Positions 1 through 64,000 of a stretch of 64,000 nucleotides of DNA are shown in pieces. Position numbers and translations under genes: made by a program. Under the pieces are notes generated by a model that saw only the letters and a list, made by a program, of their open reading frames with translations, ran no database searches and was not told the origin of the DNA. This DNA comes from Fasciola hepatica. Lineage: Eukaryota > Platyhelminthes > Trematoda > Plagiorchiida > Fasciolidae. The stretch spans positions 21,222,501 to 21,286,500 of the forward strand of contig CANUEZ040000067.1 in assembly GCA_948099385.1 (NCBI GenBank), written 5' to 3'. Positions within the stretch are counted from its first letter, which is position 1, and each line of letters begins with the position of its first letter.

Positions 1-47
1 AACAACCCGCTTCCCACACAGCGATCGACTCCTATGATGGATGACTT

Positions 48-101
48 CTCTGTAGGGGCCTAAGTACAACGAAGGCATTCCGTTATGAACAACCTACAGA
101 G
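48..101. repeat. 9-bp inverted repeat with nested hairpin, one per unit
   Basis: CTCTGTAGG (48-56) and CCTACAGAG (93-101) are perfect reverse complements separated by 36 bases. Inside, AACGAA (68-73) pairs with TTC-C-GTT (78-84) around a GGCA loop, with one bulged C. Both strands could form this two-tier hairpin. It lies in the part of the unit not used by the ribozyme or the tRNA-like domain and is kept in nearly all copies, apart from GAAGG/GAACG alternation at the loop and isolated changes. It may help compact a unit-length RNA, but no function can be assigned. Confidence 0.7.
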
Positions 102-190
102 CTTGGTTATTATTTGCAATTGAGTAGTAGGAGATTAGATTTGTATATAATATGATTCATCATGCAGCTTGAACGCTCAACTCACCATTG
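102..190. other. Spacer between hairpin and terminator
   Basis: AT-rich sequence with CAATTG, repeated TAGTAGGAG and the TATATAA element. No open reading frame, RNA fold or known motif that I can support. Variation is low apart from recurrent changes: A-to-T at unit 132 (TAGGTGATT, in the 15.6-26 kb higher-order repeat) and CATCATG to CACCATG or CATGATG around 158-162. Confidence 0.5.
144..150 (+). promoter_or_regulatory. TATA-like element in AT-rich spacer
   Basis: TATATAA lies in the most AT-rich part of the unit (102-160) and is constant in essentially every copy. The exception is k=61 (24461-24861), which reads TATAGATTATG near 24605. It could serve as a TATA box for plus-strand transcription, but no plus-strand gene or downstream promoter element is visible, so it may simply be AT-rich spacer. 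Confidence 0.25.
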
Positions 191-194
191 AAAA
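191..194 (-). terminator. T4 Pol III terminator just past the ribozyme
   Basis: Plus AAAA reads TTTT on the minus strand, one base after the outer stem I helix ends at 196. It is the only T4 run in the minus-strand unit. Four Ts is the minimal metazoan Pol III terminator and is often leaky. The Ts lie in the loop of a small inverted repeat (CCATCG before, CAATGG after, one mismatch). Transcripts ending here would be about 145 nt, holding the tRNA-like domain and one ribozyme; read-through would give multimers. In k=153 an A-to-T change at 61543 breaks the tract. Confidence 0.6.
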
Positions 195-195
195 C

Positions 196-252
196 GATGG
201 AAGCACTGTACAGCTGTTTCATCCTTGTTGGGAATCATCAGCAGTGCACATC
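196..252 (-). ncRNA. Type I hammerhead ribozyme (first copy)
   Basis: A self-cleaving RNA read on the minus strand. Seen in order: outer stem I strand GATG (252-249); one unpaired T (248); inner stem I GCACTG (247-242); core CTGATGA (241-235, C3 to A9); stem II TTCC / GGAT (234-231 and 224-221) closing a CAACAA loop; core GAA (220-218); stem III ACA / TGT (217-215 and 212-210) with a two-base GC loop; cleavage base A17 (209); inner stem I CAGTGC (208-203); bulge TTC (202-200); outer stem I CATC (199-196). Cleavage is predicted between 209 and 208, after a GUA triplet. A short stem III and an open stem I with an asymmetric internal loop are typical of animal satellite hammerheads. The pair at 10.1/11.1, usually G-C, is U-U here, which may lower activity. 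Confidence 0.92.
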
Positions 253-268
253 CACCGAGCCCCCACGG

Positions 269-279
269 GGACTCGAACT
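269..279 (-). promoter_or_regulatory. RNA polymerase III B box
   Basis: Minus-strand (A/G)GTTCGAGTCC. Copies with C at plus position 279 (AACCCGG) match GGTTCGANTCC at every base; copies with T (AACTCGG), such as this first one, miss the first G. Both alleles occur throughout the array. The C allele also adds one pair to the T stem of the tRNA-like fold. The box sits 16 bases upstream of the hammerhead, so a Pol III transcript would include the ribozyme. Confidence 0.85.
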
Positions 280-311
280 CGGGGTGAACGATTGTGAATC
301 GAACACCTTAA

Positions 312-322
312 CCACAAGGCTA
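312..322 (-). promoter_or_regulatory. RNA polymerase III A box
   Basis: Minus-strand TAGCCTTGTGG agrees with the A-box pattern TRGCNNAGTGG at all but one fixed position. It lies 32 bases upstream of the B box, within the usual range for type 2 Pol III promoters. Initiation would be expected 10-20 bases further upstream. Copies k=80, 82, 84, 114 and 143 change a G at the 3' end of the box (plus AACAACAAGG). Copies k=131, 133 and 140 change one base within the box (plus AAGACTATCCGCG, with a second change upstream of it). Confidence 0.8.
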
Positions 323-3300
323 TCCGGGTTGGCTCTCAACGGTTTGCTGAACATCTACACTACATGATATAGCACCCTTCCGTCACTGGCTTTTGAACGG
401 TAACAACCCGCTTCCCACACAGCGATCGACTCCTATGATGGATGACTTCTCTGTAGGGGCCTAAGTACAACGAAGGCATTCCGTTATGAACAACCTACAG
501 AGCTTGGTTATTATTTGCAATTGAGTAGTAGGAGATTAGATTTGTATATAATATGATTCATCATGCAGCTTGAACGCTCAACTCACCATTGAAAACGATG
601 GAAGCACTGTACAGCTGTTTCATCCTTGTTGGGAATCATCAGCAGTGCACATCCACCGAGCCCCCACGGGGACTCGAACCCGGGGTGAACGATTGTGAAT
701 CGAACACCTTAACCACAAGGCTATCCGGGTTGGCTCTCAACGGTTTGCTGAACATCTACACTACATGATATAGCACCCTTCCGTCACTGGCTTTTGAACG
801 GTAACAACCCGCTTCCCACACAGCGATCGACTCCTATGATGGATGACTTCTCTGTAGGGGCCTAAGTACAACGAACGCATTCCGTTATGAACAACCTACA
901 GAGCTTGGTTATTATTTGCAATTGAGTAGTAGGAGATTAGATTTGTATATAATATGATTCATCATGCAGCTTGAACGCTCAACTCACCATTGAAAACGAT
1001 GGAAGCACTGTACAGCTGTTTCATCCTTGTTGGGAATCATCAGCAGTGCACATCCACCGAGCCCCCACGGGGACTCGAACTCGGGGTGAACGATTGTGAA
1101 TCGAACACCTTAACCACAAGGCTATCCGGGTTGGCTCTCAACGGTTTGCTGAACATCTACACTACATGATATAGCACCCTTCCGTCACTGGCTTTTGAAC
1201 GGTAACAACCCGCTTCCCACACAGCGATCGACTCCTATGATGGATGACGTCTCTGTAGGGGCCTAAGTACAACGAAGGCATTCCGTTATGAACAACCTAC
1301 AGAGCTTGGTTATTATTTGCAATTGAGTAGTAGGAGATTAGATTTGTATATAATATGATTCATCATGCAGCTTGAACGCTCAACTCACCATTGAAAACGA
1401 TGGAAGCACTGTACAGCTGTTTCATCCTTGTTGGGAATCATCAGCAGTGCACATCCACCGAGCCCCCACGGGGACTCGAACTCGGAGTGAACGATTGTGA
1501 ATCGAACACCTTAACCACAAGGCTATCCGGGTTGGCTCTCAACGGTTTGCTGAACATCTACACTACATGATATAGCACCCTTCCGTCACTGGCTTTTGAA
1601 CGGTAACAACCCGCTTCCCACACAGCGACCGACTCCTATGATGGATGACGTCTCTGTAGGGGCCTAAGTACAACAAAGGCATTCCGTTATGAACAACCTA
1701 CAGAGCTTGGTTATTATTTGCAATTGAGTAGTAGGAGATTAGATTTGTATATAATATGATTCATCATGCAGCTTGAACGCTCAACTCACCATTGAAAACG
1801 ATGGAAGCACTGTACAGCTGTTTCATCCTTGTTGGGAATCATCAGCAGTGCACATCCACCGAGCCCCCACGGGGACTCGAACCCGGGGTGAACGATTGTG
1901 AATCGAACACCTTAACCACAAGGCTATCCGGGTTGGCTCTCAACGGTTTGCTGAACATCTACACTACATGATATAGCACCCTTCCGTCACTGGCATTTGA
2001 ACGGTAACAACCCGCTTCCCACACAGCGATCGACTCCTATGATGGATGACTTCTCTGTAGGGGCCTAAGTACAACGAAGGCATTCCGTTATGAACAACCT
2101 ACAGAGCTTGGTTATTATTTGCAATTGAGTAGTAGGAGATTAGATTTGTATATAATATGATTCATCATGCAGCTTGAACGCTCAACTCACCATTGAAAAC
2201 GATGGATGCACTGTTCAGCTGTTTCATCCTTGTTGGGAATCATCAGCAGTGCACATCCACCGAGCCTCCACGGGGACTCGAACCCGGGGTGAACGATTGT
2301 GAATCGAACACCTTAACCACAAGGCTATCCGGGTTGGCTCTCAACGGTTTGCTGAACATCTACACTACATGATATAGCACCCTTCCGTCACTGGCTTTTG
2401 AACGGTAACAACCCGCTTCCCACACAGCGATCGACTCCTATGATGGATGACTTCTCTGTAGGGGCCTAAGTACAACGAAGGCATTCCGTTGTGAACAACC
2501 TACAGAGCTTGGTTATTATTTGCAATTGAGTAGTAGGAGATTAGATTTGTATATAATATGATTCATCATGCAGCTTGAACGCTCAACTCACCATTGAAAA
2601 CGATGGAAGCACTGTACAGCTGTTTCATCCTTGTTGGGAATCATCAGCAGTGCACATCCACCGAGCCCCCACGGGGACTCGAACTCGGGGTGAACGATTG
2701 TGAATCGATCACCCTAACCACAAGGCTATCCGGGTTGGCTCTCAACGGTTTGCTGAACATCTACACTACATGATATAGCACCCTTCCGTCACTGGCTTTT
2801 GAACGGTAACAACCCGCTTCCCACACAGCGATCGACTCCTATGATGGATGACTTCTCTGTAGGGGCCTAAGTACAACGAAGGCATTCCGTTATGAACAAC
2901 CTACAGAGCTTGGTTATTATTTGCAATTGAGTAGTAGGAGATTAGATTTGTATATAATATGATTCATCATGCAGCTTGAACGCTCAACTCACCATTGAAA
3001 ACGATGGAAGCACTGTACAGCTGTTTCATCCTTGTTGGGAATCATCAGCAGTGCACATCCACCGAGCCCCCACGGGGACTCGAACTCGGGGTGAACGATT
3101 GTGAATCGAACACCTTAACCACAAGGCTATCCGGGTTGGCTCTCAACGGTTTGCTGAACATCTACACTACATGATATAGCACCCTTCCGTCACTGGCTTT
3201 TGAACGGTAACAACCCGCTTCCCACACAGCGATCGACTCCTATGATGGATGACTTCTCTGTAGGGGCCTAAGTACAACGAAGGCATTCCGTTATGAACAA

Positions 3301-6300
3301 CCTACAGAGCTTGGTTATTATTTGCAATTGAGTAGTAGGAGATTAGATTTGTATATAATATGATTCATCATGCAGCTTGAACGCTCAACTCACCATTGAA
3401 AACGATGGAAGCACTGTACAGCTGTTTCATCCTTGTTGGGAATCATCAGCAGTGCACATCCACCGAGCCCCCACGGGGACTCGAACCCGGGGTGAACGAT
3501 TGTGAATCGAACACCTTAACCACAAGGCTATCCGGGTTGGCTCTCAACGGTTTGCTGAACATCTACACTACATGATATAGCACCCTTCCGTCACTGGCTT
3601 TTGAACGGTAACAACCCGCTTCCCACACAGCGATCGACTCCTATGATGGATGACTTCTCTGTAGGGGCCTAAGTACAACGAAGGCATTCCGTTATGAACA
3701 ACCTACAGAGCTTGGTTATTATTTGCAATTGAGTAGTAGGAGATTAGATTTGTATATAATATGATTCATCATGCAGCTTGAACGCTCAACTCACCATTGA
3801 AAACGATGGAAGCACTGTACAGCTGTTTCATCCTTGTTGGGAATCATCAGCAGTGCACATCCACCGAGCCCCCACGGGGACTCGAACCCGGGGTGAACGA
3901 TTGTGAATCGAACACCTTAACCACAAGGCTATCCGGGTTGGCTCTCAACGGTTTGCTGAACATCTACACTACATGATATAGCACCCTTCCGTCACTGGCT
4001 TTTGAACGGTAACAACCCGCTTCCCACACAGCGACCGACTCCTATGATGGATGACTTCTCTGTAGGGGCCTAAGTACAACGAAGGCATTCCGTTATGAAC
4101 AACCTACAGAGCTTGGTTATTATTTGCAATTGAGTAGTAGGAGATTAGATTTGTATATAATATGATTCATCATGCAGCTTGAACGCTCAACTCACCATTG
4201 AAAACGATGGAAGCACTGTACAGCTGTTTCATCCTTGTTGGGAATCATCAGCAGTGCACATCCACCGAGCCCCCACGGGGACTCGAACTCGGGGTGAACG
4301 ATTGTGAATCGAACACCTTAACCACAAGGCTATCCGGGTTGGCTCTCAACGGTTTGCTGAACATCTACACTACATGATATAGCACCCTTCCGTCACTGGC
4401 TTTTGAACGGTAACAACCCGCTTCCCACACAGCGATCGACTCCTATGATGGATGACGTCTCTGTAGGGGCCTAAGTACAACGAACGCATTCCGTTATGAA
4501 CAACCTACAGAGCTTGGTTATTATTTGCAATTGAGTAGTAGGAGATTAGATTTGTATATAATATGATTCATCATGCAGCTTGAACGCTCAACTCACCATT
4601 GAAAACGATGGAAGCACTGTTCAGCTGTTTCATCCTTGTTGGGAATCATCAGCAGTGCACATCCACCGAGCCCCCACGGGGACTCGAACCCGGGGTGAAC
4701 GATTGTGAATCGAACACCTTAACCACAAGGCTATCCGGGTTGGCTCTCAACGGTTTGCTGAACATCTACACTACATGATATAGCACCCTTCCGTCACTGG
4801 CTTTTGAACGGTAACAACCCGCTTCCCACACAGCGATCGACTCCTATGATGGATGACTTCTCTGTAGGGGCCTAAGTACAACGAAGGCATTCCGTTATGA
4901 ACAACCTACAGAGCTTGGTTATTATTTGCAATTGAGTAGTAGGAGATTAGATTTGTATATAATATGATTCATCATGCAGCTTGAACGCTCAACTCACCAT
5001 TGAAAACGATGGAAGCACTGTACAGCTGTTTCATCCTTGTTGGGAATCATCAGCAGTGCACATCCACCGAGCCCCCACGGGGACTCGAACCCGGGGTGAA
5101 CGATTGTGAATCGAACACCTTAACCACAAGGCTATCCGGGTTGGCTCTCAACGGTTTGCTGAACATCTACACTACATGATATAGCACCCTTCCGTCACTG
5201 GCTTTTGAACGGTAACAACCCGCTTCCCACACAGCGATCGACTCCTATGATGGATGACTTCTCTGTAGGGGCCTAAGTACAACGAAGGCATTCCGTTATG
5301 AACAACCTACAGAGCTTGGTTATTATTTGCAATTGAGTAGTAGGAGATTAGATTTGTATATAATATGATTCATCATGCAGCTTGAACGCTCAACTCACCA
5401 TTGAAAACGATGGAAGCACTGTACAGCTGTTTCATCCTTGTTGGGAATCATCAGCAGTGCACATCCACCGAGCCCCCACGGGGACTCGAACCCGGGGTGA
5501 ACGATTGTGAATCGAACACCTTAACCACAAGGCTATCCGGGTTGGCTCTCAACGGTTTGCTGAACATCTACACTACATGATATAGCACCCTTCCGTCACT
5601 GGCTTTTGAACGGTAACAACCCGCTTCCCACACAGCGATCGACTCCTATGATGGATGACGTCTCTGTAGGGGCCTAAGTACAACGAAGGCATTCCGTTAT
5701 GAACAACCTACAGAGCTTGGTTATTATTTGCAATTGAGTAGTAGGAGATTAGATTTGTATATAATATGATTCATCATGCAGCTTGAACGCTCAACTCACC
5801 ATTGAAAACGATGGAAGCACTGTACAGCTGTTTCATCCTTGTTGGGAATCATCAGCAGTGCACATCCACCGAGCCCCCACGGGGACTCGAACTCGGGGTG
5901 AACGATTGTGAATCGAACACCTTAACCACAAGGCTATCCGGGTTGGCTCTCAACGGTTTGCTGAACATCTACACTACATGATATAGCACCCTTCCGTCAC
6001 TGGCTTTTGAACGGTAACAACCCGCTTCCCACACAGCGATCGACTCCTATGATGGATGACTTCTCTGTAGGGGCCTAAGTACAACGAAGGCATTCCGTTA
6101 TGAACAACCTACAGAGCTTGGTTATTATTTGCAATTGAGTAGTAGGAGATTAGATTTGTATATAATATGATTCATCATGCAGCTTGAACGCTCAACTCAC
6201 CATTGAAAACGATGGAAGCACTGTTCAGCTGTTTCATCCTTGTTGGGAATCATCAGCAGTGCACATCCACCGAGCCCCCACGGGGACTCGAACCCGGGGT

Positions 6301-9300
6301 GAACGATTGTGAATCGAACACCTTAACCACAAGGCTATCCGGGTTGGCTCACAACGGTTTGCTGAACATCTACACTACATGATATAGCACCCTTCCGTCA
6401 CTGGCTTTTGAACGGTAACAACCCGCTTCCCACACAGCGATCGACTCCTATGATGGATGACTTCTCTGTAGGGGCCTAAGTACAACGAAGGCATTCCGTT
6501 ATGAACAACCTACAGAGCTTGGTTATTATTTGCAATTGAGTAGTAGGAGATTAGATTTGTATATAATATGATTCATCATGCAGCTTGAACGCTCAACTCA
6601 CCATTGAAAACGATGGAAGCACTGTACAGCTGTTTCATCCTTGTTGGGAATCATCAGCAGTGCACATCCACCGAGCCCCCACGGGGACTCGAACCCGGGG
6701 TGAACGATTGTGAATCGAACACCTTAACCACAAGGCTATCCGGGTTGGCTCTCAACGGTTTGCTGAACATCTACACTACATGATATAGCACCCTTCCGTC
6801 ACTGGCTTTTGAACGGTAACAACCCGCTTCCCACACAGCGATCGACTCCTATGATGGATGACTTCTCTGTAGGGGCCTAAGTACAACGAAGGCATTCCGT
6901 TATGAACAACCTACAGAGCTTGGTTATTATTTGCAATTGAGTAGTAGGAGATTAGATTTGTATATAATATGATTCATCATGCAGCTTGAACGCTCAACTC
7001 ACCATTGAAAACGATGGAAGCACTGTTCAGCTGTTTCATCCTTGTTGGGAAGCATCAGCAGTGCACATCCACCGAGCCCCCACGGGGACTCGAACTCGGG
7101 GTGAACGATTGTGAATCGAACACCTTAACCACAAGGCTATCCGGGTTGGCTCTCAACGGTTTGCTGAACATCTACACTACATGATATAGCACCCTTCCGT
7201 CACTGGCTTTTGAACGGTAACAACCCGCTTCCCACACAGCGATCGACTCCTATGATGGATGACGTCTCTGTAGGGGCCTAAGTACAACGAAGGCATTCCG
7301 TTATGAACAACCTACAGAGCTTGGTTATTATTTGCAATTGAGTAGTAGGAGATTAGATTTGTATATAATATGATTCATCATGCAGCTTGAACGCTCAACT
7401 CACCATTGAAAACGATGGAAGCACTGTACAGCTGTTTCATCCTTGTTGGGAATCATCAGCAGTGCACATCCACCGAGCCCCCACGGGGACTCGAACCCGG
7501 GGTGAACGATTGTGAATCGAACACCTTAACCACAAGGCTATCCGGGTTGGCTCTCAACGGTTTGCTGAACATCTACACTACATGATATAGCACCCTTCCG
7601 TCACTGGCTTTTGAACGGTAACAACCCGCTTCCCACACAGCGACCGACTCCTATGATGGATGACTTCTCTGTAGGGGCCTAAGTACAACGAAGGCATTCC
7701 GTTATGAACAACCTACAGAGCTTGGTTATTATTTGCAATTGAGTAGTAGGAGATTAGATTTGTATATAATATGATTCATCATGCAGCTTGAACGCTCAAC
7801 TCACCATTGAAAACGATGGAAGCACTGTACAGCTGTTTCATCCTTGTTGGGAATCATCAGCAGTGCACATCCACCGAGCCCCCACGGGGACTCGAACTCG
7901 GGGTGAACGATTGTGAATCGAACACCTTAACCACAAGGCTATCCGGGTTGGCTCTCAACGGTTTGCTGAACATCTACACTACATGATATAGCACCCTTCC
8001 GTCACTGGCTTTTGAACGGTAACAACCCGCTTCCCACACAGCGATCGACTCCTATGATGGATGACGTCTCTGTAGGGGCCTAAGTACAACGAAGGCATTC
8101 CGTTATGAACAACCTACAGAGCTTGGTTATTATTTGCAATTGAGTAGTAGGAGATTAGATTTGTATATAATATGATTCATCATGCAGCTTGAACGCTCAA
8201 CTCACCATTGAAAACGATGGAAGCACTGTACAGCTGTTTCATCCTTGTTGGGAATCATCAGCAGTGCACATCCACCGAGCCCCCACGGGGACTCGAACTC
8301 GGGGTGAACGATTGTGAATCGAACACCTTAACCACAAGGCTATCCGGGTTGGCTCTCAACGGTTTGCTGAACATCTACACTACATGATATAGCACCCTTC
8401 CGTCACTGGCTTTTGAACGGTAACAACCCGCTTCCCACACAGCGATCGACTCCTATGATGGATGACTTCTCTGTAGGGGCCTAAGTACAACGAAGGCATT
8501 CCGTTATGAACAACCTACAGAGCTTGGTTATTATTTGCAATTGAGTAGTAGGAGATTAGATTTGTATATAATATGATTCATCATGCAGCTTGAACGCTCA
8601 ACTCACCATTGAAAACGATGGAAGCACTGTTCAGCTGTTTCATCCTTGTTGGGAATCATCAGCAGTGCACATCCACCGAGCCCCCACGGGGACTCGAACT
8701 CGGGGTGAACGATTGTGAATCGAACACCTTAACCACAAGGCTATCCGGGTTGGCTCTCAACGGTTTGCTGAACATCTACACTACATGATATAGCACCCTT
8801 CCGTCACTGGCTTTTGAACGGTAACAACCCGCTTCCCACACAGCGATCGACTCCTATGGTGGATGACTTCTCTGTAGGGGCCTAAGTACAACGAAGGCAT
8901 TCCGTTATGAACAACCTACAGAGCTTGGTTATTATTTGCAATTGAGTAGTAGGAGATTAGATTTGTATATAATATGATTCATCATGCAGCTTGAACGCTC
9001 AACTCACCATTGAAAACGATGGAAGCACTGTTCAGCTGTTTCATCCTTGTTGGGAATCATCAGCAGTGCACATCCACCGAGCCCCCACGGGGACTCGAAC
9101 CCGGGGTGAACGATTGTGAATCGAACACCTTAACCACAAGGCTATCCGGGTTGGCTCTCAACGGTTTGCTGAACATCTACACTACATGATATAGCACCCT
9201 TCCGTCACTGGCTTTTGAACGGTAACAACCCGCTTCCCACACAGCGATCGACTCCTATGATGGATGACTTCTCTGTAGGGGCCTAAGTACAACGAAGGCA

Positions 9301-12300
9301 TTCCGTTATGAACAACCTACAGAGCTTGGTTATTATTTGCAATTGAGTAGTAGGAGATTAGATTTGTATATAATATGATTCATCATGCAGCTTGAACGCT
9401 CAACTCACCATTGAAAACGATGGAAGCACTGTACAGCTGTTTCATCCTTGTTGGGAATCATCAGCAGTGCACATCCACCGAGCCCCCACGGGGACTCGAA
9501 CTCGGGGTGAACGATTGTGAATCGAACACCTTAACCACAAGGCTATCCGGGTTGGCTCTCAACGGTTTGCTGAACATCTACACTACATGATATAGCACCC
9601 TTCCGTCACTGGCTTTTGAACGGTAACAACCCGCTTCCCACACAGCGATCGACTCCTATGATGGATGACTTCTCTGTAGGGGCCTAAGCACAACGAAGGC
9701 ATTCCGTTATGAACAACCTACAGAGCTTGGTTATTATTTGCAATTGAGTAGTAGGAGATTAGATTTGTATATAATATGATTCATGATGCAGCTTGAACGC
9801 TCAACTCACCATTGAAAACGATGGAAGCACTGTACAGCTGTTTCATCCTTGTTGGGAATCATCAGCAGTGCACATCCACCGAGCCCCCACGGGGACTCGA
9901 ACTCGGAGTGAACGATTGTGAATCGAACACCTTAACCACAAGGCTATCCGGGTTGGCTCTCAACGGTTTGCTGAACATCTACACTACATGATATAGCACC
10001 CTTCCGTCACTGGCTTTTGAACGGTAACAACCCGCTTCCCACACAGCGATCGACTCCTATGATGGATAACTTCTCTGTAGGGGCCTAAGTACAACGAAGG
10101 CATTCCGTTATGAACAACCTACAGAGCTTGGTTATTATTTGCAATTGAGTAGTAGGAGATTAGATTTGTATATAATATGATTCATCATGCAGCTTGAACG
10201 CTCAACTCACCATTGAAAACGATGGAAGCACTGTACAGCTGTTTCATCCTTGTTGGGAATCATCAGCAGTGCACATCCACCGAACCTCCACGGGGACTCG
10301 AACTCGGGGTGAACGATTGTGAATCGAACACCTTAACCACAAGGCTATCCGGGTTGGCTCTCAACGGTTTGCTGAACATCTACACTACATGATATAGCAC
10401 CCTTCCGTCACTGGCTTTTGAACGGTAACAACCCGCTTCCCACACAGCGATCGACTCCTATGATGGATGACTTCTTTGTAGGGGCCTAAGTACAACGAAG
10501 GCATTCCGTTATGAACAACCTACAGAGCTTGGTTATTATTTGCAATTGAGTAGTAGGAGATTAGATTTGTATATAATATGATTCATCATGCAGCTTGAAC
10601 GCTCAACTCACCATTGAAAACGATGGAAGCACTGTACAGCTGTTTCATCCTTGTTGGGAATCATCAGCAGTGCACATCCACCGAGCCCCCACGGGGACTC
10701 GAACTCGGGGTGAACGATTGTGAATCGAACACCTTAACCACAAGGCTATCCGGGTTGGCTCTCAACGGTTTGCTGAACATCTACACTACATGATATAGCA
10801 CCCTTCCGTCACTGGCTTTTGAACGGTAACAACCCGCTTCCCACACAGCGATCGACTCCTATGATGGATGACTTCTCTGTAGGGGCCTAAGTACAACGAA
10901 GGCATTCCGTTATGAACAACCTACAGAGCTTGGTTATTATTTGCAATTGAGTAGTAGGAGATTAGATTTGTATATAATATGATTCATCATGCAGCTTGAA
11001 CGCTCAACTCACCATTGAAAACGATGGAAGCACTGTACAGCTGTTTCATCCTTGTTGGGAATCATCAGCAGTGCACATCCACCGAACCTCCACGGGGACT
11101 CGAACTCGGGGTGAACGATTGTGAATCGAACACCTTAACCACAAGGCTATCCGGGTTGGCTCTCAACGGTTTGCTGAACATCTACACTACATGATATAGC
11201 ACCCTTCCGTCACTGGCTTTTGAACGGTAACAACCCGCTTCCCACACAGCGATCGACTCCTATGATGGATGACTTCTCTGTGGGGGCCTAAGTACAACGA
11301 AGGCATTCCGTTATGAACAACCTACAGAGCTTGGTTATTATTTGCAATTGAGTAGTAGGAGATTAGATTTGTATATAATATGATTCATCATGCAGCTTGA
11401 ACGCTCAACTCACCATTGAAAACGATGGAAGCACTGTACAGCTGTTTCATCCTTGTTGGGAATCATCAGCAGTGCACATCCACCGAGCCCCCACGGGGAC
11501 TCGAACTCGGGGTGAACGATTGTGAATCGAACACCTTAACCACAAGGCTATCCGGGTTGGCTCTCAACGGTTTGCTGAACATCTACACTACATGATATAG
11601 CACCCTTCCGTCACTGGCTTTTGAACGGTAACAACCCGCTTCCCACACAGCGATCGACTCCTATGATGGATGACTTCTCTGTAGGGGCCTAAGTACAACG
11701 AAGGCATTCCGTTATGAACAACCTACAGAGCTTGGTTATTATTTGCAATTGAGTAGTAGGAGATTAGATTTGTATATAATATGATTCATCATGCAGCTTG
11801 AACGCTCAACTCACCATTGAAAACGATGGAAGCACTGTTCAGCTGTTTCATCCTTGTTGGGAATCATCAGCAGTGCACATCCACCGAGCCCCCACGGGGA
11901 CTCGAACTCGGGGTGAACGATTGTGAATCGAACACCTTAACCACAAGGCTATCCGGGTTGGCTCTCAACGGTTTGCTGAACATCTACACTACATGATATA
12001 GCACCCTTCCGTCACTGGCTTTTGAACGGTAACAACCCGCTTCCCACACAGCGATCGACTCCTATGATGGATGACTTCTCTGTAGGGGCCTAAGTACAAC
12101 GAAGGCATTCCGTTATGAACAACCTACAGAGCTTGGTTATTATTTGCAATTGAGTAGTAGGAGATTAGATTTGTATATAATATGATTCATCATGCAGCTT
12201 GAACGCTCAACTCACCATTGAAAACGATGGAAGCACTGTACAGCTGTTTCATCCTTGTTGGGAATCATCAGCAGTGCACATCCACCGAGCCCCCACGGGG

Positions 12301-15300
12301 ACTCGAACCCGGGGTGAACGATTGTGAATCGAACACCTTAACCACAAGGCTATCCGGGTTGGCTCTCAACGGTTTGCTGAACATCTACACTACATGATAT
12401 AGCACCCTTCCGTCACTGGCTTTTGAACGGTAACAACCCGCTTCCCACACAGCGATCGACTCCTATGATGGATGACTTCTCTGTAGGGGCCTAAGTACAA
12501 CGAAGGCATTCCGTTATGAACAACCTACAGAGCTTGGTTATTATTTGCAATTGAGTAGTAGGAGATTAGATTTGTATATAATATGATTCATCATGCAGCT
12601 TGAACGCTCAACTCACCATTGAAAACGATGGAAGCACTGTACAGCTGTTTCATCCTTGTTGGGAATCGTCATCAGTGCACATCCACCGAGCCCCCACGGG
12701 GACTCGAACTCGGGGTGAACGATTGTGAATCGAACACCTTAACCACAAGGCTATCCGGGTTGGCTCTCAACGGTTTGCTGAACATCTACACTACATGATA
12801 TAGCACCCTTCCGTCACTGGCTTTTGAACGGTAACAACCCGCTTCCCACACAGCGATCGACTCCTATGATGGATGACGTCTCTGTAGGGGCCTAAGTACA
12901 ACGAAGGCATTCCGTTATGAACAACCTACAGAGCTTGGTTATTATTTGCAATTGAGTAGTAGGAGATTAGATTTGTATATAATATGATTCATCATGCAGC
13001 TTGAACGCTCAACTCACCATTGAAAACGATGGAAGCACTGTACAGCTGTTTCATCCTTGTTGGGAATCATCAGCAGTGCACATCCACCGAGCCCCCACGG
13101 GGACTCGAACTCGGAGTGAACGATTGTGAATCGAACACCTTAACCACAAGGCTATCCGGGTTGGCTCTCAACGGTTTGCTGAACATCTACACTACATGAT
13201 ATAGCACCCTTCCGTCACTGGCTTTTGAACGGTAACAACCCGCTTCCCACACAGCGACCGACTCCTATGATGGATGACGTCTCTGTAGGGGCCTAAGTAC
13301 AACGAAGGCATTCCGTTATGAACAACCTACAGAGCTTGGTTATTATTTGCAATTGAGTAGTAGGAGATTAGATTTGTATATAATATGATTCATCATGCAG
13401 CTTGAACGCTCAACTCACCATTGAAAACGATGGAAGCACTGTACAGCTGTTTCATCCTTGTTGGGAATCATCAGCAGTGCACATCCACCGAGCCCCCACG
13501 GGGACTCGAACCCGGGGTGAACGATTGTGAATCGAACACCTTAACCACAAGGCTATCCGGGTTGGCTCTCAACGGTTTGCTGAACATCTACACTACATGA
13601 TATAGCACCCTTCCGTCACTGGCTTTTGAACGGTAACAACCCGCTTCCCACACAGCGATCGACTCCTATGATGGATGACTTCTCTGTAGGGGCCTAAGTA
13701 CAACGAAGGCATTCCGTTATGAACAACCTACAGAGCTTGGTTATTATTTGCAATTGAGTAGTAGGAGATTAGATTTGTATATAATATGATTCATCATGCA
13801 GCTTGAACGCTCAACTCACCATTGAAAACGATGGAAGCACTGTACAGCTGTTTCATCCTTGTTGGGAATCATCAGCAGTGCACATCCACCGAGCCCCCAC
13901 GGGGACTCGAACTCGGGGTGAACGATTGTGAATCGAACACCTTAACCACAAGGCTATCCGGGTTGGCTCTCAACGGTTTGCTGAACATCTACACTACATG
14001 ATATAGCACCCTTCCGTCACTGGCTTTTGAACGGTAACAACCCGCTTCCCACACAGCGATCGACTCCTATGATGGATGACGTCTCTGTAGGGGCCTAAGT
14101 ACAACGAAGGCATTCCGTTATGAACAACCTACAGAGCTTGGTTATTATTTGCAATTGAGTAGTAGGAGATTAGATTTGTATATAATATGATTCATCATGC
14201 AGCTTGAACGCTCAACTCACCATTGAAAACGATGGAAGCACTGTTCAGCTGTTTCATCCTTGTTGGGAATCATCAGCAGTGCACATCCACCGAGCCCCCA
14301 CGGGGACTCGAACTCGGAGTGAACGATTGTGAATCGAACACCTTAACCACAAGGCTATCCGGGTTGGCTCTCAACGGTTTGCTGAACATCTACACTACAT
14401 GATATAGCACCCTTCCGTCACTGGCTTTTGAACGGTAACAACCCGCTTCCCACACAGCGACCGACTCCTATGATGGATGACGTCTCTGTAGGGGCCTAAG
14501 TACAACGAAGGCATTCCGTTATGAACAACCTACAGAGCTTGGTTATTATTTGCAATTGAGTAGTAGGAGATTAGATTTGTATATAATATGATTCATCATG
14601 CAGCTTGAACGCTCAACTCACCATTGAAAACGATGGAAGCACTGTACAGCTGTTTCATCCTTGTTGGGAATCATGAGCAGTGCACATCCACCGAGCCCCC
14701 ACGGGGACTCGAACTCGGAGTGAACGATTGTGAATCGAACACCTTAACCACAAGGCTATCCGGGTTGGCTCTCAACGGTTTGCTGAACATCTACACTACA
14801 TGATATAGCACCCTTCCGTCACTGGCTTTTGAACGGTAACAACCCGCTTCCCACACAGCGATCGACTCCTATGATGGATGACTTCTCTGTAGGGGCCTAA
14901 GTACAACGAAGGCATTCCGTTATGAACAACCTACAGAGCTTGGTTATTATTTGCAATTGAGTAGTAGGAGATTAGATTTGTATATAATATGATTCATCAT
15001 GCAGCTTGAACGCTCAACTCACCATTGAAAACGATGGAAGCACTGTTCAGCTGTTTCATCCTTGTTGGGAATCATCAGCAGTGCACATCCACCGAGCCCC
15101 CACGGGGACTCGAACCCGGGGTGAACGATTGTGAATCGAACACCTTAACCACAAGGCTATCCGGGTTGGCTCTCAACGGTTTGCTGAACATCTACACTAC
15201 ATGATATAGCACCCTTCCGTCACTGGCTTTTGAACGGTAACAACCCGCTTCCCACACAGCGATCGACTCCTATGATGGATGACGTCTCTGTAGGGGCCTA

Positions 15301-15639
15301 AGTACAACGAAGGCATTCCGTTATGAACAACCTACAGAGCTTGGTTATTATTTGCAATTGAGTAGTAGGAGATTAGATTTGTATATAATATGATTCATCA
15401 TGCAGCTTGAACGCTCAACTCACCATTGAAAACGATGGAAGCACTGTACAGCTGTTTCATCCTTGTTGGGAATCATCAGCAGTGCACATCCACCGAGCCC
15501 CCACGGGGACTCGAACCCGGGGTGAACGATTGTGAATCGAACACCTTAACCACAAGGCTATCCGGGTTGGCTCTCAACGGTTTGCTGAACATCTACACTA
15601 CATGATATAGCACCCTTCCGTCACTGGCTTTTGAACGGT

Positions 15640-18600
15640 AACAACCCGCTTCCCACACAGCGATCGACTCCTATGATGGATGACTTCTCTGTAGGGGCCT
15701 AAGTACAACGAAGGCATTCCGTTATGAACAACCTACAGAGCTTGGTTATTATTTGCAATTGAGTAGTAGGTGATTAGATTTGTATATAATATGATTCATC
15801 ATGCAGCTTGAACGCTCAACTCACCATTGAAAACGATGGAAGCACTGTACAGCTGTTTCATCCTTGTTGGGAATCATCAGCAGTGCACATCCACCGAGCC
15901 CCCACGGGGACTCGAACTCGGAGTGAACGATTGTGAATCGAACACCTTAACCACAAGGCTATCCGGGTTGGCTCTCAACGGTTTGCTGAACATCTACACT
16001 ACATGATATAGCACCCTTCCGTCACTGGCTTTTGAACGGTAACAACCCGCTTCCCACACAGCGACCGACTCCTATGATGGATGACGTCTCTGTAGGGGCC
16101 TAAGTACAACGAAGGCATTCCGTTATGAACAACCTACAGAGCTTGGTTATTATTTGCAATTGAGTAGTAGGAGATTAGATTTGTATATAATATGATTCAT
16201 CATGCAGCTTGAACGCTCAACTCACCATTGAAAACGATGGAAGCACTGTACAGCTGTTTCATCCTTGTTGGGAATCGTCATCAGTGCACATCCACCGAGC
16301 CCCCACGGGGACTCGAACTCGGGGTGAACGATTGTGAATCGAACACCTTAACCACAAGGCTATCCGGGTTGGCTCTCAACGGTTTGCTGAACATCTATAC
16401 TACATGATATAGCACCCTTCCGTCACTGGCTTTTGAACGGTAACAACCCGCTTCCCACACAGCGATCGACTCCTATGATGAATGACTTCTCTGTAGGGGC
16501 CTAAGTACAACGAAGGCATTCCGTTATGAACAACCTACAGAGCTTGGTTATTATTTGCAATTGAGTAGTAGGAGATTAGATTTGTATATAATATGATTCA
16601 TCATGCAGCTTGAACGCTCAACTCACCATTGAAAACGATGGAAGCACTGTACAGCTGTTTCATCCTTGTTGGGAATCATCAGCAGTGCACATCCACCGAA
16701 CCTCCACGGGGACTCGAACCCGGGGTGAACGATTGTGAATTGAACACCTTAACCACAAGGCTATCCGGGTTGGCTCTCAACGGTTTGCTGAACATCTACA
16801 CTACATGATATAGCACCCTTCCGTCACTGGCTTTTGAACGGTAACAACCCGCTTCCCACACAGCGATCGACTCCTATGATGGATGACTTCTCTGTAGGGG
16901 CCTAAGTACAACGAAGGCATTCCGTTATGAACAACCTACAGAGCTTGGTTATTATTTGCAATTGAGTAGTAGGAGATTAGATTTGTATATAATATGATTC
17001 ATCATGCAGCTTGAACGCTCAACTCACCATTGAAAACGATGGAAGCACTGTTCAGCTGTTTCATCCTTGTTGGGAATCATCAGCAGTGCACATCCACCGA
17101 GCCCCCACGGGGACTCGAACCCGGGGTGAACGATTGTGAATCGATCACCTTAACCACAAGGCTATCCGGGTTGGCTCTCAACGGTTTGCTGAACATCTAC
17201 ACTACATGATATAGCACCCTTCCGTCACTGGCTTTTGAACGGTAACAACCCGCTTCCCACACAGCGATCGACTCCTATGATGAATGACTTCTCTGTAGGG
17301 GCCTAAGTACAACGAAGGCATTCCGTTATGAACAACCTACAGAGCTTGGTTATTATTTGCAATTGAGTAGTAGGAGATTAGATTTGTATATAATATGATT
17401 CATCATGCAGCTTGAACGCTCAACTCACCATTGAAAACGATGGAAGCACTGTACAGCTGTTTCATCCTTGTTGGGAATCATCAGCAGTGCACATCCACCG
17501 AGCCCCCACGGGGACTCGAACTCGGAGTGAACGATTGTGAATCGAACACCTTAACCACAAGGCTATCCGGGTTGGCTCTCAACGGTTTGCTGAACATCAA
17601 CACTACATGATATAGCACCCTTCCGTCACTGGCTTTTAAACGGTAACAACCCGCTTCCCACACAGCGATCGACTCCTATGATGGATGACTTCTCTGTAGG
17701 GGCCTAAGTACAACGAAGGCATTCCATTATGAACAACCTACAGAGCTTGGTTATTATTTGCAATTGAGTAGTAGGAGATTAGATTTGTATATAATATGAT
17801 TCATCATGCAGCTTGAACGCTCAACTCACCATTGAAAACGATGGAAGCACTGTACAGCTGTTTCATCCTTGTTGGGAATCATCAGCAGTGCACATCCACC
17901 GAGCCTCCACGGGGACTCGAACTCGGGGTGAACGATTGTGAATCGAACACCTTAACCACAAGGCTATCCGGGTTGGCTCTCAACGGTTTGCTGAACATCT
18001 ACACTACATGATATAGCACCCTTCCGTCACTGGCTTTTGAACGGTAACAACCCGCTTCCCACACAGCGATCGACTCCTATGATGGATGACGTCTCTGTAG
18101 GGGCCTAAGTACAACGAAGGCATTCCGTTATGAACAACCTACAGAGCTTGGTTATTATTTGCAATTGAGTAGTAGGAGATTAGATTTGTATATAATATGA
18201 TTCATCATGCAGCTTGAACGCTCAACTCACCATTGAAAACGATGGAAGCACTGTACAGCTGTTTCATCCTTGTTGGGAATCATCAGCAGTGCACATCCAC
18301 CGAGCCCCCACGGGGACTCGAACCCGGGGTGAACGATTGTGAATCGAACACCTTAACCACAAGGCTATCCGGGTTGGCTCTCAACGGTTTGCTGAACATC
18401 TACACTACATGATATAGCACCCTTCCGTCACTGGCTTTTGAACGGTAACAACCCGCTTCCCACACAGCGATCGACTCCTATGATGGATGACTTCTCTGTA
18501 GGGGCCTAAGTACAACGAAGGCATTCCGTTATGAACAACCTACAGAGCTTGGTTATTATTTGCAATTGAGTAGTAGGTGATTAGATTTGTATATAATATG

Positions 18601-21600
18601 ATTCATCATGCAGCTTGAACGCTCAACTCACCATTGAAAACGATGGAAGCACTGTACAGCTGTTTCATCCTTGTTGGGAATCATCAGCAGTGCACATCCA
18701 CCGAGCCCCCACGGGGACTCGAACTCGGAGTGAACGATTGTGAATCGAACACCTTAACCACAAGGCTATCCGGGTTGGCTCTCAACGGTTTGCTGAACAT
18801 CTACACTACATGATATAGCACCCTTCCGTCACTGGCTTTTGAACGGTAACAACCCGCTTCCCACACAGCGACCGACTCCTATGATGGATGACGTCTCTGT
18901 AGGGGCCTAAGTACAACGAAGGCATTCCGTTATGAACAACCTACAGAGCTTGGTTATTATTTGCAATTGAGTAGTAGGAGATTAGATTTGTATATAATAT
19001 GATTCATCATGCAGCTTGAACGCTCAACTCACCATTGAAAACGATGGAAGCACTGTACAGCTGTTTCATCCTTGTTGGGAATCGTCATCAGTGCACATCC
19101 ACCGAGCCCCCACGGGGACTCGAACTCGGGGTGAACGATTGTGAATCGAACACCTTAACCACAAGGCTATCCGGGTTGGCTCTCAACGGTTTGCTGAACA
19201 TCTACACTACATGATATAGCACCCTTCCGTCACTGGCTTTTGAACGGTAACAACCCGCTTCCCACACAGCGATCGACTCCTATGATGGATGACTTCTCTG
19301 TAGGGGCCTAAGTACAACGAAGGCATTCCGTTATGAACAACCTACAGAGCTTGGTTATTATTTGCAATTGAGTAGTAGGTGATTAGATTTGTATATAATA
19401 TGATTCATCATGCAGCTTGAACGCTCAACTCACCATTGAAAACGATGGAAGCACTGTACAGCTGTTTCATCCTTGTTGGGAATCATCATCAGTGCACATC
19501 CACCGAGCCCCCACGGGGACTCGAACTCGGGGTGAACGATTGTGAATCGAACACCTTAACCACAAGGCTATCCGGGTTGGCTCTCAACGGTTTGCTGAAC
19601 ATCTACACTACATGATATAGCACCCTTCCGTCACTGGCTTTTGAACGGTAACAACCCGCTTCCCACACAGCGATCGACTCCTATGATGAATGACTTCTCT
19701 GTAGGGGCCTAAGTACAACGAAGGCATTCCGTTATGAACAACCTACAGAGCTTGGTTATTATTTGCAATTGAGTAGTAGGAGATTAGATTTGTATATAAT
19801 ATGATTCATCATGCAGCTTGAACGCTCAACTCACCATTGAAAACGATGGAAGCACTGTACAGCTGTTTCATCCTTGTTGGGAATCATCAGCAGTGCACAT
19901 CCACCGAACCTCCACGGGGACTCGAACCCGGGGTGAACGATTGTGAATCGAACACCTTAACCACAAGGCTATCCGGGTTGGCTCTCAACGGTTTGCTGAA
20001 CATCTACACTACATGATATAGCACCCTTCCGTCACTGGCTTTTGAACGGTAACAACCCGCTTCCCACACAGCGATCGACTCCTATGATGGATGACTTCTC
20101 TGTAGGGGCCTAAGTACAACGAAGGCATTCCGTTATGAACAACCTACAGAGCTTGGTTATTATTTGCAATTGAGTAGTACGAGATTAGATTTGTATATAA
20201 TATGATTCATCATGCAGCTTGAACGCTGAACTCACCATTGAAAACGATGGAAGCACTGTACAGCTGTTTCATCCTTGTTGGGAATCATGAGCAGTGCACA
20301 TCCACCGAGCCCCCACGGGGACTCGAACTCGGAGTGAACGATTGTGAATCGAACACCTTAACCACAAGGCTATCCGGGTTGGCTCTCAACGGTTTGCTGA
20401 ACATCTACACTACATGATATAGCACCCTTCCGTCACTGGCTTTTGAACGGTAACAACCCGCTTCCCACACAGCGACCGACTCCTATGATGGATGACGTCT
20501 CTGTAGGGGCTGAGTACAACGAAGGCATTCCGTTATGAACAACCTACAGAGCTTGGTTATTATTTGCAATTGAGTAGTAGGAGATTAGATTTGTATATAA
20601 TATGATTCATCATGCAGCTTGAACGCTCAACTCACCATTGAAAACGATGGAAGCACTGTACAGCTGTTTCATCCTTGTTGGGAATCGTCATCAGTGCACA
20701 TCCACCGAGCCCCCACGGGGACTCGAACTCGGGGTGAACGATTGTGAATCGAACACCTTAACCACAAGGCTATCCGGGTTGGCTCTCAACGGTTTGCTGA
20801 ACATCTACACTACATGATATAGCACCCTTCCGTCACTGGCTTTTGAACGGTAACAACCCGCTTCCCACACAGCGATCGACTCCTATGATGGATGACTTCT
20901 CTGTAGGGGCCTAAGTACAACGAAGGCATTCCGTTATGAACAACCTACAGAGCTTGGTTATTATTTGCAATTGAGTAGTAGGTGATTAGATTTGTATATA
21001 ATATGATTCATCATGCAGCTTGAACGCTCAACTCACCATTGAAAACGATGGAAGCACTGTACAGCTGTTTCATCCTTGTTGGGAATCATCAGCAGTGCAC
21101 ATCCACCGAACCTCCACGGGGACTCGAACTCGGAGTGAACGATTGTGAATCGAACACCTTAACCACAAGGCTATCCGGGTTGGCTCTCAACGGTTTGCTG
21201 AACATCTACACTACATGATATAGCACCCTTCCGTCACTGGCTTTTGAACGGTAACAACCCGCTTCCCACACAGCGACCGACTCCTATGATGGATGACGTC
21301 TCTGTAGGGGCCTAAGTACAACGAAGGCATTCCGTTATGAACAACCTACAGAGCTTGGTTATTATTTGCAATTGAGTAGTAGGAGATTAGATTTGTATAT
21401 AATATGATTCATCATGCAGCTTGAACGCTCAACTCACCATTGAAAACGATGGAAGCACTGTACAGCTGTTTCATCCTTGTTGGGAATCGTCATCAGTGCA
21501 CATCCACCGAGCCCCCACGGGGACTCGAACTCGGGGTGAACGATTGTGAATCGAACACCTTAACCACAAGGCTATCCGGGTTGGCTCTCAACGGTTTGCT

Positions 21601-24600
21601 GAACATCTACACTACATGATATAGCACCCTTCCGTCACTGGCTTTTGAACGGTAACAACCCGCTTCCCACACAGCGATCGACTCCTATGATGGATGACTT
21701 CTCTGTAGGGGCCTAAGTACAACGAAGGCATTCCGTTATGAACAACCTACAGAGCTTGGTTATTATTTGCAATTGAGTAGTAGGTGATTAGATTTGTATA
21801 TAATATGATTCATCATGCAGCTTGAACGCTCAACTCACCATTGAAAACGATGGAAGCACTGTACAGCTGTTTCATCCTTGTTGGGAATCATCAGCAGTGC
21901 ACATCCACCGAGCCCCCACGGGGACTCGAACTCGGAGTGAACGATTGTGAATCGAACACCTTAACCACAAGGCTATCCGGGTTGGCTCTCAACGGTTTGC
22001 TGAACATCTACACTACATGATATAGCACCCTTCCGTCACTGGCTTTTGAACGGTAACAACCCGCTTCCCACACAGCGACCGACTCCTATGATGGATGACG
22101 TCTCTGTAGGGGCCTAAGTACAACGAAGGCATTCCGTTATGAACAACCTACAGAGCTTGGTTATTATTTGCAATTGAGTAGTAGGAGATTAGATTTGTAT
22201 ATAATATGATTCATCATGCAGCTTGAACGCTCAACTCACCATTGAAAACGATGGAAGCACTGTACAGCTGTTTCATCCTTGTTGGGAATCATCATCAGTG
22301 CACATCCACCGAGCCCCCACGGGGACTCGAACTCGGGGTGAACGATTGTGAATCGAACACCTTAACCACAAGGCTATCCGGGTTGGCTCTCAACGGTTTG
22401 CTGAACATCTACACTACATGATATAGCACCCTTCCGTCACTGGCTTTTGAACGGTAACAACCCGCTTCCCACACAGCGATCGACTCTTATGATGGATGAC
22501 TTCTCTGTAGGGGCCTAAGTACAACGAAGGCATTCCGTTATGAACAACCTACAGAGCTTGGTTATTATTTGCAATTGAGTAGTAGGAGATTAGATTTGTA
22601 TATAATATGATTCATGATGCAGCTTGAACGCTCAACTCACCATTGAAAACGATGGAAGCACTGTACAGCTGTTTCATCCTTGTTGGGAATCATCAGCAGT
22701 GCACATCCACCGAACCTCCACGGGGACTCGAACCCGGGGTGAACGATTGTGAATCGAACACCTTAACCACAAGGCTATCCGGGTTGGCTCTCAACGGTTT
22801 GCTGAACATCTACACTACATGATATAGCACCCTTCCGTCACTGGCTTTTGAACGGTAACAACCCGCTTCCCACACAGCGATCGACTCCTATGATGGATGA
22901 CTTCTCTGTAGGGGCCTAAGTACAACGAAGGCATTCCGTTATGAACAACCTACAGAGCTTGGTTATTATTTGCAATTGAGTAGTAGGTGATTAGATTTGT
23001 ATATAATATGATTCATCATGCAGCTTGAACGCTCAACTCACCATTGAAAACGATGGAAGCACTGTACAGCTGTTTCATCCTTGTTGGGAATCATCAGCAG
23101 TGCACATCCACCGAGCCCCCACGGGGACTCGAACTCGGAGTGAACGATTGTGAATCGAACACCTTAACCACAAGGCTATCCGGGTTGGCTCTCAACGGTT
23201 TGCTGAACATCTACACTACATGATATAGCACCCTTCCGTCACTGGCTTTTGAACGGTAACAACCCGCTTCCCACACAGCGACCGACTCCTATGATGGATG
23301 ACGTCTCTGTAGGGGCCTAAGTACAACGAAGGCATTCCGTTATGAACAACCTACAGAGCTTGGTTATTATTTGCAATTGAGTAGTAGGAGATTAGATTTG
23401 TATATAATATGATTCATCATGCAGCTTGAACGCTCAACTCACCATTGAAAACGATGGAAGCACTGTACAGCTGTTTCATCCTTGTTGGGAATCGTCATCA
23501 GTGCACATCCACCGAGCCCCCACGGGGACTCGAACTCGGGGTGAACGATTGTGAATCGAACACCTTAACCACAAGGCTATCCGGGTTGGCTCTCAACGGT
23601 TTGCTGAACATCTACACTACATGATATAGCACCCTTCCGTCACTGGCTTTTGAACGGTAACAACCCGCTTCCCACACAGCGATCGACTCCTATGATGAAT
23701 GACTTCTCTGTAGGGGCCTAAGTACAACGAAGGCATTCCGTTATGAACAACCTACAGAGCTTGGTTATTATTTGCAATTGAGTAGTAGGAGATTAGATTT
23801 GTATATAATATGATTCATCATGCAGCTTGAACGCTCAACTCACCATTGAAAACGATGGAAGCACTGTACAGCTGTTTCATCCTTGTTGGGAATCATCAGC
23901 AGTGCACATCCACCGAGCCCCCACGGGGACTCGAACTCGGGGTGAACGATTGTGAATCGAACACCTTAACCACAAGGCTATCCGGGTTGGCTCTCAACGG
24001 TTTGCTGAACATCTACACTACATGATATAGCACCCTTCCGTCACTGGCTTTTGAACGGTAACAACCCGCTTCCCACACAGCGATCGACTCCTATGATGGA
24101 TGACTTCTCTGTAGGGGCCTAAGTACAACGAAGGCATTCCGTTATGAACAACCTACAGAGCTTGGTTATTATTTGCAATTGAGTAGTACGAGATTAGATT
24201 TGTATATAATATGATTCATCATGCAGCTTGAACGCTCAACTCACCACTGAAAACGATGGAAGCACTGTACAGCTGTTTCATCCTTGTTGGGAATCATCAG
24301 CAGTGCACATCCACCGAGCCCCCACGGGGACTCGAACTCGGAGTGAACGATTGTGAATCGAACACCTTAACCACAAGGCTATCCGGGTTGGCTCTCAACG
24401 GTTTGCTGAACATCTACACTACATGATATAGCACCCTTCCGTCACTGGCTTTTGAACGGTAACAACCCGCTTCCCACACAGCGACCGACTCCTATGATGG
24501 ATGACGTCTCTGTAGGGGCCTAAGTACAACGAAGGCATTCCGTTATGAACAACCTACAGAGCTTGGTTATTATTTGCAATTGAGTAGTAGGAGATTAGAT

Positions 24601-26064
24601 TTGTATAGATTATGATTCATCATGCAGCTTGAACGCTCAACTCACCATTGAAAACGATGGAAGCACTGTACAGCTGTTTCATCCTTGTTGGGAATCATCA
24701 GCAGTGCACATCCACCGAACCTCCACGGGGACTCGAACCCGGGGTGAACGATTGTGAATCGAACACCTTAACCACAAGGCTATCCGGGTTGGCTCTCAAC
24801 GGTTTGCTGAACATCTACACTACATGATATAGCACCCTTCCGTCACTGGCTTTTGAACGGTAACAACCCGCTTCCCACACAGCGATCGACTCCTATGATG
24901 GATGACTTCTCTGTAGGGGCCTAAGTACAACGAAGGCATTCCGTTATGAACAACCTACAGAGCTTGGTTATTATTTGCAATTGAGTAGTAGGTGATTAGA
25001 TTTGTATATAATATGATTCATCATGCAGCTTGAACGCTCAACTCACCACTGAAAACGATGGAAGCACTGTACAGCTGTTTCATCCTTGTTGGGAATCATC
25101 AGCAGTGCACATCCACCGAGCCCCCACGGGGACTCGAACTCGGAGTGAACGATTGTGAATCGAACACCTTAACCACAAGGCTATCCGGGTTGGCTCTCAA
25201 CGGTTTGCTGAACATCTACACTGCATGATATAGCACCCTTCCGTCACTGGCTTTTGAACGGTAACAACCCGCTTCCCACACAGCGACCGACTCCTATGAT
25301 GGATGACGTCTCTGTAGGGGCCTAAGTACAACGAAGGCATTCCGTTATGAACAACCTACAGAGCTTGCTTATTATTTGCAATTGAGTAGTAGGAGATTAG
25401 ATTTGTATATAATATGATTCATCATGCAGCTTGAACGCTCAACTCACCATTGAAAACGATGGAAGCACTGTACAGCTGTTTCATCCTTGTTGGGAATCGT
25501 CATCAGTGCACATCCACCGAGCCCCCACGGGGACTCGAACTCGGGGTGAACGATTGTGAATCGAACACCTTAACCACAAGGCTATCCGGGTTGGCTCTCA
25601 ACGGTTTGCTGAACATCTACACTACATGATATAGCACCCTTCCGTCACTGGCTTTTGAACGGTAACAACCCGCTTCCCACACAGCGATCGACTCCTATGA
25701 TGAATGTCTTCTCTGTAGGGGCCTAAGTACAACGAAGGCATTCCGTTATGAACAACCTACAGAGCTTGGTTATTATTTGCAATTGAGTAGTAGGAGATTA
25801 GATTTGTATATAATATGATTCATCATGCAGCTTGAACGCTCAACTCACCATTGAAAACGATGGAAGCACTGTACAGCTGTTTCATCCTTGTTGGGAATCA
25901 TCAGCAGTGCACATCCACCGAACCTCCACGGGGACTCGAACCCGGGGTGAACGATTGTGAATCGAACACCTTAACCACAAGGCTATCCGGGTTGGCTCTC
26001 AACGGTTTGCTGAACATCTACACTACATGATATAGCACCCTTCCGTCACTGGCTTTTGAACGGT
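15640..26064. repeat. Higher-order repeat zone of 2-3 units
   Basis: Copies k=39-64 fall into recurring types. Type 1 carries TAGGTGATT and/or CGGAGTG. Type 2, following it, carries GCGACCGAC, GATGACGTC and usually the core-disabling CGTCATCAG. Type 3, where present, carries GATGAATG and CGAACCTCC. Type 1-2 pairs start at k=39, 46, 50, 52, 54, 57, 60 and 62; type 3-like copies follow at k=41, 49, 59 and 64. The repeating block is therefore 802 or 1203 bp. The same marker order also occurs singly earlier, for example k=3-4 and k=32-33. This implies amplification of multi-unit blocks rather than single units. Confidence 0.8.
20452..20851 (-). repeat. Unit k=51, 400 bp, 1-bp deletion
   Basis: GGGGCCTAAG is reduced to GGGGCTGAG near 20508-20513: one base lost and one substitution. 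The change lies in the loop side of the 9-bp inverted repeat and leaves its stem intact. The hammerhead in this copy carries the CGTCATCAG core variant, so it is predicted inactive. All later unit starts shift by one. Confidence 0.9.
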
Positions 26065-28470
26065 AACAACCCGCTTCCCACACAGCGATCGACTCCTATG
26101 ATGGATGACTTCTCTGTAGGGGCCTAAGTACAACGAAGGCATTCCGTTATGAACAACCTACAGAGCTTGGTTATTATTTGCAATTGAGTAGTAGGAGATT
26201 AGATTTGTATATAATATGATTCATCATGCAGCTTGAACGCTCAACTCACCATTGAAAACGATGGAAGCACTGTTCAGCTGTTTCATCCTTGTTGGGAATC
26301 ATCAGCAGTGCACATCCACCGAGCCCCCACGGGGACTCGAACTCGGGGTGAACGATTGTGAATCGATCACCTTAACCACAAGGCTATCCGGGTTGGCTCT
26401 CAACGGTTTGCTGAACATCTACACTACATGATATAGCACCCTTCCGTCACTGGCTTTTGAACGGTAACAACCCGCTTCCCACACAGCGATCGACTCCTAT
26501 GATGGATGACTTCTCTGTAGGGGCCTAAGTACAACGAACGCATTCCGTTATGAACAACCTACAGAGCTTGGTTATTATTTGCAATTGAGTAGTAGGAGAT
26601 TAGATTTGTATATAATATGATTCATCATGCAGCTTGAACGCTCAACTCACCATTGAAAACGATGGAAGCACTGTACAGCTGTTTCATCCTTGTTGGGAAT
26701 CATCAGCAGTGCACATCCACCGAGCCCCCACGGGGACTCGAACTCGGGGTGAACGATTGTGAATCGAACACCTTAACCACAAGGCTATCCGGGTTGGCTC
26801 TCAACGGTTTGCTGAACATCAACACTACATGATATAACACCCTTCCGTCACTGGCTTTTGAACGGTAACAACCCGCTTCCCACACAGCGATCGACTCCTA
26901 TGATGGATGACTTCTCTGTAGGGGCCTAAGTACAACGAACGCATTCCATTATGAACAACCTACAGAGCTTGGTTATTATTTGCAATTGAGTAGTAGGAGA
27001 TTAGATTTGTATATAATATGATTCATCATGCAGCTTGAACGCTCAACTCACCATTGAAAACGATGGAAGCACTGTACAGCTGTTTCATCCTTGTTGGGAA
27101 TCATCAGCAGTGCACATCCACCGAGCCCCCACGGGGACTTGAACCCGGGGTGAACGATTGTGAATCGATCACCTTAACCACAAGGCTATCCGGGTTGGCT
27201 CTCAACGGTTTGCTGAACATCTACACTACATGATATAGCACCCTTCCGTCACTGGCTTTTGAACGGTAACAACCCGCTTCCCACACAGCGATCGACTCCT
27301 ATGATGGATGACGTCTCTGTAGGGGCCTAAGTACAACGAACGCATTCCGTTATGAACAACCTACAGAGCTTGGTTATTATTTGCAATTGAGTAGTAGGAG
27401 ATTAGATTTGTATATAATATGATTCATCATGCAGCTTGAACGCTCAACTCACCATTGAAAACGATGGAAGCACTGTACAGCTGTTTCATCCTTGTTGGGA
27501 ATCATCAGCAGTGCACATCCACCGAGCCCCCACGGGGACTCGAACCCGGGGTGAACGATTGTGAATCGAACACCTTAACCACAAGGCTATCCGGGTTGGC
27601 TCTCAACGGTTTGCTGAACATCTACACTACATGATATAGCACCCTTCCGTCACTGGCTTTTGAACGGTAACAACCCGCTTCCCACACAGCGATCGACTCC
27701 TATGATGGATGACTTCTCTGTAGGGGCCTAAGTACAACGAACGCATTCCGTTATGAACAACCTACAGAGCTTGGTTATTATTTGCAATTGAGTAGTAGGA
27801 GATTAGATTTGTATATAATATGATTCATGATGCAGCTTGAACGCTCAACTCACCATTGAAAACGATGGAAGCAATGTACAGCTGTTTCATCCTTGTTGGG
27901 AATCATCAGCAGTGCACATCCACCGAGCCCCCACGGGGACTCGAACCCGGGGTGAACGATTGTGAATCAATCACCTTAACCACAAGGCTATCCGGGTTGG
28001 CTCTCAACGGTTTGCTGAACATCTACACTACATGATATAGCACCCTTCCTTCACTGGCTTTTGAACGGTAACAACCCACTTCCCACACAGCGATCGACTC
28101 CTATGATGGATGACTTCTCTGTAGGGGCCTAAGTACAACGAAGGCATTCCGTTATGAACAACCTACAGAGCTTGGTTATTATTTGCAATTGAGTAGTAGG
28201 AGATTAGATTTGTATATAATATGATTCATCATGCAGCTTGAACGCTCAACTCACCATTGAAAACGATGGAAGCACTGTACAGCTGTTTCATCCTTGTTGG
28301 GAATCATCAGCAGTGCACATCCACCGAGCCCCCACGGGGACTCGAACTCGGGGTGAACGATTGTGAATCGAACACCTTAACCACAAGGCTATCCGGGTTG
28401 GCTCTCAACGGTTTGCTGAACATCTACACTACATGATATAGCACCCTTCCGTCACTGGCTTTTGAACGGT

Positions 28471-30074
28471 AACAACCCGCTTCCCACACAGCGATCGACT
28501 CCTATGGTGGATGACTTCTCTGTAGGGGCCTAAGTACAACGAAGGCATTCCGTTATGAACAACCTACAGAGCTTGGTTATTATTTGCAATTGAGTAGTAG
28601 GAGATTAGATTTGTATATAATATGATTCATCATGCAGCTTGAACGCTCAACTCACCATTGAAAACGATGGAAGCACTGTTCAGCTGTTTCATCCTTGTTG
28701 GGAATCATCAGCAGTGCACATCCACCGAGCCCCCACGGGGACTCGAACTCGGGGTGAACGATTGTGAATCGAACACCTTAACCACAAGGCTATCCGGGTT
28801 GGCTCTCAACGGTTTGCTGAACATCTACACTACACGCTTTAGCACCCTTCCGTCACTGGCTTTTGAACGGTAACAACCCACTTCCCACACAGCGATCGAC
28901 TCCTATGATGGATGACGTCTCTGTAGGGGCCTAAGTACAACGAAGGCATTCCGTTATGAACAACCTACAGAGCTTGGTTATTATTTGCAATTGAGTAGTA
29001 GGAGATTAGATTTGTATATAATATGATTCATCATGCAGCTTGAACGCTCAACTCACCATTGAAAACGATGGAAGCACTGTACAGCTGTTTCATCCTTGTT
29101 GGGAATCATCAGCAGTGCACATCCACCGAGCCCCCACGGGGACTCGAACTCGGGGTGAACGATTGTGAATCGAACACCTTAACCACAAGGCTATCCGGGT
29201 TGGCTCTCAACGGTTTGCTGAACATCTACACTACATGATATAGCACCCTTCCGTCACTGGCTTTTGAACGGTAACAACCCGCTTCCCACACAGCGATCGA
29301 CTCCTATGATGGATGACTTCTCTGTAGGGGCCTAAGTACAACGAAGGCATTCCGTTATGAACAACCTACAGAGCTTGGTTATTATTTGCAATTGAGTAGT
29401 AGGAGATTAGATTTGTATATAATATGATTCATCATGCAGCTTGAACGCTCAACTCACCATTGAAAACGATGGAAGCACTGTTCAGCTGTTTCATCCTTGT
29501 TGGGAATCGTCATCAGTGCACATCCACCGAGCCCCCACGGGGACTCGAACTCGGGGTGAACGATTGTGAATCGAACACCTTAACCACAAGGCTATCCGGG
29601 TTGGCTCTCAACGGTTTGCTGAACATCTACACTACACGCTTTAGCACCCTTCCGTCACTGGCTTTTGAACGGTAACAACCCACTTCCCACACAGCGATCG
29701 ACTCCTATGATGGATGACGTCTCTGTAGGGGCCTAAGTACAACGAAGGCATTCCGTTATGAACAACCTACAGAGCTTGGTTATTATTTGCAATTGAGTAG
29801 TAGGAGATTAGATTTGTATATAATATGATTCATCATGCAGCTTGAACGCTCAACTCACCATTGAAAACGATGGAAGCACTGTACAGCTGTTTCATCCTTG
29901 TTGGGAATCATCAGCAGTGCACATCCACCGAGCCCCCACGGGGACTCGAACCCGGGGTGAACGATTGTGAGTCGAACACCTTAACCACAAGGCTAACCGG
30001 GTTGGCTCTCAACGGTTTGCTGAACATCTACACTACATGATATAGCACCCTTCCGTCATCGGCTTTTGAACGGT
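28471..30074. repeat. Two-unit higher-order repeat marked by ACGCTTTAGC
   Basis: Copies k=71 and k=73 share CACGCTTTAGC (instead of CATGATATAGC) and the U16.1 ribozyme change. The copies after each, k=72 and k=74, share CCCACTTCC and GATGACGTC. The 802-bp block therefore occurs twice in tandem. A related TGCTTTAGC occurs once more in k=85. The CTTTAGC change opens longer plus-strand reading frames, which are side effects rather than genes. Confidence 0.75.
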
Positions 30075-32079
30075 AACAACCCGCTTCCCACACAGCGATC
30101 GACTCCTATGATGGATGACGTCTCTGTAGGGGCCTAAGTACAACGAAGGCATTCCGTTATGAACAACCTACAGAGCTTGGTTATTATTTGCAATTGAGTA
30201 GTAGGAGATTAGATTTGTATATAATATGATTCATCATGCAGCTTGAACGCTCAACTCACCATAGAAAACGATGGAAGCACTGTACAGCTGTTTCATCCTT
30301 GTTGGGAATCATCAGCAGTGCACATCCACCGAGCCCCCACGGGGACTCGAACCCGGGGTGAACGATTGTGAATCGATCACCTTAACCACAAGGCTATCCG
30401 GGTTGGCTCTCAACGGTTTGCTGAACATCTACACTACATGATATAGCACCCTTCCGTCACTGGCTTTTGAACGGTAACAACCCACTTCCCACACAGCGAT
30501 CGACTCCTATGATGGATGACGTCTCTGTAGGGGCCTAAGTACAACGAAGGCATTCCGTTATGAACAACCTACAGAGCTTGGTTATTATTTGCAATTGAGT
30601 AGTAGGAGATTAGATTTGTATATAATATGATTCACCATGCAGCTTGAACGCTCAACTCACCATAGAAAACGATGGAAGCACTGTACAGCTGTTTCATCCT
30701 TGTTGGGAATCATCAGCAGTGCACATCCACCAAGCCCCCACGGGGACTCGAACCCGGGGTGACCGATTGTGAGTCGAACACCTTAACCACAAGGCTATCC
30801 GGGTTGGCTCTCAACGGTTTGCTGAACATCTACACTACATGATATAGCACCCTTCCGTCACTGGCTTTTGAACGGTAACAACCCGCTTCCCACACAGCGA
30901 TCGACTCCTATGATGGATGACTTCTCTGTAGGTGCCTAAGTACAACGAAGGCATTCCGTTATGAACAACCTACAGAGCTTGGTTATTATTTGCAATTGAG
31001 TAGTAGGAGATTAGATTTGTATATAATATGATTCATCATGCAGCTTGAACGCTCAACTCACCATTGAAAACGATGGAAGCACTGTACAGCTGTTTCATCC
31101 TTGTTGGGAATCATCAGCAGTGCACATCCACCGAGCCCCCACGGGGACTCGAACCCGGGGTGAACGATTGTGAATCGAACACCTTAACCACAAGGCTATC
31201 CGGGTTGGCTCTCAACGGTTTGCTGAACATCTACACTACATGATATAGCACCCTTCCGTCACTGGCTTTTGAACGGTAACAACCCACTTCCCACACAGCG
31301 ATCGACTCCTATGATGGATGACTTCTCTGTAGGGGCCTAAGTACAACGAACGCATTCCGTTATGAACAACCTACAGAGCTTGGTTATTATTTGCAATTGA
31401 GTAGTAGGAGATTAGATTTGTATATAATATGATTCATCATGCAGCTTGAACGCTCAACTCACCATTGAAAACGATGGAAGCACTGTACAGCTGTTTCATC
31501 CTTGTTGGGAATCATCAGCAATGCACATCCACCGAGCCCCCACGGGGACTCGAACCCGGGGTGACCGATTGTGAGTCGAACACCTTAACCACAAGGCTAT
31601 CCGGGTTGGCTCTCAACGGTTTGCTGAACATCTACACTACATGATATACCACCCTTCCGTCACTGGCTTTTGAACGGTAACAACCCGCTTCCCACACAGC
31701 GATCGACTCCTATGATGGATGACTTCTCTGTAGGGGCCTAAGTACAACGAAGGCATTCCGTTATGAACAACCTACAGAGCTTGGTTATTATTTGCAATTG
31801 AGTAGTAGGAGATTAGATTTGTATATAATATGATTCATCATGCAGCTTGAACGCTCAACTCACCATTGAAAACGATGGAAGCACTGTACAGCTGTTTCAT
31901 CCTTGTTGGGAATCATCAGCAGTGCACATCCACCGAGCCCCCACGGGGACTCGAACCCGGGGTGACCGATTGTGAGTCGAACACCTTAACCACAAGGCTA
32001 TCCGGGTTGGCTCTCAACGGTTTGCTGAACATCTACACTACATGATATAGCACCCTTCCGTCACTGGCTTTTGAACGGT

Positions 32080-34084
32080 AACAACCCGCTTCCCACACAG
32101 CGATCGACTCTTATGATGGATGACTTCTCTGTAGGGGCCTAAGTACAACGAAGGCATTCCGTTATGAACAACCTACAGAGCTTGGTTATTATTTGCAATT
32201 GAGTAGTAGGAGATTAGATTTGTATATAATATGATTCATCATGCAGCTTGAACGCTCAACTCACCATTGAAAACGATGGAAGCACTGTACAGCTGTTTCA
32301 TCCTTGTTGGGAGTCATCAGCAGTGCACATCCACCGAGCCCCCACGGGGACTCGAACTCGGGGTGAACGATTGTGAATCGAACACCTTAACAACAAGGCT
32401 ATCCGGGTTGGCTCTCAACGGTTTGCTGAACATCTACACTACATGATATAGCACCCTTCCGTCACTGGCTTTTGAACGGTAACCACCCACTTCCCACACA
32501 GCGATCGACTCCTATGGTGGATGACTTCTCTGTAGGGGCCTAAGTACAACGAAGGCATTCCGTTATGAACAACCTACAGAGCTTGGTTAATATTTGCAAT
32601 TGAGTAGTAGGAGATTAGATTTGTATATAATATGATTCATCATGCAGCTTGAACGCTCAACTCACCATTGAAAACGATGGAAGCACTGTACAGCTGTTTC
32701 ATCCTTGTTGGGAATCATCAGCAGTGCACATCCACCGAGCCCCCACGGGGACTCGAACCCGGGGTGACCGATTGTGAATCGAACACCTTAACCACAAGGC
32801 TATCCGGGTTGGCTCTCAACGGTTTGCTGAACATCTACACTACATGATATAGCACCCTTCCGTCACTGGCTTTTGAACGGTAACAACCCACTTCCCACAC
32901 AGCGATCGACTCCTATGATGGATGACTTCTCTGTAGGGGCCTAAGTACAACGAAGGCATTCCGTTATGAACAACCTACAGAGCTTGGTTATTATTTGCAA
33001 TTGAGTAGTAGGAGATTAGATTTGTATATAATATGATTCATGATGCAGCTTGAACGCTCAACTCACCATTGAAAACGATGGAAGCACTGTACAGCTGTTT
33101 CATCCTTGTTGGGAGTCATCAGCAGTGCACATCCACCGAGCCCCCACGGGGACTCGAACTCGGGGTGAACGATTGTGAATCGAACACCTTAACAACAAGG
33201 CTATCCGGGTTGGCTCTCAACGGTTTGCTGAACATCTACACTACATGATATAGCACCCTTCCGTCACTGGCTTTTGAACGGTAACAACCCACTTCCCACA
33301 CAGCGATCGACTCCTATGATGGATGACTTCTCTGTAGGGGCCTAAGTACAACGAAGGCATTCCGTCATGAACAACCTACAGAGCTTGGTTATTATTTGCA
33401 ATTGAGTAGTAGGAGATTAGATTTGTATATAATATGATTCATCATGCAGCTTGAACGCTCAACTCACCATTGAAAACGATGGAAGCACTGTACAGCTGTT
33501 TCATCCTTGTTGGGAATCATCAGCAGTGCACATCCACCGAGCCCCCACGGGGACTCGAACCCGGGGTGAACGATTGTGAATCGAACACCTTAACCACAAG
33601 GCTATCCGGGTTGGCTCTCAACGGTTTGCTGAACATCTACACTACATGATATACCACCCTTCCGTCACTGGCTTTTGAACGGTAACAACCCGCTTCCCAC
33701 ACAGCGATCGACTCCTATGATGGATGACTTCTCTGTAGGGGCCTAAGTACAACGAAGGCATTCCGTTATGAACAACCTACAGAGCTTGGTTATTATTTGC
33801 AATTGAGTAGTAGGAGATTAGATTTGTATATAATATGATTCACCATGCAGCTTGAACGCTCAACTCACCATTGAAAACGATGGAAGCACTGTACAGCTGT
33901 TTCATCCTTGTTGGGAGTCATCAGCAGTGCACATCCACCGAGCCCCCACGGGGACTCGAACTCGGGGTGAACGATTGTGAATCGAACACCTTAACAACAA
34001 GGCTATCCGGGTTGGCTCTCAACGGTTTGCTGAACATCTACACTACATGATATAACACCCTTCCGTCACTGGCTTTTGAACGGT
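32080..34084. repeat. Alternating two-unit pattern marked by GGGAGTC and AACAACAAGG
   Basis: Copies k=80, 82 and 84 share two changes in the same unit: A-to-G at unit 234 (stem II base 10.1 of the hammerhead) and CCACAAGG to CAACAAGG in the A box. Copies k=81 and 83 lack both. This is an 802-bp periodicity with a linked ribozyme and promoter allele. Confidence 0.75.
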
Positions 34085-35688
34085 AACAACCCGCTTCCCA
34101 CACAGCGATCGACTCCTATGATGGATGACTTCTCTGTAGGGGCCTAAGTACAACGAAGGCATTCCGTTATGAACAACCTACAGAGCTTGGTTAATATTTG
34201 CAATTGAGTAGTAGGAGATTAGATTTGTATATAATATGATTCATCATGCAGCTTGAACGCTCAACTCACCATTGAAAACGATGGATGCACTGTACAGCTG
34301 TTTCATCCTTGTTGGGAATCATCAGCAGTGCACATCCACCGAGCCCCCACGGGGACTCGAACTCGGGGTGAACGATTGTGAATCGAACACCTTAACCACA
34401 AGGCTATCCGGGTTGGCTCTGAACGGTTTGCTGAACATCTACACTACATGCTTTAGCACCCTTCCGTCACTGGCTTTTGAACGGTAACAACCCACTTCCC
34501 ACACAGCGATCGACTCCTATGATGGATGACGTCTCTGTAGGGGCCTAAGTACAACGAACGCATTCCGTTATGAACAACCTACAGAGCTTGGTTATTATTT
34601 GCAATTGAGTAGTAGGAGATTAGATTTGTATATAATATGATTCATCATGCAGCTTGAACGCTCAACTCACCATTGAAAACGATGGAAGCACTGTACAGCT
34701 GTTTCATCCTTGTTGGGAATCATCAGCAGTGCACATCCACCGAGCCCCCACGGGGACTCGAACCCGGGGTGAACGATTGTGAATCGAACACCTTAACCAC
34801 AAGGCTATCCGGGTTGGCTCTCAACGGTTTGCTGAACATCTACACTACATGATATAGCACCCTTCCGTCACTGGCTTTTGAACGGTAACAACCCACTTCC
34901 CACACAGCGATCGACTCCTATGATGGATGACTTCTCTGTAGGGGCCTAAGTACAACGAAGGCATTCCGTTATGAACAACCTACAGAGCTTGGTTATTATT
35001 TGCAATTGAGTAGTAGGAGATTAGATTTGTATATAATATGATTCATGATGCAGCTTGAACGCTCAACTCACCATTGAAAACGATGGAAGCACTGTACAGC
35101 TGTTTCATCCTTGTTGGGAGTCATCAGCAGTGCACATCCACCGAGCCCCCACGGGGACTCGAACTCGGGGTGAACGATTGTGAATCGAACACCTTAACCA
35201 CAAGGCTATCCGGGTTGGCTCTCAACGGTTTGCTGAACATCTACACTACATGATATAGCACCCTTCCGTCACTGGCTTTTGAACGGTAACAACCCACTTC
35301 CCACACAGCGATCGACTCCTATGATGGATGACTTCTCTGTAGGGGCCTAAGTACAACGAACGCATTCCGTTATGAACAACCTACAGAGCTTGGTTATTAT
35401 TTGCAATTGAGTAGTAGGAGATTAGATTTGTATATAATATGATTCATCATGCAGCTTGAACGCTCAACTCACCATTGAAAACGATGGAAGCACTGTACAG
35501 CTGTTTCATCCTTGTTGGGAATCATCAGCAGTGCACATCCACCGAGCCCCCACGGGGACTCGAACCCGGGGTGAACGATTGTGAATCGAACACCTTAACC
35601 ACAAGGCTATCCGGGTTGGCTCTCAACGGTTTGCTGAACATCTACACTACATGATATAGCACCCTTCCGTCACTGGCTTTTGAACGGT

Positions 35689-38600
35689 AACAACCCACTT
35701 CCCACACAGCGATCGACTCCTATGATGGATGACTTCTCTGTAGGGGCCTAAGTACAACGAAGGCATTCCGTTATGAACAACCTACAGAGCTTGGTTATTA
35801 TTTGCAATTGAGTAGTAGGAGATTAGATTTGTATATAATATGATTCATCATGCAGCTTGAACGCTCAACTCACCATTGAAAACGATGGATGCACTGTACA
35901 GCTGTTTCATCCTTGTTGGGAATCATCAGCAGTGCACATCCACCGAGCCCCCACGGGGACTCGAACCCGGGGTGAACGATTGTGAATCGAACACCTTAAC
36001 CACAAGGCTATCCGGGTTGGCTCTCAACGGTTTGCTGAACATGTACACTACATGATATAGCACCCTTCCGTCACTGGCTTTTGAACGGTAACAACCCGCT
36101 TCCCACACAGCGATCGACTCCTATGATGGATGACTTCTCTGTAGGGGCCTAAGTACAACGAACGCATTCCGTTATGAACAACCTACAGAGCTTGGTTATT
36201 ATTTGCAATTGAGTAGTAGGAGATTAGATTTGTATATAATATGATTCATCATGCAGCTTGAACGCTCAACTCACCATTGAAAACGATGGAAGCACTGTAC
36301 AGCTGTTTCATCCTTGTTGGGAATCATCAGCAGTGCACATCCACCGAGCCCCCACGGGGACTCGAACCCGGGGTGAACGATTGTGAATCGAACACCTTAA
36401 CCACAAGGCTATCCGGGTTGGCTCTCAACGGTTTGCTGAACATCTACACTGCATGATATAGCACCCTTCCGTCACTGGCTTTTGAACGGTAACAACCCAC
36501 TTCCCACACAGCGATCGACTCCTATGATGGATGACTTCTCTGTAGGGGCCTAAGTACAACGAAGGCATTCCGTTATGAACAACCTACAGAGCTTGGTTAT
36601 TATTTGCAATTGAGTAGTAGGAGATTAGATTTGTATATAATATGATTCATCATGCAACTTGAACGCTCAACTCACCATAGAAAACGATGGAAGCACTGTA
36701 CAGCTGTTTCATCCTTGTTGGGTATCATCAGCAGTGCACATCCACCGAGCCCCCACGGGGACTCGAACCCAGGGTGAACGATTGTGAATCGAACAACTTA
36801 ACCACAAGGCTATCCGGGTTGGCTCACAACGGTTTGCTGAACATCTACACTACATGATATAGCACCCTTCCGTCACTGGCTTTTGAACGGTAACAACCCG
36901 CTTCCCACACAGCGATCGACTCCTATGATGGATGACTTCTCTGTAGGGGCCTAAGTACAACGAAGGCATTCCGTTATGAACAACCTACAGAGCTTAGTTA
37001 TTATTTGCAATTGAGTAGTAGGAGATTAGATTTGTATATAATATGATTCATGATGCAGCTTGAACGCTCAACTCACCATTGAAAACGATGGAAGCACTGT
37101 ACAGCTGTTTCATCCTTGTTGGGAATCATCAGCAGTGCACATCCACCGAGCCCCCACGGGGACTCGAACCCGGGGTGAACGATTGTGAATCGATCACCTT
37201 AACCACAAGGCTATCCGGGTTGGCTCTCAACGGTTTGCTGAACATCTACACTACATGATATAGCACCCTTCCGTCACTGGCTTTTGAACGGTAACAACCC
37301 ACTTCCCACACAGCGATCGACTCCTATGATGGATGACTTCTCTGTAGGGGCCTAAGTACAACGAAGGCATTCCGTTATGAACAACCTACAGAGCTTGGTT
37401 ATTATTTGCAATTGAGTAGTAGGAGATTAGATTTGTATATAATATGATTCATCATGCAGCTTGAACGCTCAACTCACCATTGAAAACGATGGATGCACTG
37501 TACAGCTGTTTCATCCTTGTTGGGAATCATCAGCAGTGCACATCCACCGAGCCCCCACGGGGACTCGAACCCGGGGTGAACGATTGTGAATCGAACACCT
37601 TAACCACAAGGCTATCCGGGTTGGCTCTCAACGGTTTGCTGAACATCTACACTACATGATATAACACCCTTCCGTCACTGGCTTTTGAACGGTAACAACC
37701 CGCTTCCCACACAGCGATCCACTCCTATGATGGATGACTTCTCTGTAGGGGCCTAAGTACAACGAAGGCATTCCGTTATGAACAACCTACAGAGCTTGGT
37801 TATTATTTGCAATTGAGTAGTAGGAGATTAGATTTGTATATAATATGATTCATCATGCAGCTTGAACGCTCAACTCACCATTGAAAACGATGGAAGCAAT
37901 GTACAGCTGTTTCATCCTTGTTGGGAATCATCAGCAGTGCACATCCACCGAGCCCCCACGGGGACTCGAACTCGGGGTGAACGATTGTGAATCGAACACC
38001 TTAACCACAAGGCTATCCGGGTTGGCTCTCAACGGTTTGCTGAACATCTACACTGCATGATATAGCACCCTTCCGTCACTGGCTTTTGAACGGTAACAAC
38101 CCACTTCCCACACAGCGATCGACTCCTATGATGGATGACTTCTCTGTAGGGGCCTTAGTACAACGAAGGCATTCCGTTATGAACAACCTACAGAGCTTGG
38201 TTATTATTTGCAATTGAGTAGTAGGAGATTAGATTTGTATATAATATGATTCATCATGCAACTTGAACGCTCAACTCACCATAGAAAACGATGGAAGCAC
38301 TGTACAGCTGTTTCATCCTTGTTGGGTATCATCAGCAGTGCACATCCACCGAGCCCCCACGGGGACTCGAACCCGGGGTGAACGATTGTGAATCGAACAA
38401 CTTAACCACAAGGCTATCCGGGTTGGCTCACAACGGTTTGCTGAACATCTACACTACATGATATAGCACCCTTCCGTCACTGGCTTTTGAACGGTAACAA
38501 CCCGCTTCCCACACAGCGATCGACTCCTATGATGGATGACTTCTCCGTAGGGGCCTAAGTACAACGAAGGCATTCCGTTATGAACAACCTACAGAGCTTG

Positions 38601-38896
38601 GTTATTATTTGCAATTGAGTAGTAGGAGATTAGATTTGTATATAATATGATTCATCATGCAGCTTGAACGCTCAACTCACCATTGAAAACGATGGAAGCA
38701 CTGTTCAGCTGTTTCATCCTTGTTGGGAATCATGAGCAGTGCACATCCATCGAGCCCCCACGGGGACTCGACCCCGGGGTGAACGATTGTGAATCGAACA
38801 CCTTAACCACAAGGCTATCCGGGTTGGCTCTCAACGGTTTGCTGAACATCTACACTGCATGATATAGCACCCTTCCGTCACTGGCTTTTGAACGGT
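35689..38896. repeat. Four-unit (1604-bp) higher-order repeat, two copies
   Basis: Copies k=89-92 are echoed by k=93-96. k=89 and 93 share GATGGATGC. k=90 and 94 share ACTGCATG. k=91 and 95 share a distinctive set: GCAACTTG, CCATAG, GGGTATC, CAACTTAACC and CTCACAACGG. The fourth members are less alike; k=96 is disabled in the ribozyme at both U16.1 and G5. The k=91/95 type has a stem II mismatch (A against A). Confidence 0.75.
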
Positions 38897-41800
38897 AACA
38901 ACCCACTTCCCACACAGCGATCGACTCCTATGATGGATGACTTCTCTGTAGGGGCCTAAGTACAACGAAGGCATTCCGTTATGAACAACCTACAGAGCTT
39001 GGTTATTATTTGCAATTGAGTAGTAGGAGATTAGATTTGTATATAATATGATTCACCATGCAGCTTGAACGCTCAACTCACCATTGAAAACGATGGAAGC
39101 ACTGTACAGCTGTTTCATCCTTGTTGGGAATCATGAGCAGTGCACATCCACCGAGCCCCCACGGGGACTCGAACTCGGGGTGAACGATTGTGAATCGAAC
39201 ACCTTAACCACAAGGCTATCCGGGTTGGCTCTCAACGGTTTGCTGAACATGTACACTACATGATATAGCACCCTTCCGTCACTGGCTTTTGAACGGTAAC
39301 AACCCACTTCCCACACAGCGATCGACTCCTATGATGGATGACTTCTCTGTAGGGGCCTAAGTACAACGAAGGCATTCCGTTATGAACAACCTACAGAGCT
39401 TGGTTATTATTTGCAATTGAGTAGTAGGAGATTAGATTTGTATATAATATGATTCACCATGCAGCTTGAACGCTCAACTCACCATTGAAAACGATGGAAG
39501 CACTGTACAGCTGTTTCATCCTTGTTGGGAATCATCAGCAGTGCACATCCACCGAGCCCCCACGGGGACTCGAACTCGGGGTGAACGATTGTGAATCGAA
39601 CACCTTAACCACAAGGCTATCCGGGTTGGCTCTCAACGGTTTGCTGAACATCTACACTACATGATATAGCACCCTTCCGTCACTGGCTTTTGAACGGTAA
39701 CAACCCGCTTCCCACACAGCGATCGACTCCTATGATGGATGACTTCTCTGTAGGGGCCTAAGTACAACGAACGCATTCCGTTATGAACAACCTACAGAGC
39801 TTGGTTATTATTTGCAATTGAGTAGTAGGAGATTAGATTTGTATATAATATGATTCATCATGCAGCTTGAACGCTCAACTCACCATTGAAAACGATGGAA
39901 GCACTGTACAGCTGTTTCATCCTTGTTGGGAATCATCAGCAGTGCACATCCACCGAGCCCCCACGGGGACTCGAACCCGGGGTGAACAATTGTGAATCGA
40001 ACAACTTAACCACAAGGCTATCCGGGTTGGCTCACAACGGTTTGCTGAACATCTACACTACATGATATAGCACCCTTCCGTCACTGGCTTTTGAACGGTA
40101 ACAACCCGCTTCCCACACAGCGATCGACTCCTATGATGGATGACTTCTCTGTAGGGGCCTAAGTACAACGAACGCATTCCGTTATGAACAACCTACAGAG
40201 CTTGGTTATTATTTGCAATTGAGTAGTAGGAGATTAGATTTGTATATAATATGATTCATCATGCAGCTTGAACGCTCAACTCACCATTGAAAACGATGGA
40301 TGCACTGTACAGCTGTTTCATCCTTGTTGGGAATCATCAGCAGTGCACATCCACCGAGCCCCCACGGGGACTCGAACCCGGGGTGAACGATTGTGAATCG
40401 AACACCTTAACCACAAGGCTATCCGGGTTGGCTCTCAACGGTTTGCTGAACATCTACACTACATGATATAGCACCCTTCCGTCACTGGCTTTTGAACGGT
40501 AACAACCCACTTCCCACACAGCGATCGACTCCTATGATGGATGACTTCTCTGTAGGGGCCTAAGTACAACGAAGGCATTCCGTTATGAACAACCTACAGA
40601 GCTTGGTTATTATTTGCAATTGAGTAGTAGGAGATTAGATTTGTATATAATATGATTCATCATGCAGCTTGAACGCTCAACTCACCATTGAAAACGATGG
40701 AAGCACTGTACAGCTGTTTCATCCTTGTTGGGAATCATCAGCAGTGCACATCCACCGAGCCCCCACGGGGACTCGAACCCGGGGTGAACGATTGTGAATC
40801 GAACACCTTAACCACAAGGCTATCCGGGTTGGCTCTCAACGGTTTGCTGAACATGTACACTACATGATATAGCACCCTTCCGTCACTGGCTTTTGAACGG
40901 TAACAACCCGCTTCCCACACAGCGATCGACTCCTATGATGGATGACTTCTCTGTAGGGGCCTAAGTACAACGAAGGCATTCCGTTATGAACAACCTACAG
41001 AGCTTGGTTATTATTTGCAATTGAGTAGTAGGAGATTAGATTTGTATATAATATGATTCATCATGCAGCTTGAACGCTCAACTCACCATTGAAAACGATG
41101 GAAGCACTGTACAGCTGTTTCATCCTTGTTGGGAATCATCAGCAGTGCACATCCACCGAGCCCCCACGGGGACTCGAACCCGGGGTGAACGATTGTGAAT
41201 CGAACACCTTAACCACAAGGCTATCCGGGTTGGCTCTCAACGGTTTGCTGAACATCTTTACTACATGATATAGCACCCTTCCGTCACTGGCTTTTGAACG
41301 GTAACAACCCGCTTCCCACACAGCGATCGACTCCTATGATGGATGACTTCTCTGTAGGGGCCTAAGTACAACGAACGCATTCCGTTATGAACAACCTACA
41401 GAGCTTGGTTATTATTTGCAATTGAGTAGTAGGAGATTAGATTTGTATATAATATGATTCATCATGCAGCTTGAACGCTCAACTCACCATTGAAAACGAT
41501 GGATGCACTGTACAGCTGTTTCATCCTTGTTGGGAATCGTCATCAGTGCACATCCACCGAGCCCCCACGGGGACTCGAACTCGGGGTGAACGATTGTGAA
41601 TCGAACACCTTAACCACAAGGCTATCCGGGTTGGCTCTCAACGGTTTGCTGAACATCTACACTACATGATATAGCACCCTTCCGTCACTGGCTTTTGAAC
41701 GGTAACAACCCGCTTCCCACACAGCGATCGACTCCTATGATGGATGACTTCTCTGTAGGGGCCTAAGTACAACGAAGGCATTCCGTTATGAACAACCTAC

Positions 41801-44109
41801 AGAGCTTGGTTATTATTTGCAATTGAGTAGTAGGAGATTAGATTTGTATATAATATGATTCATCATGCAGCTTGAACGCTCAACTCACCATTGAAAACGA
41901 TGGAAGCACTGTACAGCTGTTTCATCCTTGTTGGGAATCATCAGCAGTGCACATCCACCGAGCCCCCACGGGGACTCGAACTCGGGGTGGACGATTGTGA
42001 ATCGAACACCCTAACCACAAGGCTATCCGGGTTGGCTCTCAACAGTTTGCTGAACATCTACACTACATGATATAGCACCCTTCCGTCACTGGCTTTTGAA
42101 CGGTAACAACCCGCTTCCCACACAGCGATCGACTCCTATGATGGATGACTTCTCTGTAGGGGCCTAAGTACAACGAAGGCATTCCGTTATGAACAACCTA
42201 CAGAGCTTGGTTATTATTTGCAATTGAGTAGTAGGAGATTAGATTTGTATATAATATGATTCATCATGCAGCTTGAACGCTCAACTCACCATTGAAAACG
42301 ATGGAAGCACTGTACAGCTGTTTCATCCTTGTTGGGAATCATCAGCAGTGCACATCCACCGAGCCCCCACGGGGACTCGAACCCGGGGTGAACGATTGTG
42401 AATCGAACACCTTAACCACAAGGCTATCCGGATTGGCTCACAACGGTTTGCTGAACATCTACACTACATGATATAGCACCCTTCCGTCACTGGCTTTTGA
42501 ACGGTAACAACCCGCTTCCCACACAGCGATCGACTCCTATGATGGATGACTTCTCTGTAGGGGCCTAAGTACAACGAACGCATTCCGTTATGAACAACCT
42601 ACAGAGCTTGGTTATTATTTGCAATTGAGTAGTAGGAGATTAGATTTGTATATAATATGATTCATCATGCAGCTTGAACGCTCAACTCACCATTGAAAAC
42701 GATGGAAGCACTGTACAGCTGTTTCATCCTTGTTGGGAATCATCAGCAGTGCACATCCACCGAGCCCCCACGGGGACTCGAACCCGGGGTGAACGATTGT
42801 GAATCGAACAACTTAACCACAAGGCTATCCGGATTGGCTCTGAACGAGATGCTGAACATGTACACTACATGATATAGCACCCTTCCGTCACTGGCTTTTG
42901 AACGGTAACAACCCGCTTCCCACACAGCGATCGACTCCTATGATGGATGACTTCTCTGTAGGGGCCTAAGTACAACGAAGGCATTCCGTTATGAACAACC
43001 TACAGAGCTTGGTTATTATTTGCAATTGAGTAGTAGGAGATTAGATTTGTATATAATATGATTCACCATGCAGCTTGAACGCTCAACTCACCATTGAAAA
43101 CGATGGAAGCACTGTACAGCTGTTTCATCCTTGTTGGGAATCATCAGCAGTGCACATCCACCGAGCCCCCACGGGGACTCGAACCCGGGGTGAACGATTG
43201 TGAATCGAACAACTTAACCACAAGGCTATCCGGGTTGGCTCACAACGGTTTGCTGAACATGTACACTACATGATATAGCACCCTTCCGTCACTGGCTTTT
43301 GAACGGTAACAACCCACTTCCCACACAGCGATCGACTCCTATGATGGATGACTTCTCTGTAGGGGCCTAAGTACAACGAACGCATTCCGTTATGAACAAC
43401 CTACAGAGCTTGGTTATTATTTGCAATTGAGTAGTAGGAGATTAGATTTGTATATAATATGATTCATCATGCAGCTTGAACGCTCAACTCACCATTGAAA
43501 ACGATGGAAGCACTGTACAGCTGTTTCATCCTTGTTGGGAATCGTCATCAGTGCACATCCACCGAGCCCCCACGGGGACTCGAACTCGGGGTGAACGATT
43601 GTGAATCGAACAACTTAACCACAAGGCTATCCGGGTTGGCTCTCAACGGTTTGCTGAACATCTACACTACATGATATAGCACCCTTCCGTCACTGGCTTT
43701 TGAACGGTAACAACCCGCTTCCCACACAGCGATCGACTCCTATGATGGATGACTTCTCTGTAGGGGCCTAAGTACAACGAAGGCATTCCGTTATGAACAA
43801 CCTACAGAGCTTGGTTATTATTTGCAATTGAGTAGTAGGAGATTAGATTTGTATATAATATGATTCATCATGCAGCTTGAACGCTCAACTCACCATTGAA
43901 AACGATGGAAGCACTGTACAGCTGTTTCATCCTTGTTGGGAATCATCAGCAGTGCACATCCACCGAGCCCCCACGGGGACTCGAACTCGGGGTGAACGAT
44001 TGTGAATCGAACACCTTAACCACAAGGCTATCCGGATTGGCTCTCAACGGTTTGCTGAACATCTACACTACATGATATAGCACCCTTCCGTCACTGGCTT
44101 TTGAACGGT

Positions 44110-47100
44110 AACAACCCGCTTCCCACACAGCGATCGACTCCTATGATGGATGACTTCTCTGTAGGGGCCTAAGTACAACGAACGCATTCCGTTATGAACA
44201 ACCTACAGAGCTTGGTTATTATTTGCAATTGAGTAGTAGGAGATTAGATTTGTATATAATATGATTCATCATGCAGCTTGAACGCTCAACTCACCATTGA
44301 AAACGATGGAAGCACTGTACAGCTGTTTCATCCTTGTTGGGAATCATCAGCAGTGCACATCCACCGAGCCCCCACGGGGACTCGAACTCGGGGTGGACGA
44401 TTGTGAATCGAACACCTTAACCACAAGGCTATCCGGGTTGGCTTTCAATGGTTTGCTGAACATGTACACTACATGATATAGCACCCTTCCGTCACTGGCT
44501 TTTGAACGGTAACAACCCACTTCCCACACAGCGATCGACTCCTATGATGGATGACTTCTCTGTAGGGGCCTAAGTACAACGAACGCATTCCGTTATGAAC
44601 AACCTACAGAGCTTGGTTATTATTTGCAATTGAGTAGTAGGAGATTAGATTTGTATATAATATGATTCATGATGCAGCTTGAACGCTCAACTCACCATTG
44701 AAAACGATGGAAGCACTGTACAGCTGTTTCATCTTTGTTGGGAATCGTCATCAGTGCACATCCACCGAGCCCCCACGGGGACTCGAACTCGGGGTGAACG
44801 ATTGTGAATCGAACACCTTAACCACAAGGCTATCCGGGTTGGCTCTCAACGGTTTGCTGAACATCTACACTACATGATATAGCACCCTTCCGTCACTGGC
44901 TTTTGAACGGTAACAACCCACTTCCCACACAGCGATCGACTCCTATGATGGATGACGTCTCTGTAGGGGCCTAAGTACAACGAAGGCATTCCGTTATGAA
45001 CAACCTACAGAGCTTGGTTATTATTTGCAATTGAGTAGTAGGAGATTAGATTTGTATATAATATGATTCACCATGCAGCTTGAACGCTCAACTCACCATT
45101 GAAAACGATGGAAGCACTGTTCAGCTGTTTCATCCTTGTTGGGAATCATCAGCAGTGCACATCCACCGAGCCCCCACGGGGACTCGAACCCGGGGTGAAC
45201 GATTGTGAATCGAACACCTTAACCACAAGGCTATCCGGGTTGGCTCTGAACGGTTTGCTGAACATCTACACTACATGATATAGCACCCTTCCGTCACTGG
45301 CTTTTGAACGGTAACAACCCGCTTCCCACACAGCGATCGACTCCTATGATGGATGACTTCTCTGTAGGGGCCTAAGTACAACGAAGGCATTCCGTTATGA
45401 ACAACCTACAGAGCTTGGTTATTATTTGCAATTGAGTAGTAGGAGATTAGATTTGTATATAATATGATTCATCATGCAGCTTGAACGCTCAACTCACCAT
45501 AGAAAACGATGGATGCACTGTACAGCTGTTTCATCCTTGTTGGGAATCATCAGCAGTGCACATCCACCGAGCCCCCACGGGGACTCGAACCCGGGGTGAA
45601 CGATTGTGAATCGAACACCTTAACCACAAGGCTATCCGGGTTGGCTCTCAACGGTTTGCTGAACATCTACACTACATGATATAGCACCCTTCCGTCACTG
45701 GCTTTTGAACGGTAACAACCCACTTCCCACACAGCGATCGACTCCTATGATGGATGACTTCTCTGTAGGGGCCTAAGTACAACGAAGGCATTCCATTATG
45801 AACAACCTACAGAGCTTGGTTATTATTTGCAATTGAGTAGTAGGAGATTAGATTTGTATATAATATGATTCATCATGCAGCTTGAACGCTCAACTCACCA
45901 TTGAAAACGATGGAAGCACTGTACAGCTGTTTCATCCTTGTTGGGAATCATCAGCAGTGCACATCCACCGAGCCCCCACGGGGACTCGAACTCGGGGTGA
46001 ACGATTGTGAATCGAACACCTTAACAACAAGGCTATCCGGATTGGCTCTCAACGGTTTGCTGAACATCTACACTACATGATATAGCACCCTTCCGTCACT
46101 GGCTTTTGAACGGTAACAACCCGCTTCCCACACAGCGATCGACTCCTATGATGGATGACTTCTCTGTAGGGGCCTAAGTACAACGAAGGCATTCCGTTAT
46201 GAACAACCTACAGAGCTTGGTTATTATTTGCAATTGAGTAGTAGGAGATTAGATTTGTATATAATATGATTCATCATGCAGCTTGAACGCTCAACTCACC
46301 ATTGAAAACGATGGAAGCACTGTACAGCTGTTTCATCCTTGTTGGGAATCATCAGCAGTGCACATCCACCGAGCCCCCACGGGGACTCGAACTCGGGGTG
46401 GACGATTGTGAATCGAACACCTTAACCACAAGGCTATCCGGGTTGGCTTTCAATGGTTTGCTGAACATCTACACTACATGATATAGCACCCTTCCGTCAC
46501 TGGCTTTTGAACGGTAACAACCCACTTCCCACACAGCGATCGACTCCTATGATGGATGACTTCTCTGTAGGGGCCTAAGTACAACGAACGCATTCCGTTA
46601 TGAACAACCTACAGAGCTTGGTTATTATTTGCAATTGAGTAGTAGGAGATTAGATTTGTATATAATATGATTCATCATGCAGCTTGAACGCTCAACTCAC
46701 CATTGAAAACGATGGAAGCACTGTACAGCTGTTTCATCCTTGTTGGGAATCGTCATCAGTGCACATCCACCGAGCCCCCACGGGGACTCGAACCCGGGGT
46801 GAACGATTGTGAATCGAACACCTTAACCACAAGGCTATCCGGGTTGGCTCTCAACGGTTTGCTGAACATGTACACTACATGATATAGCACCCTTCCGTCA
46901 CTGGCTTTTGAACGTTAACAACCCACTTCCCACACAGCGATCGACTCCTATGATGGATGACGTCTCTGTAGGGGCCTAAGTACAACGAAGGCATTCCGTT
47001 ATGAACAACCTACAGAGCTTGGTTATTATTTGCAATTGAGTAGTAGGAGATTAGATTTGTATATAATATGATTCACCATGCAGCTTGAACGCTCAACTCA

Positions 47101-47317
47101 CCATTGAAAACGATGGAAGCACTGTACAGCTGTTTCATCCTTGTTGGGAATCATCAGCAGTGCACATCCACCGAGCCCCCACGGGGACTCGAACCCGGGG
47201 TGAACGATTGTGAATCGAACACCTTAACCACAAGGCTATCCGGGTTGGCTCACAACGGTTTGCTGAACATCTACACTACATGATATAGCACCCTTCCGTC
47301 ACTGGCTTTTGAACGGT
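44110..47317. repeat. Block duplicated at a five-unit (2005-bp) offset
   Basis: k=110 and k=115 share GGGTGGACG plus GGCTTTCAATGG. The next copies, k=111 and k=116, share the CGTCATCAG ribozyme allele and CCCACTTCC. The third copies, k=112 and k=117, share GATGACGTC and CACCATGCAG. Three adjacent unit types recurring in order indicate a multi-unit duplication. k=119 repeats the third type again. Confidence 0.7.
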
Positions 47318-49322
47318 AACAACCCGCTTCCCACACAGCGATCGACTCCTATGATGGATGACTTCTCTGTAGGGGCCTAAGTACAACGAAGGCATTCCGT
47401 TATGAACAACCTACAGAGCTTGGTTATTATTTGCAATTGAGTAGTAGGAGATTAGATTTGTATATAATATGATTCATCATGCAGCTTGAACGCTCAACTC
47501 ACCATTGAAAACGATGGAAGCACTGTACAGCTGTTTCATCCTTGTTGGGTATCATCAGCAGTGCACATCCACCGAGCCCCCACGGGGACTCGAACCCGGG
47601 GTGAACGATTGTGAATCGAACACCTTAACCACAAGGCTATCCGGGTTGGCTCTCAACGGTTTGCTGAACATGTACACTACATGATATAGCACCCTTCCGT
47701 CACTGGCTTTTGAACGGTAACAACCCACTTCCCACACAGCGATCGACTCCTATGATGGATGACGTCTCTGTAGGGGCCTAAGTACAACGAAGGCATTCCG
47801 TTATGAACAACCTACAGAGCTTGGTTATTATTTGCAATTGAGTAGTAGGAGATTAGATTTGTATATAATATGATTCACCATGCAGCTTGAACGCTCAACT
47901 CACCATTGAAAACGATGGAAGCACTGTTCAGCTGTTTCATCCTTGTTGGGAATCATCAGCAGTGCACATCCACCGAGCCCCCACGGGGACTCGAACCCGG
48001 GGTGAACGATTGTGAATCGAACACCTTAACCACAAGGCTATCCGGGTTGGCTCACAACGGTTTGCTGAACATCTACACTACATGATATAACACCCTTCCG
48101 TCACTGGCTTTTGAACGGTAACAACCCGCTTCCCACACAGCGATCGACTCCTATGATGGATGACTTCTCTGTAGGGGCCTAAGTACAACGAAGGCATTCC
48201 GTTATGAACAACCTACAGAGCTTGGTTATTATTTGCAATTGAGTAGTAGGAGATTAGATTTGTATATAATATGATTCATCATGCAGCTTGAACGCTCAAC
48301 TCACCATAGAAAACGATGGATGCACTGTACAGCTGTTTCATCCTTGTTGGGAATCATCAGCAGTGCACATCCACCGAGCCCCCACGGGGACTCGAACCCG
48401 GGGTGAACGATTGTGAATCGAACACCTTAACCACAAGGCTATCCGGGTTGGCTCTCAACGGTTTGCTGAACATCTACACTACATGATATAGCACCCTTCC
48501 GTCACTGGCTTTTGAACGGTAACAACCCACTTCCCACACAGCGATCGACTCCTATGATGGATGACTTCTCTGTAGGGGCCTAAGTACAACGAACGCATTC
48601 CGTTATGAACAACCTACAGAGCTTGGTTATTATTTGCAATTGAGTAGTAGGAGATTAGATTTGTATATAATATGATTCATCATGCAGCTTGAACGCTCAA
48701 CTCACCATTGAAAACGATGGAAGCACTGTACAGCTGTTTCATCCTTGTTGGGAATCATCAGCAGTGCACATCCACCGAGCCCCCACGGGGACTCGAACCC
48801 GGGGTGAACGATTGTGAATCGAACACCTTAACCACAAGGCTATCCGGGTTGGCTCTCAACAATTTGCTGAACATCTACACTACATGATATAGCACCCTTC
48901 CGTCACTGGCTTTTGAACGGTAACAACCCGCTTCCCACACAGCGATCGACTCCTATGATGGATGACTTCTCTGCAGGGGCCTAAGTACAACGAACGCATT
49001 CCGTTATGAACAACCTACAGAGCTTGGTTATTATTTGCAATTGAGTAGTAGGAGATTAGATTTGTATATAATATGATTCATCATGCAGCTTGAACGCTCA
49101 ACTCACCATTGAAAACGATGGAAGCACTGTACAGCTGTTTCATCCTTGTTGGGAATCGTCATCAGTGCACATCCACCGAGCCCCCACGGGGACTCGAACT
49201 CGGGGTGAACGATTGTGAATCGAACACCTTAACCACAAGGCTATCCGGGTTGGCTCTCAACGGTTTGCTGAACATCTACACTACATGATATAGCACCCTT
49301 CCGTCACTGGCTTTTGAACGGT

Positions 49323-50924
49323 AACAACCCACTTCCCACACAGCGATCGACTCCTATGATGGATGACTTCTCTGTAGGGGCCTAAGTACAACGAAGGCAT
49401 TCCGTTATGAACAACCTACAGAGCTTGGTTATTATTTGCAATTGAGTAGTAGGAGATTAGATTTGTATATAATATGATTCATCATGCAGCTTGAACGCTC
49501 AACTCACCATTGAAAACGATGGATGCACTGTACAGCTGTTTCATCCTTGTTGGGAATCATCAGCAGTGCACATCCACCGAGCCCCCACGGGGACTCGAAC
49601 CCGGGGTGAACGATTGTGAATCGAACAACTTAACCACAAGGCTATCCGGATTGGCTCTCAACGGTTTGCTGAACATCTACACTACATGATATAGCACCCT
49701 TCCGTCACTGGCATTGAACGGTAACAACCCGCTTCCCACACAGCGATCGACTCCTATGATGGATGACTTCTCTGTAGGGGCCTAAGTACAACGAACGCAT
49801 TCCGTTATGAACAACCTACAGAGCTTGGTTATTATTTGCAATTGAGTAGTAGGAGATTAGATTTGTATATAATATGATTCATCATGCAGCTTGAACGCTC
49901 AACTCACCATTGAAAACGATGGAAGCACTGTACAGCTGTTTCATCCTTGTTGGGAATCATCAGCAGTGCACATCCACCGAGCCCCCACGGGAACTCGAAC
50001 TCGGGGTGAACGATTGTGAATCGAACACCTTAACCACAAGGCTATCCGGGTTGGCTCTCAACGGTTTGCTGAACATCTACACTACATGATATAGCACCCT
50101 TCCGTCACTGGCTTTTGAACGGTAACAACCCACTTCCCACACAGCGATCGACTCCTATGATGGATGACTTCTCTGTAGGGGCCTAAGTACAACGAGGGCA
50201 TTCCGTTATGAACAACCTACAGAGCTTGGTTATTATTTGCAATTGAGTAGTAGGAGATTAGATTTGTATATAATATGATTCATCATGCAGCTTGAATGCT
50301 CAACTCACCATTGAAAACGATGGAAGCACTGTACAGCTGTTTCATCCTTGTTGGGAATCATCAGCAGTGCACTACCACCGAGCCCCCACGGGGACTCGAA
50401 CTCGGGGTGAACGATTGTGAATCGAACACCTTAACCACAAGGCTATCCGGGTTGGCTCTCAACGGTTTGCTGAACATCTACACTACATGATATAGCACCC
50501 TTCCGTCACTGGCTTTTGAACGGTAACAACCCGCTTCCCACACAGCGATCGACTCCTATGATGGATGACTTCTCTGTAGGGGCCTAAGTACAACGAAGGC
50601 ATTCCGTTATGAACAACCTACAGAGCTTGGTTATTATTTGCAATTGAGTAGTAGGAGATTAGATTTGTATATAATATGATTCATCATGCAGCTTGAACGC
50701 CCAACTCACCATTGAAAACGATGGAAGCACTGTACAGCTGTTTCATCCTTGTTGGGAATCATGAGCAGTGCACATCCACCGAGCCCCCACGGGGACTCGA
50801 ACCCGGGGTGAACGATTGTGAATCGAACAACTTAACCACAAGGCTATCCGGATTGGCTCTCAACGGTTTGCTGAACATCTACACTACATGATATAGCACC
50901 CTTCCGTCACTGGCATTGAACGGT
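49323..50924. repeat. Two units with the same 1-bp deletion, three units apart
   Basis: Units k=123 (49323-49722) and k=126 (50525-50924) are each 400 bp. Both read GGCATTGAACGG where other copies read GGCTTTTGAACGG, and both carry CAACTTAACC and GGATTGGCTC. The shared indel and flanking alleles indicate common descent of at least the last 100 bases of the unit. Their ribozyme halves differ: k=123 is intact, k=126 carries the G5 change. The copied or converted tract may therefore be shorter than a unit. Confidence 0.85.
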
Positions 50925-53900
50925 AACAACCCGCTTCCCACACAGCGATCGACTCCTATGATGGATGACTTCTCTGTAGGGGCCTAAGTACAACGAAGGC
51001 ATTCCGTTATGAACAACCTACAGAGCTTGGTTATTATTTGCAATTGAGTAGTAGGAGATTAGATTTGTATATAATATGATTCATCATGCAGCTTGAACGC
51101 CCAACTCACCATTGAAAACGATGGAAGCACTGTACAGCTGTTTCATCCTTGTTGGGAATCATGAGCAGTGCACATCCACCGAGCCCCCACGGGGACTCGA
51201 ACTCGGGGTGAACGATTGTGAATCGAACACCTTAACCACAAGGCTATCCGGGTTGGCTCTCAACGGTTTGCTGAACATCTACACTACATGATATAGCACC
51301 CTTCCGTCACTGGCTTTTGAACGGTAACAACCCGCTTCCCACACAGCGATCGACTCCTATGATGGATGACTTCTCTGTAGGGGCCTAAGTACAACGAAGG
51401 CATTCCGTTATGAACAACCTACAGAGCTTGGTTATTATTTGCAATTGAGTAGTAGGAGATTAGATTTGTATATAATATGATTCATCATGCAGCTTGAACG
51501 CTCAACTCACCATTGAAAACGATGGAAGCACTGTTCAGCTGTTTCATCCTTGTTGGGAATCATCAGCAGTGCACATCCACCGAGCCCCCACGGGGACTCG
51601 AACCCGGGGTGAACGATTGTGAATCGAACACCTTAACCACAAGGCTATCCGGGTTGGCTCTCAACGGTTTGCTGAACATCTACACTACATGATATAACAC
51701 CCTTCCGTCACTGGCTTTTGAACGGTAACAACCCGCTTCCCACACAGCGATCGACTCCTATGATGGATGACTTCTCTGTAGGGGCCTAAGTACAACGAAG
51801 GCATTCCGTTATGAACAACCTACAGAGCTTGGTTATTATTTGCAATTGAGTAGTAGGAGATTAGATTTGTATATAATATGATTCATCATGCAGCTTGAAC
51901 GCTCAACTCACCATTGAAAACGATGGAAGCACTGTACAGCTGTTTCATCCTTGTTGGGAATCATGAGCAGTGCACATCCACCGAGCCCCCACGGGGACTC
52001 GAACCCGGGGTGAACGATTGTGAATCGAACAACTTAACCACAAGGCTATCCGGATTGGCTCTCAACGGTTCGCTGAACATCTACACTACATGATAAAGCA
52101 CCCTTCGGTCACTGGCTTTTGAACGGTAACAACCCGCTTCCCACACAGCGATCGACTCCTGTGATGGATGACTTCTCTGTAGGGGCCTAAGTACAACGAA
52201 GGCATTCCGTTATGAACAACCTACAGAGCTTGGTTATTATTTGCAATTGAGTAGTAGGAGATTAGATTTGTATATAATATGATTCATCATGCAGCTTGAA
52301 CGCTCAACTCACCATTGAAAACGATGGAAGCACTGTACAGCTGTTTCATCCTTGTTGGGAATCATCAGCAGTGCACATCCACCGAGCCCCCACGGGGACT
52401 CGAACTCGGGGTGAACGATTGTGAATCGAACACCTTAACCACAAGGCTATCCGGGTTGGCTCTCAACGGTTTGCTGAACATGTACACTACATGATATAGC
52501 ACCCTTCCGTCACTGGCTTTTGAACGGTAACAACCCGCTTCCCACACAGCGATCGACTCCTATGATGGATAACTTCTCTGTAGGGGCCTAAGTACAACGA
52601 ACGCATTCCGTTATGAACAACCTACAGAGCTTGGTTATTATTTGCAATTGAGTAGTAGGAGATTAGATTTGTATATAATATGATTCATCATGCAGCTTGA
52701 ACGCTCAACTCACCATTGAAAACGATGGAAGCACTGTACAGCTGTTTCATCCTTGTTGGGAATCATGAGCAGTGCACATCCACCGAGCCCCCACGGGGAC
52801 TCGAACCCGGGGTGAACGATTGTGAATCGAACACCTTAACCACAAGACTATCCGCGTTGGCTCTCAACGGTTTGCTGAACATCTACACTACATGATATAG
52901 CACCCTTCCGTCACTGGCTTTTGAACGGTAACAACCCGCTTCCCACACAGCGATCGACTCCTATGATGGATGACTTCTCTGTAGGGGCCTAAGTACAACG
53001 AACGCATTCCGTTATGAACAACCTACAGAGCTTGGTTATTATTTGCAATTGAGTAGTAGGAGATTAGATTTGTATATAATATGATTCATCATGCAGCTTG
53101 AACGCTCAACTCACCATTGAAAACGATGGAAGCACTGTACAGCTGTTTCATCCTTGTTGGGAATCATCAGCAGTGCACATCCACCGAGCCCCCACGGGGA
53201 CTCGAACCCGGGGTGAACGATTGTGAATCGAACACCTTAACCACAAGGCTATCCGGGTTGGCTCTCAACGGTTTGCTGAACATCTACACTACATGATATA
53301 GCACCCTTCCGTCACTGGCTTTTGAACGGTAACAACCCGCTTCCCACACAGCGATCGACTCCTATGATGGATGACTTCTCTGTAGGGGCCTAAGTACAAC
53401 GAACGCATTCCGTTATGAACAACCTACAGAGCTTGGTTATTATTTGCAATTGAGTAGTAGGAGATTAGATTTGTATATAATATGATTCATCATGCAGCTT
53501 GAACGCTCAACTCACCATTGAAAACGATGGAAGCACTGTACAGCTGTTTCATCCTTGTTGGGAATCGTCATCAGTGCACATCCACCGAGCCCCCACGGGG
53601 ACTCGAACCCGGGGTGAACGATTGTGAATCGAACACCTTAACCACAAGACTATCCGCGTTGGCTCTCAACGGTTTGCTGAACATGTACACTACATGATAT
53701 AGCACCCTTCCGTCACTGGCTTTTGAACGGTAACAACCCGCTTCCCACACAGCGATCGACTCCTATGATGGATGACTTCTCTGTAGGGGCCTAAGTACAA
53801 CGAACGCATTCCGTTATGAACAACCTACAGAGCTTGGTTATTATTTGCAATTGAGTAGTAGGAGATTAGATTTGTATATAATATGATTCATCATGCAGCT

Positions 53901-56900
53901 TGAACGCTCAACTCACCATTGAAAACGATGGAAGCACTGTACAGCTGTTTCATCCTTGTTGGGAATCATCAGCAGTGCACATCCACCGAGCCCCCACGGG
54001 GACTCGAACCCGGGGTGAACGATTGTGAATCGAACAACTTAACCACAAGGCTATCCGGGTTGGCTCTCAACGGTTTGCTGAACATCTACACTACATGATA
54101 TAGCACCCTTCCGTCACTGGCTTTTGAACGGTAACAACCCGCTTCCCACACAGCGATCGACTCCTATGATGGATGACTTCTCTGTAGGGGCCTAAGTACA
54201 ACGAAGGCATTCCGTTATGAACAACCTACAGAGCTTGGTTATTATTTGCAATTGAGTAGTAGGAGATTAGATTTGTATATAATATGATTCATCATGCAGC
54301 TTGAACGCTCAACTCACCATTGAAAACGATGGAAGCACTGTACAGCTGTTTCATCCTTGTTGGGAATCATGAGCAGTGCACATCCACCGAGCCCCCACGG
54401 GGACTCGAACCCGGGGTGAACGATTGTGAATCGAACACCTTAACCACAAGGCTATCCGGGTTGGCTCTCAACGGTTTGCTGAACATCTACACTACATGAT
54501 ATAGCACCCTTCCGTCACTGGCTTTTGAACGGTAACAACCCACTTCCCACACAGCGATCGACTCCTATGATGGATGACTTCTCTGTAGGGGCCTAAGTAC
54601 AACGAAGGCATTCCGTTATGAACAACCTACAGAGCTTGGTTATTATTTGCAATTGAGTAGTAGGAGATTAGATTTGTATATAATATGATTCATCATGCAG
54701 CTTGAACGCTCAACTCACCATTGAAAACGATGGAAGCACTGTACAGCTGTTTCATCCTTGTTGGGAATCATCAGCAGTGCACATCCACCGAGCCCCCACG
54801 GGGACTCGAACCCGGGGTGAACGATTGTGAATCGAACAACTTAACCACAAGGCTATCCGGATTGGCTCTCAACGGTTTGCTGAACATCTACACTACATGA
54901 TATAGCACCCTTCCGTCACTGGCTTTTGAACGGTAACAACCCGCTTCCCACACAGCGATCGACTCCTATGATGGATGACTTCTCTGTAGGGGCCTAAGTA
55001 CAACGAAGGCATTCCGTTATGAACAACCTACAGAGCTTGGTTATTATTTGCAATTGAGTAGTAGGAGATTAGATTTGTATATAATATGATTCATCATGCA
55101 GCTTGAACGCTCAACTCACCATTGAAAACGATGGAAGCACTGTACAGCTGTTTCATCCTTGTTGGGAATCATGAGCAGTGCACATCCACCGAGCCCCCAC
55201 GGGGACTCGAACCCGGGGTGAACGATTGTGAATCGAACACCTTAACCACAAGGCTATCCGGGTTGGCTCTCAACGGTTTGCTGAACATGTACACTACATG
55301 ATATAGCACCCTTCCGTCACTGGCTTTTGAACGGTAACAACCCGCTTCCCACACAGCGATCGACTCCTATGATGGATGACTTCTCTGTAGGGGCCTAAGT
55401 ACAACGAAGGCATTCCGTTATGAACAACCTACAGAGCTTGGTTATTATTTGCAATTGAGTAGTAGGAGATTAGATTTGTATATAATATGATTCATCATGC
55501 AGCTTGAACGCTCAACTCACCATTGAAAACGATGGAAGCACTGTACAGCTGTTTCATCCTTGTTGGGAATCGTCATCAGTGCACATCCACCGAGCCCCCA
55601 CGGGGACTCGAACCCGGGGTGAACGATTGTGAATCGAACACCTTAACCACAAGGCTATCCGGGTTGGCTCTCAACGGTTTGCTGAACATCTACACTACAT
55701 GATATAGCACCCTTCCGTCACTGGCTTTTGAACGGTAACAACCCGCTTCCCACACAGCGATCGACTCCTATGATGGATGACTTCTCTGTAGGGGCCTAAG
55801 TACAACGAAGGCATTCCGTTATGAACAACCTACAGAGCTTGGTTATTATTTGCAATTGAGTAGTAGGAGATTAGATTTGTATATAATATGATTCATCATG
55901 CAGCTTGAACGCTCAACTCACCATTGAAAACGATGGAAGCACTGTACAGCTGTTTCATCCTTGTTGGGAATCATGAGCAGTGCACATCCACCGAGCCCCC
56001 ACGGGGACTCGAACCCGGGGTGAACGATTGTGAATCGAACAACTTAACCACAAGGCTATCCGGGTTGGCTCTCAACGGTTTGCTGAACATCTACACTACA
56101 TGATATAGCACCCTTCCGTCACTGGCTTTTGAACGGTAACAACCCGCTTCCCACACAGCGATCGACTCCTATGATGGATGACTTCTCTGTAGGGGCCTAA
56201 GTACAACGAAGGCATTCCGTTATGAACAACCTACAGAGCTTGGTTATTATTTGCAATTGAGTAGTAGGAGATTAGATTTGTATATAATATGATTCATCAT
56301 GCAGCTTGAACGCTCAACTCACCATTGAAAACGATGGAAGCACTGTACAGCTGTTTCATCCTTGTTGGGAATCGTCATCAGTGCACATCCACCGAGCCCC
56401 CACGGGGACTCGAACCCGGGGTGAACGATTGTGAATCGAACACCTTAACCACAAGACTATCCGCGTTGGCTCTCAACGGTTTGCTGAACATCTACACTAC
56501 ATGATATAGCACCCTTCCGTCACTGGCTTTTGAACGGTAACAACCCGCTTCCCACACAGCGATCGACTCCTATGATGGATGACTTCTCTGTAGGGGCCTA
56601 AGTACAACGAAGGCATTCCGTTATGAACAACCTACAGAGCTTGGTTATTATTTGCAATTGAGTAGTAGGAGATTAGATTTGTATATAATATGATTCATCA
56701 TGCAGCTTGAACGCTCAACTCACCATTGAAAACGATGGAAGCACTGTACAGCTGTTTCATCCTTGTTGGGAATCATCAGCAGTGCACATCCACCGAGCCC
56801 CCACGGGGACTCGAACCCGGGGTGAACGATTGTGAATCGAACAACTTAACCACAAGGCTATCCGGGTTGGCTCTCAACGGTTTGCTGAACATCTACACTA

Positions 56901-59900
56901 CATGATATAGCACCCTTCCGTCACTGGCTTTTGAACGGTAACAACCCGCTTCCCACACAGCGATCGACTCCTATGATGGATGACTTCTCTGTAGGGGCCT
57001 AAGTACAACGAAGGCATTCCGTTATGAACAACCTACAGAGCTTGGTTATTATTTGCAATTGAGTAGTAGGAGATTAGATTTGTATATAATATGATTCATC
57101 ATGCAGCTTGAACGCTCAACTCACCATTGAAAACGATGGAAGCACTGTACAGCTGTTTCATCCTTGTTGGGAATCATGAGCAGTGCACATCCACCGAGCC
57201 CCCACGGGGACTCGAACCCGGGGTGAACGATTGTGAATCGAACACCTTAACCACAAGGCTATCCGGGTTGGCTCTCAACGGTTTGCTGAACATCTACACT
57301 ACATGATATAGCACCCTTCCGTCACTGGCTTTTGAACGGTAACAACCCACTTCCCACACAGCGATCGACTCCTATGATGGATGACTTCTCTGTAGGGGCC
57401 TAAGTACAACGAAGGCATTCCGTTATGAACAACCTACAGAGCTTGGTTATTATTTGCAATTGAGTAGTAGGAGATTAGATTTGTATATAATATGATTCAT
57501 CATGCAGCTTGAACGCTCAACTCACCATTGAAAACGATGGAAGCACTGTTCAGCTGTTTCATCCTTGTTGGGAATCATCAGCAGTGCACATCCACCGAGC
57601 CCCCACGGGGACTCGAACTCGGGGTGAACGATTGTGAATCGAACACCTTAACAACAAGGCTATCCGGGTTGGCTCTCAACAGTTTGCTGAACATCTACAC
57701 TACATGATATAGCACCCTTCCGTCACTGGCTTTTGAACGGTAACAACCCGCTTCCCACACAGCGATCGACTCCTATGATGGATGACTTCTCTGTAGGGGC
57801 CTAAGTACAACGAAGGCATTCCGTTATGAACAACCTACAGAGCTTGGTTATTATTTGCAATTGAGTAGTAGGAGATTAGATTTGTATATAATATGATTCA
57901 TCATGCAGCTTGAACGCTCAACTCACCATTGAAAACGATGGAAGCACTGTACAGCTATTTCATCCTTGTTGGGAGTCATCAGCAGTGCACATCCACCGAG
58001 CCCCCACGGGGACTCGAACTCGGGGTGAACGATTGTGAATCGAACACCTTAACCACAAGGCTATCCGGATTGGCTCTCAACGGTTTGCTGAACATGTACA
58101 CTACATGATATAGCACCCTTCCGTCACTGGCTTTTGAACGGTAACAACCCGCTTCCCACACAGCGATCGACTCCTATGATGGATGACTTCTCTGTAGGGG
58201 CCTAAGTACAACGAAGGCATTCCGTTATGAACAACCTACAGAGCTTGGTTATTATTTGCAATTGAGTAGTAGGAGATTAGATTTGTATATAATATGATTC
58301 ACCATGCAGCTTGAACGCTCAACTCACCATTGAAAACGATGGAAGCACTGTACAGCTGTTTCATCCTTGTTGGGAATCGTCATCAGTGCACATCCACCGA
58401 GCCCCCACGGGGACTCGAACCCGGGGTGAACGATTGGGAATCGAACACCTTAACCACAAGGCTATCCGGGTTGGCTCTCAACGGTTTGCTGAACATCTAC
58501 ACTACATGATATAGCACCCTTCCGTCACTGGCTTTTGAACGGTAACAACCCACTTCCCACACAGCGATCGACTCCTATGATGGATGACTTCTCTGTAGGG
58601 GCCTAAGTACAACGAACGCATTCCGTTATGAACAACCTACAGAGCTTGGTTATTATTTGCAATTGAGTAGTAGGAGATTAGATTTGTATATAATATGATT
58701 CATCATGCAGCTTGAACGCTCAACTCACCATTGAAAACGATGGAAGCACTGTACAGCTGTTTCATCCTTGTTGGGAATCATGAGCAGTGCACATCCACCG
58801 AGCCCCCACGGGGACTCGAACTCGGGGTGAACGATTGTGAATCGAACACCTTAACCACAAGGCTATCCGGGTTGGCTCTCAACGGTTTGCTGAACATCTA
58901 CACTACATGATATAGCACCCTTCCGTCACTGGCTTTTGAACGGTAACAACCCGCTTCCCACACAGCGATCGACTCCTATGATGGATGACTTCTCTGTAGG
59001 GGCCTAAGTACAACGAACGCATTCCGTTATGAACAACCTACAGAGCTTGGTTATTATTTGCAATTGAGTAGTAGGAGATTAGATTTGTATATAATATGAT
59101 TCATCATGCAGCTTGAACGCTCAACTCACCATTGAAAACGATGGAAGCACTGTACAGCTGTTTCATCCTTGTTGGGAATCATCAGCAGTGCACATCCACC
59201 GAGCCCCCACGGGGACTCGAACCCGGGGTGAACGATTGTGAATCGAACACCTTAACCACAAGGCTATCCGGGTTGGCTCTCAACGGTTTGCTGAACATCT
59301 ACACTACATGATATAGCACCCTTCCGTCACTGGCTTTTGAACGGTAACAACCCACTTCCCACACAGCGATCGACTCCTATGATGGATGACTTCTCTGTAG
59401 GGGCCTAAGTACAACGAAGGCATTCCGTTATGAACAACCTACAGAGCTTGGTTATTATTTGCAATTGAGTAGTAGGAGATTAGATTTGTATATAATATGA
59501 TTCATCATGCAGCTTGAACGCTCAACTCACCATTGAAAACGATGGAAGCACTGTACAGCTGTTTCATCCTTGTTGGGAATCATCAGCAGTGCACATCCAC
59601 CGAGCCCCCACGGGGACTCGAACCCGGGGTGAACGATTGTGAATCGAACACCTTAACCACAAGGCTATCCGGGTTGGCTCTCAACGGTTTGCTGAACATC
59701 TACACTACATGATATAGCACCCTTCCGTCACTGGCTTTTGAACGGTAACAACCCGCTTCCCACACAGCGATCGACTCCTATGATGGATGACTTCTCTGTA
59801 GGGGCCTAAGTACAACGAAGGCATTCCGTTATGAACAACCTACAGAGCTTGGTTATTATTTGCAATTGAGTAGTAGGAGATTAGATTTGTATATAATATG

Positions 59901-62152
59901 ATTCATCATGCAGCTTGAACGCTCAACTCACCATTGAAAACGATGGAAGCACTGTACAGCTGTTTCATCCTTGTTGGGAATCATCAGCAGTGCACATCCA
60001 CCGAGCCCCCACGGGGACTCGAACCCGGGGTGAACGATTGTGAATCGAACACCTTAACCACAAGGCTATCCGGATTGGCTCTCAACGGTTTGCTGAACAT
60101 CTACACTACATGATATAGCACCCTTCCGTCACTGGCTTTTGAACGGTAACAACCCGCTTCCCACACAGCGATCGACTCCTATGATGGATGACTTCTCTGT
60201 AGGGGCCTAAGTACAACGAAGGCATTCCGTTATGAACAACCTACAGAGCTTGGTTATTATTTGCAATTGAGTAGTAGGAGATTAGATTTGTATATAATAT
60301 GATTCATCATGCAGCTTGAACGCTCAACTCACCATTGAAAACGATGGAAGCACTGTACAGCTGTTTCATCCTTGTTGGGAATCGTCATCAGTGCACATCC
60401 ACCGAGCCCCCACGGGGACTCGAACCCGGGGTGAACGATTGTGAATCGAACACCTTAACCACAAGGCTATCCGGGTTGGCTCTCAACGGTTTGCTGAACA
60501 TCTACACTACATGATATAACACCCTTCCGTCACTGGCTTTTGAACGGTAACAACCCACTTCCCACACAGCGATCGACTCCTATGATGGATGACTTCTCTG
60601 TAGGGGCCTAAGTACAACGAACGCATTCCGTTATGAACAACCTACAGAGCTTGGTTATTATTTGCAATTGAGTAGTAGGAGATTAGATTTGTATATAATA
60701 TGATTCATCATACAGCTTGAACGCTCAACTCACCATTGAAAACGATGGAAGCACTGTACAGCTGTTTCATCCTTGTTGGGAATCGTCATCAGTGCACATC
60801 CACCGAGCCCCCACGGGGACTCGAACCCGGGGTGAACGATTGTGAATCGAACACCTTAACCACAAGGCTATCCGGGTTGGCTCTCAACGGTTTGCTGAAC
60901 ATCTACACTACATGATATAGCACCCTTCCGTCACTGGCTTTTGAACGGTAACAACCCACTTCCCACACAGCGATCGACTCCTATGATGGATGACTTCTCT
61001 GTAGGGGCCTAAGTACAACGAAGGCATTCCGTTATGAACAACCTACAGAGCTTGGTTATTATTTGCAATTGAGTAGTAGGAGATTAGATTTGTATATAAT
61101 ATGATTCATCATGCAGCTTGAACGCTCAACTCACCATTGAAAACGATGGAAGCACTGTACAGCTGTTTCATCCTTGTTGGGAATCATGAGCAGTGCACAT
61201 CCACCGAGCCCCCACGGGGACTCGAACTCGGGGTGAACGATTGTGAATCGAACACCTTAACCACAAGGCTATCCGGGTTGGCTCTCAACGGTTTGCTGAA
61301 CATCTACACTACATGATATAGCACCCTTCCGTCACTGGCTTTTGAACGGTAACAACCCGCTTCCCACACAGCGATCGACTCCTATGATGGATGACTTCTC
61401 TGTAGGGGCCTAAGTACAACGAAGGCATTCCGTTATGAACAACCTACAGAGCTTGGTTATTATTTGCAATTGAGTAGTAGGAGATTAGATTTGTATATAA
61501 TATGATTCATCATGCAGCTTGAACGCTCAACTCACCATTGAATACGATGGAAGCACTGTACAGCTGTTTCATCCTTGTTGGGAATCATCAGCAGTGCACA
61601 TCCACCGAGCCCCCACGGGGACTCGAACCCGGGGTGAACGATTGTGAATCGAACACCTTAACCACAAGGCTATCCGGGTTGGCTCTCAACGGTTTGCTGA
61701 ACATCTACACTACATGATATAGCACCCTTCCGTCACTGGCTTTTGAACGGTAACAACCCACTTCCCACACAGCGATCGACTCCTATGATGGATGACTTCT
61801 CTGTAGGGGCCTAAGTACAACGAACGCATTCCGTTATGAACAACCTACAGAGCTTGGTTATTATTTGCAATTGAGTAGTAGGAGATTAGATTTGTATATA
61901 ATATGATTCATCATGCAGCTTGAACGCTCAACTCACCATTGAAAACGATGGAAGCACTGTACAGCTGTTTCATCCTTGTTGGGAATCATGAGCAGTGCAC
62001 ATCCACCGAGCCCCCACGGGGACTCGAACTCGGGGTGAACGATTGTGAATCGAACACCTTAACCACAAGGCTATCCGGGTTGGCTCTCAACGGTTTGCTG
62101 AACATCTACACTACATGATATAGCACCCTTCCGTCACTGGCTTTTGAACGGT
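50525..62152 (-). ncRNA. Zone rich in disabled hammerheads
   Basis: Of the 29 units k=126-154, I read 19 with an essential core change. Eleven carry the G5 change (CATGAGCAG), six the CGTCATCAG allele and two the U16.1 change. For comparison I read 8 of 35 in k=0-34, 14 of 31 in k=35-65, 11 of 60 in k=66-125 and none of 5 in k=155-159. The tRNA-like domain and T4 tract stay largely intact here. k=131, 133 and 140 share AAGACTATCCGCG at the A box. Confidence 0.75.
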
Positions 62153-63756
62153 AACAACCCGCTTCCCACACAGCGATCGACTCCTATGATGGATGACTTC
62201 TCTGTAGGGGCCTAAGTACAACGAACGCATTCCGTTATGAACAACCTACAGAGCTTGGTTATTATTTGCAATTGAGTAGTAGGAGATTAGATTTGTATAT
62301 AATATGATTCATCATGCAGCTTGAACGCTCAACTCACCATTGAAAACGATGGAAGCACTGTACAGCTGTTTCATCCTTGTTGGGAATCATCAGCAGTGCA
62401 CATCCACCGAGCCCCCACGGGGACTCGAACCCGGGGTGAACGATTGTGAATCGAACACCTTAACCACAAGGCTATCCGGGTTGGCTCTCAACGGTTTGCT
62501 GAACATCTACACTACATGATATAGCACCCTTCCGTCACTGGCTTTTGAACGGTAACAACCCGCTTCCCACACAGCGATCGACTCCTATGATGGATGACTT
62601 CTCTGTAGGGGCCTAAGTACAACGAAGGCATTCCGTTATGAACAACCTACAGAGCTTGGTTATTATTTGCAATTGAGTAGTAGGAGATTAGATTTGTATA
62701 TAATATGATTCATCATGCAGCTTGAACGCTCAACTCACCATTGAAAACGATGGAAGCACTGTACAGCTGTTTCATCCTTGTTGGGAATCATCAGCAGTGC
62801 ACATCCACCGAGCCCCCACGGGGACTCGAACCCGGGGTGAACGATTGTGAATCGAACACCTTAACCACAAGGCTATCCGGGTTGGCTCTCAACGGTTTGC
62901 TGAACATCTACACTACATGATATAGCACCCTTCCGTCACTGGCTTTTGAACGGTAACAACCCGCTTCCCACACAGCGATCGACTCCTATGATGGATGACT
63001 TCTCTGTAGGGGCCTAAGTACAACGAAGGCATTCCGTTATGAACAACCTACAGAGCTTGGTTATTATTTGCAATTGAGTAGTAGGAGATTAGATTTGTAT
63101 ATAATATGATTCACCAAGCAGCTTGAACGCTCAACTCACCATTGAAAACGATGGAAGCACTGTACAGCTGTTTCATCCTTGTTGGGAATCATCAGCAGTG
63201 CACATCCACCGAGCCCCCACGGGGACTCGAACCCGGGGTGAACGATTGTGAATCGAACACCTTAACCACAAGGCTATCCGGGTTGGCTCTCAACGGTTTG
63301 CTGAACATGTACACTACATGATATAGCACCCTTCCGTCACTGGCTTTTGAACGGTAACAACCCGCTTCCCACACAGCGATCGACTCCTATGATGGATGAC
63401 TTCTCTGTAGGGGCCTAAGTACAACGAAGGCATTCCGTTATGAACAACCTACAGAGCTTGGTTATTATTTGCAATTGAGTAGTAGGAGATTAGATTTGTA
63501 TATAATATGATTCATCATGCAGCTTGAACGCGCAACTCACCATTGAAAACGATGGATGCACTGTACAGCTGTTTCATCCTTGTTGGGAGTCATCAGCAGT
63601 GCACATCCACCGAGCCCCCACGGGGACTCGAACCCGGGGTGAACGATTGTGAATCGAACACCTTAACCACAAGGCTATCCGGGTTGGCTCTCAACGGTTT
63701 GCTGAACATGTACACTACATGATATAGCACCCTTCCGTCACTGGCTTTTGAACGGT

Positions 63757-64000
63757 AACAACCCGCTTCCCACACAGCGATCGACTCCTATGATGGATGA
63801 CTTCTCTGTAGGGGCCTAAGTACAACGAAGGCATTCCGTTATGAACAACCTACAGAGCTTGGTTATTATTTGCAATTGAGTAGTAGGAGATTAGATTTGT
63901 ATATAATATGATTCATCATGCAGCTTGAACGCTCAACTCACCATAGAAAACGATGGATGCACTGTACAGCTGTTTCATCCTTGTTGGGAATCATCAGCAG
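63757..64000 (-). repeat. Partial last unit (k=159), cut by the window edge
   Basis: First 244 bases of a unit. It carries CCATAG and GATGGATGC. The ribozyme core CTGATGA, GAA and the GUA triplet are present, but the 5' strand of stem I and the tRNA-like promoter lie beyond the window. The array continues to the right, and as the first unit begins at an arbitrary phase it also continues to the left. Confidence 0.95.

Follow-up and report, generated by a model that had tools for sequence, protein, structure and literature searches.

A 401-bp satellite unit of Fasciola hepatica with a type I hammerhead motif: a probable SM-alpha-like retrozyme whose head-to-head insertions resemble those of Penelope-like elements

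The closest described systems are found among small animal repeats with a hammerhead ribozyme and among Penelope-like elements. For the SM-alpha and Sj-alpha elements of Schistosoma, non-coding repeats with a type I hammerhead and a tRNA-like part are described, which occur both in tandem and dispersed in these flatworms (PMC2770079, PMC8490949, PMC4918200), and in the accounts of S. mansoni SM-alpha the tRNA-like part is given as tRNA-Gln. The axolotl ribozyme HHR_Amex2 is described with a U.U closing helix II at its base and a helix III of two pairs; as a monomer it is reported to cleave to 22% within an hour, as a dimer to a far greater extent (PMC7229834). For Penelope-like elements containing an EN domain, head-to-head inverted pieces, partial tandems and target-site duplications of 8-10 bp are reported (PMC3846280). 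According to a 2020 review, the repeats of metazoan retrozymes show no conserved motif that would reveal an autonomous partner; Penelope-like elements and Terminons are named there as the likely ones (PMC7761336). Here, a satellite of F. hepatica is described and compared to these systems.

The window, i.e. the complete stretch of 64,000 nucleotides analysed (C67:21222501-21286500, in a genome of 1.5 Gb in 656 contigs), is a single tandem array with a unit of 401 bp, 159.6 copies and 98% matches (TRF). Unit counts refer to the 159 full units, the partial unit formed by the last 241 bases being excluded. Based on the TRF period and on cutting and aligning the units, the first one comprises positions 1 to 401, with the minus strand as the transcript sense of the element. 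The edges of the array were read at C67:21094559 and at about C67:21959412, resulting in a length of 0.865 Mb, and 19 of 19 small spot checks between them matched in the same orientation. Tandem repeats within the 150-450 bp of retrozymes, a low G+C (0.465-0.469), the type I hammerhead described below and no LTR are found together in the 401-bp unit. A separate observation concerns the assembly: COX1 gave 33 matches, mostly on small contigs (C429, C468, C471 and others), and the copies on C429 lie 14.2-14.9 kb apart, as if mitochondrial genomes had been assembled in tandem. In the putative COX1, AAA takes positions that call for asparagine (GSINF, DRNF), in line with the flatworm/echinoderm mitochondrial code, and frames resembling ND1 and ND3 precede it; together with the trematode-like appearance of its protein, this indicates a flatworm, most likely a digenean trematode.

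The type I hammerhead motif, including both sides of the outer helix of stem I, covers positions 196 to 252 on the minus strand of the first unit. The outer helix GAUG/CAUC pairs 252-249 with 199-196 and is followed by a U/UUC internal loop, stem I (GCACUG/CAGUGC) pairs 247-242 with 208-203, and the core consists of CUGAUGA (241-235), GAA (220-218) and A17 at 209. Stem III comprises the two pairs A15.1-U16.1 and C15.2-G16.2 and adjoins a GUA triplet; from the position in the motif, cleavage is expected on the minus strand between A17 (209) and C1.1 (208). Both the internal loop in stem I and a six-base loop II are present. The conserved stretches CUGANGA, GAAA and UH follow each other in order, with three stems and an opening at stem I, and the pair 10.1/11.1 is non-standard. 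All of the stems, the core, the A15.1-U16.1 pair and the triplet read by an earlier note on this DNA, including stem I with its outer helix across the internal loop, were recovered at these positions and in this order. The core was counted as intact in 107 of the 159 units, almost the same as the approximately 108 of 160 given before, and 103 units retain it together with exact stems I and III. Since only these 107 cores are intact, the claim of a hammerhead in every unit holds true for the location of the motif and fails for the core. The variants comprise C3 to A (21 units), G5 to C (15) and U16.1 to A (18), in addition to the tolerated change of U7 to C (19). The haplotypes that kill the ribozyme at unit positions 239 and 241, one with G5 to C and one combining C3 to A and U7 to C, do not form clusters but occur scattered over the array.

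A chance resemblance to a hammerhead would fit the low scores of the window in Rfam. The covariance search that the earlier note had proposed as a check gave HH9 in all ten units of the first 4,010 bases, over 260-186, with 28.9 bits (E 2.6e-4) for nine units and 22.7 bits (E 0.024) for one; by E-value these hits are significant, while all of them stay below the gathering score of 52, and at the Rfam gathering threshold the window showed no hammerhead match. Against chance, a hammerhead descriptor found one minus-strand match in the unit and none on the plus strand, compared to one match in 60,000 dinucleotide shuffles. Together with the HH9 matches in 10/10 units, this led us to reject a chance motif. 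In the genome, at least 38 matches to Hammerhead_1 were obtained (74 of 288,504 first-look candidates scored), 37 of the 38 listed exceeding the gathering threshold, and 14 control genomes gave no Hammerhead_1 match. Of the 20 matches fetched, 16 were the element and four belonged to a second, dispersed hammerhead family (L110, L125, L127 and L128, with L110 and L128 99.5% identical). L110 shows a B-box-like stretch and a stem I of GCACCA/TGGTGC, and this family pairs stem I with other letters than the element. Altogether, coincidence has a practically negligible probability.

Covariation was evaluated in an alignment of 22 sequences (15 of the 16 element copies, three of the four members of the second family, the window, S2, L068 and L016). 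Stem I cells were standard pairs in 93.9%, the outer helix was paired in 64.8%, and 10.1/11.1 was unpaired in 9/22. The covariation is modest, with five pairs changing on both sides, a value reached by 25 of 500 shuffles, and the number of pair types did not exceed that of the shuffles (367/500). The motif is, as judged from these sequence tests, likely a self-cutting type I hammerhead ribozyme with a very short stem III, in line with the earlier assignment to the kind known from newts, schistosome SM-alpha and animal retrozymes.

Stem-loop II (221 to 234, minus strand) is closed by a U.U at 10.1/11.1 (234 with 221), as determined from the unit alignment and the genome core count. In the window, U.U was found in 153 of the 159 units and C.U in six. 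The genome comprises 12,796 exact copies of the core, compared to none of the reversed pattern, and since only 29 of the 12,796 have G10.1, the U.U is the norm of the family. The idea that dispersed copies possess a G10.1 which the satellite has lost was rejected based on the same count; many of the first 20 fetched copies showed G10.1, and these 20 had been selected by Rfam score. The stem III palindrome ACAGCUGU (210 to 217, minus strand), the base of the predicted double hammerhead, is intact in 140 of the 159 units. For the RNA alone, an inactive fold of -21.0 kcal/mol was preferred over the active one of -11.5 kcal/mol, while cofolding of two copies gave the double hammerhead as the best structure with -47.9 kcal/mol. 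A double hammerhead was predicted for two of six cofolded sequences, that of the window and L112, and not for the other four. The mismatch in combination with the palindrome suggests that the hammerhead would act as a double hammerhead on stem III, as far as such modelling can indicate.

Directly upstream of the ribozyme, positions 258 to 330 of the minus strand comprise a tRNA-like sequence with the B-box-like stretch GGTTCGAGTCC. Within the first 4,010 bases, the tRNA model scored 21.2-26.8 bits in 10/10 units and stayed below the gathering threshold, which four matches in the window exceeded; ARAGORN found none. Among the 150 units located by an anchor (9 of 159 excluded), 77 show GGGTTCGAGTCC as their B-box-like stretch and 70 the one-change form GAGTTCGAGTCC. 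The first G of the stretch (unit position 279) is altered in 74 of the 159 units. The SM-alpha family is characterised by a tRNA-like part with pol III boxes, to which the tRNA-like part of the unit with its B-box-like stretch corresponds. A scan of the unit showed that positions 191 to 194, 14 nt past the cleavage site, hold the sole run of four U on the minus strand, a candidate pol III terminator. By their sequence, the tRNA-like part and this run could possibly serve as pol III promoter and terminator. The U.U mismatch, the stem III palindrome, the tRNA-like part, the dispersed copies and the insertion anatomy all go beyond the first reading of this DNA.

The diversity among the units of the window amounted to 0.020 for the ribozyme and 0.022 for the tRNA-like part, compared to only 0.011-0.013 for the rest of the unit, and the idea that the array shows selection on the ribozyme was accordingly rejected. 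Such values would be expected of an ordinary satellite with a fossil hammerhead, inactivated by the U.U and the weak stem III and growing by unequal exchange alone, and the broken core in 52/159 units spread along the array points in the same direction. Furthermore, C197:598001-603000, 698001-703000 and 998001-1003000 (L065-L067) contain arrays of a diverged subfamily of about 423 bp, in the consensus of which (26 units, those of other lengths excluded) G5 to C and G12 to C break the hammerhead. Since this subfamily is still arrayed, array growth needs no active ribozyme. However, the axolotl ribozyme with the same mismatch is reported to be active (PMC7229834), and intact cores were found in 14/14 units examined at C163, 24/24 at C252, 23/24 at C275 and 47/48 at C197. 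In addition, the element exists in thousands of copies, many of them single or dispersed and some with target-site duplications, which indicates recent transposition. Taken together, we regard a mere fossil as improbable and retain the reading of a retrozyme. For comparison, intact cores amounted to 142/208 units at C67 and to 36/36 at C30, where overlapping loci cause some units to be counted twice. The subfamily shows an unaltered stem III and 3' side of stem I despite its broken core. Between the window unit consensus and L065-L068, C-G transversions were unusually frequent (22/73, 23/62 and 24/61 substitutions), compared to 12 of 111 variants within the window.

The first 100 of the 12,796 places in contig order form 51 clusters, of which 37 are single, two tandem, 12 divergent and none convergent. 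Divergent arms with several units were observed on C8 (8+11) and C10 (11+3 and 2+2), with 400 bp between units within the arms. The array on C8 is located at C8:10423470-10430895 and one of those on C10 at C10:1048928-1054009. No element copy was found in 30 kb from three arbitrary places (L022-L024), and 60.6 kb of non-array sequence contained four diverged copies, all near arrays, two of which represent one duplicated locus. Ten of the 16 dispersed copies, chosen by Rfam score and not by structure, were read with longer flanks. Eight of them comprise a head-to-head inverted arm, and in all eight the two arms contain shared sequence. All 18 outer arm ends (10 sense, 8 inverted) lie 41-100 nt past the cleavage site, i.e. 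in a 3' zone at unit positions 109 to 168 of the minus strand; the ends were taken from BLAST matches, and the zone was delimited with these ends already known. Target-site duplications of 10-14 bp were determined for four of the ten copies, while the other six showed no duplication of at least 10 bp. In the control, such duplications occurred in 0 of 90 swapped and 8 of 2,000 random pairs.

This anatomy has to be weighed against LINE activity. Twin priming by LINEs yields divergent arms, junction microhomology and duplications of similar size, and tRNA-derived SINEs are usually mobilised by LINEs. The same retrozyme might therefore have been moved by a LINE via target-primed reverse transcription, with twin priming producing inverted 5' arms. 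The arms as such would be expected from this process, and the junctions agree with it, comprising overlaps of 2-5 nt in six of eight and gaps of 3-4 nt in the remaining two. However, since the arms share sequence in 8/8 cases, one linear monomer cannot have served as template for both, and twin priming on such a monomer gives neither the shared sequence nor the common 3' zone. Moreover, Penelope-like elements of the same genome form tandem and head-to-head clusters, as published for these elements (PMC3846280). A LINE as the mobilising agent thus appears unlikely, though to a lesser degree than the fossil satellite, and mobilisation by Penelope-like machinery is considered in the following.

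Both smaller arrays that were fully read showed target-site duplications and inverted left pieces. The 6.1-kb array of C163 is flanked by copies of AATATATGAATA and begins on the left with a piece of 165 nt in inverted orientation, and the array of about 37 kb on C30 is flanked by copies of CAAAGAATTATTTG, again with an inverted piece at the left. As a chance control, random 20-mers shared a match of at least 10 nt in 1 of 5,000 cases. The duplications of these two arrays and of the four dispersed copies correspond to those by which retrozymes are characterised. The empty site of C30 is preserved in a 99.8% identical inverted duplicate of the array surroundings. This duplicate (L016:3148-5413 and L017:2131-4396, 2.27 kb) flanks the C30 array and may either represent a true palindrome or stem from the assembly. 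The sense ends of both arrays lie near unit position 112, whereas the 3' zone does not include the end of the inverted piece on C30. At C67, no target-site duplication was found, the longest match between the edges being 8 nt. The edges of the C67, C252 and C275 arrays fall elsewhere in the unit, and the outer ends of the latter two run off their contigs.

Arrays of the C163/C30 type could go back to insertions of one or two units that grew afterwards, in which case the long arms would not originate from a circular template. Consistent with this, each array is homogenised separately, with 1-11 consensus differences between arrays, and the 0.865-Mb array is clearly the product of long-range expansion. 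In contrast, C8 and C10 with their many 400-bp units per arm would require both arms to expand independently, and the units of C163 are near-identical without a nested pattern: nine of the 14 full units equal the consensus. Two variants at C163 each occur in a pair of units that are not neighbours, a distribution not expected from one clean template. Later expansion is a real possibility, though somewhat less likely than not.

The proposal of Penelope-like machinery is based on the elements of the same genome. For GIY-YIG, at least 90 matches were obtained (150 of 302 candidates scored), and those listed form 73 clusters, 59 single, 10 divergent, four tandem and none convergent. A protein query from one of these elements gave at least 137 matches (136 of 10,173 candidates scored); after a second fragment of one copy was dropped, the 136 listed form 117 clusters, comprising 101 single, 12 divergent, four tandem and again no convergent ones. 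Intact elements exist in this genome, with open frames of 828 aa in several places, and the longest frame read (798 aa, L148) combines RVT_1 and GIY-YIG. The Penelope-like loci examined, which may lack pseudo-LTRs, contained no hammerhead, and the satellite had no significant similarity to these possibly incomplete loci. The element itself combines head-to-head arms, tandems and short target-site duplications in the manner of the Penelope type. Since the local clusters match both the orientation pattern of the element and the published anatomy, Penelope-like elements are proposed as the mobilising partner. Specifically, we suggest two-sided priming by their machinery on circular or multimeric RNA, starting from the same 60-nt 3' zone, so that cDNA arms of one to many units would be joined head-to-head and larger products would seed satellites. 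We put this forward tentatively, with a probability slightly below even.

With more confidence, the unit is considered to be probably a SINE-like non-LTR retrozyme of the SM-alpha kind, a non-coding retroelement whose parts are the tRNA-like sequence, the type I hammerhead and a 3' tail, with a cycle as follows. Transcripts of the arrays would have the minus sense and may be driven by the tRNA-like promoter, and in the multimeric RNA the hammerhead of each unit is predicted to cut at 209|208, for the most part in the double form. By analogy to published retrozymes, the pieces of about 401 nt may be circularised by a host ligase. A reverse transcriptase and endonuclease, presumably Penelope-like, would then copy the RNA where the target has been nicked in a staggered manner. 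With circular or multimeric RNA as the template, priming at both ends of the target could produce the observed footprint of head-to-head arms of one to many units between target-site duplications. Finally, unequal exchange would turn some insertions into satellites, and ribozyme-dead units may spread in these, as seen in the window and in the diverged subfamily.

If two-sided Penelope-like priming is true, it names the missing partner of animal retrozymes and explains together their tandem, inverted and satellite-forming character. The insertion footprint makes the question of the partner testable from sequence in any genome with both kinds of elements. Furthermore, one family is visible here at several stages, from single insertions and head-to-head pairs via an array of about 37 kb with its empty site to a 0.865-Mb satellite with spreading ribozyme-dead units.

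Compared to the known systems, the element agrees with HHR_Amex2 in the U.U at the base of helix II and the two-pair helix III (PMC7229834) and, as far as described, with newt satellite hammerheads in the weak helix III and the dimeric cleavage, which for the element is predicted (PMC7761336). However, those hammerheads originate from vertebrate hosts and repeats of 330-350 bp, compared to 401 bp here. With Penelope-like elements, for which the published account describes head-to-head pieces, tandems and short duplications (PMC3846280), it shares these features of insertion, and the local Penelope-like copies are likewise divergent and tandem. In contrast to the element, which showed no recognised coding, Penelope-like elements encode a reverse transcriptase and GIY-YIG. 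They also comprise pseudo-LTRs and palindromes at the inverted junction, whereas the junctions of the element consist of overlaps of 2-5 nt or short gaps.

The metazoan non-LTR retrozymes (Cervera and de la Pena 2020) are described with a type I hammerhead, repeats of a few hundred bp, a G+C below 50%, dimers to large multimers and target-site duplications above 4 bp (PMC7229834), and the element resembles them in all of these points. For these retrozymes circular RNA was reported (PMC7229834), whereas for the element it is presumed. The present description adds arms that are consistently joined head-to-head and an array as long as 0.865 Mb, and the passages of the retrozyme account considered here mention no head-to-head arms (PMC7229834). 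The non-coding character, the tandem and dispersed occurrence, the type I hammerhead, the tRNA-like part and the flatworm host are shared with SM-alpha and Sj-alpha; the SM-alpha unit comprises 335 bp instead of 401, the element carries the U.U at 10.1/11.1, and the likeness is one of architecture. None of the open-access papers listed names, in its title or at the start of its abstract, a hammerhead satellite with a 401-bp unit from a trematode other than a schistosome, or retrozyme insertions in head-to-head orientation. Altogether, the element is best placed among the metazoan non-LTR retrozymes, a known kind, resembling SM-alpha by its architecture; new in relation to these papers are the footprint left by its insertions and the agreement of this footprint with the Penelope-like elements of the genome.
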